From contig DWUU01000058.1 in the NCBI GenBank assembly GCA_019120575.1, forward strand, positions 1 through 39,752: a DNA stretch of 39,752 bases, given 5' to 3'. The notes below the pieces were generated by a model, which saw only the letters and a list, made by a program, of their open reading frames with translations, was not told where the DNA came from and made no database searches. This document shows positions 1 to 39,752 of this stretch, in pieces (position 1 is the stretch's first letter; the number at the start of each line of letters is the position of its first letter). The stretch comes from Candidatus Mediterraneibacter quadrami. GTDB lineage: Bacteria > Bacillota > Clostridia > Lachnospirales > Lachnospiraceae. The position numbers and the translations under genes are program-made.

Positions 1-53
1 CACGATATCCAGAACCACAATCTGGCGCGCTAACCAACTGCACCATACCCACC
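1..53 (-). tRNA. tRNA-His (GTG), 3' part outside window
   Basis: Read on the minus strand, the gene has a D arm and an anticodon stem CCAGA/TCTGG around the loop TTGTGGT, giving anticodon GTG. The extra 5' G typical of tRNA-His appears to be encoded at 53. The T arm and 3' acceptor lie beyond the left edge. It is the last visible member of the Pro-Gly-Arg-His array. Confidence 0.9.
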
Positions 54-58
54 ATAAC

Positions 59-131
59 GAGCCTGGGGGGATTCGAACCCACGACCTACGGCTTAGAAGG
101 CCGTTGCTCTATCCAGCTGAGCTACAGACTC
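59..131 (-). tRNA. tRNA-Arg (TCT)
   Basis: The acceptor GAGTCTG pairs with CAGGCTC (one G-T pair), and the anticodon stem ACGGC/GCCGT encloses CTTCTAA, giving TCT. No CCA is encoded. The T stem appears to contain one T-C mismatch, but all other conserved positions fit. Confidence 0.92.
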
Positions 132-164
132 ATTTCGTCATATGCTCCTGCATCCTTGCAGGAA

Positions 165-235
165 AGCGGGTGATGAGAATCGAACTCACGTATCCAGCTT
201 GGAAGGCTGGTGTTCTACCATTGAACTACACCCGC
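165..235 (-). tRNA. tRNA-Gly (TCC)
   Basis: A 71-nt cloverleaf on the minus strand. The acceptor GCGGGTG pairs with CACCCGC, and the anticodon stem CCAGC/GCTGG encloses CTTCCAA, giving TCC. CCA is not encoded. Confidence 0.94.
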
Positions 236-241
236 ACATGA

Positions 242-316
242 TCGGGGTGACAGGATTCGAACCTGCGACCTCCTGGTCCCAAACCAGGCGCTCTAGCCAA
301 GCTGAGCCACACCCCG
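242..316 (-). tRNA. tRNA-Pro (TGG)
   Basis: The acceptor CGGGGTG pairs with CACCCCG, and the anticodon stem CCTGG/CCAGG encloses TTTGGGA, giving TGG. It is the promoter-proximal gene of the minus-strand tRNA array and starts about 40 nt after the -10 box at 358-363. Confidence 0.94.
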
Positions 317-357
317 GCGTACTCGCTGAGATCCTGTCTTCCCACAGCGCATGGATT

Positions 358-386
358 ATTATATTATACAGTTCCCTGCATGTCAA
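358..386 (-). promoter_or_regulatory. Consensus sigma-A promoter of the tRNA array
   Basis: On the minus strand TTGACA (386-381), a 17-nt spacer and TATAAT (363-358) match the consensus perfectly, as expected of a strong stable-RNA promoter. It drives Pro-Gly-Arg-His and whatever follows outside the window. Confidence 0.92.
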
Positions 387-442
387 CAACTTTTTTTATT
401 TTTCATACCGGTTTCTTCAATATTTGTTATTATGCCGGGAAA

Positions 443-925
443 TCATGCCAGGTACTTCTGTTCAAACGACGCCGTGCCGTCCTCCCCGATCTCCATGATC
501 ATATAGCTGCCTTTTCTTCCGTCCTGCCTCGGGAATGAAAGACTGCCCGGATTCAGTACGGTAAGTCCGTCCTTCTGCTCGAAGAAAGGCTTATGGGTAT
601 GCCCGAACATCACGATATCCGCCTCCCGCGCACGCCCTTCTTCTATAATATACTCCGGATCAAGCGATACATAGTATGCATGCCCGTGGGTGATAAAAAC
701 TTTATTCTTTCCCAGATTGAATTCTTCCTCCCGCGGCAGATCCGAGAAGAAATCATTGTTTCCCCGGACGATATGCTTCTCGCAGTCCACGACTGCATTG
801 ATATAGTCCTCTCCGCCTTCCACATCGCCGAGATGGATAAATACATCGATCTTCCCGGCTTCTTCCAGCGCCCGGTCCAGAGCGCCATGTCTGCCGTGTG
901 TATCGCTGACGATCAAAATCTTCAT
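443..925 (-). CDS. yfcE: YfcE/MJ0936-family metallophosphodiesterase
   Basis: A 160-residue protein, normal for the YfcE branch of calcineurin-like phosphoesterases, which cleave phosphodiester bonds at a dinuclear metal site in the cytosol. The metal ligands are all visible: SDTHG near residue 8, HLGD near 31, RGNND near 54, THGH near 79 and FGHTHKP near 106, followed by the family's NPGS motif. Its start overlaps the end of the upstream XTP/dITP diphosphatase gene by 4 bases (ATGA), so the two are translationally coupled. The pairing with a house-cleaning nucleotide pyrophosphatase is common in Firmicutes. The physiological substrate is not known from sequence. Confidence 0.9.
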   Translation of the reverse strand: MKILIVSDTHGRHGALDRALEEAGKIDVFIHLGDVEGGEDYINAVVDCEKHIVRGNNDFFSDLPREEEFNLGKNKVFITHGHAYYVSLDPEYIIEEGRAREADIVMFGHTHKPFFEQKDGLTVLNPGSLSFPRQDGRKGSYMIMEIGEDGTASFEQKYLA

Positions 926-1533
926 TCCTGTCCCCCGTCAAGTTTCTCTTTCAGTATGGCCCGCATGGAGCGGAGCGCTTTGCCTCTGTGGCTTAATTCA
1001 TTTTTCTGTTCCGGAGACATCTGCGCCGTCGTGCAGCCGTACTCGGGCACATAGAAGATCGGATCGTAGCCGAATCCGTTGTCTCCTGCCGGCTCATAAG
1101 CCACACGGCCTTCGATCGTCTCCCGCACCACATCGACCGTTCCGTCCGGAAATACAGCCGCTACCGCGCACACAAACCGCGCCGTACGCTCTTCATCCGG
1201 CACTCCTTCCATCCGGTCCAGCAGGATGTTGTTCTTGATATCATAAGAGGTATCCTCTCCGGCAAAACGTGCGGAATAGATCCCCGGCGCTTTGTCAAGG
1301 TAGTCGATCTCAAGGCCGGAGTCATCCGCCAGCACGATATCATTCGTCAGTACTCTGGCCACCGCCCGCGCCTTGATCTCCGCGTTTTCCTCAAAGCTTG
1401 CGCCGTCCTCGACGATATCCACATCAACGCCCGCCTCTTTCATCGAAAGGATCTCCATCCCCAGGTCTTCGAGGATCATGCGGATCTCCTTCATTTTATT
1501 TTCATTTCCCGTGGCAAATACAATTCTCTTCAT
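922..1533 (-). CDS. rdgB: XTP/dITP diphosphatase (non-canonical purine NTP pyrophosphatase)
   Basis: A 203-residue HAM1/RdgB-family enzyme that hydrolyses ITP, dITP and XTP to the monophosphate and pyrophosphate, keeping deaminated purines out of nucleic acids. It opens with the substrate-binding motif ATGNENKMKEI, has the metal-binding ADDSGLEID near residue 68, SARFAGE near 87, and the C-terminal FGYDPIF and SHRGKAL motifs. Length and motif order are normal. It starts one base after the stop of the rRNA methyltransferase gene and overlaps the phosphodiesterase gene by 4 bases, making the middle gene of a three-gene operon. No strong ribosome binding site is visible, consistent with translational coupling. 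Confidence 0.95.
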   Translation of the reverse strand: MKRIVFATGNENKMKEIRMILEDLGMEILSMKEAGVDVDIVEDGASFEENAEIKARAVARVLTNDIVLADDSGLEIDYLDKAPGIYSARFAGEDTSYDIKNNILLDRMEGVPDEERTARFVCAVAAVFPDGTVDVVRETIEGRVAYEPAGDNGFGYDPIFYVPEYGCTTAQMSPEQKNELSHRGKALRSMRAILKEKLDGGQE

Positions 1534-1534
1534 A

Positions 1535-2698
1535 TTACTCTGTACCTTCTGTCTTTCTTCTTGCCGGCGGCTTCGGCCCCGGATACTGATAGAAATAAGT
1601 CCGGATCATCCCGTTGTATATTTTCCGGTTCTTCTGTGCCTTTTTCCCGAAATACCGCTGGGCGTCCTCATAACTTGTGATCATATAGGCGGACCAGCTG
1701 TCAAGCTTCATGAACGCCTCGCCGAAATCACGGTAGATCTGCGGCAGTGTCGCCCTGTCCTCCAGCCGTTCGCCGTAAGGCGGATTGGTGATAATGAATC
1801 CGTATTTTTTCGGATGGCTTAAGTCGCGGACTTCCCGCTGCTGGAAATGGATCAGATGATCGACCCCTGCCGCTTCGGCATTCCTGCGGGCCGTGCGGAT
1901 CACTTCCGCGTCCGCGTCATACCCCTGAATATCCGTCTCAATCCGGTCGTCGATCAGATCCTGCGCCTCATTGACCGCCTCGTACCAGTATTTTTTCGGG
2001 AAAAGGTTCGCCCAATCCTCCGCTGTAAATGAGCGGTTCATCCCCGGCGCGATATGCGCGGCCATCATCGCCGCCTCGATCGGAAATGTCCCGCTTCCGC
2101 AGAACGGGTCCACCAGAATGCGGTCTCCACGCCACGGCGTCAGCATAATGAGCGCCGCCGCCAGGTTCTCGGCGATCGGCGCCTTGCCCGCTGCCGGACG
2201 GTATCCACGCTTGTGGAGGGACGTTCCCGTTGTGTCAATCCCGACCGTGACGATATCCTTCATCAGAAAAACCCGCACCGGATAGGCCGCCCCACTCTCC
2301 GGGAACCATTCGATGCGATATCTCGACTTCAGCCGTTCGACCATGGCCTTCTTCATTATAGACTGGATATCCGACGGGCTGAACAGCCGGCTTTTCACGG
2401 ACGCCGCCTTCGCCACCCAGAACTTTCCGTCTTCCGGTATGTAATCTTCCCAGGGGATCTCCCGGGTTCTCTCAAACAGTTCCTCAAACGTCTCTGCGCG
2501 GAAGCTCCCGACTTTCAGCAGGATCCGCTCCGCCGTGCGCAGAAAAATATTGGCTCTGGCCGCCGCTTCGATCCCGCCGGCAAACGTCACACGCCCGTCC
2601 TCAACCTGAACGATCTCATATCCGAGTTCCTGAAGTTCACGCTTCAGAACCGACTCAAGCCCGAAATGACAGGGCGCGATCCACTCCATTTTATCCAT
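1535..2698 (-). CDS. THUMP-domain class I RNA methyltransferase (YpsC/RlmL-like)
   Basis: A 387-residue protein resembling the Bacillus YpsC/RlmL-N family, which methylates a guanine N2 in 23S rRNA. Residues about 1-160 contain a ferredoxin-like/THUMP RNA-binding part. The Rossmann methyltransferase follows, with DPFCGSGTFPIEAA near 200 binding S-adenosylmethionine and the amino-methyltransferase catalytic motif NPPYGER near 303. The C-terminal basic tail (KPPARRKTEG) is typical. ATG at 2698 is preceded at about 9 bases by AAGGACGG. It is the first gene of the operon with the diphosphatase and phosphodiesterase. The exact modified base cannot be read from the sequence. Confidence 0.9.
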   Translation of the reverse strand: MDKMEWIAPCHFGLESVLKRELQELGYEIVQVEDGRVTFAGGIEAAARANIFLRTAERILLKVGSFRAETFEELFERTREIPWEDYIPEDGKFWVAKAASVKSRLFSPSDIQSIMKKAMVERLKSRYRIEWFPESGAAYPVRVFLMKDIVTVGIDTTGTSLHKRGYRPAAGKAPIAENLAAALIMLTPWRGDRILVDPFCGSGTFPIEAAMMAAHIAPGMNRSFTAEDWANLFPKKYWYEAVNEAQDLIDDRIETDIQGYDADAEVIRTARRNAEAAGVDHLIHFQQREVRDLSHPKKYGFIITNPPYGERLEDRATLPQIYRDFGEAFMKLDSWSAYMITSYEDAQRYFGKKAQKNRKIYNGMIRTYFYQYPGPKPPARRKTEGTE

Positions 2699-2756
2699 GA
2701 AAACTATCCGTCCTTACATTTTGTCTCCTTACATATTACTATAAATCCGGGACAGA

Positions 2757-2792
2757 GTAAAGGTGAACTTTACCTGTCCCGGACCCGATCCT
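2757..2792 (-). terminator. Strong hairpin after the Asn-rich gene
   Basis: CCGGGACAG (2757-2765) pairs with CTGTCCCGG (2784-2792), and an inner GTAAAG/CTTTAC extends the stem with one bulged base. On the minus strand it is followed by ATTTATAG rather than a clean T run. It is a plausible but imperfect intrinsic terminator for the small gene at 2823-3011. Confidence 0.55.
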
Positions 2793-2822
2793 ACTGTTTA
2801 TCCGGCGATATCAGACGCAGTC

Positions 2823-3011
2823 CTAATAACGGTCTGACTCGTCATATGCATCCGAGTTTTTCCCGCAGTTTCTGCTGTCAGACATTTTTGAACGGGAATT
2901 GCTGTTTCTGGAAGCATTTTTATTCTTGTTCTGGCTGTCCCCGTAGGAAGTGCTGTTTTTTGCATTTGAGTTCCTGTTGGAATTGTTTACGTTGCTGTAG
3001 TTCTTTGCCAT
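2823..3011 (-). CDS. Small Asn/Ser/Lys-rich protein, candidate spore-expressed
   Basis: A 62-residue low-complexity protein, about a quarter Asn with many Ser and Lys, starting MAKNYSNVNN and ending in a short acidic tail (DAYDESDRY). It has one Cys and no membrane segment. A textbook ribosome binding site (AGGAGGG, 7 bases before ATG) supports translation. Upstream lies GAATA-N17-CATACTA, which resembles a forespore sigma-G promoter, and no sigma-A -10 box is evident. The composition recalls Asn/Gln-rich small acid-soluble spore proteins of the gamma type, but I do not recognise a named family. The gene is monocistronic, with a hairpin directly after it. Coding status is well supported; function is inferred from context only. 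Confidence 0.72.
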   Translation of the reverse strand: MAKNYSNVNNSNRNSNAKNSTSYGDSQNKNKNASRNSNSRSKMSDSRNCGKNSDAYDESDRY

Positions 3012-3042
3012 GAGTAATCCCTCCTGTTTTTTTGTTCACTCT

Positions 3043-3071
3043 TAGTATGTCTGAAGATCACATTTTTATTC
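3043..3071 (-). promoter_or_regulatory. Sigma-G-like promoter of the Asn-rich gene
   Basis: On the minus strand GAATA (3071-3067), a 17-nt spacer and CATACTA (3049-3043) match the Bacillus forespore sigma-G pattern (roughly GHATR and CATNHTA). The predicted start would leave a leader of about 25 nt carrying the AGGAGGG site. Assignment rests on motif similarity only. Confidence 0.55.
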
Positions 3072-3119
3072 TCCGATTTATGACGGATACATTGATTTTC
3101 AGTTTTACAAAAGTTTTTC

Positions 3120-3148
3120 TTGCTTTTTCCAATCCGCTATATTATACT
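3120..3148 (+). promoter_or_regulatory. Sigma-A promoter of candidate small RNA
   Basis: TTGCTT (3120-3125), a 17-nt spacer and TATACT (3143-3148) lie on the plus strand in a gene-free stretch. The only plus-strand element behind it is the hairpin-terminator unit at 3155-3235. Confidence 0.65.
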
Positions 3149-3154
3149 GTTCAA

Positions 3155-3235
3155 TGTAGAAAGCATATTTCTACAACCCCTTATTAATTATTTATACTCC
3201 CCTCAAAAGACCGATGGCTCCCCCATCGGTCTTTT
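3155..3235 (+). ncRNA. Candidate ~80-nt C-rich regulatory small RNA
   Basis: The unit begins about 7 nt after a good -10 box with a perfect 8-bp hairpin (TGTAGAAA/TTTCTACA, 3155-3175). An A/T-rich single-stranded stretch follows, containing ACCCC (3176-3180) and ACTCCCCTC (3196-3204). It ends in an intrinsic terminator (3205-3235) whose apical loop is CTCCC. Three exposed C-rich patches could pair with Shine-Dalgarno sequences, as in UCCC-motif small RNAs of Gram-positive bacteria. A 63-codon reading frame crosses it but has no ribosome binding site and runs through the terminator. I do not recognise it as a known RNA family. The rest of the gene-free stretch (3012-3436) holds only the palindrome at 3316-3327 and the hairpin at 3396-3428. 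Confidence 0.55.
3205..3235 (+). terminator. Intrinsic terminator with C-rich loop
   Basis: AAAAGACCGATGG (3205-3217) pairs perfectly with CCATCGGTCTTTT (3223-3235) around the loop CTCCC. The A and T flanks make it potentially bidirectional. It ends the candidate small RNA. Confidence 0.85.
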
Positions 3236-3395
3236 ACTTTGCTCTGGTGTTCATATTTTGTTCATTTATCATTTAAAAAACTTTCATTATCTCAACACGT
3301 TTTCTTCATGAATCCAAAGTATACTTTAACCATCGAAAGAAAAACATATAATTAAGACGCTGCAAAGTTATCCAGAAAAAACTTTTTCATAATAC

Positions 3396-3428
3396 ATGCC
3401 GGGGACTGAGAGATCAGTCACCCGGCAT
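3396..3428 (-). terminator. Long hairpin after the pseudokinase gene
   Basis: ATGCCGGG pairs with CCCGGCAT and an inner GACTGA/TCAGTC continues the stem with one bulged base and a 4-nt loop, about 14 bp in all. It starts 9 nt after the stop at 3437. The following minus-strand bases (GTATTATG) are not a T run, so termination efficiency is uncertain. Confidence 0.6.
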
Positions 3429-3436
3429 CCTCCCTT

Positions 3437-4258
3437 TTACGGGGCTTTTTCGATTTCTGTTTTTTTCTCTTTGATTTCCCTGATTTCCACCGGATCTGTT
3501 TCATCTTTCAGCAGCCGGTCGTAAACATCGAGCAGTTCCTGCTCCAGTTCCCGGATCCTGACCTGTTCCTCCTCAGCCTTAACCAGGCTCTTCTTTTCGA
3601 CGCCCAGCATGACGCACAGGCAGAGGCAGGCCGCGATGGCAAGTCCCACGCCGCCGGCAATGCGCTTCAGGCTCTGCTTTCTCCCCTGCGGTTTTGCAGC
3701 GACCGCTTCCGGGATCTGCGGCAGCGCTTTCAGCACCTGCCCGAAATCACTGTACCGTTTGCCTGATTCTCCGGTGCACCGGCCGATCACCCGCTGCAGC
3801 TTCATTTCTTCCAGTCCGGTAAGGGCCGGCCGGACTTCCGCGCAGGCCATCATAAACTGAACGATCTTTCCATAAGCAAACAGATCCGCTTCGTGATTCC
3901 TGCTTATCCCCAGATCATAGACCGGCCGCACAAAATGATCTCTGACAGCGCCCGTCTGCATTTTCTTAATTACAGAAGCATTATCCGGCGCTTCCAGATC
4001 CAGCAGCCGGAGTCCGTCTTCTTCCGTCACGATAATGCTGTACGGGTTCAGATACCGGTAATCCTGTCCGCTCCCCGACCGGTGGTACTGATCAACGCAC
4101 CGCGCAATCTCCCGAAGCCAGATAAGCAGTCCTCTTCTGTCCATCCCCGGGTGCTCCTTCATCCGCCGGATCAGACTGACGCCCTGCACGCAGTCCAGAC
4201 TGCGCCTGCAGGCTGTTCCGTGTTCGATAAACTTCAGCACTTCATACATTTCTTCCAT
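3437..4258 (-). CDS. Membrane-anchored protein-kinase-like protein (probable pseudokinase)
   Basis: A 273-residue protein from the chosen start, ATG at 4258, which has AGGAAA about 7 bases upstream. An in-frame ATG at 4372 lacks a ribosome binding site but lies nearer the promoter. Residues about 1-190 look like the C-lobe of a Ser/Thr kinase: YRYLNPYSIIV sits where the catalytic HRD loop belongs, LLDLEAP replaces DFG, and ADLFAYGK resembles the DxxxxG helix. The Lys-containing N-lobe and the HRD aspartate are missing, so activity is doubtful. One hydrophobic segment (about 198-217, GLAIAACLCLCVML) is followed by a charged coiled-coil tail of about 55 residues, presumably outside. The arrangement resembles EssB/YukC of type VII secretion, but no such genes are nearby. 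Function unknown. Confidence 0.65.
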   Translation of the reverse strand: MEEMYEVLKFIEHGTACRRSLDCVQGVSLIRRMKEHPGMDRRGLLIWLREIARCVDQYHRSGSGQDYRYLNPYSIIVTEEDGLRLLDLEAPDNASVIKKMQTGAVRDHFVRPVYDLGISRNHEADLFAYGKIVQFMMACAEVRPALTGLEEMKLQRVIGRCTGESGKRYSDFGQVLKALPQIPEAVAAKPQGRKQSLKRIAGGVGLAIAACLCLCVMLGVEKKSLVKAEEEQVRIRELEQELLDVYDRLLKDETDPVEIREIKEKKTEIEKAP

Positions 4259-4408
4259 ATGCAATTTCCTGTTGGCTGCGCATGAGACCGCCGGCATTCC
4301 CTCAACTGCCGTTCCCGGCCTGACACATCCTTTTCTTCTGTGGATCTCATCAGAAACCGATGAAGAAAACATAAGAGCATTCTGAATCAGAGCGATTCAG
4401 GTACAAGT

Positions 4409-4437
4409 ATCATAATAAAAAAACGCAAAAAAAGCAA
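4409..4437 (-). promoter_or_regulatory. Promoter of the pseudokinase gene
   Basis: On the minus strand TTGCTT (4437-4432), a 17-nt spacer and TATGAT (4414-4409). The -35 box lies inside the descending arm of the terminator of the upstream glf gene. Just downstream an inverted repeat CTGAATC/GATTCAG (4382-4400) falls at the predicted transcript start and could be an operator or a 5' hairpin. Confidence 0.6.
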
Positions 4438-4460
4438 GCACCATTTTCCGGTGCCTGCTT
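4425..4460 (-). terminator. Intrinsic terminator of glf
   Basis: AAGCAAGCACC (4432-4442) pairs with GGTGCCTGCTT (4450-4460) with one mismatch, and on the minus strand runs into five T followed by GCG and seven more T. It lies 20 nt after the glf stop. Confidence 0.85.
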
Positions 4461-4480
4461 CACAGGTTTTCTTATAAAAG

Positions 4481-5581
4481 TCAATCCATTCTCTCCAGCT
4501 GCTCAAGCGCCGCCGCGATCACTTTATCCATATCATAGTATCTGTAATTGCCGAGCCTTCCGCCGAAGATGACATTTTCTTCCTTATCCGCAAGTTCCCT
4601 GTACTTCTCAAACAATGCATTGTTCTTCTCGTCATTGACCGGATAGTAAGGTTCCATTCCCACCGTCCACTCGGATGAATACTCCCTGGAGATCACAGTC
4701 TTCTCCTGCTGTCCGAACTCAAAGTGCTTGTGTTCGATCACGCGTGTGTAGGGCACCTCGCGCTCCGTGTAATTGACAACCGCATTGCCCTGGTAATTCT
4801 CGCAGTCCAGGACTTCCGTCTCAAAACGGACGGAACGGTATTCCAGCGCGCCCAGCTGATAGCCGAAATATTCATCGATCTGCCCGGTGAAAATGATCTT
4901 CTCCGCGATATCCGGATTCTCTTTCCGGAACTCAAAGAAATCAACACCTGTGCGCACTTCCGCACCCGCGAGCATCTTCTCCACGATCGGCGTGTAGCCT
5001 CCGACCGGGATTCCCTGATAGCGGTCGTTAAAGTAGTTGTTATCATAAATGAACCGGCAGGGGAGACGTTTGATGATGAATGCCGGAAGTTCCGTACAGC
5101 TTCTGCCCCACTGTTTCTCCGTATATCCTTTTACCAGCTTTTCGTAAATGTCCCGTCCCACCAGGAACAGCGCCTGCTCTTCCAGGTTCTTCGGCTCTGT
5201 GATCCCGGTCTCTCTGCGCTGGCGCTCGATGATCTCTTTCGCCTCCGCCGGCGTACGGATCCCCCACATCTTGCTGAATGTGTTCATATTGAAAGGCAGG
5301 TTGTAAAGCTCGTCCTTGTATACCGCCACCGGAGAATTGATATAATTATTGAACTCCGCAAACTGATTCACATAATCCCAGATCTTCCTGTCCGAAGTAT
5401 GAAAGATGTGCGCGCCGTATTTGTGCACATGGATCCCTTCAATATCCTCACAGTAAATATTTCCCGCAATATGGTCCCTGCGGTCGATGACCAGGCAGCT
5501 TTTCCCTTTCCGACCGAGCTCATACGCCATCACAGCGCCGTACAGGCCCGCTCCTACGATCAGATAATCATATTTTTTCAT
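4481..5581 (-). CDS. glf: UDP-galactopyranose mutase
   Basis: A 366-residue FAD enzyme that interconverts UDP-galactopyranose and UDP-galactofuranose, the donor for galactofuranose in surface glycans. The N-terminal dinucleotide-binding motif is YLIVGAGLYGAV; HKYGAHIFHT near residue 53 and the YTEKQWG segment near 155 are family hallmarks, and the C-terminal FGGRLGNYRYYDMD carries conserved substrate and flavin contacts. Length is normal. It starts with ATG behind AGAGGTGG and is monocistronic, with its own extended -10 promoter and a strong terminator. No galactofuranosyltransferase or glycan cluster is nearby, so the consuming pathway must lie elsewhere. Confidence 0.96.
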   Translation of the reverse strand: MKKYDYLIVGAGLYGAVMAYELGRKGKSCLVIDRRDHIAGNIYCEDIEGIHVHKYGAHIFHTSDRKIWDYVNQFAEFNNYINSPVAVYKDELYNLPFNMNTFSKMWGIRTPAEAKEIIERQRRETGITEPKNLEEQALFLVGRDIYEKLVKGYTEKQWGRSCTELPAFIIKRLPCRFIYDNNYFNDRYQGIPVGGYTPIVEKMLAGAEVRTGVDFFEFRKENPDIAEKIIFTGQIDEYFGYQLGALEYRSVRFETEVLDCENYQGNAVVNYTEREVPYTRVIEHKHFEFGQQEKTVISREYSSEWTVGMEPYYPVNDEKNNALFEKYRELADKEENVIFGGRLGNYRYYDMDKVIAAALEQLERMD

Positions 5582-5620
5582 TGTCCACCTCTTCCGCGTG
5601 TCCGCTTTTCATTTGAACTG

Positions 5621-5649
5621 ATTATATCATCATCCGACGGGTTTTCACA
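5621..5649 (-). promoter_or_regulatory. Extended -10 promoter of glf
   Basis: On the minus strand TGATATAAT gives an extended -10 with TATAAT at 5626-5621. The -35 position (TGTGAA, 5649-5644, 17-nt spacer) is weak, which fits an extended -10 promoter. Confidence 0.55.
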
Positions 5650-5697
5650 CTATCACCGTCTTTTTCGTCATTTATACACATTTTTAACATTTTTTCA

Positions 5698-5726
5698 TTT
5701 ACAAATTAGCCATAATGCACTAAAAT
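5698..5726 (+). promoter_or_regulatory. Sigma-A promoter of the phosphofructokinase gene
   Basis: TTTACA (5698-5703), a 17-nt spacer and TAAAAT (5721-5726) on the plus strand, giving a leader of about 58 nt before the ATG at 5791. Confidence 0.7.
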
Positions 5727-5790
5727 GTATTGGTAGGTGCTTTTCAGTCGAAAAAGCAGAACACGAATTGCAATATGGAGGTACTTGAAA

Positions 5791-7023
5791 ATGAAAGGAA
5801 ATGTAATCGTCGGACAATCAGGCGGACCGACAGCTGCGATCAACTCGAGCCTTGCGGGCGTATACCGCACAGCTAAGGACCGCGGAGCCGCTAAAGTATA
5901 CGGAATGCTTCACGGAATTCAGGGACTGCTGCAGGAGCGCTATATCGATCTGTCCGAATATATCACAAATGAACTGGATGCAGAGCTCCTGAAGAGGACG
6001 CCGGCCGCTTTCCTCGGTTCATGCCGCTACAAACTGCCGGAGATCCATGAGAACCGCGAAGTATATGAGAAGATCTTCGAGATCCTCAACAAACTGGATA
6101 TCGAAGCATTTATCTACATCGGCGGAAATGATTCCATGGATACGATCAAAAAGCTCTCTGACTATGCGATCATCACCGGACATCCGACCCGTTTCATCGG
6201 CTGCCCGAAGACCATTGACAATGACCTTGCCCTCACAGATCATACGCCGGGCTACGGAAGCGCCGCAAAATACATCGGCACTTCTGTAAAAGAGATCATC
6301 CGCGACAGCTTCTGTCTGGAATATGAGAAAGGCCTTGTGTCCATCATCGAGATCATGGGCCGGAATGCCGGCTGGCTCACAGGCGCCGCTGCACTTGCCA
6401 AAGGCGAGGACTGCGCAGGTCCGGACCTGATCTATCTGCCGGAACTTCCGTTCGATATCGAAGCGTTCGGCAAAAAAGTAAAAGCCCTGCTTAAGAAGAA
6501 ATCTTCCGTAGTCGTTGCCATCTCCGAAGGCATCCGCCTGGCGGACGGCCGCTACGTATGTGAACTGGGCCAGAGCATTGACTTCGTCGATGCATTCGGC
6601 CACAAACAGCTCTCCGGAACAGCGAACTACCTTGCAAGCTATATCGCAGGCGAGATCGGCTGCAAGACCCGTTCCATCGAGCTCAGCTCCCTTCAGCGCT
6701 CCGCTTCCCACTGCGCATCCCGCGTGGATATCCTGGAAGCATACCAGGTCGGCGGTGCGGCTGTGAAAGCTGCCGATGAAGGCGATTCCGGAAAAATGGT
6801 TGTCCTCACCCGTCTCTCCGATGATCCGTATCAGAGCGGAACCGAGGTAAAGGACGTTCACAAGATCGCCAACGACGAGAAACTCGTTCCGCGCGAGTGG
6901 GTAACCGAGGACGGTTCCTACGTGACCGACGAGTTCGTCAACTATGTACGCCCGCTCATCCAGGGCGACGTATCACCTGTAATGGTAGACGGTATACCGC
7001 GTCATCTTTTCCGTCAGATCTGA
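5791..7023 (+). CDS. pfp: Pyrophosphate-dependent 6-phosphofructokinase
   Basis: A 410-residue phosphofructokinase interconverting fructose 6-phosphate and fructose 1,6-bisphosphate in glycolysis. The start is ATG at 5791 with GGAGG nine bases upstream; the longer in-frame start at 5737 lacks a site. The N-terminal GQSGGPTAAINS loop binds the phosphoryl donor. The donor-specificity positions read GGNDSM (Asp where ATP enzymes have Gly in GGDGS) and PKTIDND (Lys where ATP enzymes have Gly), the signature of pyrophosphate users. The catalytic TIDND aspartates and the MGRNAGWL motif are intact. It is monocistronic, with its own promoter and terminator. Donor assignment is inference from these residues. 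Confidence 0.92.
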   Translation: MKGNVIVGQSGGPTAAINSSLAGVYRTAKDRGAAKVYGMLHGIQGLLQERYIDLSEYITNELDAELLKRTPAAFLGSCRYKLPEIHENREVYEKIFEILNKLDIEAFIYIGGNDSMDTIKKLSDYAIITGHPTRFIGCPKTIDNDLALTDHTPGYGSAAKYIGTSVKEIIRDSFCLEYEKGLVSIIEIMGRNAGWLTGAAALAKGEDCAGPDLIYLPELPFDIEAFGKKVKALLKKKSSVVVAISEGIRLADGRYVCELGQSIDFVDAFGHKQLSGTANYLASYIAGEIGCKTRSIELSSLQRSASHCASRVDILEAYQVGGAAVKAADEGDSGKMVVLTRLSDDPYQSGTEVKDVHKIANDEKLVPREWVTEDGSYVTDEFVNYVRPLIQGDVSPVMVDGIPRHLFRQI

Positions 7024-7054
7024 TCCATTCAGACGATATGATCGTCCGGATACT

Positions 7055-7101
7055 GCCGGGAAGTTCAGTCTGTTTTATGCAGGCTGGGCTTCCCGGCTTT
7101 T
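7055..7101 (+). terminator. Terminator after pfp
   Basis: GCCGGGAAG (7055-7063) pairs with CTTCCCGGC (7089-7097) around a 25-nt loop and runs into TTTT. It lies about 30 nt after the pfp stop and abuts the -10 region of the next gene. Confidence 0.75.
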
Positions 7102-7104
7102 ATA

Positions 7105-7113
7105 TGCTATACT
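7105..7113 (+). promoter_or_regulatory. Extended -10 promoter of pyrC
   Basis: TGCTATACT (7105-7113) is an extended -10 element directly behind the pfp terminator. No good -35 box is present at the usual distance. It gives a leader of about 25 nt before pyrC. Confidence 0.5.
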
Positions 7114-7143
7114 GGAGTCAGATTATCGCAGGGAGGTTTCAAA

Positions 7144-8406
7144 ATGATCATTAAAAACGGACACATCATGGACCCCGCTTCCGGGAAATCGTATTTTGCC
7201 GATATAAAAATCACAGACGGCGTGATCGGGAAGATCGCGGAAATCATCGACGCTTCAGATGATGAGGAAATCATCGACGCCAAAGGGCTCACCGTCGCTC
7301 CCGGGCTGATCGACACCCACGTCCATTTCCGGGATCCCGGATTCACCTATAAAGAAACGCTGCATACCGGCGCGCTTGCCGCGGCAAAGGGCGGCTTCAC
7401 CACCGTCATCTGCATGGCCAACACTTCGCCGGTCGTTGACAATACGGAGGTCCTGTCTGACATCCTTGAGCGGACCGCATCAGAGAAGATCCGGATCCGC
7501 CAGGCGGCCAGCGTCTCCCGCGGTCTGAAAGGGGAAGAACTGACCGATATGAAAGCGCTGAAAGAAGCCGGCGCCTGCGGGTTCACGGACGACGGCATCC
7601 CGCTCCGCAACGGTGCCTTCCTATACGAGGCCATGAACCGGGCGAAAGAACTGGATGTACCGGTCAGCCTCCACGAAGAGGATCCCGCCTTCATTAAGAA
7701 CAACGGGATCAACCACGGCACGGTTTCCGAACAGCTCGGCATCTACGGTTCGCCGTCCATCGCCGAAGAGTCGCTGGTGGCCAGGGACTGTATGCTTGCC
7801 CTGCGCTCTGGCGCCCACGTGGTCATCCAGCATATCAGCTCCGGCAGATCCGTGGAACTGGTCCGCATCTTCAAGGGCCTTGGCGCCAACCTCCACGCGG
7901 AGGCCACGCCCCACCATTTCACCCTGACAGATGAGGCCGTTCTGAAATACGGCACGCTGGCAAAAATGAATCCCCCTCTCCGGAAAGAGGAGGACCGTCA
8001 GGCCATTATAGAAGGACTCGCGGACGGGACCATCGACCTGATCGCCACGGACCACGCGCCCCACAGCAAAGAGGAAAAGGACCGCTCCATCACCGCCGCT
8101 CCAAGCGGCATCACCGGGCTTGAGACATCCCTGGCTCTTGGCATCACCTCGCTGGTGCGCCCGGGTCACCTCTCCCTGATGCAGCTCCTGGAAAAAATGA
8201 CGGCCGGCCCTGCCGACCTCTATCACCTTCCCGCAGGGAAGATCATCGAAGGCGGCCCTGCCGACCTGGTGATTTTTGATCCGGACGAATGCTGGAAGCC
8301 GGAAAGTTACGCTTCCATGTCATCCAACACCCCGTTTACCGGATGGGAACTGTATGGAAAAGTAAAATATACGATCTGCCGCGGAGAAACTGCATACCGC
8401 GACTGA
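7144..8406 (+). CDS. pyrC: Dihydroorotase (type I)
   Basis: A 420-residue zinc amidohydrolase that cyclises carbamoyl-aspartate to dihydroorotate in pyrimidine synthesis. The metal ligands DTHVHFRDPG are near residue 58. GGFTTVICMANT near 95 and the central HEED near 178 follow, with EATPHHFTLTDE near 258 and the catalytic IATDHAPH near 300. Length and motifs are those of the long Firmicutes PyrC. ATG at 7144 has GGGAGG about eight bases upstream. Other pyr genes are not adjacent. It stands alone between an extended -10 promoter and a strong terminator; no PyrR-type attenuator was seen in the short leader. Confidence 0.95.
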   Translation: MIIKNGHIMDPASGKSYFADIKITDGVIGKIAEIIDASDDEEIIDAKGLTVAPGLIDTHVHFRDPGFTYKETLHTGALAAAKGGFTTVICMANTSPVVDNTEVLSDILERTASEKIRIRQAASVSRGLKGEELTDMKALKEAGACGFTDDGIPLRNGAFLYEAMNRAKELDVPVSLHEEDPAFIKNNGINHGTVSEQLGIYGSPSIAEESLVARDCMLALRSGAHVVIQHISSGRSVELVRIFKGLGANLHAEATPHHFTLTDEAVLKYGTLAKMNPPLRKEEDRQAIIEGLADGTIDLIATDHAPHSKEEKDRSITAAPSGITGLETSLALGITSLVRPGHLSLMQLLEKMTAGPADLYHLPAGKIIEGGPADLVIFDPDECWKPESYASMSSNTPFTGWELYGKVKYTICRGETAYRD

Positions 8407-8423
8407 CCCTTTTGATCATTTTT

Positions 8424-8452
8424 CGGACCGCTGATCATCAGCGGTCCGTTTT
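8424..8452 (+). terminator. Intrinsic terminator of pyrC
   Basis: CGGACCGCTGA (8424-8434) and TCAGCGGTCCG (8438-8448) pair perfectly over a 3-nt loop and run into TTTT. Its right arm overlaps the stop of the convergent FtsW/RodA-like gene. On the minus strand the flank is A-rich, so it works mainly for pyrC. Confidence 0.9.
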
Positions 8453-9832
8453 CTTATCCGTTATCTTCACCGCAGGAGCTGCCGCCCTGAACGGAAATAT
8501 GGTTCCTGCGGCTTCCCGCTCCGGCGCGGTCCTGGTGTACCGGCAGATGCTGAGCAGGAGCCCCAGCAGCACATAAGTAACGATCGTGCCTGTCCCGCCG
8601 TAACTCAGGAAAGGACAGAATACCCCGATATAGGAAACGCCCAGGTTGCTCACGATATAGCCCGCTGTTTCTAAAAGGAACAGGATGGAACACGCTGTCC
8701 CCATCAGCATGCCAAGCTGATTCCTCTGTCCCAGGGAAATCTTCAGGAAGCGGAACAGAAGAAACAGCAGCACCCCGGCCAGAACCGCCGCGGCAAGGAT
8801 CCCGTAGTAGGCGATCACACCGGTCAGTGCGAACTGGGAAACTTCCGGTATCCGCAACACATCCGCATCAGCGGCTCCCGCCCCTGCGATCCGGCTGCTG
8901 TCCAGGAACTCCCGGACGACCCGAACCACATAGCCGCCGGCTCCCGGCCCCTGATTCGGATCCCTCAGGATCGCCTGCACTCGTTCCTGCTGATACTCCG
9001 CTCCAAAAAACCAGAGCCAGGCAAACAGCGCAGCCGGCAGGCAGAAAATGCAGACAAGTACTCCTGCAAAGGTCCTTTTCTTCGACACCCGGAACCATCC
9101 TTTCCACACAGCCGCCGCCAGGACCGCCATAAAGGAAAAGAGCAGGATGCAGGCTGTTGTAAATCTCGGGATCCGGAACGTCAGTACAACCGGCACCAGC
9201 ATCCACAGGACCGCCTTCCCGAGCGCCCGGTATCCCTGCCCCCGGTATGCATACAGCACCGCCGCGTAAAGCGGGACTGTCAGGAGCATCAGATATTCCA
9301 CCGTAACATATCCGATGATTGGAATATCCACATAATTTGTTACTCCGTTTATCGTGAACCCAATCATAAGTGCCGCCAGCATCCCCGCATCAAACAGGAT
9401 CATCAGAAACCTGACATGTCTTGCGATGCGGGTATAGTCCGCAAAACAGACCGCCATCATGACCGCCAGCCCGATGATCATAAAAAACAGATTCCTTGAT
9501 ATGCTCATCCAGCCATAACCGCCTGCCGTCTCCACTTTTCCCTGCATGGTCATCTGGATCACAAACCCGATGATGCTGAGCGCCGCGACCAGCGCGATCA
9601 TCCCCCAGGGCATGACCGGGCGGTGGATCCGGTCCAGTTCATTCCCCGTCTCCACAGGGTCGCCCATCTCCTTCACAGCCGCTTTCTCAGCCTCTTTCCT
9701 GTCCATCCCTTCACTCATGAAGTCCTGCATCTGATCCTCAATGTGGGCGCAGTATTCTTCCTTCACCGCATCCCGCGCCATCCGGCAGCGGATCTGGTCT
9801 GTCAGGATCTGTAAATACTCCTCTCTCTTCAA
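8438..9832 (-). CDS. HAAS-domain FtsW/RodA/SpoVE-like membrane protein
   Basis: A 464-residue fusion. Residues about 1-70 form a charged helical prefix (REEYLQILTDQI, EEYCAHIEDQM, KAAVKEMGDPVETG) of the HAAS/DUF1700 type, usual in PadR-controlled membrane proteins. From about 75 it has some ten membrane segments of the SEDS fold, ending with NLGVSYIGVFCPFLSYGGTG, the SEDS signature. Typical SEDS glycan polymerases carry an Asp in an extracellular PEAHTDF-like motif; here the aligned stretch reads PEVSQFAL, so the presumed catalytic Asp seems replaced. It lies 16 bases after the PadR gene in the same operon. It may be a regulatory or divergent SEDS protein rather than an active polymerase. Confidence 0.8.
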   Translation of the reverse strand: MKREEYLQILTDQIRCRMARDAVKEEYCAHIEDQMQDFMSEGMDRKEAEKAAVKEMGDPVETGNELDRIHRPVMPWGMIALVAALSIIGFVIQMTMQGKVETAGGYGWMSISRNLFFMIIGLAVMMAVCFADYTRIARHVRFLMILFDAGMLAALMIGFTINGVTNYVDIPIIGYVTVEYLMLLTVPLYAAVLYAYRGQGYRALGKAVLWMLVPVVLTFRIPRFTTACILLFSFMAVLAAAVWKGWFRVSKKRTFAGVLVCIFCLPAALFAWLWFFGAEYQQERVQAILRDPNQGPGAGGYVVRVVREFLDSSRIAGAGAADADVLRIPEVSQFALTGVIAYYGILAAAVLAGVLLFLLFRFLKISLGQRNQLGMLMGTACSILFLLETAGYIVSNLGVSYIGVFCPFLSYGGTGTIVTYVLLGLLLSICRYTRTAPEREAAGTIFPFRAAAPAVKITDKKTDR

Positions 9833-9848
9833 AACTGCTCCCCCTCTC

Positions 9849-10181
9849 CTACACCGCCGCCAGGCTCATCACACTGGCCACGGCTCTCGAGTAAACATCC
9901 CACTCGGCCTTCTTCTCTTCCAGAACTTTCTTCCCGGCTTTCGTAATACTGTAATACTTGCGCAGCTTCCCGCCGGCCGGCTTCTCGTAGGACTTCAGGC
10001 ATCCTTTCTCCTCCAGCCCGTGAAGCAGCGGGTACAGCGTTCCCGCCTTCAGCTCAAACACATTTTCCGAGCGCTCCCGGAGCTTCTCGATCATCTCATA
10101 CCCGTACATGTCGTTTTCCTCAAGAAGCTTCAGCACCAGCATGGCCGTACTCCCTGATACCAGACTCTTGTCTATCTTCAT
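9849..10181 (-). CDS. PadR-family transcriptional regulator
   Basis: A 110-residue winged-helix repressor. The N-terminal part (GSTAMLVLKLLEENDMYGYEMIEKL) and the wing region (KAGTLYPLLHGLEEKGCLKSYE) are hallmarks of the short PadR-s2 group, and KYYSITKAGKKVLEE leads to the dimerising C-terminal helix. ATG at 10181 follows AAGGAGG. It is co-transcribed with the HAAS-FtsW gene, the usual PadR plus HAAS-protein pairing. Palindromes in its own promoter (10207-10223 and 10240-10256) indicate autorepression. The inducer is unknown. Confidence 0.93.
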   Translation of the reverse strand: MKIDKSLVSGSTAMLVLKLLEENDMYGYEMIEKLRERSENVFELKAGTLYPLLHGLEEKGCLKSYEKPAGGKLRKYYSITKAGKKVLEEKKAEWDVYSRAVASVMSLAAV

Positions 10182-10206
10182 TTCAACGCCTCCTTCATTT
10201 ATATTT

Positions 10207-10263
10207 ATATAGATTATCTATATATTATGGTTTTATTATATATAGATAGTCGATATAAATCAA
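10207..10263 (-). promoter_or_regulatory. PadR promoter with paired operators
   Basis: On the minus strand TTGATT (10263-10258), a 17-nt spacer and TATAAT (10240-10235). A perfect palindrome ATATAGAT-T-ATCTATAT (10207-10223) lies over the start region. A degenerate copy, ATATAGATAGTCGATAT (10240-10256), fills the spacer. The centres are 33 bp apart, about three helical turns, fitting two dimers on one face. Confidence 0.75.
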
Positions 10264-10322
10264 TGCAAATTTACATAACTCCGGAGAAATTGATTTTTAA
10301 TGGATTTTTTGAAAATTGGGGG

Positions 10323-10351
10323 TTTACAACTGCTTTTGATTATGATAGAAT
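10323..10351 (+). promoter_or_regulatory. Promoter of tRNA-Leu (CAG)
   Basis: TTTACA (10323-10328), a 17-nt spacer and TAGAAT (10346-10351) on the plus strand, 12 nt before the tRNA. Confidence 0.7.
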
Positions 10352-10363
10352 ACCTTTTGTCGA

Positions 10364-10447
10364 GCGGAAGTGGCGGAATGGCAGACGCGCTAGATTCAGG
10401 TTCTAGTGGGAGTTAATCCTGTGAGAGTTCAAGTCTCTTCTTCCGCA
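10364..10447 (+). tRNA. tRNA-Leu (CAG)
   Basis: An 84-nt class II tRNA. The acceptor GCGGAAG pairs with CTTCCGC, the anticodon stem CTAGA/TCTAG encloses TTCAGGT (anticodon CAG), and there is a long variable arm. CCA is not encoded. It has its own promoter and terminator. Confidence 0.95.
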
Positions 10448-10455
10448 TAAAAAAA

Positions 10456-10484
10456 CGGAGATCCTTATAAGGTCTCCGTTTTTT
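10456..10484 (+). terminator. Terminator after tRNA-Leu
   Basis: CGGAGA pairs with TCTCCG around a self-complementary CCTTATAAGG core with one unpaired T on each side, followed by six T. The A-rich 5' flank makes it symmetrical. Confidence 0.88.
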
Positions 10485-10493
10485 GTTTATCAT

Positions 10494-10521
10494 TTGCATT
10501 TCTGTTTCAAAGTGCTATAAT
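10494..10521 (+). promoter_or_regulatory. Promoter of tRNA-Val
   Basis: TTGCAT (10494-10499), a 16-nt spacer and the extended -10 TGCTATAAT (TATAAT at 10516-10521). It lies 10 nt before the tRNA. Confidence 0.78.
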
Positions 10522-10530
10522 GTCTTGTAT

Positions 10531-10604
10531 GGAAGCATAGCTCAGCTGGGATGAGCGTTCGCCTCACACGCGAGAGGTCATGGGTTCGAGCCCCATTGCT
10601 TCCA
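10531..10604 (+). tRNA. tRNA-Val (CAC)
   Basis: The acceptor GGAAGCA pairs with TGCTTCC, and the loop CTCACAC gives anticodon CAC. The anticodon stem contains one T-G pair. A run of six T follows immediately, without a separate hairpin. Confidence 0.93.
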
Positions 10605-10608
10605 TTTT

Positions 10609-11199
10609 TTAATGCTCGTCTTCCGTCAGGATCCCCGACCGGATCAGGTCCGTGAGCAGCACTCTTGCCTGGGGAAGCAGCTCATTCATCGGCGTATTTT
10701 CCTCCCTGGACTCATTGACAAATCCGAACATCCCGAAGCATACAAAACCGGCGATCTTTCTCGGCGAATACTTGAGCCGCATCCGCTTCTTTACATGCAG
10801 CGTATGCTGCTCCACCGTCTCCAGAACGATGCTGTACAGTCTGGACGCCAGATAGGGATTCTTCTCCGGGTCTGTATGCCGGAAGAAATCAAACCGGTCT
10901 GAATAAAGCTGCAGGATCGCATCCAGCATGTTCACATACCCGGCGGCCAGCCTGCCGGTCGGATTGTTCTCCCGCTGCCGGCGGTAATAATCCTCGGTTC
11001 CGAGCTTAAGCATATCATCAAATATCTCATCCAGAAGCGCATACTTGTCGCTGTAATGCGAGTAGAACGTGATCCGGCTTATCTCCGCTGCCCGGCACAG
11101 TTCTGTGATTGTGATATGCTCAAAATCTTTTTCACCGAGCATCGTGATCATCGCGTTTTTCAAGTTCTTTTTTGTCTTGGCGATCCGTTTGTCTTCCAT
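10609..11199 (-). CDS. TetR/AcrR-family transcriptional regulator
   Basis: A 196-residue protein with a TetR N-terminal domain. The helix-turn-helix is visible as ITITELCRAAEISRITFYSHYSDKYALLDEIF at residues about 28-60, and KNAMITMLGEKDFEHI precedes it. The C-terminal ligand domain resembles the TetR_C_33-like type of Firmicutes regulators with no assignable ligand. It is transcribed away from the DegV gene at 11347; the shared 147-bp region holds strong DegV promoters and an imperfect GATAAC/GTTATC repeat. Its stop lies in the T run behind tRNA-Val. Control of the neighbouring DegV gene is a reasonable guess only. Confidence 0.9.
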   Translation of the reverse strand: MEDKRIAKTKKNLKNAMITMLGEKDFEHITITELCRAAEISRITFYSHYSDKYALLDEIFDDMLKLGTEDYYRRQRENNPTGRLAAGYVNMLDAILQLYSDRFDFFRHTDPEKNPYLASRLYSIVLETVEQHTLHVKKRMRLKYSPRKIAGFVCFGMFGFVNESREENTPMNELLPQARVLLTDLIRSGILTEDEH

Positions 11200-11256
11200 T
11201 TTCTTACATTTCCTTTTGTGTTGTATAGATAACTAACATTTTCTCACTTTTGTAAA

Positions 11257-11285
11257 TTGTTATCCTGAATATGTTTTGCTATAAT
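11257..11285 (+). promoter_or_regulatory. Promoter of the DegV gene, with overlapping repeat
   Basis: TTGTTA (11257-11262), a 17-nt spacer and extended -10 TGCTATAAT (TATAAT at 11280-11285). Further -10-like boxes occur at 11298-11303 (TATAAT) and 11324-11329 (TGCTATACT). GATAAC (11228-11233) and GTTATC (11259-11264) form a wide inverted repeat whose right arm covers the -35 box, a possible TetR operator. Confidence 0.65.
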
Positions 11286-11346
11286 TTTAACACCTGTTAT
11301 AATAACGGTCAATTATGCAAATGCTATACTGACAGGAGGAATACGT

Positions 11347-12219
11347 ATGTCGGCTATTGCGATCATGACAGACAGCAACAGCGGGATCATGCCATCGGAA
11401 GGCCCGGATTACGGGATCCATGTGCTTCCCATGCCGGTCATCATTGACGGGAAAACTTATTTTGAAGGAATTGATATTACACCGGAAGTGTTTTATGAAA
11501 AGCAGACTTCGGGCGCTGTGATCACCACGTCCCAGCCTTCCCCGGGAGATGTGACGGATATGTGGGACGAACTTCTGAAAGAATACAGCGAGATCGTATT
11601 TATCCCCATGTCCTCCGGTCTGAGCAACACATACCAGACCTCGGCCCTGCTGGCGGAGGACGAACCCTATGCGGGAAAGGTCTTTGTGGTTGACAACCAC
11701 CGGATCTCTGTGACGCAGTCCATGTCCGTGCTGGACGCTGTCACGCTGGCCGGTCAGGGCAGATCCGGCGCCGAGATCAAAGAGATCCTGGAAAAAGAGG
11801 CGCTGGACGCTACGATCTACATCGCCGTGGATAAACTGGAATACCTGAAAAAAGGCGGGCGCATCACTCCGGCCGCCGCGGCCCTGGGCACCATCCTCAA
11901 GCTGAAGCCGGTCCTGACGATCCAGGGGGACAAACTGGATTCCTACGCCAAAGCCAGAGGAATGAAATCGGCCTTCCGCACGATGCTGGACGCTCTTGAT
12001 GCAGACATCGCCGGCCGGCTGTCCCATCTGCGTGAGAGCGGGCGGCTGAAGATCGGCATCGCCAATACGCACATGGACGCCGATAAACTGGAGAATTATA
12101 AAAATGAGCTCCAGAAGGCTTTCCCTGATCTGGAACTCATCTATTTCCCGCTTACTATGAGCATCGGTACGCATGTCGGCCCCGGCGGCCTCGGGATCGG
12201 CGCCGTGATAAGCCATTAA
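11347..12219 (+). CDS. DegV-family fatty-acid-binding protein
   Basis: A 290-residue DegV protein. In Firmicutes these bind long-chain acyl groups and, as FakB, present them to the kinase FakA for phosphorylation. The N-terminus AIMTDSNSGIMPS and the TSQPSPGD and MSSGLSNTYQTS motifs line the acyl pocket. DKLEYLKKGGRIT near residue 165 and IGTHVGPGGLGIGAV at the end are characteristic. ATG at 11347 follows AGGAGGAA. No FakA or DAK kinase gene is adjacent. The TetR regulator upstream is divergent and may control it. The family is certain; the role in lipid uptake here is inferred. Confidence 0.93.
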   Translation: MSAIAIMTDSNSGIMPSEGPDYGIHVLPMPVIIDGKTYFEGIDITPEVFYEKQTSGAVITTSQPSPGDVTDMWDELLKEYSEIVFIPMSSGLSNTYQTSALLAEDEPYAGKVFVVDNHRISVTQSMSVLDAVTLAGQGRSGAEIKEILEKEALDATIYIAVDKLEYLKKGGRITPAAAALGTILKLKPVLTIQGDKLDSYAKARGMKSAFRTMLDALDADIAGRLSHLRESGRLKIGIANTHMDADKLENYKNELQKAFPDLELIYFPLTMSIGTHVGPGGLGIGAVISH

Positions 12220-12239
12220 TATGCAGATCTGATCTGTAC

Positions 12240-12284
12240 GCTGACAGTCCGCGCAGCACTGCTGCCGCTCTGTCAGCTTTTTTT
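12240..12284 (+). terminator. Intrinsic terminator of the DegV gene
   Basis: GCTGACAG (12240-12247) pairs with CTGTCAGC (12270-12277), followed by seven T. It overlaps the end of the convergent zinc-ribbon gene, whose stop codon lies in the right arm. Confidence 0.88.
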
Positions 12285-12686
12285 AATAAATGTGGTGCCG
12301 CATTTCGGGCAGCGCACTTCGATCTTTCCTTTCCCTTTCGGGATGCGGATCTTCTGCTTACAGGACGGGCATGTATAAATGTGATATACTTTCCGCTGCT
12401 GCCAGATATTCTTCTGCTTCTGGAAGAAATTCCGGATCCCGTAAGTCTTCGCCAGGAAGGTCTGGTTTTCCGCATAACGCTTCGTCACATTTCTGGAAAA
12501 CACCCTGTAATAACTGTAGATCACCAGGATCCACCCCAGAAAATAAGGGATCAGCGCCGCCGGATGATCCCCGAACAATGCGGAGATCAGTACACAGACC
12601 ACACCGATCACCAGTATAAATTTTGACAGCTGATCGATCCCGTATCTTCCCTGCATGAACCGGATCAGCTTTTCTCTGAAATTCAT
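12273..12686 (-). CDS. Membrane protein with C-terminal zinc ribbon
   Basis: A 137-residue protein from ATG at 12686, which is preceded at a good distance by AAAAAGGATGG; an upstream TTG at 12710 and ATG at 12698 fit less well. Two membrane segments lie at about 22-40 (FILVIGVVCVLISALF) and 46-60. A basic cytosolic linker leads to a zinc ribbon with CPSCKQ near 108 and CPKCGT near 127. The architecture is common in Lachnospiraceae but has no assigned function. It stands alone, convergent with the DegV gene. Its stop sits inside the DegV terminator. Confidence 0.8.
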   Translation of the reverse strand: MNFREKLIRFMQGRYGIDQLSKFILVIGVVCVLISALFGDHPAALIPYFLGWILVIYSYYRVFSRNVTKRYAENQTFLAKTYGIRNFFQKQKNIWQQRKVYHIYTCPSCKQKIRIPKGKGKIEVRCPKCGTTFIKKS

Positions 12687-12769
12687 CTGTTCATCCATCC
12701 TTTTTATCAAGTATGGAATACATTTTCCTCTGTTTTCCAGGCAAAGTCAATTAAATTCCTATAAAATCT

Positions 12770-13006
12770 TCAGAAAATAATTTCATGCAGGTTTTCCTGT
12801 TCGATCCCTTTCTTCTCCATCACCAGCAAAATGTTTTCCCGCTGATCCGGCAGGGCGCACCAGGCAAGTCCGCAGCCGGCGGAGATCTCTCTGGGCACCG
12901 GGATCAGCCTGCCGGGAACATCATTCGCCCGGCAGGCTTTCTCCATGGCCATGGCATCGGCCGTCGTATGAAATGTTACGATCAGTTTCAGTTCTTTCTT
13001 TCTCAT
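12770..13006 (-). CDS. DUF3343 protein, putative Se/S carrier
   Basis: A 78-residue protein of the DUF3343 type (putative Se/S carrier-like). It starts LIVTFHTTADAMAMEKACR and has the conserved PRE-ISAGCGLAWCA segment near residues 39-51 with two Cys (the CG being the family hallmark). It is the last gene of the unit aminotransferase-YedE-TusA-DUF3343, 12 bases after the TusA-like gene. The family commonly sits beside selenium genes, and its Cys may carry a persulfide or perselenide. Selenium rather than sulfur handling is inferred from the neighbours. Confidence 0.85.
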   Translation of the reverse strand: MRKKELKLIVTFHTTADAMAMEKACRANDVPGRLIPVPREISAGCGLAWCALPDQRENILLVMEKKGIEQENLHEIIF

Positions 13007-13018
13007 CCCACGAACCCG

Positions 13019-13225
13019 CTATCCGATCACCACTGCAAAACCATCTTCCGTCTCTTCAGACGTGTATGTCCGGCCGTGGTCTTTCGCGCACTTCTCAACA
13101 TTCATTCTCTGATGCGGCTCGGTAACGAGCACGCGCACAGGTTCATTTCCGCTTTTCAGGGCTTCTTCCGTAAGCATCACCGGTTCCGGACAGGACAGCC
13201 CTCTTGCATCTACTTCTTTCATCAT
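13019..13225 (-). CDS. TusA/YeeD-family sulfurtransferase-like protein
   Basis: A 68-residue TusA-fold protein beginning MMKEVDARGLSCPEPV, with the family's CPxP motif carrying the active Cys near residue 12. The rest (EALKSGNEPVRVLVTEPHQRMNVEKCAKDHG, split here only for description) fits the two-layer fold. It lies 12 bases after yedE and 12 before DUF3343, a typical YedE-TusA pairing in which the small protein may accept imported sulfur or selenium. GGGAG upstream allows either of two adjacent ATG codons. Confidence 0.88.
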   Translation of the reverse strand: MMKEVDARGLSCPEPVMLTEEALKSGNEPVRVLVTEPHQRMNVEKCAKDHGRTYTSEETEDGFAVVIG

Positions 13226-13237
13226 AATTCTCCCTTC

Positions 13238-14335
13238 TTATCTTCCTTCCGTACGCTTATTCCCGAATCCGATGATAAAGCATACGGCAATGCAGATCAC
13301 AACCGCGATCTTCCCGTTCAGCGGCACGCTGCCTGATACGATCTCCTGAGTCTCTGCATTCACTGCCGTGGCACTCGCCGCCAGTCCGAGATTATGCGCC
13401 AGTGCGGCACCGATCAGCATGCCGAGCACTGTAACGGCCGAATCCGACGATCCCTGTCCGGCCAGGATCAGCTGCCGGAGCGGGCATCCGCCTGCAAGCA
13501 CAGCGGCAAATCCAACCGCATACATGCCAAGGATATTCCACAGATGCTCTGAATGTGCGATCACGCCCGGCGTATCGAATGCCGGGACAAAACTCCCGGA
13601 CGCAATATTATAGACCAGCATGATTACAAAGAAGCTTCCAATGATCGTCAGCAGATCGAAATTTCTCATCAGGATCACATCCCGGATGCTTCCCGCAAAA
13701 CACATCCTTGATTTCTGTGCAAACGCGCCGAAGACCAGGCCGCCGGCCAGCGACAGCAGGACCGGCGCATGCATACTTCCCGGTCCGCTCTGGCTTTCCT
13801 TTAACAGTGTGGTAGCCAGTGAAAGGATCAGGACTCCGAGCAGCAGGGCCGGAAGCACGGCGCCGCTCATGCGGCCGGCGAGATGTGCCCTGCCCAGACT
13901 GAACCCTTTCTTTAATGCAAATACGCCTGTCCCCACGCCCAGGACAAATCCAACAAGCGCCACCCAGGCGTTCAGATCGCCTGCGGACATCCGGATGATC
14001 ATCCGGAGCGGGCATCCCAGAAATACCAGTGACCCGATGGCCAGGATCATCCCGAGCACGAACCTAGCCATCGGCGATGATCCCGCTGTGGAACGGTATT
14101 CCTTTGTCACAGCGGATATAAGAAAGGCGCCAAGTACAAGACCGATGATCTCCGGTCTTGCATACTGCACCGTCTCCGTGGAATGGAGCCCCAGCGCGCC
14201 GGCTGTATCCCGGATAAAGCAGGCGATACAGAAAGCCATATTGGCCGGATTGCCGAAATAGGCAAGCGCGGCCGCCACGATCCCGCAGACTGTGCCCGCA
14301 AGGGCAAGCTTTTTCTTAGAATCTGATAAGTTCAT
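13238..14335 (-). CDS. yedE: YedE-family putative selenium transporter
   Basis: A 365-residue YeeE/YedE membrane protein with about ten hydrophobic helices. Conserved half-repeats are visible: GNPANMAFCIACFIRDTAG near residue 28, FLGCPLRMIIRMSAGD near 103, KSRMCFAGSIRD near 210 and AGGCPLRQLILAG near 277. The Cys residues in these loops are the thiosulfate or selenium path in characterised TsuA/YeeE relatives. ATG at 14335 follows AGGAGGAAATAAAG and lies 19 bases after the aminotransferase gene. The adjacent SelD, YedF and aminotransferase point to selenium as substrate, although sulfur compounds remain possible. Confidence 0.9.
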   Translation of the reverse strand: MNLSDSKKKLALAGTVCGIVAAALAYFGNPANMAFCIACFIRDTAGALGLHSTETVQYARPEIIGLVLGAFLISAVTKEYRSTAGSSPMARFVLGMILAIGSLVFLGCPLRMIIRMSAGDLNAWVALVGFVLGVGTGVFALKKGFSLGRAHLAGRMSGAVLPALLLGVLILSLATTLLKESQSGPGSMHAPVLLSLAGGLVFGAFAQKSRMCFAGSIRDVILMRNFDLLTIIGSFFVIMLVYNIASGSFVPAFDTPGVIAHSEHLWNILGMYAVGFAAVLAGGCPLRQLILAGQGSSDSAVTVLGMLIGAALAHNLGLAASATAVNAETQEIVSGSVPLNGKIAVVICIAVCFIIGFGNKRTEGR

Positions 14336-14354
14336 CTTTATTTCCTCCTGTCTC

Positions 14355-15491
14355 TCATTCCTCTGCCAGTTCTTTCACCGCACGGACTGCCGCATCAACC
14401 TCTTCTTCTGTATTGAAATGGGAGAAACTGAACCTCACAGCCCCCTGGTCCACCGTTCCAAGCGCCTGATGCATGAGCGGCGCGCAGTGGGCGCCCGGCC
14501 TCGTTACGATGCCATAGCGCACGTTCAGTTCATCGCTCACTTCCGAAGAATCGTAATCCCCGATATTAAAAGAAACGATCGCCGCACGGTCCTTCGTGCT
14601 GAAATCACCGTATACCTTGACGCCCGGGATTCCGGATATGCCCTGATAAAACCGCTGCATCAGCGCCAGCTCCCTCTCCCAGATCGTATCAGGTCCGATT
14701 TCCGTGATATAGGAAACCGCCGCGCCAAGCCCCGCGATCCCGTGCCCGTTCAGCGTCCCCGCCTCAAGGGCGGTCGGCATCTGTGCCGGATGGTGCGTAT
14801 TATAGGTATCAATGCCGCTTCCCCCGGAAAGCAATGGCCGGATCTCCACACCGGAGCGCACATACATGCCGCCGGTCCCCTGCGGTCCCAGCAGGCCCTT
14901 ATGTCCGGTAAAGCACAACACATCGATCCCCAGCTTCTGCACATCGATCTCCCACACGCCGGCGGTCTGCGATGCATCCACGATAAGCAGAAGACCGTGC
15001 CGCTTTGCGATCGCATGCACCCGTTCCAGATCGATCATATTTCCGGTCAGATTGGAGGCGTGGGTACAGACGATCATCTTCGTCTCCGGACGTACGGCCC
15101 GCTCCATCTCCTCATAGGAAATGTTCCCTTTCTCATCACACCCGAGGATCGTCAGGGCTGTTCCCCGTTCCCGGCACTCATACAGAGGCCGGAGCACGGA
15201 ATTGTGCTCCAGTACGGTTGTGATCACATGGTCTCCGGGATCGCACAGCCCCTTAATAGCGATATTCAGGCTTTCCGTAGAGTTTACCGTAAACACGATC
15301 CTGGAAGGCGATTCCGCATGGAACAATCCTGCCAGCTTCTCCCGTGTCCCGTATATGACACGCGATGCATCCAGGGCCGGATCCGACGCCCCGCGCCCTG
15401 CGTTCCCCATCGTATCGAGCGCCGTAAGCACCGCTTCTTTTACCTGCACGGGCTTACGCAGTGTAGTCGCGGCATTGTCCATATAGATCAT
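14355..15491 (-). CDS. Class V aminotransferase, cysteine desulfurase/selenocysteine lyase-like
   Basis: A 378-residue PLP enzyme of the NifS/CsdB type. ATG at 15491 (MIYMDNAATT) has GGAGGTG six bases upstream; the longer frame has no site. TEHNS-like LEHNSVLRPL near residue 98, VDASQTAG near 175, and the PLP-lysine motif FTGHKGLLGPQGTGG near 198 are clear. RPGAHCAP near 330 supplies the mobile-loop Cys that takes the sulfur or selenium atom. It heads the unit with yedE, the TusA-like gene and DUF3343, and may deliver sulfur or selenide to those carriers. The exact substrate cannot be told from sequence. Confidence 0.9.
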   Translation of the reverse strand: MIYMDNAATTLRKPVQVKEAVLTALDTMGNAGRGASDPALDASRVIYGTREKLAGLFHAESPSRIVFTVNSTESLNIAIKGLCDPGDHVITTVLEHNSVLRPLYECRERGTALTILGCDEKGNISYEEMERAVRPETKMIVCTHASNLTGNMIDLERVHAIAKRHGLLLIVDASQTAGVWEIDVQKLGIDVLCFTGHKGLLGPQGTGGMYVRSGVEIRPLLSGGSGIDTYNTHHPAQMPTALEAGTLNGHGIAGLGAAVSYITEIGPDTIWERELALMQRFYQGISGIPGVKVYGDFSTKDRAAIVSFNIGDYDSSEVSDELNVRYGIVTRPGAHCAPLMHQALGTVDQGAVRFSFSHFNTEEEVDAAVRAVKELAEE

Positions 15492-15583
15492 ACTTTTCAC
15501 CTCCGGCCGTCTGGCATACAGAATCATTATCCTATTTAAGTATAGATTTATCTCCCGCTTCCGTCTAATCGAAAACAAAAATA

Positions 15584-15626
15584 AGGAGCCGCCGCCTATA
15601 GATTTTTTCTATAAGTGTTAGCTCCT
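15584..15626 (-). terminator. Terminator after the LysR gene
   Basis: On the minus strand AGGAGC (15626-15621) pairs with GCTCCT (15589-15584), with an inner TTATAGA/TCTATAG helix, followed by TATTTTTG. It separates the YedF-SelD-LysR unit from the aminotransferase unit. Confidence 0.7.
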
Positions 15627-15631
15627 GTTTT

Positions 15632-16534
15632 TCAGTTTTCCGGATACATCTGCTGTACCGTTTTTATGAACTTTTCTGCCGCCGGAAGGCTAGGATATCC
15701 CGCATCATAGACCATATTGATATTCCTGGTGCCGCCCGCCTTTCCCAGTGGGAATGCCAGCAGTTTTCCGCTTTCGATCTCTTCCTTTGCCGCAAGATGC
15801 GAGAGGATCGTCACGCCCATTCCACCGGCTGCCGACCGCTTGATCGCCTCCTGGTTCTCCATTACCGCCGCCACATTCAGTCCGGACGGATCGATGCCGT
15901 TCTCACCGAGCATGCGGAACGCTTCTTTTCTCGTTCCCGAACCTTCTTCCCTGAGAATGACCGGCTCATCCAGGATCCAGGAAATGTCATCCTCCCCCTG
16001 TCTCCGGCAGAACCGCTCTTCCGGGGGCGCCAGGATCACCAGTTCATCTTCATAGAACGATACATACGTGCAGTTCCCGCGTTCAAGCACGGTTCCGGTA
16101 AATCCCACATCCGCCTTATGCGAAAGGATCATCTCCACCACGCCGCTGCTGTCCGTCTCAAAAAGCTTCAGCTGTTCCTTCGGGTATTCTCTGCAGAACC
16201 GGGCCATAATGTCCGGCAGAAGATACTGCGCCGGGATCGTGGATGCCGCAATGCGGAGCACGCTGCCAGCATACTTTTCTTCCAGACCGAACCGCCTGCG
16301 GATCTTCTGTTCCAGCTCCAGCATCTGCCCGGCATAGGCATACAGTTCCTTTCCCGATTCGGTAAGCGAAACTTCTTTTGTGTTCCGCACCAGCAGGCAG
16401 GTGGAAAGTTCCCGTTCCAGTGAAGCGATATGCGCGCTGACCGTGGGCTGGGTCAGATAGAGCTGTTTTGCGGCTTTTGAAAAACTCTTTGTCTCCGCCA
16501 CGCGGACGAAAGCTTCCAGCTGTTTCAGGTTCAT
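15632..16534 (-). CDS. LysR-family regulator of the selenium cluster
   Basis: A 300-residue LysR regulator. The start MNLKQLEAFV at 16534 overlaps the selD stop as ATGA, so translation is coupled. The N-terminal winged helix is standard (RVAETKSFSKAAKQL, LTQPTVSAHIASLE). The effector domain follows with ADVGFTGTVLE near residue 146 and LREEGSGTRKEAF near 195. It belongs to the type regularly linked to SelD/YedF/YedE (selenium metabolism-associated LysR). It probably responds to selenium status and may act on the divergent region at 18335-18393 or the aminotransferase promoter, but the effector and target sites are unknown. Confidence 0.9.
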   Translation of the reverse strand: MNLKQLEAFVRVAETKSFSKAAKQLYLTQPTVSAHIASLERELSTCLLVRNTKEVSLTESGKELYAYAGQMLELEQKIRRRFGLEEKYAGSVLRIAASTIPAQYLLPDIMARFCREYPKEQLKLFETDSSGVVEMILSHKADVGFTGTVLERGNCTYVSFYEDELVILAPPEERFCRRQGEDDISWILDEPVILREEGSGTRKEAFRMLGENGIDPSGLNVAAVMENQEAIKRSAAGGMGVTILSHLAAKEEIESGKLLAFPLGKAGGTRNINMVYDAGYPSLPAAEKFIKTVQQMYPEN

Positions 16535-17595
16535 CTCCCATCCGCCTTTCTCAGAAGCCGGATGCACGGATGGTCTGCATTGCTCTCCACAACTCTTCCC
16601 ACGACCGATACTTCTGTCCCGAGATCTGCTTCTGCAAGCGCCCGGAGCATCCCGTCCGCCTCTTTTTCCGGCACGGCAAACAACAGGCCGCCGGACGTCT
16701 GGGGATCACTTAAGAGATCCACATACACCTCGTCCACACCGCCGGCGTCGAGCATGCCGCTCACATGGCGCTGGTTGCGGTACGCGCCGCCCGGGATCAG
16801 CCCCATTTCCGCATATTCTTTTGCTCCGGCCATAAATGCGATGCCGTCCACGCCAATCTCGATCACCGCCCGGCTCGCCTCCGCCATTTCCGAACAGTGT
16901 CCGAGAAGCCCGAACCCGGTCACATCAGTACAGGCATGGACCGTAAAGTCCTGCGCCGTCTCCTTCGCCTTTTTGTTCAGCGTGGTCATCACGCGGATTG
17001 CTTCCTGCTCCGCTTCTTCCGAAGCCATCTCCGCTTTGACCGCCGTATTGATGATCCCGCTTCCAAGCTGTTTCGTAAGGATCAGGATATCCCCTTCCTG
17101 ACAGCCGAAATTCTTATATATATGATCCGGATGTACCAGCCCGGTCACAGACAGACCGTACTTCGGCACATCATCCTGAATGGAATGTCCGCCCACCAGG
17201 ACCGCGCCCGCTTCTCTCACCTTGTCCGCGCCGCCCCTCAGGATCTCCCCCAGGACATCCGGATCCACATTTTCCGGAAAGCAGACAATGTTCAGCGCGA
17301 TCTTCGGCTCGCCGCCCATGGCGTATACGTCGCTCAGCGCGTTCGTCGCCGCTACCTGTCCGAACGTATACGGGTCGTCCACCACCGGCGTGAAAAAGTC
17401 CAGGGTCTGGATCACCGCCGTATCATCACTGATCTTATACACCGCCGCGTCATCCGATGTCTCGAATCCCACAAGCAGATCCGGATCGCTGAACTTCGGC
17501 AGCCGCCCCAGCACCTTTGAAAGGGTGTCCGGCCCGATCTTGGCCGCGCAGCCTCCGTGTTTTGCGAACCGGGTCAGTTTTATCTTTTCCTGCAT
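16531..17595 (-). CDS. selD: Selenide, water dikinase (selenophosphate synthetase)
   Basis: A 354-residue enzyme making selenophosphate from selenide and ATP, the donor for selenocysteine, selenouridine or selenium cofactors. The N-terminus reads LTRFAKHGGCAAKIGP: Cys16 and Lys19 match the catalytic Cys17 and Lys20 of E. coli SelD, so this is a Cys form and not a selenoprotein. SDDAAVY and the TLDFFTPVVDDPY metal/ATP motifs, GGHSI and TDVTGFGLLGH follow. It lies 20 bases after yedF and overlaps the LysR gene by 4 bases. SelA, SelB, YbbB or YqeB/YqeC genes are not in the window, so the final use of selenophosphate cannot be read here. Confidence 0.97.
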   Translation of the reverse strand: MQEKIKLTRFAKHGGCAAKIGPDTLSKVLGRLPKFSDPDLLVGFETSDDAAVYKISDDTAVIQTLDFFTPVVDDPYTFGQVAATNALSDVYAMGGEPKIALNIVCFPENVDPDVLGEILRGGADKVREAGAVLVGGHSIQDDVPKYGLSVTGLVHPDHIYKNFGCQEGDILILTKQLGSGIINTAVKAEMASEEAEQEAIRVMTTLNKKAKETAQDFTVHACTDVTGFGLLGHCSEMAEASRAVIEIGVDGIAFMAGAKEYAEMGLIPGGAYRNQRHVSGMLDAGGVDEVYVDLLSDPQTSGGLLFAVPEKEADGMLRALAEADLGTEVSVVGRVVESNADHPCIRLLRKADGR

Positions 17596-17615
17596 GTTCT
17601 CCTCCGTCTTCCCGT

Positions 17616-18272
17616 CTATGGACGGATCACACTCATGGCATTCTGGAGTGTCTCCACAATGCTGTACATATTCGTCACGCCGCCGATCGCCAGCCTGTCT
17701 TTGATCCCGTAATAGTCAAGGCAGGTGCCGCAGGTCATGATCTCCACGCCCTGCTCCTCCAGCACTTTCAGGTCTTCCAGGCTTTCCGATCCTTCCACCG
17801 TGAGCTTCGCCCCGCCATTGTAGAAAAGGATCTTATCCGGCAGGTCATCAAGCTGAGTCAGCGCGAAGATAAAGCTCTTGATCAGGATGCGCCCCAGTTC
17901 CTCGCTGCCTTCGCCCATCCGGTCCGATCCGACCGCGACGACCGTTCCGACACAGGTCCGGCATCCGTCCGCTCCGTTTCCAGCCGGCTGCGCCGCGTCC
18001 TGCCCGCGGTCCTTAGATCCGCTCTGCGATGCCTTCATCTGTGCGGCCGCCGCTTCTCCCACGGTGATCAGCACCCGGTACTGCCGCTCCCCAAGCTGCT
18101 CAGACTCCGCAGACGCACCGGAGCTCTTCGCCATCTTCGTTACATTTTTTACAGCGGTTTCATTATCCACCAGCACCTCGATCTCGCCCGGGCCGTCCAG
18201 CTCATTCAGAGCCTTTTTCGTCTTCACGACCGGGATGGGGCAGATATCGCCCATTGCATTTACTGTGATCAT
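17616..18272 (-). CDS. yedF: Selenium metabolism protein YedF
   Basis: A 218-residue YedF. ATG at 18272 has GGAG eight bases upstream; the in-frame GTG at 18281 is less likely. Residues about 1-75 are a TusA-like domain with ICPIPVVKTKKAL (CPxP motif). A variable Ala/Gly-rich linker with a Cys pair (CRTCVG) follows. The C-terminal DsrE-like domain (LIKSFIFALTQLDDLPDKILFYNGG) contains MTCGTCLDYYG near residue 183. The family co-occurs with SelD and is thought to handle selenium transfer. It is the first gene of the YedF-SelD-LysR unit. Confidence 0.93.
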   Translation of the reverse strand: MITVNAMGDICPIPVVKTKKALNELDGPGEIEVLVDNETAVKNVTKMAKSSGASAESEQLGERQYRVLITVGEAAAAQMKASQSGSKDRGQDAAQPAGNGADGCRTCVGTVVAVGSDRMGEGSEELGRILIKSFIFALTQLDDLPDKILFYNGGAKLTVEGSESLEDLKVLEEQGVEIMTCGTCLDYYGIKDRLAIGGVTNMYSIVETLQNAMSVIRP

Positions 18273-18334
18273 CTTTCTCACTCCATTTCTGATCTTTCCG
18301 CATCATTCCGCCTGAATGACGCCCGTCTGCTCCG

Positions 18335-18363
18335 AGTATACCACACTCTTTCTGATCCGTCCA
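18335..18363 (-). promoter_or_regulatory. Promoter of the yedF-selD-LysR unit
   Basis: On the minus strand TGGACG (18363-18358), a 17-nt spacer and TATACT (18340-18335). It lies back to back with the divergent promoter at 18364-18393, so one regulator could affect both. Confidence 0.55.
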
Positions 18364-18393
18364 TTGCCTGATCCGGTCCACCTGTGCTATAAT
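18364..18393 (+). promoter_or_regulatory. Promoter of the RlmI-like methyltransferase
   Basis: TTGCCT (18364-18369), an 18-nt spacer and extended -10 TGCTATAAT (TATAAT at 18388-18393) on the plus strand. Confidence 0.65.
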
Positions 18394-18438
18394 CAGTTGA
18401 ACTTTGAAAACGCTGTCCTGAAAGGAATAGAATCGATT

Positions 18439-19296
18439 ATGTGGATTGCTGACAACTGGAAAGATTATGAAGTCATAGACTGTTCGAAAGGCGAGAAGCT
18501 GGAACGCTGGGGCGACTACATCCTGGTGCGCCCGGATCCCCAGGTTATCTGGGATACCCCGCGCGTCCACCGGGGATGGAAACACATGAACGGCCATTAC
18601 CACCGCAGCAAAAAAGGCGGCGGTGAATGGGAATTCTTCAGTCTGCCGAAGCAGTGGCAGATCCATTACGGATCCCTCACCTTCAACCTGAAGCCTTTCA
18701 GCTTCAAACACACCGGTCTGTTCCCCGAACAGGCGACCAACTGGGACTGGTTCTCTGACAAGATCCGCCGGGCCGGACGCCCGGTCAAAGTACTGAATCT
18801 CTTCGCTTATACCGGCGGCGCCACTCTCGCTGCAGCTGCCGCAGGGGCAAATGTAACCCATGTGGACGCATCCAGAGGAATGGTTACCTGGGCAAAGGAA
18901 AACGCAGTGTCTTCCGGCCTGAAAGATGCGCCCATCCGCTGGCTGGTGGACGACTGTGTAAAATTCGTTGAACGTGAAATCCGCAGGGAAAATACATACG
19001 ACGCCATTATCATGGATCCGCCGTCCTACGGAAGAGGACCCAAAGGCGAGATCTGGAAGATCGAGGATATGATCCACCCACTCATTAAACTGTGTACGAA
19101 GATCCTCTCAGAAGACGCGCTGTTCTTCCTGGTCAATTCCTACACCACCGGACTGGCTCCGGCCGTGCTGACCTATATGATCGCCACCGAACTGAAACCG
19201 TGGAACGGCCATGTGGAATCCCGGGAGATCGGCCTGCCGGTAACTGAATCCGGACTGGTACTTCCCTGCGGGGCGTCAGGGAGGTGGGAGCGATGA
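18439..19296 (+). CDS. RlmI-like (COG1092) class I SAM methyltransferase
   Basis: A 285-residue protein from ATG at 18439 (MWIADNWKDYEVIDC); the longer frame from 18316 would begin upstream of the promoter. It matches the RlmI/RlmK-type 23S rRNA cytosine or guanine methyltransferases but lacks the N-terminal PUA domain. VLNLFAYTGGATLAAAAAGA near residue 116 is the SAM-binding loop, and IMDPPSYGRGPKGEIW near 193 is the catalytic motif. AAAGGA lies about 12 bases upstream. Its stop overlaps the start of the CmpB-like gene (ATGA). The target base is not known. Confidence 0.9.
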   Translation: MWIADNWKDYEVIDCSKGEKLERWGDYILVRPDPQVIWDTPRVHRGWKHMNGHYHRSKKGGGEWEFFSLPKQWQIHYGSLTFNLKPFSFKHTGLFPEQATNWDWFSDKIRRAGRPVKVLNLFAYTGGATLAAAAAGANVTHVDASRGMVTWAKENAVSSGLKDAPIRWLVDDCVKFVEREIRRENTYDAIIMDPPSYGRGPKGEIWKIEDMIHPLIKLCTKILSEDALFFLVNSYTTGLAPAVLTYMIATELKPWNGHVESREIGLPVTESGLVLPCGASGRWER

Positions 19297-19829
19297 TACG
19301 AAAAACCGCAGAATATTTTCTCTATTTCATCATGTATTCCGTCTTCGGGTGGCTCTATGAAGTCTTTCTCGAAGTTGTCGTATACCGCTGGGGCTTTTCC
19401 AACCGGGGCGTCCTCTTCGGGCCCTGGTGCGTGGTCTACGGCGTAGGCGCGCTGATCCTGATCTTTTCATTAAGCGGCCTCCAGAAGAAAAAGCTGTATC
19501 TGGGCAGGATCCTTGTCACCCCGCTTCTTGTCTTCATCGGCATCGTCGTCATCACAACCGTGGTGGAACTGATCGCCAGCTATATTATGGAGTTCACCCA
19601 GGGCGGCTGGCTCTGGGACTACACAAGATTTTCCTTCAACTTCCAGGGACGGATCGCCCTGAACCCGAGCATCCGCTTCGGCATCGGCGGCATGGTGTTC
19701 CTCTACCTACTGCAGCCCCTGTTCCGGAAGCTGACAGACAGGATGAACGGCAAAGTCCTTTACACGACTGCAGGAATTCTGCTTGCTCTGTTTACAGCCG
19801 ATATTATTTATACATTTTTCATCCGATAG
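19293..19829 (+). CDS. ABC_trans_CmpB-type membrane protein
   Basis: A 178-residue protein from ATG at 19293, with GGGAGG eight bases upstream and a 4-base overlap with the methyltransferase stop; a GTG at 19284 is an alternative. Five hydrophobic segments are visible, starting YFLYFIMYSVFGWLYEVFLE. The NRGVLFGPWCVVYG and WDYTRFSFNFQGRI stretches are the conserved motifs of the family labelled putative ABC transporter permease (CmpB), common in Lachnospiraceae. No ATPase is nearby, so a transport role is unproven. Confidence 0.85.
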   Translation: MIRKTAEYFLYFIMYSVFGWLYEVFLEVVVYRWGFSNRGVLFGPWCVVYGVGALILIFSLSGLQKKKLYLGRILVTPLLVFIGIVVITTVVELIASYIMEFTQGGWLWDYTRFSFNFQGRIALNPSIRFGIGGMVFLYLLQPLFRKLTDRMNGKVLYTTAGILLALFTADIIYTFFIR

Positions 19830-19835
19830 AACACC

Positions 19836-19871
19836 AAAAGGCTGAAATGCATCCGTGCACCTCAGCCTTTT
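19836..19871. terminator. Bidirectional terminator between CmpB-like and Sir2 genes
   Basis: AAAAGGCTGA (19836-19845) and TCAGCCTTTT (19862-19871) pair perfectly around a 16-nt loop and give a T run on both strands. It serves both convergent genes. Confidence 0.85.
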
Positions 19872-19887
19872 CTCTTTTTCTTTTCCT

Positions 19888-20613
19888 TCAGACGTGAAGT
19901 CCGCTCATCACTTCCCCGATCGGCGCGGAAATGGAAAGCTCTGCCCGTACTGACCGGCCCGTGGATGATTTATTGATCACCACCAGATGTTTCCCCCTGA
20001 AATAGTCGATAAACCCGGCCGCCGGATAGACCACCAGAGACGTCCCGCCGATGATCAGCGTATCCGCTGCAGCAATGGCTTCCACTGCGCCCCGGATCAC
20101 GTTCTGGTCAAGTCCCTCCTCATAGAGCACCACGTCCGGTCTGATCAGCCCGCCGCATTCGCAGCGCGGCACGCCCTCTGAATTTTTCACATACCGCGCA
20201 TCATAAAACCTGCCGCATTCCATACAGTAATTCCTGTGGATGCTCCCGTGCAGCTCCCATACCGTCCTGCTGCCCGCCGCCTGGTGAAGACCGTCTATAT
20301 TCTGGGTCACCACCGCCATCAGTTTCCCCGCCTGTTCAAGTTCTGCAAGCTTCAGATGCGCCGCATTGGGTTTTGCATCCAGGCACATCATTTTATCTTT
20401 ATAGAATTCATAAAACGCCTCCGGATATTTCATAAAGAACGTATGGCTCACCACCTGCTCCGGCGAATATTTATACTTCTGATGGTAGATCCCGTCCGCA
20501 CTTCGGAAATCCGGGATCCCGCTCTCCGTCGAAACGCCGGCTCCGCCGAAAAATACGATCCGGCTGCTATCGTCTATGATCTTCTGCAGCTGCTCTGTTT
20601 CTCTCTCATACAT
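19888..20613 (-). CDS. cobB: NAD-dependent protein deacylase (sirtuin)
   Basis: A 241-residue Sir2-family enzyme that removes acyl groups from lysines using NAD. The NAD-binding GAGVSTESGIPDFRS is near residue 25, TQNIDGLHQAAG near 103, and the catalytic His lies in ELHGSI near 120. The zinc site is CMEC (about 130) and CEC (about 151). GGTSLVVYPAAG and VINKSST complete the Rossmann part. ATG at 20613 follows AAAGGAGAAG. It lies 55 bases downstream of the HD-hydrolase gene on the same strand and is probably co-transcribed. Confidence 0.95.
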   Translation of the reverse strand: MYERETEQLQKIIDDSSRIVFFGGAGVSTESGIPDFRSADGIYHQKYKYSPEQVVSHTFFMKYPEAFYEFYKDKMMCLDAKPNAAHLKLAELEQAGKLMAVVTQNIDGLHQAAGSRTVWELHGSIHRNYCMECGRFYDARYVKNSEGVPRCECGGLIRPDVVLYEEGLDQNVIRGAVEAIAAADTLIIGGTSLVVYPAAGFIDYFRGKHLVVINKSSTGRSVRAELSISAPIGEVMSGLHV

Positions 20614-20668
20614 TGGCCCTTCTCCTTTCCCTGATCCGTCCTTTTCTTCCGGACCTGCACTGTATCTG

Positions 20669-21283
20669 TCAGTCCGCTTTCAGATGGCCTTTTGCAATAT
20701 GATCATCCATGATCTCCAGCATCTTCTCCCATATGATCTCTGATGTCTCCGGGATCCGCTCATTCCGTCTGCACACCTGCGACTTATGCACGCCGTGCTC
20801 TGTCCAGCTCCTGCCATCCGACGCATCATTCAGGAGCAGCGGCTGGAAATTATCGAGAAGATGCGCGAACTTCGCATCCGCCGTCTCATACGCCTCAAAC
20901 TCATCCCACAGTTCCCGGAAGTACGCCCCCTGGTCTTCCGGCAGGATGCCGAAGATCCGGTCCGCGGCTTTCACCTCCCGCTCCCGTTTGGTCCGCGCGC
21001 CGGCCTCATCATACGCATAGGTATCCCCGGCGTCGATTTCCACCAGGTCATGGATCAGGACCATGGTCATCACTTTTAACAGATCCGTATCTTCTTCCAT
21101 ATGCTCCTTTAAGAGTACGGCGCACAGGGCCAGATGCCAGGAGTGCTCCGCGTCATTTTCCCTGCGCTGCCCGTCCGCCAGATAGGTCTGCCGGAAAATG
21201 TTTTTCACCCTGTCCGCTTCGATAATAAAGCGGATCTGCTGTTCCAGCCGTTCCCGCTGTACGTCTCCCGTCGTTTTTTCCAT
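20669..21283 (-). CDS. HD-domain hydrolase (YfbR-like)
   Basis: A 204-residue HD protein. The start at 21283 (MEKTTGDVQRERLE) has GGAG nine bases upstream; the ATG at 21325 falls in a -10-like box (TACAAT) and lacks a site. Metal ligands are seen in NDAEHSWHLALCA near residue 43 and VLIHDLVEIDAGDTY near 75, the HD signature of YfbR/5'-deoxynucleotidase-like enzymes, with FAHLLDNFQPLLLN further on supplying the distal Asp. It is likely a nucleotidase, but the substrate is not evident. It heads a probable operon with the sirtuin. Confidence 0.87.
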   Translation of the reverse strand: MEKTTGDVQRERLEQQIRFIIEADRVKNIFRQTYLADGQRRENDAEHSWHLALCAVLLKEHMEEDTDLLKVMTMVLIHDLVEIDAGDTYAYDEAGARTKREREVKAADRIFGILPEDQGAYFRELWDEFEAYETADAKFAHLLDNFQPLLLNDASDGRSWTEHGVHKSQVCRRNERIPETSEIIWEKMLEIMDDHIAKGHLKAD

Positions 21284-21333
21284 CACAGTCATCTCCGTTT
21301 CCGTTCTTGTATATCTGATATCCATTGTAACAC

Positions 21334-21360
21334 AAAAAGAGCTTCCCGAAGGAAACTCTT
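21334..21360 (-). terminator. Terminator of the histone-like gene
   Basis: On the minus strand AAGAGTTTCC and GGAAGCTCTT form a 10-bp stem (one G-T pair) capped by the stable tetraloop TTCG, then TTTTTG. It lies 29 nt after the stop at 21389. Confidence 0.85.
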
Positions 21361-21388
21361 TCGCATTCTACGTATGTAGCCTTTCTGC

Positions 21389-21910
21389 TTACAGAATGAC
21401 TTTTCCGCTCTCCTCGCCGTTTACCACATAGTATGCTGCGGACTCTTCCGGTTTCAGGTAAAGCTGAACGTCTTTAATCTCGTCAACATTTTTGCCAAGG
21501 TCATATGTCCAGATGTCTTTCACTTTCTGAACGATCTCATCCTGAGAATACTCTTTGCCTGCAAACTGCAGGAACATCTCAGTCTTGATCTCAGCCTTCT
21601 TTGCTGTTGACTTCTTAGCTGTCGTTTTCTTTGCAGCTGTTGTCTTCTTTGCTGTTGTCTTAGCTGCGGTTGTTTTCTTTGCTGTCGTCTTCTTTGCAGC
21701 CGGAGCTTTCTTCTCCTCTGCCGGTGTATCTACTAAAACTGCCGCTTTTGTCTCAAGCTTCTTTGTTGTGTCTTTCTTTGTCTCGATCGCTTTGGCTGTC
21801 TCTGCCTTTGCCGGAACTTCTTTTACTTCTTTCTCTGCTGCCTTAACCGGCTCTGTCTTTGCTGCCTTTGCAGCTGTCTTTGTTGTTGCAGTTGTTTTCT
21901 TTACTGCCAT
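21389..21910 (-). CDS. Histone H1-like Lys/Ala-rich protein with C-terminal DUF6465-type domain
   Basis: A 173-residue protein from ATG at 21910 (MAVKKTTATT), with AGGAGGG upstream. Residues about 1-112 are low complexity, rich in Lys, Ala and Thr, with repeated AKKTTA units like histone H1 tails or bacterial AlgP/HupB tails, suggesting DNA or RNA binding. The C-terminal 60 residues (EMFLQFAGKEYSQDEIVQKV, then YDLGKNVDEI and YLKPEESAAYYVVNGE) form a compact domain widespread in Lachnospiraceae (DUF6465-like). A near-consensus promoter 100 nt upstream and a UUCG-capped terminator suggest strong, monocistronic expression. A nucleoid role is inferred from composition only. Confidence 0.85.
   Translation of the reverse strand: MAVKKTTATTKTAAKAAKTEPVKAAEKEVKEVPAKAETAKAIETKKDTTKKLETKAAVLVDTPAEEKKAPAAKKTTAKKTTAAKTTAKKTTAAKKTTAKKSTAKKAEIKTEMFLQFAGKEYSQDEIVQKVKDIWTYDLGKNVDEIKDVQLYLKPEESAAYYVVNGEESGKVIL
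21597..21712 (-). repeat. In-frame tandem repeat coding for AKKTTA units
   Basis: Within the histone-like gene, degenerate units of 15-18 bases encode KKTTAKKTTAAKTTAKKTT-type repeats. Such repeats can change copy number by slippage without breaking the frame. Confidence 0.7.
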
Positions 21911-22008
21911 AATACTTGTCCCTCCTAAAAAATAACACACCAAGTATTTCCGACGGCGGTTTTTACCGCGTCATTGAATTTCAACTCAAACCTCGAGTTC
22001 CATAGGGG

Positions 22009-22037
22009 ATTGTACATCATTTTTCTGAAAACGTCAA
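22009..22037 (-). promoter_or_regulatory. Promoter of the histone-like gene
   Basis: On the minus strand TTGACG (22037-22032), a 17-nt spacer and TACAAT (22014-22009). The leader of about 90 nt contains a hairpin-forming segment (GACGCGGT/ACCGCCGTC, about 21950-21973). Confidence 0.72.
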
Positions 22038-22054
22038 ATTTTTTTATTTCTTTT

Positions 22055-22510
22055 TCAGTTTTCGTGGATTTGACTACCATATCCCCTGAAAAACTCTGCC
22101 AGATCCTTCAGCGCTTTCACCAGAACCGGAAGTTCTTCCTCACTCAGTCTGTCCAGCACGGCCTCCGTCATCTGCCGGTGATATTCCCGGTGATGTTCAT
22201 ATGCCCGCACACCTTTTTCTGTCAGGCGGAGAAATACAACGCGCCGGTCCTCCTCGCTCCTGTGCCTGGTTACATACTTTTTATTGACCAGGCCGTTGAC
22301 GGAAGTGGTGAGCGACCCGGCCGTGATCCCGAGCCGTTTCGCCACTGCCGACATGGTATTTTCTCCGGACAGACCGATCGCTTCGATGATGTGCATATCA
22401 TTATTGGTGATGTCTTTAAACTCATCCGTAATGATCGCCTCTTCTTCAAGCTTCAATATCTCATTAAACAGATTCACCAGAATATCATTAATGGTCTCTT
22501 TCGGATCCAT
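22055..22510 (-). CDS. MarR-family regulator (FabT-like) of fatty acid synthesis
   Basis: A 151-residue MarR protein. The winged helix is visible as MSAVAKRLGITAGSLTTSVNGLVNKKYV near residues 54-80, with the wing RHRSEEDRRVVFLRLTEKG. Terminal helices form the dimer. Its place at the 3' end of the fatty acid operon, 38 bases after the FabK-like gene, and the palindrome over the fabH promoter (32931-32951) suggest a FabT-type repressor, which in streptococci needs acyl-ACP. In streptococci fabT precedes fabH; here it is last. ATG follows AGAGGAG. FabT identity is inference from context. Confidence 0.85.
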   Translation of the reverse strand: MDPKETINDILVNLFNEILKLEEEAIITDEFKDITNNDMHIIEAIGLSGENTMSAVAKRLGITAGSLTTSVNGLVNKKYVTRHRSEEDRRVVFLRLTEKGVRAYEHHREYHRQMTEAVLDRLSEEELPVLVKALKDLAEFFRGYGSQIHEN

Positions 22511-22548
22511 CCGGATGCTCCTCTCCCTTTACGCTGTAATTCATGTTC

Positions 22549-23601
22549 TCAGGCAAACAATTCCTGTATGGCTTCTCTTACGGTATCGATCTTCTGCGCC
22601 TTCCAAGCCTTTGCCCCGCAGAAGAGAAGCGCATTCTCCACATTCCCCTTCACGGCACTGATCAGTCCGTCCGTAATGCAGTACGGGATCTCTGACGGCC
22701 TGCATTTTGCCAGGCACCCGTGACAGGGCGTATGGGGGATCTTTTCTCCCGCCATGACCCGCTTCATAAAGGGGTTCAGGATCGCCCGCCCCGGCATGCC
22801 CACCGGACTTTTGACGATCGCGATATCTTCTTCAGAAGCATGGATATAGGCTTCTTTGTAGCGGATGTCCGCATCGCATTCTTCTGTGGTGACAAAGCGG
22901 GTCGCCACCTGCACGCCGTCCGCGCCAAGCGCCATCGCCCGTCTGACATCATCGCTGTCATAGATCCCGCCGGCCACAACGACCGGGATATCCACGCCGT
23001 ATTTCTCCCCGTAGCTTTTCACTGTACGGATGATCCGGCGGATCTCTTCTCCGTAGGATTCCGGCGTATACTCCGAAAGTTCCTCTTTTTTGAATCCCAG
23101 ATGTCCGCCGGCCAGAGGCCCTTCGATCACGACCAGATCTGCGGTGCGCTTATATTTTCTGTCCCAGTACTTCAGGATCACCTGGGCGGATTTATCGGTG
23201 GAAACGATGGGCGCGATCTTTGTCCGGCTTCCTTCGGTCAGCGCCGGCAGCTCGGTCGGCAGCCCCGCGCCTGATATAATGATATCCGCGCCGGCTTTCA
23301 CCGCCGCTTTAATATGCGCGGCATGCGCCCGCAGCGCAGTCATCACATTGTACCCGATGATGCCCTCCGGGGAAATCGCCCGCGCCTTTTTCATCTCACT
23401 TTCAATGGCACGGAGATTGGCCCCTTCCGGATCCGCGTCAAAATCCGCTTCCCTGTAGCCGATCTGAGCGGTGGAAATGATGCCGATGCCGCCCTCTTTC
23501 GCCACGGCCCCGGCAAGACTTCCCAGGCTGATGCCCACGCCCATGCCGCCCTGGATCAGAGGGACCTTTGTCAGCTTATTGCCGATTCTGATATTTTTCA
23601 T
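22549..23601 (-). CDS. FabK/nitronate monooxygenase-like flavoprotein
   Basis: A 350-residue FMN TIM-barrel protein. The N-terminus KVPLIQGGMGVGISLGSLAGAV and the GAGLPTELP, EGPLAGGHLGF, VVAGGIYDSDDV and GADGVQVATRF motifs define the 2-nitropropane dioxygenase/FabK family. Compared with FabK at 30636-31574 it is longer, and near residue 300 it carries a Cys-rich stretch (TPCHGCLAKC, then YCITDG) not found in that enzyme. It sits between accDA and the MarR gene, 7 bases after accDA, so it belongs to the fatty acid operon. It could be a second enoyl-ACP reductase or a detoxifying oxidase. Confidence 0.87.
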   Translation of the reverse strand: MKNIRIGNKLTKVPLIQGGMGVGISLGSLAGAVAKEGGIGIISTAQIGYREADFDADPEGANLRAIESEMKKARAISPEGIIGYNVMTALRAHAAHIKAAVKAGADIIISGAGLPTELPALTEGSRTKIAPIVSTDKSAQVILKYWDRKYKRTADLVVIEGPLAGGHLGFKKEELSEYTPESYGEEIRRIIRTVKSYGEKYGVDIPVVVAGGIYDSDDVRRAMALGADGVQVATRFVTTEECDADIRYKEAYIHASEEDIAIVKSPVGMPGRAILNPFMKRVMAGEKIPHTPCHGCLAKCRPSEIPYCITDGLISAVKGNVENALLFCGAKAWKAQKIDTVREAIQELFA

Positions 23602-23608
23602 GTCAGCC

Positions 23609-25342
23609 TCACATCTTACGAAATCTATTATAACGCCTGTCTGTCAGTTCGGATACACTAAGTCCCGTATATTTTTTCAGGAAACCGTCGATCCGGTTCT
23701 CCAGATCCCTGCAGACGACGTCCATGTTCCTGTCTGTAAATTCTTCCGGCTCCGGGATCACCTGCTCGATAATGCCGAGATGTTCCAGATCGCCGGCCGT
23801 CAGTTTCATGACTTCCGCCGCCTCACTGGCCCGCTTGCTGTCCTTCCAGAGGATGCTCGCAAAGCCCTCCGGAGAAAGCACGGAATAAACAGCATTTTCC
23901 AGCATCCACACTTCATCGGCAACCGCCATGGCAAGCGCGCCGCCGCTGCCTCCCTCGCCGATCACAACGGAGAGCACCGGAACTTCCAGTCCGGACAGTT
24001 CGTACAGGTTCCGGGCAATAGCCTCACCCTGCCCCCGTTCTTCCGCTTCAAGCCCGCAGAATGCTCCCGGCGTATCCACGAAGCAGATCACCGGCCTTCC
24101 GAATTTTTCCGCCTGTTTCATAAGGCGGAGCGCTTTGCGGTATCCGTCCGGCGACGGCATGGAAAAGTTACGGTCCAGGTTTTCTTTTGTCGTTTTCCCC
24201 TTGGCCTGCGCGATCACCGTAACCGGAACCCCGTGGAAATAAGCGATCCCGCCGACAATTGCATGATCGTCTTTGTAATAGCGGTCTCCATGGAACTCCA
24301 TGAAATCCGTAAACAGCGCCTGAATATAATCCGTCCCGACCGGGCGGTCTTTCTGTCTGGAAAGCTGTACGCGGTCCCATGCGCTGACAGAGCCTTCCGA
24401 CTGCCCGGCATCTGCATCCGGTTCAGACGATCCTTCCGGCTGTCCCGCTTTGCAGGTCATAATCCGTTCTTTCAATGCTTCTGCACCGGTTCCGGCGCTG
24501 TGCATATCCAGGATCTGAGCCAGTACATCTTTCAGTTCTTCCCGCTCCACGATCCGGTCCACAAATCCATGATCCAGAAGGAACTCTGAACGCTGAAAGC
24601 CTTTCGGCAGTTTCTGCCCGATGGTCTGCTCAATCACACGTGGACCTGCGAATCCGATCAGCGCCTTCGGCTCTGCAAGGATGATATCTCCAAGCATCGC
24701 GAAGCTTGCCGTCACGCCGCCGGTCGTCGGATCGGTCAGCACTGTCACATAGAGAAGCCCCGCATCGCTGTGCCTCTTCAGTGCGGCTGAAGTCTTCGCC
24801 ATCTGCATCAGAGAGACAATTCCCTCCTGCATGCGGGCGCCGCCGGAACAGGTAAACAGGATCACCGGCAGCTTCTCTTCTGTGGCGCGCTCCACTGCGC
24901 GGGCGATCTTCTCACCCACGATCCGGCCCATGCTGGCCATCATAAAACGTCCGTCACAGACGCCCACAACCGCGGGATGTCCGCCGATCTCCACCCTGCC
25001 CGTCACGATCGCCTCATTCAGATGCGTCCGCTCTTTCAGACTTTCGATCTTCTCTTCATATCCCCTGAAATCCAGCGGATTGACGAAGTCCATCTCTTTA
25101 TCCCACTCTTCAAATGTGCCCTCGTCCGCGATCATCTCGATCCGGCGGTACGCGTGAACTCTGAAATATCCGTGGCATTTCGGACAGATATAATAGCCGT
25201 TCTTCACATCCTCGGCAATGATTGCCGCACCGCATTTATTGCACTTGCGGAGAAGTCCTGTCGGGACTTCCGGGTGTGAATGTCTCAGTGAAATATAATG
25301 AGCCCGGGCATTTGTCTTTTTAAACATGTCTTTCAGATTCAT
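23609..25342 (-). CDS. accDA: Fused acetyl-CoA carboxylase carboxyltransferase (AccD-AccA)
   Basis: A 577-residue fusion. Residues about 1-290 are the beta subunit: zinc ribbon CNKCG (about 34) and CPKCHGYF (about 54), then [12 protein letters not shown] and [16 protein letters not shown]. After a Gly/Ser/Glu-rich linker (about 300-330) comes the alpha subunit, from [16 protein letters not shown], with [37 protein letters not shown] and [11 protein letters not shown]. The N-terminal helical part of free-standing AccA is missing, as expected at a fusion joint. The enzyme transfers carboxyl from biotin to acetyl-CoA, giving malonyl-CoA. It follows accC in the operon. Confidence 0.95.
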
Positions 25343-25380
25343 CTGAGATCCCTCCTGATATCCTTACGAACATGACCGGT

Positions 25381-26730
25381 TCAGTCAGCGTCTCTGCTCA
25401 TGTTCTCGATAAACTCAATATCAATGTTTCCTGAAATGAAATCCGGATGATTCAATATGTCATACTGATAATCTACGTTCGTATCGATCCCTTCGATGAT
25501 CACCTCGCCGAGGGCGCTGCGCATCTTGCGGATCGCTTCGTTCCGGTTCTTTGCATGGACGATCAACTTCGCCAGCATGGAATCATAGTACGGCGGAACC
25601 GTATATCCGCTGTAGATCGCGGAATCAATACGCACGCCTTTTCCGCCCGGCAGGTACATATCCGTGATCGTTCCCGGCGACGGCCGGAAATTCTTTGCCG
25701 GATTCTCGGCATTGATCCGGCACTCAATGGCATGTCCCGTAATGTGGACGTCCTCCTGCCGGTAGCTCAGTTCCTTTCCATCGGCAATGCGGATCTGCTC
25801 TTTTATCAGATCGATCCCGGTCACCCATTCGGTCACCGGATGCTCCACCTGGATCCTTGTATTCATTTCCATGAAATAGAAGTTCCCGTTCTTCTCCAGA
25901 AGGAACTCGATGGTGCCTGCATTTGTATAATGGGCCGCCTTCGCCGCCTTCACGGCCGCCTCGCCCATCCTCTCCCGGAGTTCAGGCGTCAGGGCGATGG
26001 ACGGGGATTCCTCGATCATCTTCTGATGATTCCGCTGGATGGAACAGTCACGCTCGCCGAGATGGATCACATTGCCGTGCTCATCGGCAAGGATCTGGAA
26101 CTCGATATGACGCGGATGCTGGACAAAATGTTCGATATACATCGTATTGTCCCCAAATGCCATCTGTGCTTCTTTCTGCGCGGTATTAAAGCTATTCTCA
26201 AACTCTTCCGGAGTCTGTGCCACACGCATTCCCTTACCGCCGCCGCCAAGGGCCGCTTTCACGATCACCGGATAGCCGATCTCTGACGCAACCGCTGCAC
26301 CGGTCTGTGCGTCATAAATTGGTTCTTTGCTTCCCGGAATTACTGGAACACCGGCATTTATCATGGTATTTCTCGCCTCGGATTTATTGCCCAGACTCTG
26401 GATCACCTGAGACTTCGGTCCGATAAATGTGATATTGCACTGCTCGCAGAGCTCCGCAAATTTACTGTTCTCCGAGAGGAAGCCGAACCCCGGATGGATG
26501 GCGTCCGCACCGGAGATCACCGTCGCGCTGATCAGGTTCTGCATATTCAGATAACTCTCTGAGGACGGGGCAGGGCCGATGCATACCGCCTCGTCCGCCA
26601 GCTGCGTGTGCAGGGCGTCGCGGTCTGCCTCGGAATAAACCGCAACCGTCTCAATCCCCATCTCCCGGCACGCCCGGATAATGCGGACCGCGATCTCACC
26701 GCGGTTTGCGATCAATATTTTTCCAATCAT
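25381..26730 (-). CDS. accC: Acetyl-CoA carboxylase biotin carboxylase subunit
   Basis: A 449-residue biotin carboxylase, normal length, which carboxylates biotin on AccB with ATP and bicarbonate. [19 protein letters not shown] at the N-terminus, the ATP-grasp glycine loop [12 protein letters not shown] near residue 160, [14 protein letters not shown] and [17 protein letters not shown] [13 protein letters not shown] near 233, and [13 protein letters not shown] near 289 are all intact. It lies 6 bases after fabZ. Its product works with AccB and the AccDA fusion in this operon. Confidence 0.97.
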
Positions 26731-26736
26731 CTTCTT

Positions 26737-27168
26737 CTACTCTCCTACCATAAAGGTCAGCTCAGCGCTGACAACCACCTTGCCATCCACATACGCTGTC
26801 GCCTGTCCGACGCCGACCGGTCCTTTGCTCTTGATAATCTTCGTCTCCAGCTTCAGTGTATCGCCCGGCATCACCATGCCTTTAAAACGGCATTTCTGAA
26901 CGCCACCGAAAAATGCGATCTTTCCCTGGTTCTCCGGCATACTTAAGATGGCCACCGCACCGGTCTGCGCCAGCGCCTCGAGGATCAGCACGCCCGGCAT
27001 CACCGCTTTCTGCGGGAAATGTCCGCGGAAAAAATCCTCTCTGTATGTCACTGCTTTATAACCAACCGCATACTGTCCCGGCTCATAATCCTCGATCCTG
27101 TCAAGAAGCAGGAAAGGATGTCTGTGGGGAATGATCTCCTGGATCTGTTCTACTGTTAAACTGTTCAT
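26737..27168 (-). CDS. fabZ: 3-hydroxyacyl-ACP dehydratase FabZ
   Basis: A 143-residue hot-dog-fold dehydratase removing water from 3-hydroxyacyl-ACP during elongation. [14 protein letters not shown] near residue 13 carries the catalytic His, and [25 protein letters not shown] near 48 carries the catalytic acidic residue (Glu63-type). No FabA or FabN isomerase motif set distinguishes it, and no FabM is nearby, so the source of unsaturated chains is not visible. It sits between accB and accC, the standard order of Firmicutes fab-acc operons. Confidence 0.96.
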
Positions 27169-27179
27169 GGCTGTGCCTC

Positions 27180-27689
27180 CTAACCTATTACGAAGAGCGG
27201 CTGGCCGAATTCTACGCCCTGTCCGTTCTCAACAAGGATCTCTTTTACAGTTCCTGTATAATCGCTCTCGATCTCGTTCATCAGCTTCATGGCTTCAACA
27301 ATCGCCAGCACCTGGCCTTCTTTTACACTGTCACCCACTTTTACGAAGGGTTCTGCGTCTTCTGCCGGCGCGGCATAGAAAGTGCCTACAAGCGGGGATT
27401 TCACGACATTTCCCGCCGGAGCTTCCGCCTTTGCCGCCTCTGCAGCCGGAGCCGGTGCTTCTGCCGGCGCAGCCATCGGAGCGGGGCCGGGTGCCGCAGG
27501 CATGACTGCCGGTGCCGCAGGCATAACCGCCGGCGGAACCATCGGGGCCGGTGCAGGCGCTGCAACCGGAATGATCCTGTCACTTGTTTTCTTCAGAGAC
27601 AGCTTTACGCCGTCCTCCTCGTATTTGAATTCTGTCAGTTCAGACTCTGAAACAGCTTTTACCAATTCCAATACCTGTTCAACTTTCAT
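27180..27689 (-). CDS. accB: Biotin carboxyl carrier protein of acetyl-CoA carboxylase
   Basis: A 169-residue BCCP. The first 45 residues ([20 protein letters not shown]) form the usual N-terminal helix region. A flexible linker of Ala/Pro/Met repeats (about 46-95) follows, then the biotinyl domain with the biotin-accepting Lys in [11 protein letters not shown] near residue 134. Linker repeats of APAVMPAAP type give a locally repetitive DNA sequence at about 27440-27560. It lies 11 bases after fabF. Confidence 0.96.
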
Positions 27690-27700
27690 GACCGCACCTC

Positions 27701-28939
27701 TTACCCTTCATATTTCTTTAATAACAGTGTTGCGTTGTGTCCGCCAAATCCCAGAGAGTTCGTCAGCACATAATTGACGTCTTTTTCTACAGGCGCGCCC
27801 ACCGTATAGTTCAGATCGCACTCCGGATCCACATTTTCGGTTCCCACGGTCTGATGGATGAATCCGTCCATAATACTCTTCACGCACACCACGAACTCTA
27901 CGCCGCCGGCCGCGCCGAGAAGATGTCCGATCATGGATTTTGTCGAATTGATGTGGACGTTTTTCGCCGCATCGCCAAGCGCATATTTGATCGCTCTCGT
28001 CTCAAAGAGGTCATTGTGGTGCGTGCTCGTGCCGTGTGCATTGATATAATCGATCTGCTCCGGCTCTACGCCTGCATCCTTCATCGCAAGCTTCATCGCC
28101 ATGCCCGCACCCTCGCCGCTCTCTTCCGGAGAAGTGATATGGTAAGCGTCGCCTGTCGCGCCGTATCCCACGAGCTCAGCGTAGATCTTCGCGCCTCTTG
28201 CCTTCGCGTGTTCCAGCTCCTCCAGAACTACGATCCCGGAGCCTTCGCCCAGCACAAATCCGTCTCTGTCCTTATCGAACGGGCGGGATGCATGCTGCGG
28301 ATCGTTGGTCGTGGAAAGCGCGGTCAGCGCCGTGAATCCCGCAATGCCGGTCGGACACACGGAAGCCTCCGTACCGCCTGCGACCATCACATCCGCATCT
28401 CCGTACTCAATGGCGCGGAACGCATCGCCGATACAGTGGGTGCCGGATGCACAGGCTGTAACCACATTCGTGCATTTCCCTTTCAGTCCCAGCTGGATGG
28501 AAATATTTCCCGCCGCCATATTGGAGATCATAAGCGGAACCATCAGCGGATTTACCTTGTTCGGTCCCTTTGTCATAATCTTCTCATAGTTCGTTTCCAC
28601 GCACTGAAGGCTTCCGATCCCGGAGCCGACGATCACACCCACTCTGTACGGATCCTCTTTCTCCATATCGATCCCTGCATCTTCGAACGCTTCTTTCGCA
28701 GCAGCCACCGCATACTGTGAAAACGGCTCCATTCTCTTTGCCGCCTTGAAATCCATACGCTCTTTCGCGACGAAATCTTTTACTTCAGCCGCGATCTGCA
28801 CTTTATACTCAGATGCGTCAAACTTTGTAATCGGCCCGATGCCGACCTTTCCTTCCCTGATGCCGGCCCAGAACTCCTCTACCGTATTCCCGATCGGTGT
28901 GACCGCTCCAAGGCCCGTAACTACAACTCGTCTTTTCAT
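27701..28939 (-). CDS. fabF: 3-oxoacyl-ACP synthase II
   Basis: A 412-residue condensing enzyme elongating acyl-ACP with malonyl-ACP. ATG at 28939 ([17 protein letters not shown]) is preferred; a start at 28969 adds ten residues with no family match. The active-site Cys lies in [14 protein letters not shown] near residue 163, and the catalytic His residues in [11 protein letters not shown] near 303 and [13 protein letters not shown] near 338. The C-terminal [12 protein letters not shown] is intact. It follows fabG by 49 bases. Confidence 0.97.
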
Positions 28940-28988
28940 CTCAATAAAAACCCTGTCCTTTCCAAACATCCGACCTGCTCAGCTTAAT

Positions 28989-29729
28989 TCACATAGCCAT
29001 GCCGCCGTCTACATTGAGTACCTGTCCGGTAATATATCCGGCTCCGTCCCCCGCCAGGAACGCCGCTGCATTGGCGATATCTTCCGTCTCGCCGAATTTT
29101 CCGAGCGGGATCTGCGCCACAGCCCCCTCTTTTACCTTATCGGAGAGCACTTCTGTCATCTCTGTATTAATGAATCCCGGTGCGATCGCGTTTACAGTAA
29201 TGCCGCGGCTCGCAAGCTCTCTTGCCGCTGACTTTGTCAGCCCGATCACGCCGGCTTTTGATGCGGAATAGTTCGCCTGCCCCGCATTTCCGAGTACGCC
29301 GGATACGGACGCCATATTAATGATTCGGCCGCCGCGCTGTTTGATCATCTGCCGGGCAACGAAGCGAATGCAGTTGAATGTTCCCTTCAGATTCGTATCG
29401 AGCACGGAGTCGTAATCCTCTTCCGTCATCTTCATCAGCAGGCCGTCCCGTGTAATGCCCGCATTATTTACAAGGATGTCCACACGGCCGAATGACCCGA
29501 TGATCTCTTTAAACATTTCCTCACATGCATGATAGTCAGACACATTGCACTGTCTGATCTCTGCTGTTCCGCCGTTTTCCTCAATCTCTTTTTTCACCTC
29601 TTCTGCACGCGCCTGTGAACCGTTGTAGTTCACGACCACCGTTGCGCCTTCCGCCGCCAGACGGAGGGCGATGGCGCGTCCGATCCCACGTGAAGCGCCT
29701 GTAACTACCGCTACCTTACCATTTAACAT
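28989..29729 (-). CDS. fabG: 3-oxoacyl-ACP reductase FabG
   Basis: A 246-residue short-chain dehydrogenase reducing 3-oxoacyl-ACP with [23 protein letters not shown] near residue 9 is the cofactor loop, and NNAGITRD near 88 follows. The catalytic Ser-Tyr-Lys are in [11 protein letters not shown] (about 138) and ANYSASKAG (about 151-155). The PGFINTEMT segment near 185 is the substrate lid. Its ATG overlaps the end of fabD by 7 bases. Confidence 0.97.
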
Positions 29730-30643
29730 AATTCACTTACCACCTTATCTGCATCTTCCCATGTGCCTACATTGTATACCTTCACGTCGCGGTTGATCTT
29801 GCGCATGAATCCGGCCAGCGTTCTGCCGGGCCCGATCTCCACAAATGTATCCACGCCGTCCGCAATCATATTCTCCACACTTTGCTGCCAGCGCACGGAT
29901 GATGCGACCTGTTTTGCAAGAAGCGTTTTTGTCTCTGAAATATCTGTCACGTACTCCGCCGTAACATTCGTCACATAGGGGATACTAAGCGGGGAAAGCT
30001 CCACGTCTGCGAGCACCCTGCCCAGTTCTTCCCCGGCTTCACGAAGCATCGGAGAATGGAACGGACCGCTGACATTGAGCGGCATCACCCGCTTCGCCCC
30101 GGCTTCTTTCAGCGCTTCAGAAGCTTTCTCCACGCTTTCTTTCCAGCCGGTGATGACGATCTGGCCCGGACAGTTGTAGTTGGCGATCGTCACGCCGTCG
30201 ATCAGATCTACCACTTTCTCGATCGCTTCCCCTGTCATGCCGAGCACAGCGGCCATAGTTCCTCTGCCGCCCGGCACCGCGTTCTGCATCAGGATCCCGC
30301 GTTTTCTCACAAGCATGACGGCATCCTCTGTGCTCATTCCGCCGGCGGAAGCGATGGCGCAGTACTCGCCCAGGCTTAAGCCTGCGGTGACATCCGCCTT
30401 CAGTCCTCTTTCGCGGAGGACATGCTCCATCGCCATGCAGACCGTCACAAGCGCCGCCTGTGTATATTCGGTCTGATCCAGCTTATCGTTTTCCTCAAAG
30501 CACAGCGCTTTCATATCTATACCCAGCAGCTCTGTCGCCTTATTGATGACTTTTGCCGCTGTTTCACTCTGTTCATAAAAATCTTTGCCCATTCCGGCTT
30601 TCTGCGCTCCCTGTCCCGGGAACATAAATGCGATCTTACTCAT
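29723..30643 (-). CDS. fabD: Malonyl-CoA:ACP transacylase
   Basis: A 306-residue transacylase loading malonyl groups onto [17 protein letters not shown] opens the protein; the nucleophile Ser lies in [15 protein letters not shown] near residue 89 (GLSLG rather than the more usual GHSLG), and the catalytic His in [13 protein letters not shown] near 195. The C-terminal [11 protein letters not shown] is conserved. It overlaps fabK by 8 bases and fabG by 7, so these three are tightly coupled. Confidence 0.96.
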
Positions 30644-31574
30644 AGAAACCTTTTCCTCCGATCAGGTCGTCTGTCTCTTTCACGAGCTTCTGGATCAGGT
30701 CATGGCATGACATTTTTTCTTTGACCATGCCTGCGATCTGGCCTGCCATCACGCTTCCTGTCTTCACATCGCCGTCTACCACCGCGCGTCTCAGTCCGCC
30801 CAGCGTCAGGAGCTCAAGTTCTTCAAACGGAGCTCCTTCCTGTTCTTTCTGTAAATACTCTTTTGTCATCTGGTTTCTGAGAGCACGTACCGGATGTCCT
30901 GTTGAACGTCCTGTAACTCTTGAATCAATGTCTCTTGCCTTGATGATCATGTCTTTATAATTTTCATGAACCTGAGATTCATTCGTAACCACAAAGTGGG
31001 TTCCCATCTGCACGCCCTGCGCGCCCAGCATGAACGCCGCCGCGATCCCTCTTCCGTCCGCGATGCCGCCTGCCGCAATGACCGGAACGCTCACTGCATC
31101 TACAACCTGGGGTACAAGTACCATTGTCGTATTCTCACCGATGTGTCCGCCGGCCTCTGTGCCCTCGGCAACCAGCGCGTCCGCGCCGCATCTCTCCATA
31201 CGCTTCGCAAGCGCTACGGATGCAACGACCGGAATCACCTTTACTCCGGCTTCTTTCCACATCTTCATATATTTTTCCGGAGAACCCGCTCCTGTCGTAA
31301 CGACTTTCACGTCCTCCTCAACAATAACCTTTGCCACATCGTCCGCATAAGGACTCATAAGCATAATATTTACTCCAAAGGGTTTGTCAGTCAGCTTCTT
31401 CGCTTCCCTGACCTGTTCACGCACCCAGTCAGCCGGCGCACTCGCAGCACCGATAAGCCCCAGGCCGCCGGCCTCGGATACGGCGGCTGCAAGATGATAC
31501 TCAGCAACCCATGCCATTCCGCCCTGAATGATCGGATATTCAATTCCTAATAATTCGGTTACTTTTGTTTTCAT
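30636..31574 (-). CDS. fabK: Enoyl-ACP reductase FabK
   Basis: A 312-residue FMN enoyl-ACP reductase completing each elongation cycle. IEYPIIQGGMAWVAEYHLAAAVSEAGGLGLIG at the N-terminus, AEGTEAGGHIGE near residue 137 with the catalytic His, AAGGIADGRGIAAAFMLGAQGVQMGTHF near 167, and RSTGHPVRALRN further on match FabK. No FabI, FabL or FabV gene is in the window, so this is the obvious enoyl reductase; such enzymes are insensitive to triclosan. It follows acpP by about 50 bases and overlaps fabD. Confidence 0.95.
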   Translation of the reverse strand: MKTKVTELLGIEYPIIQGGMAWVAEYHLAAAVSEAGGLGLIGAASAPADWVREQVREAKKLTDKPFGVNIMLMSPYADDVAKVIVEEDVKVVTTGAGSPEKYMKMWKEAGVKVIPVVASVALAKRMERCGADALVAEGTEAGGHIGENTTMVLVPQVVDAVSVPVIAAGGIADGRGIAAAFMLGAQGVQMGTHFVVTNESQVHENYKDMIIKARDIDSRVTGRSTGHPVRALRNQMTKEYLQKEQEGAPFEELELLTLGGLRRAVVDGDVKTGSVMAGQIAGMVKEKMSCHDLIQKLVKETDDLIGGKGFYE

Positions 31575-31625
31575 ACTCTACAACCTTTCTTTCTCTTGAA
31601 ATATAAATGTTATATTCTGTGTTTC

Positions 31626-31850
31626 TTATTTGTGTGCCTCAAGATATTTTACAACATCGCCGATCGTGTTGATCTGCTCCAGATCTTCTGACGGGATTTC
31701 TACCTCAAACTCTTCCTCAAAAGCCATTACCATCTCAAAAAGGTCCAGGGAATCCGCTCCCAGATCCTCTTTAAAAGAGGTTGCCTCTGTAAGTGTTGCT
31801 GCATCAGCATTTAATGAATCTGCTACGATTTCTTTGATCTTCTCTAACAT
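31626..31850 (-). CDS. acpP: Acyl carrier protein
   Basis: A 74-residue acidic four-helix protein that carries growing acyl chains. The phosphopantetheine Ser is in EDLGADSLDLFEMVMAFEEE near residue 35; the family usually has DSLD or DSLE here. A good AAAGGAAAAGAAACC-type site precedes the ATG. It is the second gene of the fatty acid operon, 63 bases after fabH. Confidence 0.96.
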   Translation of the reverse strand: MLEKIKEIVADSLNADAATLTEATSFKEDLGADSLDLFEMVMAFEEEFEVEIPSEDLEQINTIGDVVKYLEAHK

Positions 31851-31892
31851 GGTTTCTTTTCCTTTCTTTTTAAAAAATATATATTTTATGTT

Positions 31893-31917
31893 GTAATCCG
31901 GCTCTGCCGGGAATTAC
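31893..31917 (-). other. Hairpin at the fabH stop, before acpP
   Basis: GTAAT-CCGGC and GCCGG-ATTAC arms (31893-31917, one or two unpaired bases, 3-nt loop TCT) overlap the fabH stop codon. No T run follows, so it is more likely a transcript-processing or stabilising element ahead of the highly needed acpP than a full terminator. Confidence 0.35.
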
Positions 31918-32885
31918 CATTCAAACAGGCTCGCAGCCCATGTAAGGCCCGCGCCGAATCCGGCGGTCATGATCTTCTGACCTTTTTTCAACATCCCGCC
32001 GCGGTTCATTTCGTCCAGAAGAATCGGCACGGTCGCCGCGGATGTGTTCGCATATTCCTCCAGGTTCATGGGAAACTTCCCGATATCCGTCTTCAGTCTC
32101 CTGGCCACCGCCTCAATGATCCTGCGGTTTGCCTGGTGAAGGACAAAGTAGTCGATCTCATCCAGCCCGGTTCCGGATTCCTCCAGAACTTCCTCTATAA
32201 TCTCCGGGACTTTGCGGACCGCAAATTTAAACACCGCCTGTCCGTCCATATGTATAAACGATTCTTTCACCGAGCCGTCTTCCGGCTCTTTCTCCCAGTC
32301 TTTCCGGTGCCTGCTTAAGCCGGTAAGCGCCACACCCTTTTTACCGTCGGAATGGGCTGCCATATGGACCGGTGCCCCTTCCGCCGCGCGCAGGATCACA
32401 GCGCCGGCTCCGTCTCCGAAAAGGATACATGTTCCTCGGTCCGTCCAGTCCACCATATTGCTCATGCTCTCTGCTCCGATCACCAGAACGGTTCTGCAGA
32501 ATCCTGCACTGATATATGCCTGCGCCGCATTGAATGCCATCACGAATCCGGTACAGGCCGCATTCAGATCATAGCCCGCCGCGTGTTTCGCCCCGATCAT
32601 TTTCTGCACCTCACACGCGGCACACGGATAAACCGTTTCCGAAGAAGACGTTGCCAGAAGGATTATATCGATCTCTTCCGGATCGATCCCGCTCTGCTCC
32701 AGCGCCTTTTTTGCCGCCTGTCCGGCCATGTAAGACGTTGTCTCCCCGTCGATGATATGCCGCCTGCCGATCCCGGTCCGCTCACGTATCCACTCGTCGT
32801 TCGTGTCTACGATCCGGGCCAGGTCGTCATTACTCATTACGTGAGCCGGCACATAGGAGCCGGTTCCGCATACTTTTCCAACCAT
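31914..32885 (-). CDS. fabH: 3-oxoacyl-ACP synthase III
   Basis: A 323-residue initiation enzyme condensing acetyl-CoA or branched acyl-CoA with malonyl-ACP. ATG at 32885 (MVGKVCGTGSYVP) has AGGAG seven bases upstream, while the frame from 32942 would begin within the operator. The catalytic triad is visible: Cys in DLNAACTGFVMA near residue 112, His in VLHQANRRIIEA near 250 and Asn in EYANTSAATVP near 280. It is the first gene of the operon, directly under the palindrome-bearing promoter. Confidence 0.96.
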   Translation of the reverse strand: MVGKVCGTGSYVPAHVMSNDDLARIVDTNDEWIRERTGIGRRHIIDGETTSYMAGQAAKKALEQSGIDPEEIDIILLATSSSETVYPCAACEVQKMIGAKHAAGYDLNAACTGFVMAFNAAQAYISAGFCRTVLVIGAESMSNMVDWTDRGTCILFGDGAGAVILRAAEGAPVHMAAHSDGKKGVALTGLSRHRKDWEKEPEDGSVKESFIHMDGQAVFKFAVRKVPEIIEEVLEESGTGLDEIDYFVLHQANRRIIEAVARRLKTDIGKFPMNLEEYANTSAATVPILLDEMNRGGMLKKGQKIMTAGFGAGLTWAASLFEW

Positions 32886-32930
32886 TTCTCTACTCCTGAA
32901 CTGTATCTTCCTGATTACTTTGAATCTTAA

Positions 32931-32974
32931 ATACTTTGACAACCAAAGTATATCATGACCTTTTTATTTGTCAA
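32931..32974 (-). promoter_or_regulatory. Promoter and likely FabT-type operator of the fatty acid operon
   Basis: On the minus strand TTGACA (32974-32969), a 16-nt spacer and TATACT (32952-32947). A perfect inverted repeat ATACTTTG-N5-CAAAGTAT (32931-32951) covers the -10 box. A degenerate second copy (ATTACTTTGAATCTTAAAT, 32915-32933) lies next to it. Binding here would block polymerase. The MarR/FabT-like protein at the operon's end is the natural candidate. Confidence 0.78.
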
Positions 32975-32997
32975 TACATTTTTGTAATAAATCTGTA

Positions 32998-33028
32998 ATA
33001 AAAAACAGAGTCCCTGTAAGAAACTCTG
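32998..33028 (-). terminator. Terminator of the TauE-like gene
   Basis: On the minus strand CAGAGTTTC and GGGACTCTG form a 9-bp stem with two G-T pairs and a 5-nt loop, followed by TTTTTTATTAC. It lies just after the stop at 33047 and upstream of the fabH promoter. Confidence 0.85.
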
Positions 33029-33046
33029 CCTTTCTTAAGACGGCTG

Positions 33047-33844
33047 CTATGAAGCAATCCCGAACTTGACCGCATTATATATATTGATGAGAATGATCAC
33101 GATCATCAGAGCGATGAACAGCTTGTTCACGCCGTCATCATCAATCTTTTTATTCACCTTGCTTCCCAGCGTTCCGCCCAGAATGCCGCCCACGACCATT
33201 CCGACCAGATAATAGATCTTCACCTCCGGAACCGTTCCGGCAGCGATAGTCTGGAACAGGCTTGTAATCTGAGAAAACATAATAATGTAAAGAGAACTGA
33301 GCGCTGCCTCCTTCGTGCTCATTGAGAAGAAAAACGCCAGCACGACCAGATTGATCGGACCGCCGCCGATCCCGAGGAAACTGGACATGATCCCCAGCAG
33401 CACGCCGATCACGAAGCATAAAACAAGATTCGTATATTCCTTTGTTTTGATCCGGTTCTTATACACGGTGTAAATCAGCGTTCCCAGGGTAATGATAATC
33501 AGAACAATCGCCTGGGTCATACCGACAGCATTTTCATTTCCGACAGATTCTTTAAGCATCTGGAACATGCTCTTTCCGACCACTCCGCCCAGCGCCGCGC
33601 CAACCGCCAGTCCGGTCGCCGTCCGAACATTCAGCTTCGCCGTTCCGGCACGCACGTTCTTGTAAACCGATACAACCGACATTGCCAGAACCGTGCAGCC
33701 TGACAGAAAACTGATGCTGCTCACACTCATGATCCCCATGGCATCCAGCACCGGCTTGATGATCACACCGCCGCCGATCCCGCAGATCGATCCTACGATG
33801 GACGAAGAGATACTGACCAGAAAAAAAACAACTGTCATTAACAT
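33047..33844 (-). CDS. TauE/SafE-family membrane transporter
   Basis: About 265 residues with some eight hydrophobic helices. The chosen ATG at 33844 has GGGGGA six bases upstream; ATG at 33850 overlaps the HAD stop (ATGA) but would have no spacing. Two related halves carry the family's signature: GSICGIGGGVIIKPVLDAMG near residue 21 and SSFLGIGGGPINLVVLAFFF near 160. Family members export sulfite, sulfoacetate or related anions; the substrate here is unknown. It is the last gene of the BFD-HAD-TauE unit. Confidence 0.88.
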   Translation of the reverse strand: MLMTVVFFLVSISSSIVGSICGIGGGVIIKPVLDAMGIMSVSSISFLSGCTVLAMSVVSVYKNVRAGTAKLNVRTATGLAVGAALGGVVGKSMFQMLKESVGNENAVGMTQAIVLIIITLGTLIYTVYKNRIKTKEYTNLVLCFVIGVLLGIMSSFLGIGGGPINLVVLAFFFSMSTKEAALSSLYIIMFSQITSLFQTIAAGTVPEVKIYYLVGMVVGGILGGTLGSKVNKKIDDDGVNKLFIALMIVIILINIYNAVKFGIAS

Positions 33845-33846
33845 TA

Positions 33847-34566
33847 TCATTCCCCCACTGATTCTACAAATTTTAACAGCTCGTCCAGTGTTCCGGCATA
33901 TTCAGAGCTGACGGGCAGATTCTTTTTATTTTCCATTGTGTCTGTCACAAGGAACGTCTTCACACCGAGGCTCCGGATGGAGAGATCTTCCTCAACGTCA
34001 TTTCCGACCATGAGGCACTCTTCCGGATCCAGCCGGAACTCTTCCAGGATCATCCGGAAATATTCCGGGTTCGGCTTGCAGTATACGCAGTCCTCATACG
34101 TCGTGATCACGCGGAAATCCGATGCATCCAGACCCGCCCAGCGGATCCGGTTCATTGTCGCGCACCGCGGAAATACCGGATTGGTCGCCAGGTAAGTCTC
34201 AATCCCTTTCGCTCTGGCCGTCTTAACAATCCGGTCCGACAGCGGTGTCGGCTGCGTGGTGCATATGGCCCTGTTGAATCCTTTCTCATAAAAATCAAGC
34301 GCAATCTTCTCTGACTCTTCCGCAGAAACCGGGAGTTCCGGATCGATATAACTCCAGAATGCCTCCCGGTTCGTCCTGCTCCCGTCATTTTTCACCATTG
34401 CCTTATATCCGGCCCACACAGCGCCGATAAAACTCTCCGGCTCGATCCGAACACCTCTGGATATGTATTCTTTCGCCAGAAGGGGCATATAAAATTTCAC
34501 AAACTCATCCTGCACCATAGGCAGGAGGGTTCCGTCCAGATCGAACAAAATGTGCTTAATACTCAT
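33847..34566 (-). CDS. HAD-superfamily hydrolase
   Basis: A 239-residue haloacid dehalogenase-like phosphatase. Motif I is ILFDLDGTLLPM near residue 5 (both Asp present), motif II Thr lies in YLATNPVFPR near 128, motif III Lys in YCKPNPEYF near 164, and motif IV in LMVGNDVEEDL near 182. The cap is an alpha-helical C1 type. ATG at 34566 is in-frame next to a GTG at 34569. It overlaps the TauE-like gene and lies 10 bases after the BFD gene. The natural phosphate ester is not evident. Confidence 0.9.
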   Translation of the reverse strand: MSIKHILFDLDGTLLPMVQDEFVKFYMPLLAKEYISRGVRIEPESFIGAVWAGYKAMVKNDGSRTNREAFWSYIDPELPVSAEESEKIALDFYEKGFNRAICTTQPTPLSDRIVKTARAKGIETYLATNPVFPRCATMNRIRWAGLDASDFRVITTYEDCVYCKPNPEYFRMILEEFRLDPEECLMVGNDVEEDLSIRSLGVKTFLVTDTMENKKNLPVSSEYAGTLDELLKFVESVGE

Positions 34567-34576
34567 CACTTTGCGA

Positions 34577-34771
34577 CTAAGCCATCATGATCTCAGAGAT
34601 CGCATCCATGATCTTATCATGGCATCCGCCGCAGCCTGTAGAGCAGTGTGTGATCTTCTGAACCTCATCAAACGCAGAAAGCACATCGTCAAACTTATCC
34701 ATCTGGTGAAGCGCATTCTCCACATCTGCATATGATACCTGTTTGCAGTTACAAATCATTCCTGTACTCAT
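34577..34771 (-). CDS. BFD-type [2Fe-2S]-binding protein
   Basis: A 64-residue bacterioferritin-associated-ferredoxin-like protein. The four ligands are CNC (residues 7 and 9) and C-x4/5-C in HCSTGCGGC near 43-50, giving the BFD fold's CxC and CxxC arrangement. ATG at 34771 has AAGGAG eight bases upstream. It heads the BFD-HAD-TauE unit behind its own promoter. No bacterioferritin or nitrite reductase lies next to it, so the redox partner is unknown; the same fold occurs fused to the GlpA-like protein at 37241-38677. Confidence 0.88.
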   Translation of the reverse strand: MSTGMICNCKQVSYADVENALHQMDKFDDVLSAFDEVQKITHCSTGCGGCHDKIMDAISEIMMA

Positions 34772-34817
34772 TATTCATTCTCCTTTTGTTTATTAATTGT
34801 CTTCGATACATAGATTC

Positions 34818-34846
34818 ATTATATAGCTTCAGGACATGGATGTCCA
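34818..34846 (-). promoter_or_regulatory. Promoter of the BFD-HAD-TauE unit
   Basis: On the minus strand TGGACA (34846-34841), a 17-nt spacer and TATAAT (34823-34818). GGACAT/ATGTCC around the -35 box forms a short palindrome. Confidence 0.68.
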
Positions 34847-34865
34847 GAATGTGTTGGAACAAATG

Positions 34866-34894
34866 AAAAAAGACTAAAACTCATATGTCTTAGC
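34866..34894 (-). terminator. Terminator of the Glu-CAT-Asp-Leu tRNA array
   Basis: On the minus strand CTAAGAC (34893-34887) pairs with GTTTTAG (34880-34874, one G-T), then TCTTTTTT. It lies just after tRNA-Leu. Confidence 0.8.
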
Positions 34895-34905
34895 CTTTCA
34901 GAGAA

Positions 34906-34991
34906 TGCCGCAGGCCGGGGTCGAACCGGCACGGGTATTACTACCCACGGGATTTTAAGTCCCGGGCGTCTGCCAATTCCGCCACTGCGGC
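34906..34991 (-). tRNA. tRNA-Leu (TAA)
   Basis: An 86-nt class II tRNA with acceptor GCCGCAG/CTGCGGC, anticodon stem CGGGA/TCCCG around CTTAAAA (anticodon TAA) and a long variable arm. CCA is not encoded. It is the last gene of the array. Confidence 0.95.
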
Positions 34992-35029
34992 AGTTCTTAA
35001 ATTGTACCCGCAGCAACCTGCTGCGGAAA

Positions 35030-35103
35030 CGACCCAGAAGAGACTCGAACTCTCGACCTCCGCCGTGACAGGGCGGCGCTCTAACCAACTGAGCCACTGG
35101 GCC
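35030..35103 (-). tRNA. tRNA-Asp (GTC)
   Basis: The acceptor GGCCCAG pairs with CTGGGTC, and the anticodon stem CCGCC/GGCGG encloses CTGTCAC, giving GTC. It is followed by 38 nt and then tRNA-Leu, and preceded by the repeat at 35111-35331. Confidence 0.95.
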
Positions 35104-35110
35104 TCGTTAC

Positions 35111-35331
35111 GAGCACTTAGCGTCTGTCCTTCAGACGCTTACGTGCGATACATGCCGGCGCCCTTAGTGAGCGTCCGCGCGAGCTTAGTAGCCGGCGCGC
35201 TATGAGCACTTAGTGCCTGTCTTTTAGGCACTTATGTGCGATGCATGTCGCCGCTGTTAGCGAGGTACTTTCGAGCTTACAAGGCGACGCGTTATAAGCA
35301 CTTAGCGTCTGTCCTTCAGATTCTAAGTGCG
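35111..35331. repeat. Tandem ~92-bp hairpin repeat between tRNA genes, with compensatory changes
   Basis: Two full units (35111-35203, 35204-35295) and a truncated third (35296-35331) separate tRNA-Asp from tRNA(CAT). Each full unit has two stem-loops. The first stem is GCGTCTG/CAGACGC in unit 1 and GTGCCTG/TAGGCAC in unit 2. The second is GCCGGC/GCCGGC in unit 1 and GTCGCC/GGCGAC in unit 2. The differences are paired and keep base pairing. Unit 3 keeps only the first hairpin (GCACTTAG/CTAAGTGC outer stem). No reading frame fits. I do not recognise the element. Confidence 0.75.
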
Positions 35332-35333
35332 AA

Positions 35334-35408
35334 TGGACCTTCGGGGACTCGAACCCAGGACCGACCGGTTATGAGCCGGTTGCTCTAACCAACTGAGCTA
35401 AAGGTCCG
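35334..35408 (-). tRNA. tRNA with CAT anticodon (elongator Met or Ile2)
   Basis: The acceptor GGACCTT pairs with AAGGTCC, and the anticodon stem ACCGG/CCGGT encloses CTCATAA, giving CAT. It lacks initiator features. Distinguishing elongator Met from the lysidine-modified Ile2 form needs identity-element scoring. Confidence 0.9.
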
Positions 35409-35414
35409 CGAAAT

Positions 35415-35485
35415 GACCCCGACGGGAATCGAACCCGTGTTACCGCCGTGAAAGGGCGATGTCTTAACCGCTTGACCACGGGGCC
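35415..35485 (-). tRNA. tRNA-Glu (TTC)
   Basis: The acceptor GGCCCCG pairs with CGGGGTC (one G-T), and the anticodon stem TCGCC/GGCGG encloses CTTTCAC, giving TTC. It is promoter-proximal in the array. End positions may be off by one base. Confidence 0.93.
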
Positions 35486-35498
35486 ATAATACATAAAA

Positions 35499-35529
35499 TA
35501 TAAGCCGCCGTCTTTAACGGCGACTTATA
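35499..35529 (-). terminator. Terminator of the glp operon, overlapping the tRNA promoter
   Basis: TATAAGCCGCCG (35499-35510) and CGGCGACTTATA (35518-35529) form a 12-bp stem with one G-T pair. On the minus strand TTTTATG follows. The stem's first arm overlaps the -10 box of the tRNA promoter, so transcripts starting there lack the 5' arm and should not terminate. Confidence 0.8.
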
Positions 35530-35557
35530 TCATACCATAGGACTTGTATTTTTGCAA
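35529..35557 (-). promoter_or_regulatory. Promoter of the Glu-CAT-Asp-Leu tRNA array
   Basis: On the minus strand TTGCAA (35557-35552), a 17-nt spacer and TATGAT (35534-35529). It sits between the end of the glp operon and tRNA-Glu. Confidence 0.75.
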
Positions 35558-35591
35558 GCACTATTTGTGTCTGCAGCCGGCATTCTCTGTA

Positions 35592-35957
35592 CTATTTCCG
35601 CTCCACATTTTTCGTTGCAACGATATCCACACCTGTGCCGGCCACGTCGGGCAGGATCACATCTCCGATATGTACCGGTGCTTCCACCGCAACGCCTTTG
35701 AGTGCTCTCACACAGTCAGATATTTTTCCTTTCGGGATATCGGATCTCGTCTTTACCGATACCATATCCGCTTTCCCACCGCTGACCCTGACTGTTGTTG
35801 TTATGATCCGGGTCGGATCCGTCACTTCTTTTCTGGCATAGATCTCACCGCGTTTACATGTATTCCCTGATACCCGGACCACTTCACTTCCGTCCATCTC
35901 CACAGTGATCTGGCATCCCATGGGGCAGCTGATACAGGTCAGATTTCTGGTCTCCAT
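35592..35957 (-). CDS. DUF1667 protein of the glycerol-3-phosphate oxidation operon
   Basis: A 121-residue DUF1667 protein. It begins TRNLTCISCPMGC and has NTCKRGEIYARKE near residue 32, a CxxCxxxC...C pattern suited to an iron-sulfur or zinc site. The second half (RVSGGKADMVSVKTRSDIPKG, described in part) is the conserved beta-rich region. It is the last gene of the operon, 3 bases after the GlpB-like gene, and the family almost always sits behind these two oxidoreductases. It is probably an electron-transfer or small subunit, comparable in position to GlpC, though not homologous by sight. Confidence 0.9.
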   Translation of the reverse strand: METRNLTCISCPMGCQITVEMDGSEVVRVSGNTCKRGEIYARKEVTDPTRIITTTVRVSGGKADMVSVKTRSDIPKGKISDCVRALKGVAVEAPVHIGDVILPDVAGTGVDIVATKNVERK

Positions 35958-35960
35958 TTC

Positions 35961-37226
35961 CTACACCCCCTCTATCTTCACAGTGATCGCTTTCAGGCCG
36001 GAATGCTTAAGAAGCTGTTCTTTTGTCAGACGGATCTCTTCCATTTCACCCGGAGCCACGATCTGCCGTTTCCGGCGGACCACCCGCTCATCGTCCATAT
36101 ATGCGCTCACAAAACAGTTTTTATGTACGGCGCTGACGCGGAACCTTACCGTCAGCGTCTCATCCATCCGGTCCGGATCGATCATTGACGGTACCGTGTA
36201 GCGCACTCCTTCGGCCGGTACAAGTCTGATGGTCCGGGCGCTTTCAGCGCGCAGTTCTCCTTTCACATATGAAGCCGCATTCTTTCCCGCCGCTGCGGCC
36301 TCTTCAGATACAAAATCCACCAGGTCGTGCACATGAAGAACATTCCCGCATGCAAAAACACCTTCGATATTTGTCTCAAGGCTCTCATTCACGACCGGGC
36401 CGGAGGTGGCGCTGTTCATCTCCACGCCCATCCCGTTTGACAGCTCATTTTCCGGGATAAGCCCTACGGACAAGAGCAGTGTGTCACAGGGATATTCTTC
36501 CTCCGTTCCGGGGATCGGCTTTCCGCTCTGGTCTACTTCTGCCAGGGTGACCCCTTCCACGCGTTCCTTTCCTTTAATATCCACCACTGTATGGCTCAGT
36601 TTCAGCGGGATGCCGTAATCATCCAGACACTGGACGATATTCCGCTTCAATCCTCCTGAATAAGGCATCAGCTCAGCAACAACTTTTACCTTCGCCCCCT
36701 CCAGCGTCATACGTCTCGCCATGATCAGTCCGATATCTCCGGACCCCAGGATCACGACCTCACGCCCCGGCATCAGCCCTTCCATATTTACAAGACGCTG
36801 CGCCGTGCCTGCAGAATAAATCCCCGCCGGACGGTATCCCGGGATATTCAGAGCGCCTCTGGATCGTTCACGGCAGCCCATGGCAAGAATGACAGCTTTT
36901 GCCCGGATCTCGAAAAGTCCCTCTTCACGGTTCACCGCCGTGATCACTTTTTCCCGACTGATCTCCATGACCATCGTATTCAGGCGGTATCCGATCCCCA
37001 GCTCTTCGACCTGATCGATAAACCGCTGCGCATACTCCGGCCCCGTCAATTCCTCTTTAAATGTATGGAGGCCAAACCCATTGTGGATGCACTGGTTCAG
37101 GATCCCGCCGAGTTCCCTGTCCCGTTCCAGGATCAGGATGCTGCTGATCCCGCCTCTCTTTGCCGAAACAGCAGCCGCCAGTCCCGCCGGGCCTCCCCCG
37201 ATGATAACAATATCATAGCTTTCCAT
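35961..37226 (-). CDS. FAD/NAD(P)-dependent oxidoreductase (GlpB-like partner)
   Basis: A 421-residue pyridine nucleotide-disulfide-type flavoprotein. The FAD motif IVIIGGGPAGLAAAVSAKRGG lies at the N-terminus, the second Rossmann motif VVILGSGDIGLIMARRMTLEGA near residue 155, and FACGNVLHVHDLVDFVSEEAAAAGK near 290 is the C-terminal FAD-contact motif. RERSRGALNIPGYRPAG near 118 is typical of this operon's family. It sits 14 bases after the GlpA-like gene and 3 before DUF1667. It probably passes electrons from glycerol 3-phosphate to NAD or another acceptor. Confidence 0.9.
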   Translation of the reverse strand: MESYDIVIIGGGPAGLAAAVSAKRGGISSILILERDRELGGILNQCIHNGFGLHTFKEELTGPEYAQRFIDQVEELGIGYRLNTMVMEISREKVITAVNREEGLFEIRAKAVILAMGCRERSRGALNIPGYRPAGIYSAGTAQRLVNMEGLMPGREVVILGSGDIGLIMARRMTLEGAKVKVVAELMPYSGGLKRNIVQCLDDYGIPLKLSHTVVDIKGKERVEGVTLAEVDQSGKPIPGTEEEYPCDTLLLSVGLIPENELSNGMGVEMNSATSGPVVNESLETNIEGVFACGNVLHVHDLVDFVSEEAAAAGKNAASYVKGELRAESARTIRLVPAEGVRYTVPSMIDPDRMDETLTVRFRVSAVHKNCFVSAYMDDERVVRRKRQIVAPGEMEEIRLTKEQLLKHSGLKAITVKIEGV

Positions 37227-37240
37227 GCCCGCGCCTCCTT

Positions 37241-38677
37241 CTACAATGTATCCTTATTGATACCGACAACCAGTTTTGACGCCCCGCCGGATTTTGTTAT
37301 ATCCGCCATACTGATCCCAAGCTCACGCGCCAGAATCTCCATCGTCCTCGGAGAGCAAAAACCGGACTGGCACCGCCCCATCCCGGCCCGTGTCCTGCGC
37401 TTCACGCCGTCCAGTGATTTCGCCCCCAGCGGGCGGCGGATCGCATCGATGATCTCGCCTTCCGTGACCATCTCACACCGGCAGATGATATTACCATATG
37501 CAGGTTCTCTCCGGATCAGTTCTGCGCGCTCTTCTTTCGTCAGTGTATCCGGATCAAGGATTCCTTTCCGTTCCGCGATGAAATCGTCTTTCTCCTCAAG
37601 ATGCAGCTTCTCCCGCAGGATCCCTGCAGCCATTTTGCCGATTGCCGGAGCGCTTGTAAGCCCGGGCGATTCAATCCCTGCGCAGTCGATAAACCCTTGT
37701 GCATCCTCCGGTTCGCCTATAATAAATTCATCTCCATCCTCATGGGCGCGAAGTCCTGCAAATGATGTGATCACCTGACGCATGGGAAGATCCCTCACGC
37801 TCTGCCCGGCTTTGCTTATAACTTCATCGAGTCCGGCGGCTGTCGTATTGGTTCCTTCCTTATCCTCAACATCGATCGCCGTCGGTCCGACCAGCAGATT
37901 TCCGTGCACGGTCGGTGTGACCAGCACGCCTTTGCCATATTTTGTCGGAAGTGTAAATATCGTCCGCCCCACATGGCTGCCGGCGTTTTTATCGAGGAGA
38001 CAGTAGTCCCCTCTCCGTGGCGTAATGTGGATCTTTTTCCCGCTGACCATATTGTGGAATTTATCTGCATAAACCCCCGCTGCATTTACGACATATCCGG
38101 TCTGAAAAGTCCCGTTGCCCGTACGGATCTCATATCCGTTCTCTATCTTCACGATCTCCTGCACTTCTGTGTCGAATTTAAAATCAATCCCATTCATGTA
38201 TGCGTTCTCCGCCAGCGCAATATTCAGGCTGAACGGGCATACGATCCCGGCTGTCGGCGCATACAAAGCCGCATATACATTCTCCGCAGCATTCGGCTCC
38301 ATTTCCAGCACTTCTTCCCCGCCCAGTATCTTCAGATCCGGCACTCCGTTTTCTATTCCTTTATCATACAGTCTCCGAAGGGCCGGCATCCCCTCTTCAT
38401 CCCTGCAGATAACGAGTGAACCGGTCCGCTTAAACGGAAAATCCAGTTCTTCTGAAAGCCGCTCCATCAGCTTATTGCCCCGTACGTTCAGCCGGGCTTT
38501 GAGCGTACCCGGTTCCGCATCATATCCCGCATGAACAATTCCGCTGTTGGCTTTGGACGTCCCGCAGCAGACGTCCTCCTCCTTTTCCAGGACGCAGGCA
38601 TTCACCCTGTACCTGGAGAGTTCCCGCGCTACAGCTGCGCCGCACACGCCGGCCCCGATTATGATCACATCATACAT
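37241..38677 (-). CDS. glpA: GlpA-like glycerol-3-phosphate dehydrogenase with BFD domain
   Basis: A 478-residue flavoprotein. The DAO domain opens with VIIIGAGVCGAAVARELSRY (FAD site) and CCGTSKANSGIVHAGYD near residue 37; ITPRRGDYCLLD and GPTAIDVEDKEGTNTT lie in the middle. Residues about 400-465 form a BFD [2Fe-2S] domain: ICRCEMVTEGEI and GMGRCQSGFCSPR supply four Cys. This is the type I/GlpA architecture of anaerobic glycerol-3-phosphate oxidation to dihydroxyacetone phosphate. An LhgO-type hydroxyacid oxidase is possible, but the adjacent glpP supports the glycerol role. It follows glpP by 3 bases. Confidence 0.85.
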   Translation of the reverse strand: MYDVIIIGAGVCGAAVARELSRYRVNACVLEKEEDVCCGTSKANSGIVHAGYDAEPGTLKARLNVRGNKLMERLSEELDFPFKRTGSLVICRDEEGMPALRRLYDKGIENGVPDLKILGGEEVLEMEPNAAENVYAALYAPTAGIVCPFSLNIALAENAYMNGIDFKFDTEVQEIVKIENGYEIRTGNGTFQTGYVVNAAGVYADKFHNMVSGKKIHITPRRGDYCLLDKNAGSHVGRTIFTLPTKYGKGVLVTPTVHGNLLVGPTAIDVEDKEGTNTTAAGLDEVISKAGQSVRDLPMRQVITSFAGLRAHEDGDEFIIGEPEDAQGFIDCAGIESPGLTSAPAIGKMAAGILREKLHLEEKDDFIAERKGILDPDTLTKEERAELIRREPAYGNIICRCEMVTEGEIIDAIRRPLGAKSLDGVKRRTRAGMGRCQSGFCSPRTMEILARELGISMADITKSGGASKLVVGINKDTL

Positions 38678-38680
38678 ATC

Positions 38681-39250
38681 CTATAACCTCCATACATTTC
38701 GATTCGTAGAAGACACACAGACCGCACCGGCCGCCAAAGCAGCCATCACTGATTTTTTATCCGATATCAGTCCGCCCGCAATGACCGGCGTCTTAAAACT
38801 CTGACAGATTTCACGTATCACATCCGGCATCAGTCCGGGAAGCACTTCGATCATATCCGGCCGGACTCCGGACTGCTGAGACCGGATGTTTTCCAGCGCC
38901 ATGGAATCGATCAGGAAATACCGCAGCACCGTAAACATTCCCAGCTCCCCGGCACGTCTGACCAGAGCTGGCTTGGTTGTTATGATCCCGTCCGCCTGAG
39001 TATTTTCCCTGATAAAGTCAACGGCGATCTCCCGGGTACCCAGGCCGTTGATCAGATCAATATGTACAACCGCCATTTTTCCCGCTTCTTTCACTTTCGC
39101 CGTAATATCCGGTATGCTGCATATATCCCCGAACAGAATGAATACCACTCTGATCTCCTCAAGTCCGGCGCACTCGCTGAGCCCGTCCATATCCTTGACT
39201 GCGGCGATCACCGGATTGCTTTCAAACATATCATACAGTCTCTGATCCAT
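38681..39250 (-). CDS. glpP: GlpP-family glycerol-3-phosphate-responsive antiterminator
   Basis: A 189-residue TIM-barrel-like GlpP. ATG at 39250 (MDQRLYDMFESNP) has AAGGGG six bases upstream; the frame from 39289 would start inside the leader terminator. Conserved blocks are PVIAAVKDMDGL, VHIDLINGLGTRE, DGIITTKPALVR, RYFLIDSMALEN and EVLPGLMPDVI, ending VIAGGLISDKKSV. In Bacillus GlpP binds glycerol 3-phosphate and the leader RNA to allow read-through. Here it heads its own operon, directly behind a leader terminator (39276-39324), which suggests autoregulation by antitermination. Confidence 0.94.
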   Translation of the reverse strand: MDQRLYDMFESNPVIAAVKDMDGLSECAGLEEIRVVFILFGDICSIPDITAKVKEAGKMAVVHIDLINGLGTREIAVDFIRENTQADGIITTKPALVRRAGELGMFTVLRYFLIDSMALENIRSQQSGVRPDMIEVLPGLMPDVIREICQSFKTPVIAGGLISDKKSVMAALAAGAVCVSSTNRNVWRL

Positions 39251-39275
39251 TGTTATCCCCTTCCGTACTAAATGC

Positions 39276-39324
39276 AAAAAGGAGAGCAAAACAAAACAAC
39301 ATCTCTGTTGTCCAGTTGCTCTCC
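39276..39324 (-). promoter_or_regulatory. Leader terminator of the glp operon (GlpP target candidate)
   Basis: On the minus strand GGAGAGCAA (39324-39316) pairs with TTGCTCTCC (39289-39281), with an inner ACAAC/GTTGT helix, followed by five T. It lies between the promoter (39355-39383) and the glpP start, so transcription should stop unless antiterminated. Confidence 0.82.
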
Positions 39325-39354
39325 CGTCTCAGCCATAATTATTTAACTAGGTAA

Positions 39355-39383
39355 AGTTTAGCACAGGAAAATATATTTTACAA
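39355..39383 (-). promoter_or_regulatory. Promoter of the glp operon
   Basis: On the minus strand TTGTAA (39383-39378), a 17-nt spacer and extended -10 TGCTAAACT (TAAACT at 39360-39355). The transcript starts about 25 nt before the leader terminator. Confidence 0.65.
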
Positions 39384-39386
39384 GGC

Positions 39387-39423
39387 AAAAAATAAAAGCC
39401 TGCATGATAAATCTGCAGGCTTT
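39387..39423 (-). terminator. Terminator after tRNA-Asn (end of rRNA operon)
   Basis: AAAGCCTGCA (39395-39404) and TGCAGGCTTT (39414-39423) pair perfectly around a 9-nt loop. On the minus strand the stem runs into TTTTATTTTTTG. It closes the 23S-tRNA-Asn transcript. Confidence 0.9.
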
Positions 39424-39427
39424 CGCG

Positions 39428-39500
39428 CTCCCCCTGTTGGACTTGAACCAACGACACTTCGGTTAACAGCCGAATGCTCTACCGACTGAGCTAAGGAGGA
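39428..39500 (-). tRNA. tRNA-Asn (GTT)
   Basis: A 73-nt cloverleaf with acceptor TCCTCCT pairing with AGGGGGA (G-T pair included) and anticodon stem TTCGG/CCGAA around CTGTTAA, giving GTT. It lies 72 nt after the 23S rRNA 3' end and is followed directly by a terminator. Confidence 0.95.
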
Positions 39501-39572
39501 ATATTTAATTGTTGAAGTATACCTTCAAAACTACATACAAAGAAATCTCTACATCACTTACCTATTCCCGCT

Positions 39573-39752
39573 TTGGTTATGCCCTCGACCTATTAGTAAC
39601 AGTCAGCTCCATGCATTACTGCACTTCCACCTCTGCCCTATCTACCTCGTCGTCTTCAAGGGGTCTTACTAACTTGACGTTATGGGATATCTCATCTTGA
39701 GGGGGGCTTCACGCTTAGATGCCTTCAGCGTTTATCCCTTCCCGGCTTGGCT
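39573..39752 (-). rRNA. 23S ribosomal RNA, 3' end only
   Basis: Read on the minus strand, the sequence has the highly conserved 23S 3' region: GGGATAAACGCTGAAGGCATC, split here as GGGATAAACGCTGAAGG and CATCTAAGCGTGAAGC, then GATGAGATATCCC and the final ACTAATAGGTCGAGGGC ending near ATAACCA. The 5' part lies beyond the right edge. No 5S gene follows before tRNA-Asn. Confidence 0.96.

Follow-up and report, generated by a model that had tools for sequence, protein, structure and literature searches.

REPs are described, in parts of two articles, as short imperfect palindromes that are dispersed and intergenic and can form hairpins in DNA or RNA, and CGTC REPs are said there to seem without a dedicated transposase (PMC3733652, PMC3116915). 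The GTAG/CGTC tag by which REP superfamilies are defined here is taken from sections of PMC3733652, an article whose main text mentions neither Clostridium nor Firmicutes nor Lachnospiraceae. BOX of pneumococcus, boxA-boxB(n)-boxC, is presented in portions of PMC3049150 as a composite, likely mobile element with variable tandem middle modules and a predicted fold when transcribed. Correia/NEMIS, ERIC and YPAL are, according to passages of PMC2229807, mobile hairpin repeats of 100–200 bp that are co-transcribed with genes; there, NEMIS RNA is proposed to be cut by RNase III and the effect of ERIC on RNA stability is orientation-dependent.

The hairpin array analysed here, from Candidatus Mediterraneibacter quadrami, belongs to a family of short, imperfect, dispersed and intergenic palindromes and is in these respects like REPs and REPINs. 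It differs from them in that its hairpins form direct two-hairpin tandem units, in that no tag was seen and no association with the REP-associated tyrosine transposase (RAYT) was found, and in lying mostly sense before genes and, among the genomes sampled, in one family only. Like BOX, it is a composite of variable tandem modules, but its arrays end in the same module, A (A-B-A-B-A), a distinction drawn from the description of BOX rather than from its sequence. From transcribed MITEs, which it resembles as a probably mobile and probably co-transcribed hairpin repeat, it is set apart by a BA unit with no terminal inverted repeat seen by eye and no clear target duplication, and by its fixed distance from tRNA 5′ ends and Shine–Dalgarno (SD) sequences. 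A long dispersed palindrome (∼150 nt) of the same genus (L066–L077, L080, L081, L012 (G000:C34:27602), L034, L035 and L039) has the same TAAG...CTAAGTG hairpin core as A, but there the core is enclosed by a large inverted repeat, and no tRNA gene lies in the loci of the copies examined. By eye, the arms of this palindrome differ between the copies of different genomes yet look complementary; it has many equal-scoring matches in G002, G004, G007 and G020, and one such palindrome lies ∼320 nt from a Clostridiales-1 RNA (L071:1368–1535; Rfam, 135 bits). The A and B hairpin family itself appears to be undescribed, with no entry in Rfam 15 and no description found by PMC text searches. We propose, with moderate confidence and from sequence comparison, that the array consists of tandem copies of a mobile, non-coding, MITE/REP-like unit family of Lachnospiraceae whose pairing is kept as DNA.

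The array between tRNA-Met and tRNA-Asp

The window, that is, the whole stretch of 39,752 nucleotides that was analysed, corresponds to contig C17 in a draft genome of 2.19 Mb. The spacer between its tRNA-Met and tRNA-Asp genes (35104–35333) is an A-B-A-B-A array of two related hairpin types, in which two direct-repeat units of 92–93 bp and a third partial copy occupy 35105–35331 on the minus strand. An earlier note had described two full units of ∼92 bp and a truncated third; the two units stand, but the third, A3, comprises an A hairpin of full length, with no further B. The array is immediately preceded by tRNA-Met(cat) (35334–35407) and immediately followed by tRNA-Asp(gtc) (35030–35103), both on the minus strand within a tRNA cluster Glu-Met-[array]-Asp-Leu (34905–35486) delimited by tRNA calls and terminator-like sites. 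Since minus-strand terminator-like sites occur only outside the cluster, at 34868–34899 and 35497–35531, the array is probably co-transcribed with the tRNAs, and the earlier placement of it in the primary tRNA transcript is probably right. The sole inverted pair in the region (34899–34910/35578–35589) lies outside the array.

All modules are given on the minus strand. Hairpin A1 (35113–35146) consists of GCAC, a bulged G, an A.A mismatch, a variable stem, a purine-rich loop and GTGC, a structure counted on 125 copies. It is followed by the 3′ tail of the array, TCGTAACGA (35104–35112), which ends exactly at the 5′ end of tRNA-Asp; the commonest form of this tail in the family is TCATANNNA. The covariance model R1, built from the seven A hairpins of the genome with A1 among its sequences, matches A1 at 35111–35147 (E 2.7e-14), A2 (35206–35239) at 35204–35240 (E 1.1e-12) and A3 (35298–35330) at 35296–35331 (E 4.4e-10). 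The variable stem of A2 is altered on both sides relative to A1, and the outer stems of B1 (35154–35196) and B2 (35247–35288) are GCCGGC/GCCGGC and GTCGCC/GGCGAC, so the complementary substitutions between units quoted previously are present. In A3 the 5′ outer arm has been perfected to GCACTTAG: all 8 nt are complementary to the outer 3′ arm, leaving neither the bulged G nor the A.A mismatch that other copies usually have, and two inner positions no longer pair. B2 is identical to the B of the tRNA-Cys locus (C32) at 39 of 45 positions and to its neighbour B1 at 32 of 46, and because it is closer to the former, the array looks like a mosaic.

On both strands the predicted fold of the array region is better than that of every one of 200 dinucleotide shuffles (z −5.09 and −5.02). 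Taken alone as single-stranded DNA, the B hairpins have an unremarkable predicted stability (z 0.17 to −1.19), and the support for them is comparative. Rfam 15 gave no match to the array above the gathering score, and in an E-value search the sole overlap was STnc250 (E 1.3, far below the cut-off); with no Rfam match, a known RNA family was rejected as the identity of the element.

Covariation and the level at which pairing is kept

Read on the transcribed strand, A commonly takes the form CATGN-ATC-GCAC-(G)-TAAG-N5-ANANNAC-N5-CTAAGTGC-TCATA-N′-NNA, with the bulged G and the A.A mismatch, and the flanks found most often are CATGNATC and TCATANNNA. B, a related hairpin, shares the TAAG...CTAA core and has a covarying outer stem of greater length (127 units counted), and in L038 the outer stem of an A is topped, by eye, by a B-like part. 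For the seven A hairpins of the genome, none of 500 shuffles reached the covariation score, 41 reached the count of pairs changed on both sides (3) and 396 the pair-type count. Across 125 distinct aligned A copies, those fitting a fixed-length pattern, 98.0% of cells are paired and seven pairs have changed on both sides; the covariation score is 0.315 against 0.105 when shuffled (0/500), and column slides of 1–3 give at most 0.060. Since the pattern fixed TAA, AGTG and parts of the flanks, the invariance of those letters proves nothing. The N5 stem was free in the pattern, and all four Watson–Crick types occur at one of its pairs (A-U 35, C-G 33, U-A 26, G-C 24, G.U 1, other 6). The outer pair N:N′ is Watson–Crick in 146 of 149 copies, with no G.U, and in 48 of 48 copies that a rough rule scored as being without an upstream B. 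The covariation proposed in the earlier note from the few units of the window is therefore strong over many copies, as is looked for in a structured cis-regulatory RNA.

Were a fold of the sense RNA under selection, one-sided changes would be expected to yield an excess of G.U over A.C on the transcribed strand. In the upper stems of A (226 distinct copies, 1130 cells) there are 10 G.U, 26 A.C and 21 other mismatches. The B units (n=127, 762 cells), with arms paired by best match, have 18 G.U, 24 A.C and 56 other; as 56 of 762 cells are neither Watson–Crick, G.U nor A.C, this automatic pairing of B is noisy. The elements combined give 28 G.U to 50 A.C, so G.U is not tolerated over A.C on the transcribed strand as would be looked for in a structured RNA. 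The acceptor and T stems of 116 distinct tRNAs at the same loci, a control in which one acceptor was skipped, stems were picked by pairing-favouring rules and G.U pairs common by descent are included, give 84 G.U to 6 A.C. The Fisher p value for element versus tRNA is 5e-16, or 7e-11 without the loop-adjacent A pair, both inflated by related copies, which are not independent. Because the exact pattern itself had fixed the bulge form and some loop letters, the element counts were redone without the loci that it fetched; G.U:A.C is 13:14 outside the exact-pattern loci and 15:36 within them, with a G.U excess in neither.

We read this absence of a G.U preference in one-sided changes, unlike the tRNA stems, as pairing kept at the level of DNA and not by folding of the sense RNA. 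The basal pairs of A (columns 16–36; 125 copies), with 19 sense G.U cells and 7 unpaired cells, run against this reading, although these counts are biased in that the pattern allowed change on only some sides. The result also bears on the main alternative to a mobile element, namely a cis-acting RNA in which a factor such as an RNase III-like enzyme would bind or cut the hairpin in the transcript, and the 5′ ends of tRNA, 23S or mRNA would thereby be set off or insulated from the RNA upstream. The lack of G.U preference speaks against such an RNA, while the recurrence of loop and internal-loop letters in the copies found by covariance model speaks for it; the invariance of these letters in the pattern-derived copies is partly fixed by the pattern.

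A perfected outer palindrome is found at two loci, one of them A3 of the window, and is a mark of arm copying. Outside the exact-pattern loci there are 70 imperfect copies to the 2 perfected loci, from which the bulge and mismatch are probably needed by the copies that spread; in all loci the figures are 188 and 2, a count in which the exact pattern favours the imperfect form.

Distribution, placement and empty sites

In the genome itself, R1 has seven matches at E≤2.7e-6 at four loci, which are its seven source copies, and one weak extra match (E 0.16); the array is thus not the only place at which the hairpin occurs, as the earlier note had allowed that it might be. The genomes with a match number 28 of 61 at E≤0.1, every one of the same genus, and 25 of 200 among Lachnospiraceae (one genome per genus) at E≤1e-3, with 1 to 33 matches each. 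At E≤1e-4 there were matches in 6 of 146 genomes of the order and 2 of 199 of the phylum, all in the same family and none outside Lachnospiraceae in either sample; the own genome is counted in the genus, family, order and phylum figures. These genus, family, order and phylum searches used stricter filters, so the absences are soft. An exact-pattern search returned at least 119 stretches. Among the 80 listed, the named genera are all ones that we take to be Lachnospiraceae, and the rest are Lachnospiraceae, Clostridium, Clostridiales, Eubacteriales or Clostridia assemblies without a genus name; gut genera carrying the element include, among the matches listed, Mediterraneibacter and Hungatella. 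A phage-borne element was rejected, with 0 exact-pattern matches in viral contigs.

Clustering at tRNA genes, which had been suggested as a check, was found: 37 of 46 scanned genus loci hold tRNA genes. Copies in the genus precede tRNA-Asp, tRNA-Cys and tRNA-Thr, and others lie inside T-box leaders. All six T-box candidates among eight loci compared with Rfam match the T-box model with 50.9–70.0 bits (E 9e-9 to 1e-13), below its gathering score of 93. A-type or A-B-A insertions in T-box leaders were noted in L003/L011, L022, L025 (by eye), L045, L047, L064 and L065, which by eye read as metG leaders, and the leaders apparently tolerate them. In L018, by eye, tandem tRNA-like fragments (∼1540–1690) stand before tRNA-Thr, downstream of an A hairpin. 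Outside the genus, copies stand before tRNA-Asn, tRNA-Leu, many mRNAs and the L6 gene (L038; L103 by eye). In L104 an A hairpin ends at the distance of a 4-nt tail before position 1493, the start of the 23S match; the genes of the rRNA operon there (L104:1494–2098) run 16S-5S-23S, and a B-A stretch immediately precedes the 23S match.

An automatic rule sorted the 99 exact copies (80 listed loci) into 42 that lie ≤60 nt ahead of an open frame, 10 ahead of a tRNA, 12 in arrays and 35 elsewhere, some of these 35 being array members or T-box copies. Among the matches listed, the distance from TCATA to the tRNA is 4 nt in 9 of 10 tRNA cases (the exception, Trp, is at 25 nt), and that to GGAGG is likewise 4 nt in 22 of 42 open-frame cases; an SD-like sequence is present in 33 of the 42 and absent from nine, so some of the called open frames are doubtful. 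Of 83 collapsed arrays, 42 lie ≤60 nt before a sense start and 5 ≤100 nt from the start of an upstream antisense gene, and among the 73 with genes called on both sides both genes are sense in 48, both antisense in 7, the downstream gene alone sense in 12 and the upstream gene alone in 6. The sense bias of 48:7 has a p value of 1.3e-8, for arrays that are not all independent. This orientation, the 4-nt tail before tRNA and GGAGG with its equal at the L104 23S, and a promoter-like −10 box that ends 2 nt before the hairpin match at the tRNA-Cys of L046 all favour a cis-acting RNA. Against it are the 35 of 99 copies that the automatic rule did not place directly before a gene and the absence of an obvious common theme among the targets: 20 downstream proteins had no obvious common function, two of them being hydrogenase-related, and 2 of 10 had no NCBIfam match at 1e-20 and 1 of 10 no Pfam match at 1e-10.

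Two other accounts of placement were tried. GG as an insertion target was rejected by eye, since copies that are not before genes mostly lack GG. Orientation set by the replication fork is not favoured by GC skew, a weak test: third-position skew on the element strand is positive at 55 of 77 loci when sense genes are scored and at 34 of 61 when antisense genes are, and it is negative for several sense copies before genes (L155, L156, L172, L208 and L230).

Otherwise matching sites with and without the unit were found. L184 and L230 have flanks that are 96% and 91% identical, and L184 only has one BA unit between the stop codon and the SD; L172/L272 (argG) and L156/L271 (HydF) have a similar one-sided presence at lower identity. 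Flanking duplications, which the earlier note had listed as a check, were not clear in these three comparisons, with a possible TAA in L184 only, and gain of the unit appears more likely than loss at these sites. The element is thus multi-copy, with occupied and empty sites among relatives as in MITEs, and its place and length indicate that it is non-coding.

In the genus loci examined the Met-Asp spacer is 2–4 nt long in G030, G583, G020 and G034 and holds A, BA, ABA or ABABA elsewhere. By eye, the spacers of G005, G008, G016, G028, G029, G574 and G589 hold other single-hairpin-like sequences instead of the element, as if a hairpin spacer itself were favoured there. These seemingly unrelated hairpins count for a cis-acting RNA; counting against it, the element is missing from the same spacer in relatives, was not found in 175 of 200 family genomes at the threshold used, and has differing Met-Asp tails in some of the genus (G007, G012, G013 and G581). 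Besides this spacer, sites before adk (L183, L194 and L210) and before L6 (L038 and, by eye, L103) are occupied in several organisms, which suggests long retention. In 30 genus loci no full A was seen by eye in the spacers before adk, which are too diverged to place a border. By eye, the adk spacers of L345, L354, L366 and L369 hold a GCACGTAAGTGC mini-palindrome that resembles a collapsed A, and another hairpin-like stretch is common to many; a collapsed A of this kind (GCACGTAAGTGC) is found in L013.

Origin of the array and alternative explanations

The DNA-level pairing, the presence or absence of whole units and the likeness of B2 to the B of the tRNA-Cys locus lead us to file the array under mobile MITE/REP-like families. 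The unit would be a miniature B-A of ∼92–98 bp, two imperfect hairpins in direct order. To judge from occupied and empty sites, units would enter intergenic spacers whole, without a clear target duplication. Recombination or slippage between A repeats would subsequently lengthen and shorten the arrays, as the series of copy numbers suggests, and the arrays may take up units from other loci, as B2 indicates. The hairpin may matter, or be repaired, as DNA, which would maintain the covariation, and a single-stranded DNA hairpin may be used in mobility, in template switching between the arms, or in both. Sense copies in 5′ leaders would survive by acting as innocuous spacers, each a hairpin whose short unpaired tail leads up to a tRNA, 23S or SD. 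No mobilising enzyme was found, the REP transposase having been tested without association, and the sense bias and the fixed 4-nt distance are left unexplained by plain transposition. Of the two readings offered in the earlier note, the REP/MITE-like dispersed element has gained from the many sites, the presence or absence of whole units and the mosaic, whereas an RNA structure that guides tRNA processing is weakened by the absence of a G.U preference and by the spacers of relatives, which are 2–4 nt long or hold hairpins that by eye are unrelated. We retain an RNA-processing role as the main rival because the orientation and the spacing to tRNA, 23S and SD are so regular, and judge a cis-acting RNA element unlikely but worth serious consideration.

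Insertion by way of transcription is a tentative idea that we hold to be improbable. The unit would be received as single-stranded DNA by the displaced sense strand of a bubble or R-loop, or be joined as RNA to a processed 5′ end and copied back; if true, this would give the sense bias, the fixed join before tRNA, 23S and SD, the DNA-level constraint on the hairpin and the lack of a target duplication.

An ancestral, immobile spacer hairpin, lost in many species and covarying by template switching alone, seems to us quite improbable. It would account for the sites occupied in several organisms, and the perfected palindromes at two loci and the collapsed A of L013 do indicate arm copying and slippage. 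It is opposed by the one-unit difference at the near-identical L184/L230 site, by up to 33 matches in one genome, by differing B types at one site and the match of B2 to another locus, and by the bulge and mismatch, which template switching should erase, yet which persist in the 70 imperfect copies against 2 perfected loci.

Improbable too, and already disfavoured, is a REP/REPIN moved by a RAYT: the hairpins are short and imperfect with a bulge and mismatch and the genome has one RAYT-like gene, but membership among REPs fails because there is no RAYT association and the array copies are direct repeats, not inverted doublets. RAYT frequency is alike in element-positive and element-negative genomes of the family (5/25 versus 36/175, the visible entries indicating the same 200 genomes) and in the 37 genus genomes seen in both searches (19/28 versus 5/9), so that the co-occurrence with a REP-type transposase sought in the earlier note did not emerge. 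Element-positive genomes without a RAYT-like gene are G035, G012, G019, G005 and G009, and at E≤1e-3 no Y1 match was found in G117 or G062, both of which bear copies. The RAYT-like gene of the genome, P0001, matches NF047646 with E 5.6e-21 and 74.9 bits against a cut-off of 80, and no A-type hairpin lies within the 5.5 kb around it. Beside this single-copy gene (L286:2004–2771, G000:C47) are two frames (names by eye), one of them like glycyl-tRNA synthetase, and the neighbourhood in G002 and G020 is similar. In 30 loci around Y1/RAYT genes (114,937 bases) there is no full-length A, the sole match being a 15-nt partial one (E 2.6), and no GTAG or CGTC tag was seen by eye at the element ends. 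A RAYT/IS200 partner is thus unsupported by genome association or neighbourhood.

On the reading that we prefer, a mobile unit paired as DNA, strong covariation can mislead: all Watson–Crick types are present, yet the G.U/A.C strand test indicates DNA hairpins, an outcome that bears on covariation-based searches for RNA. The rule of orientation and spacing makes the mechanism a testable question. In its host genera, the element is the stretch just before tRNA, rRNA, ribosomal protein and metabolic genes.
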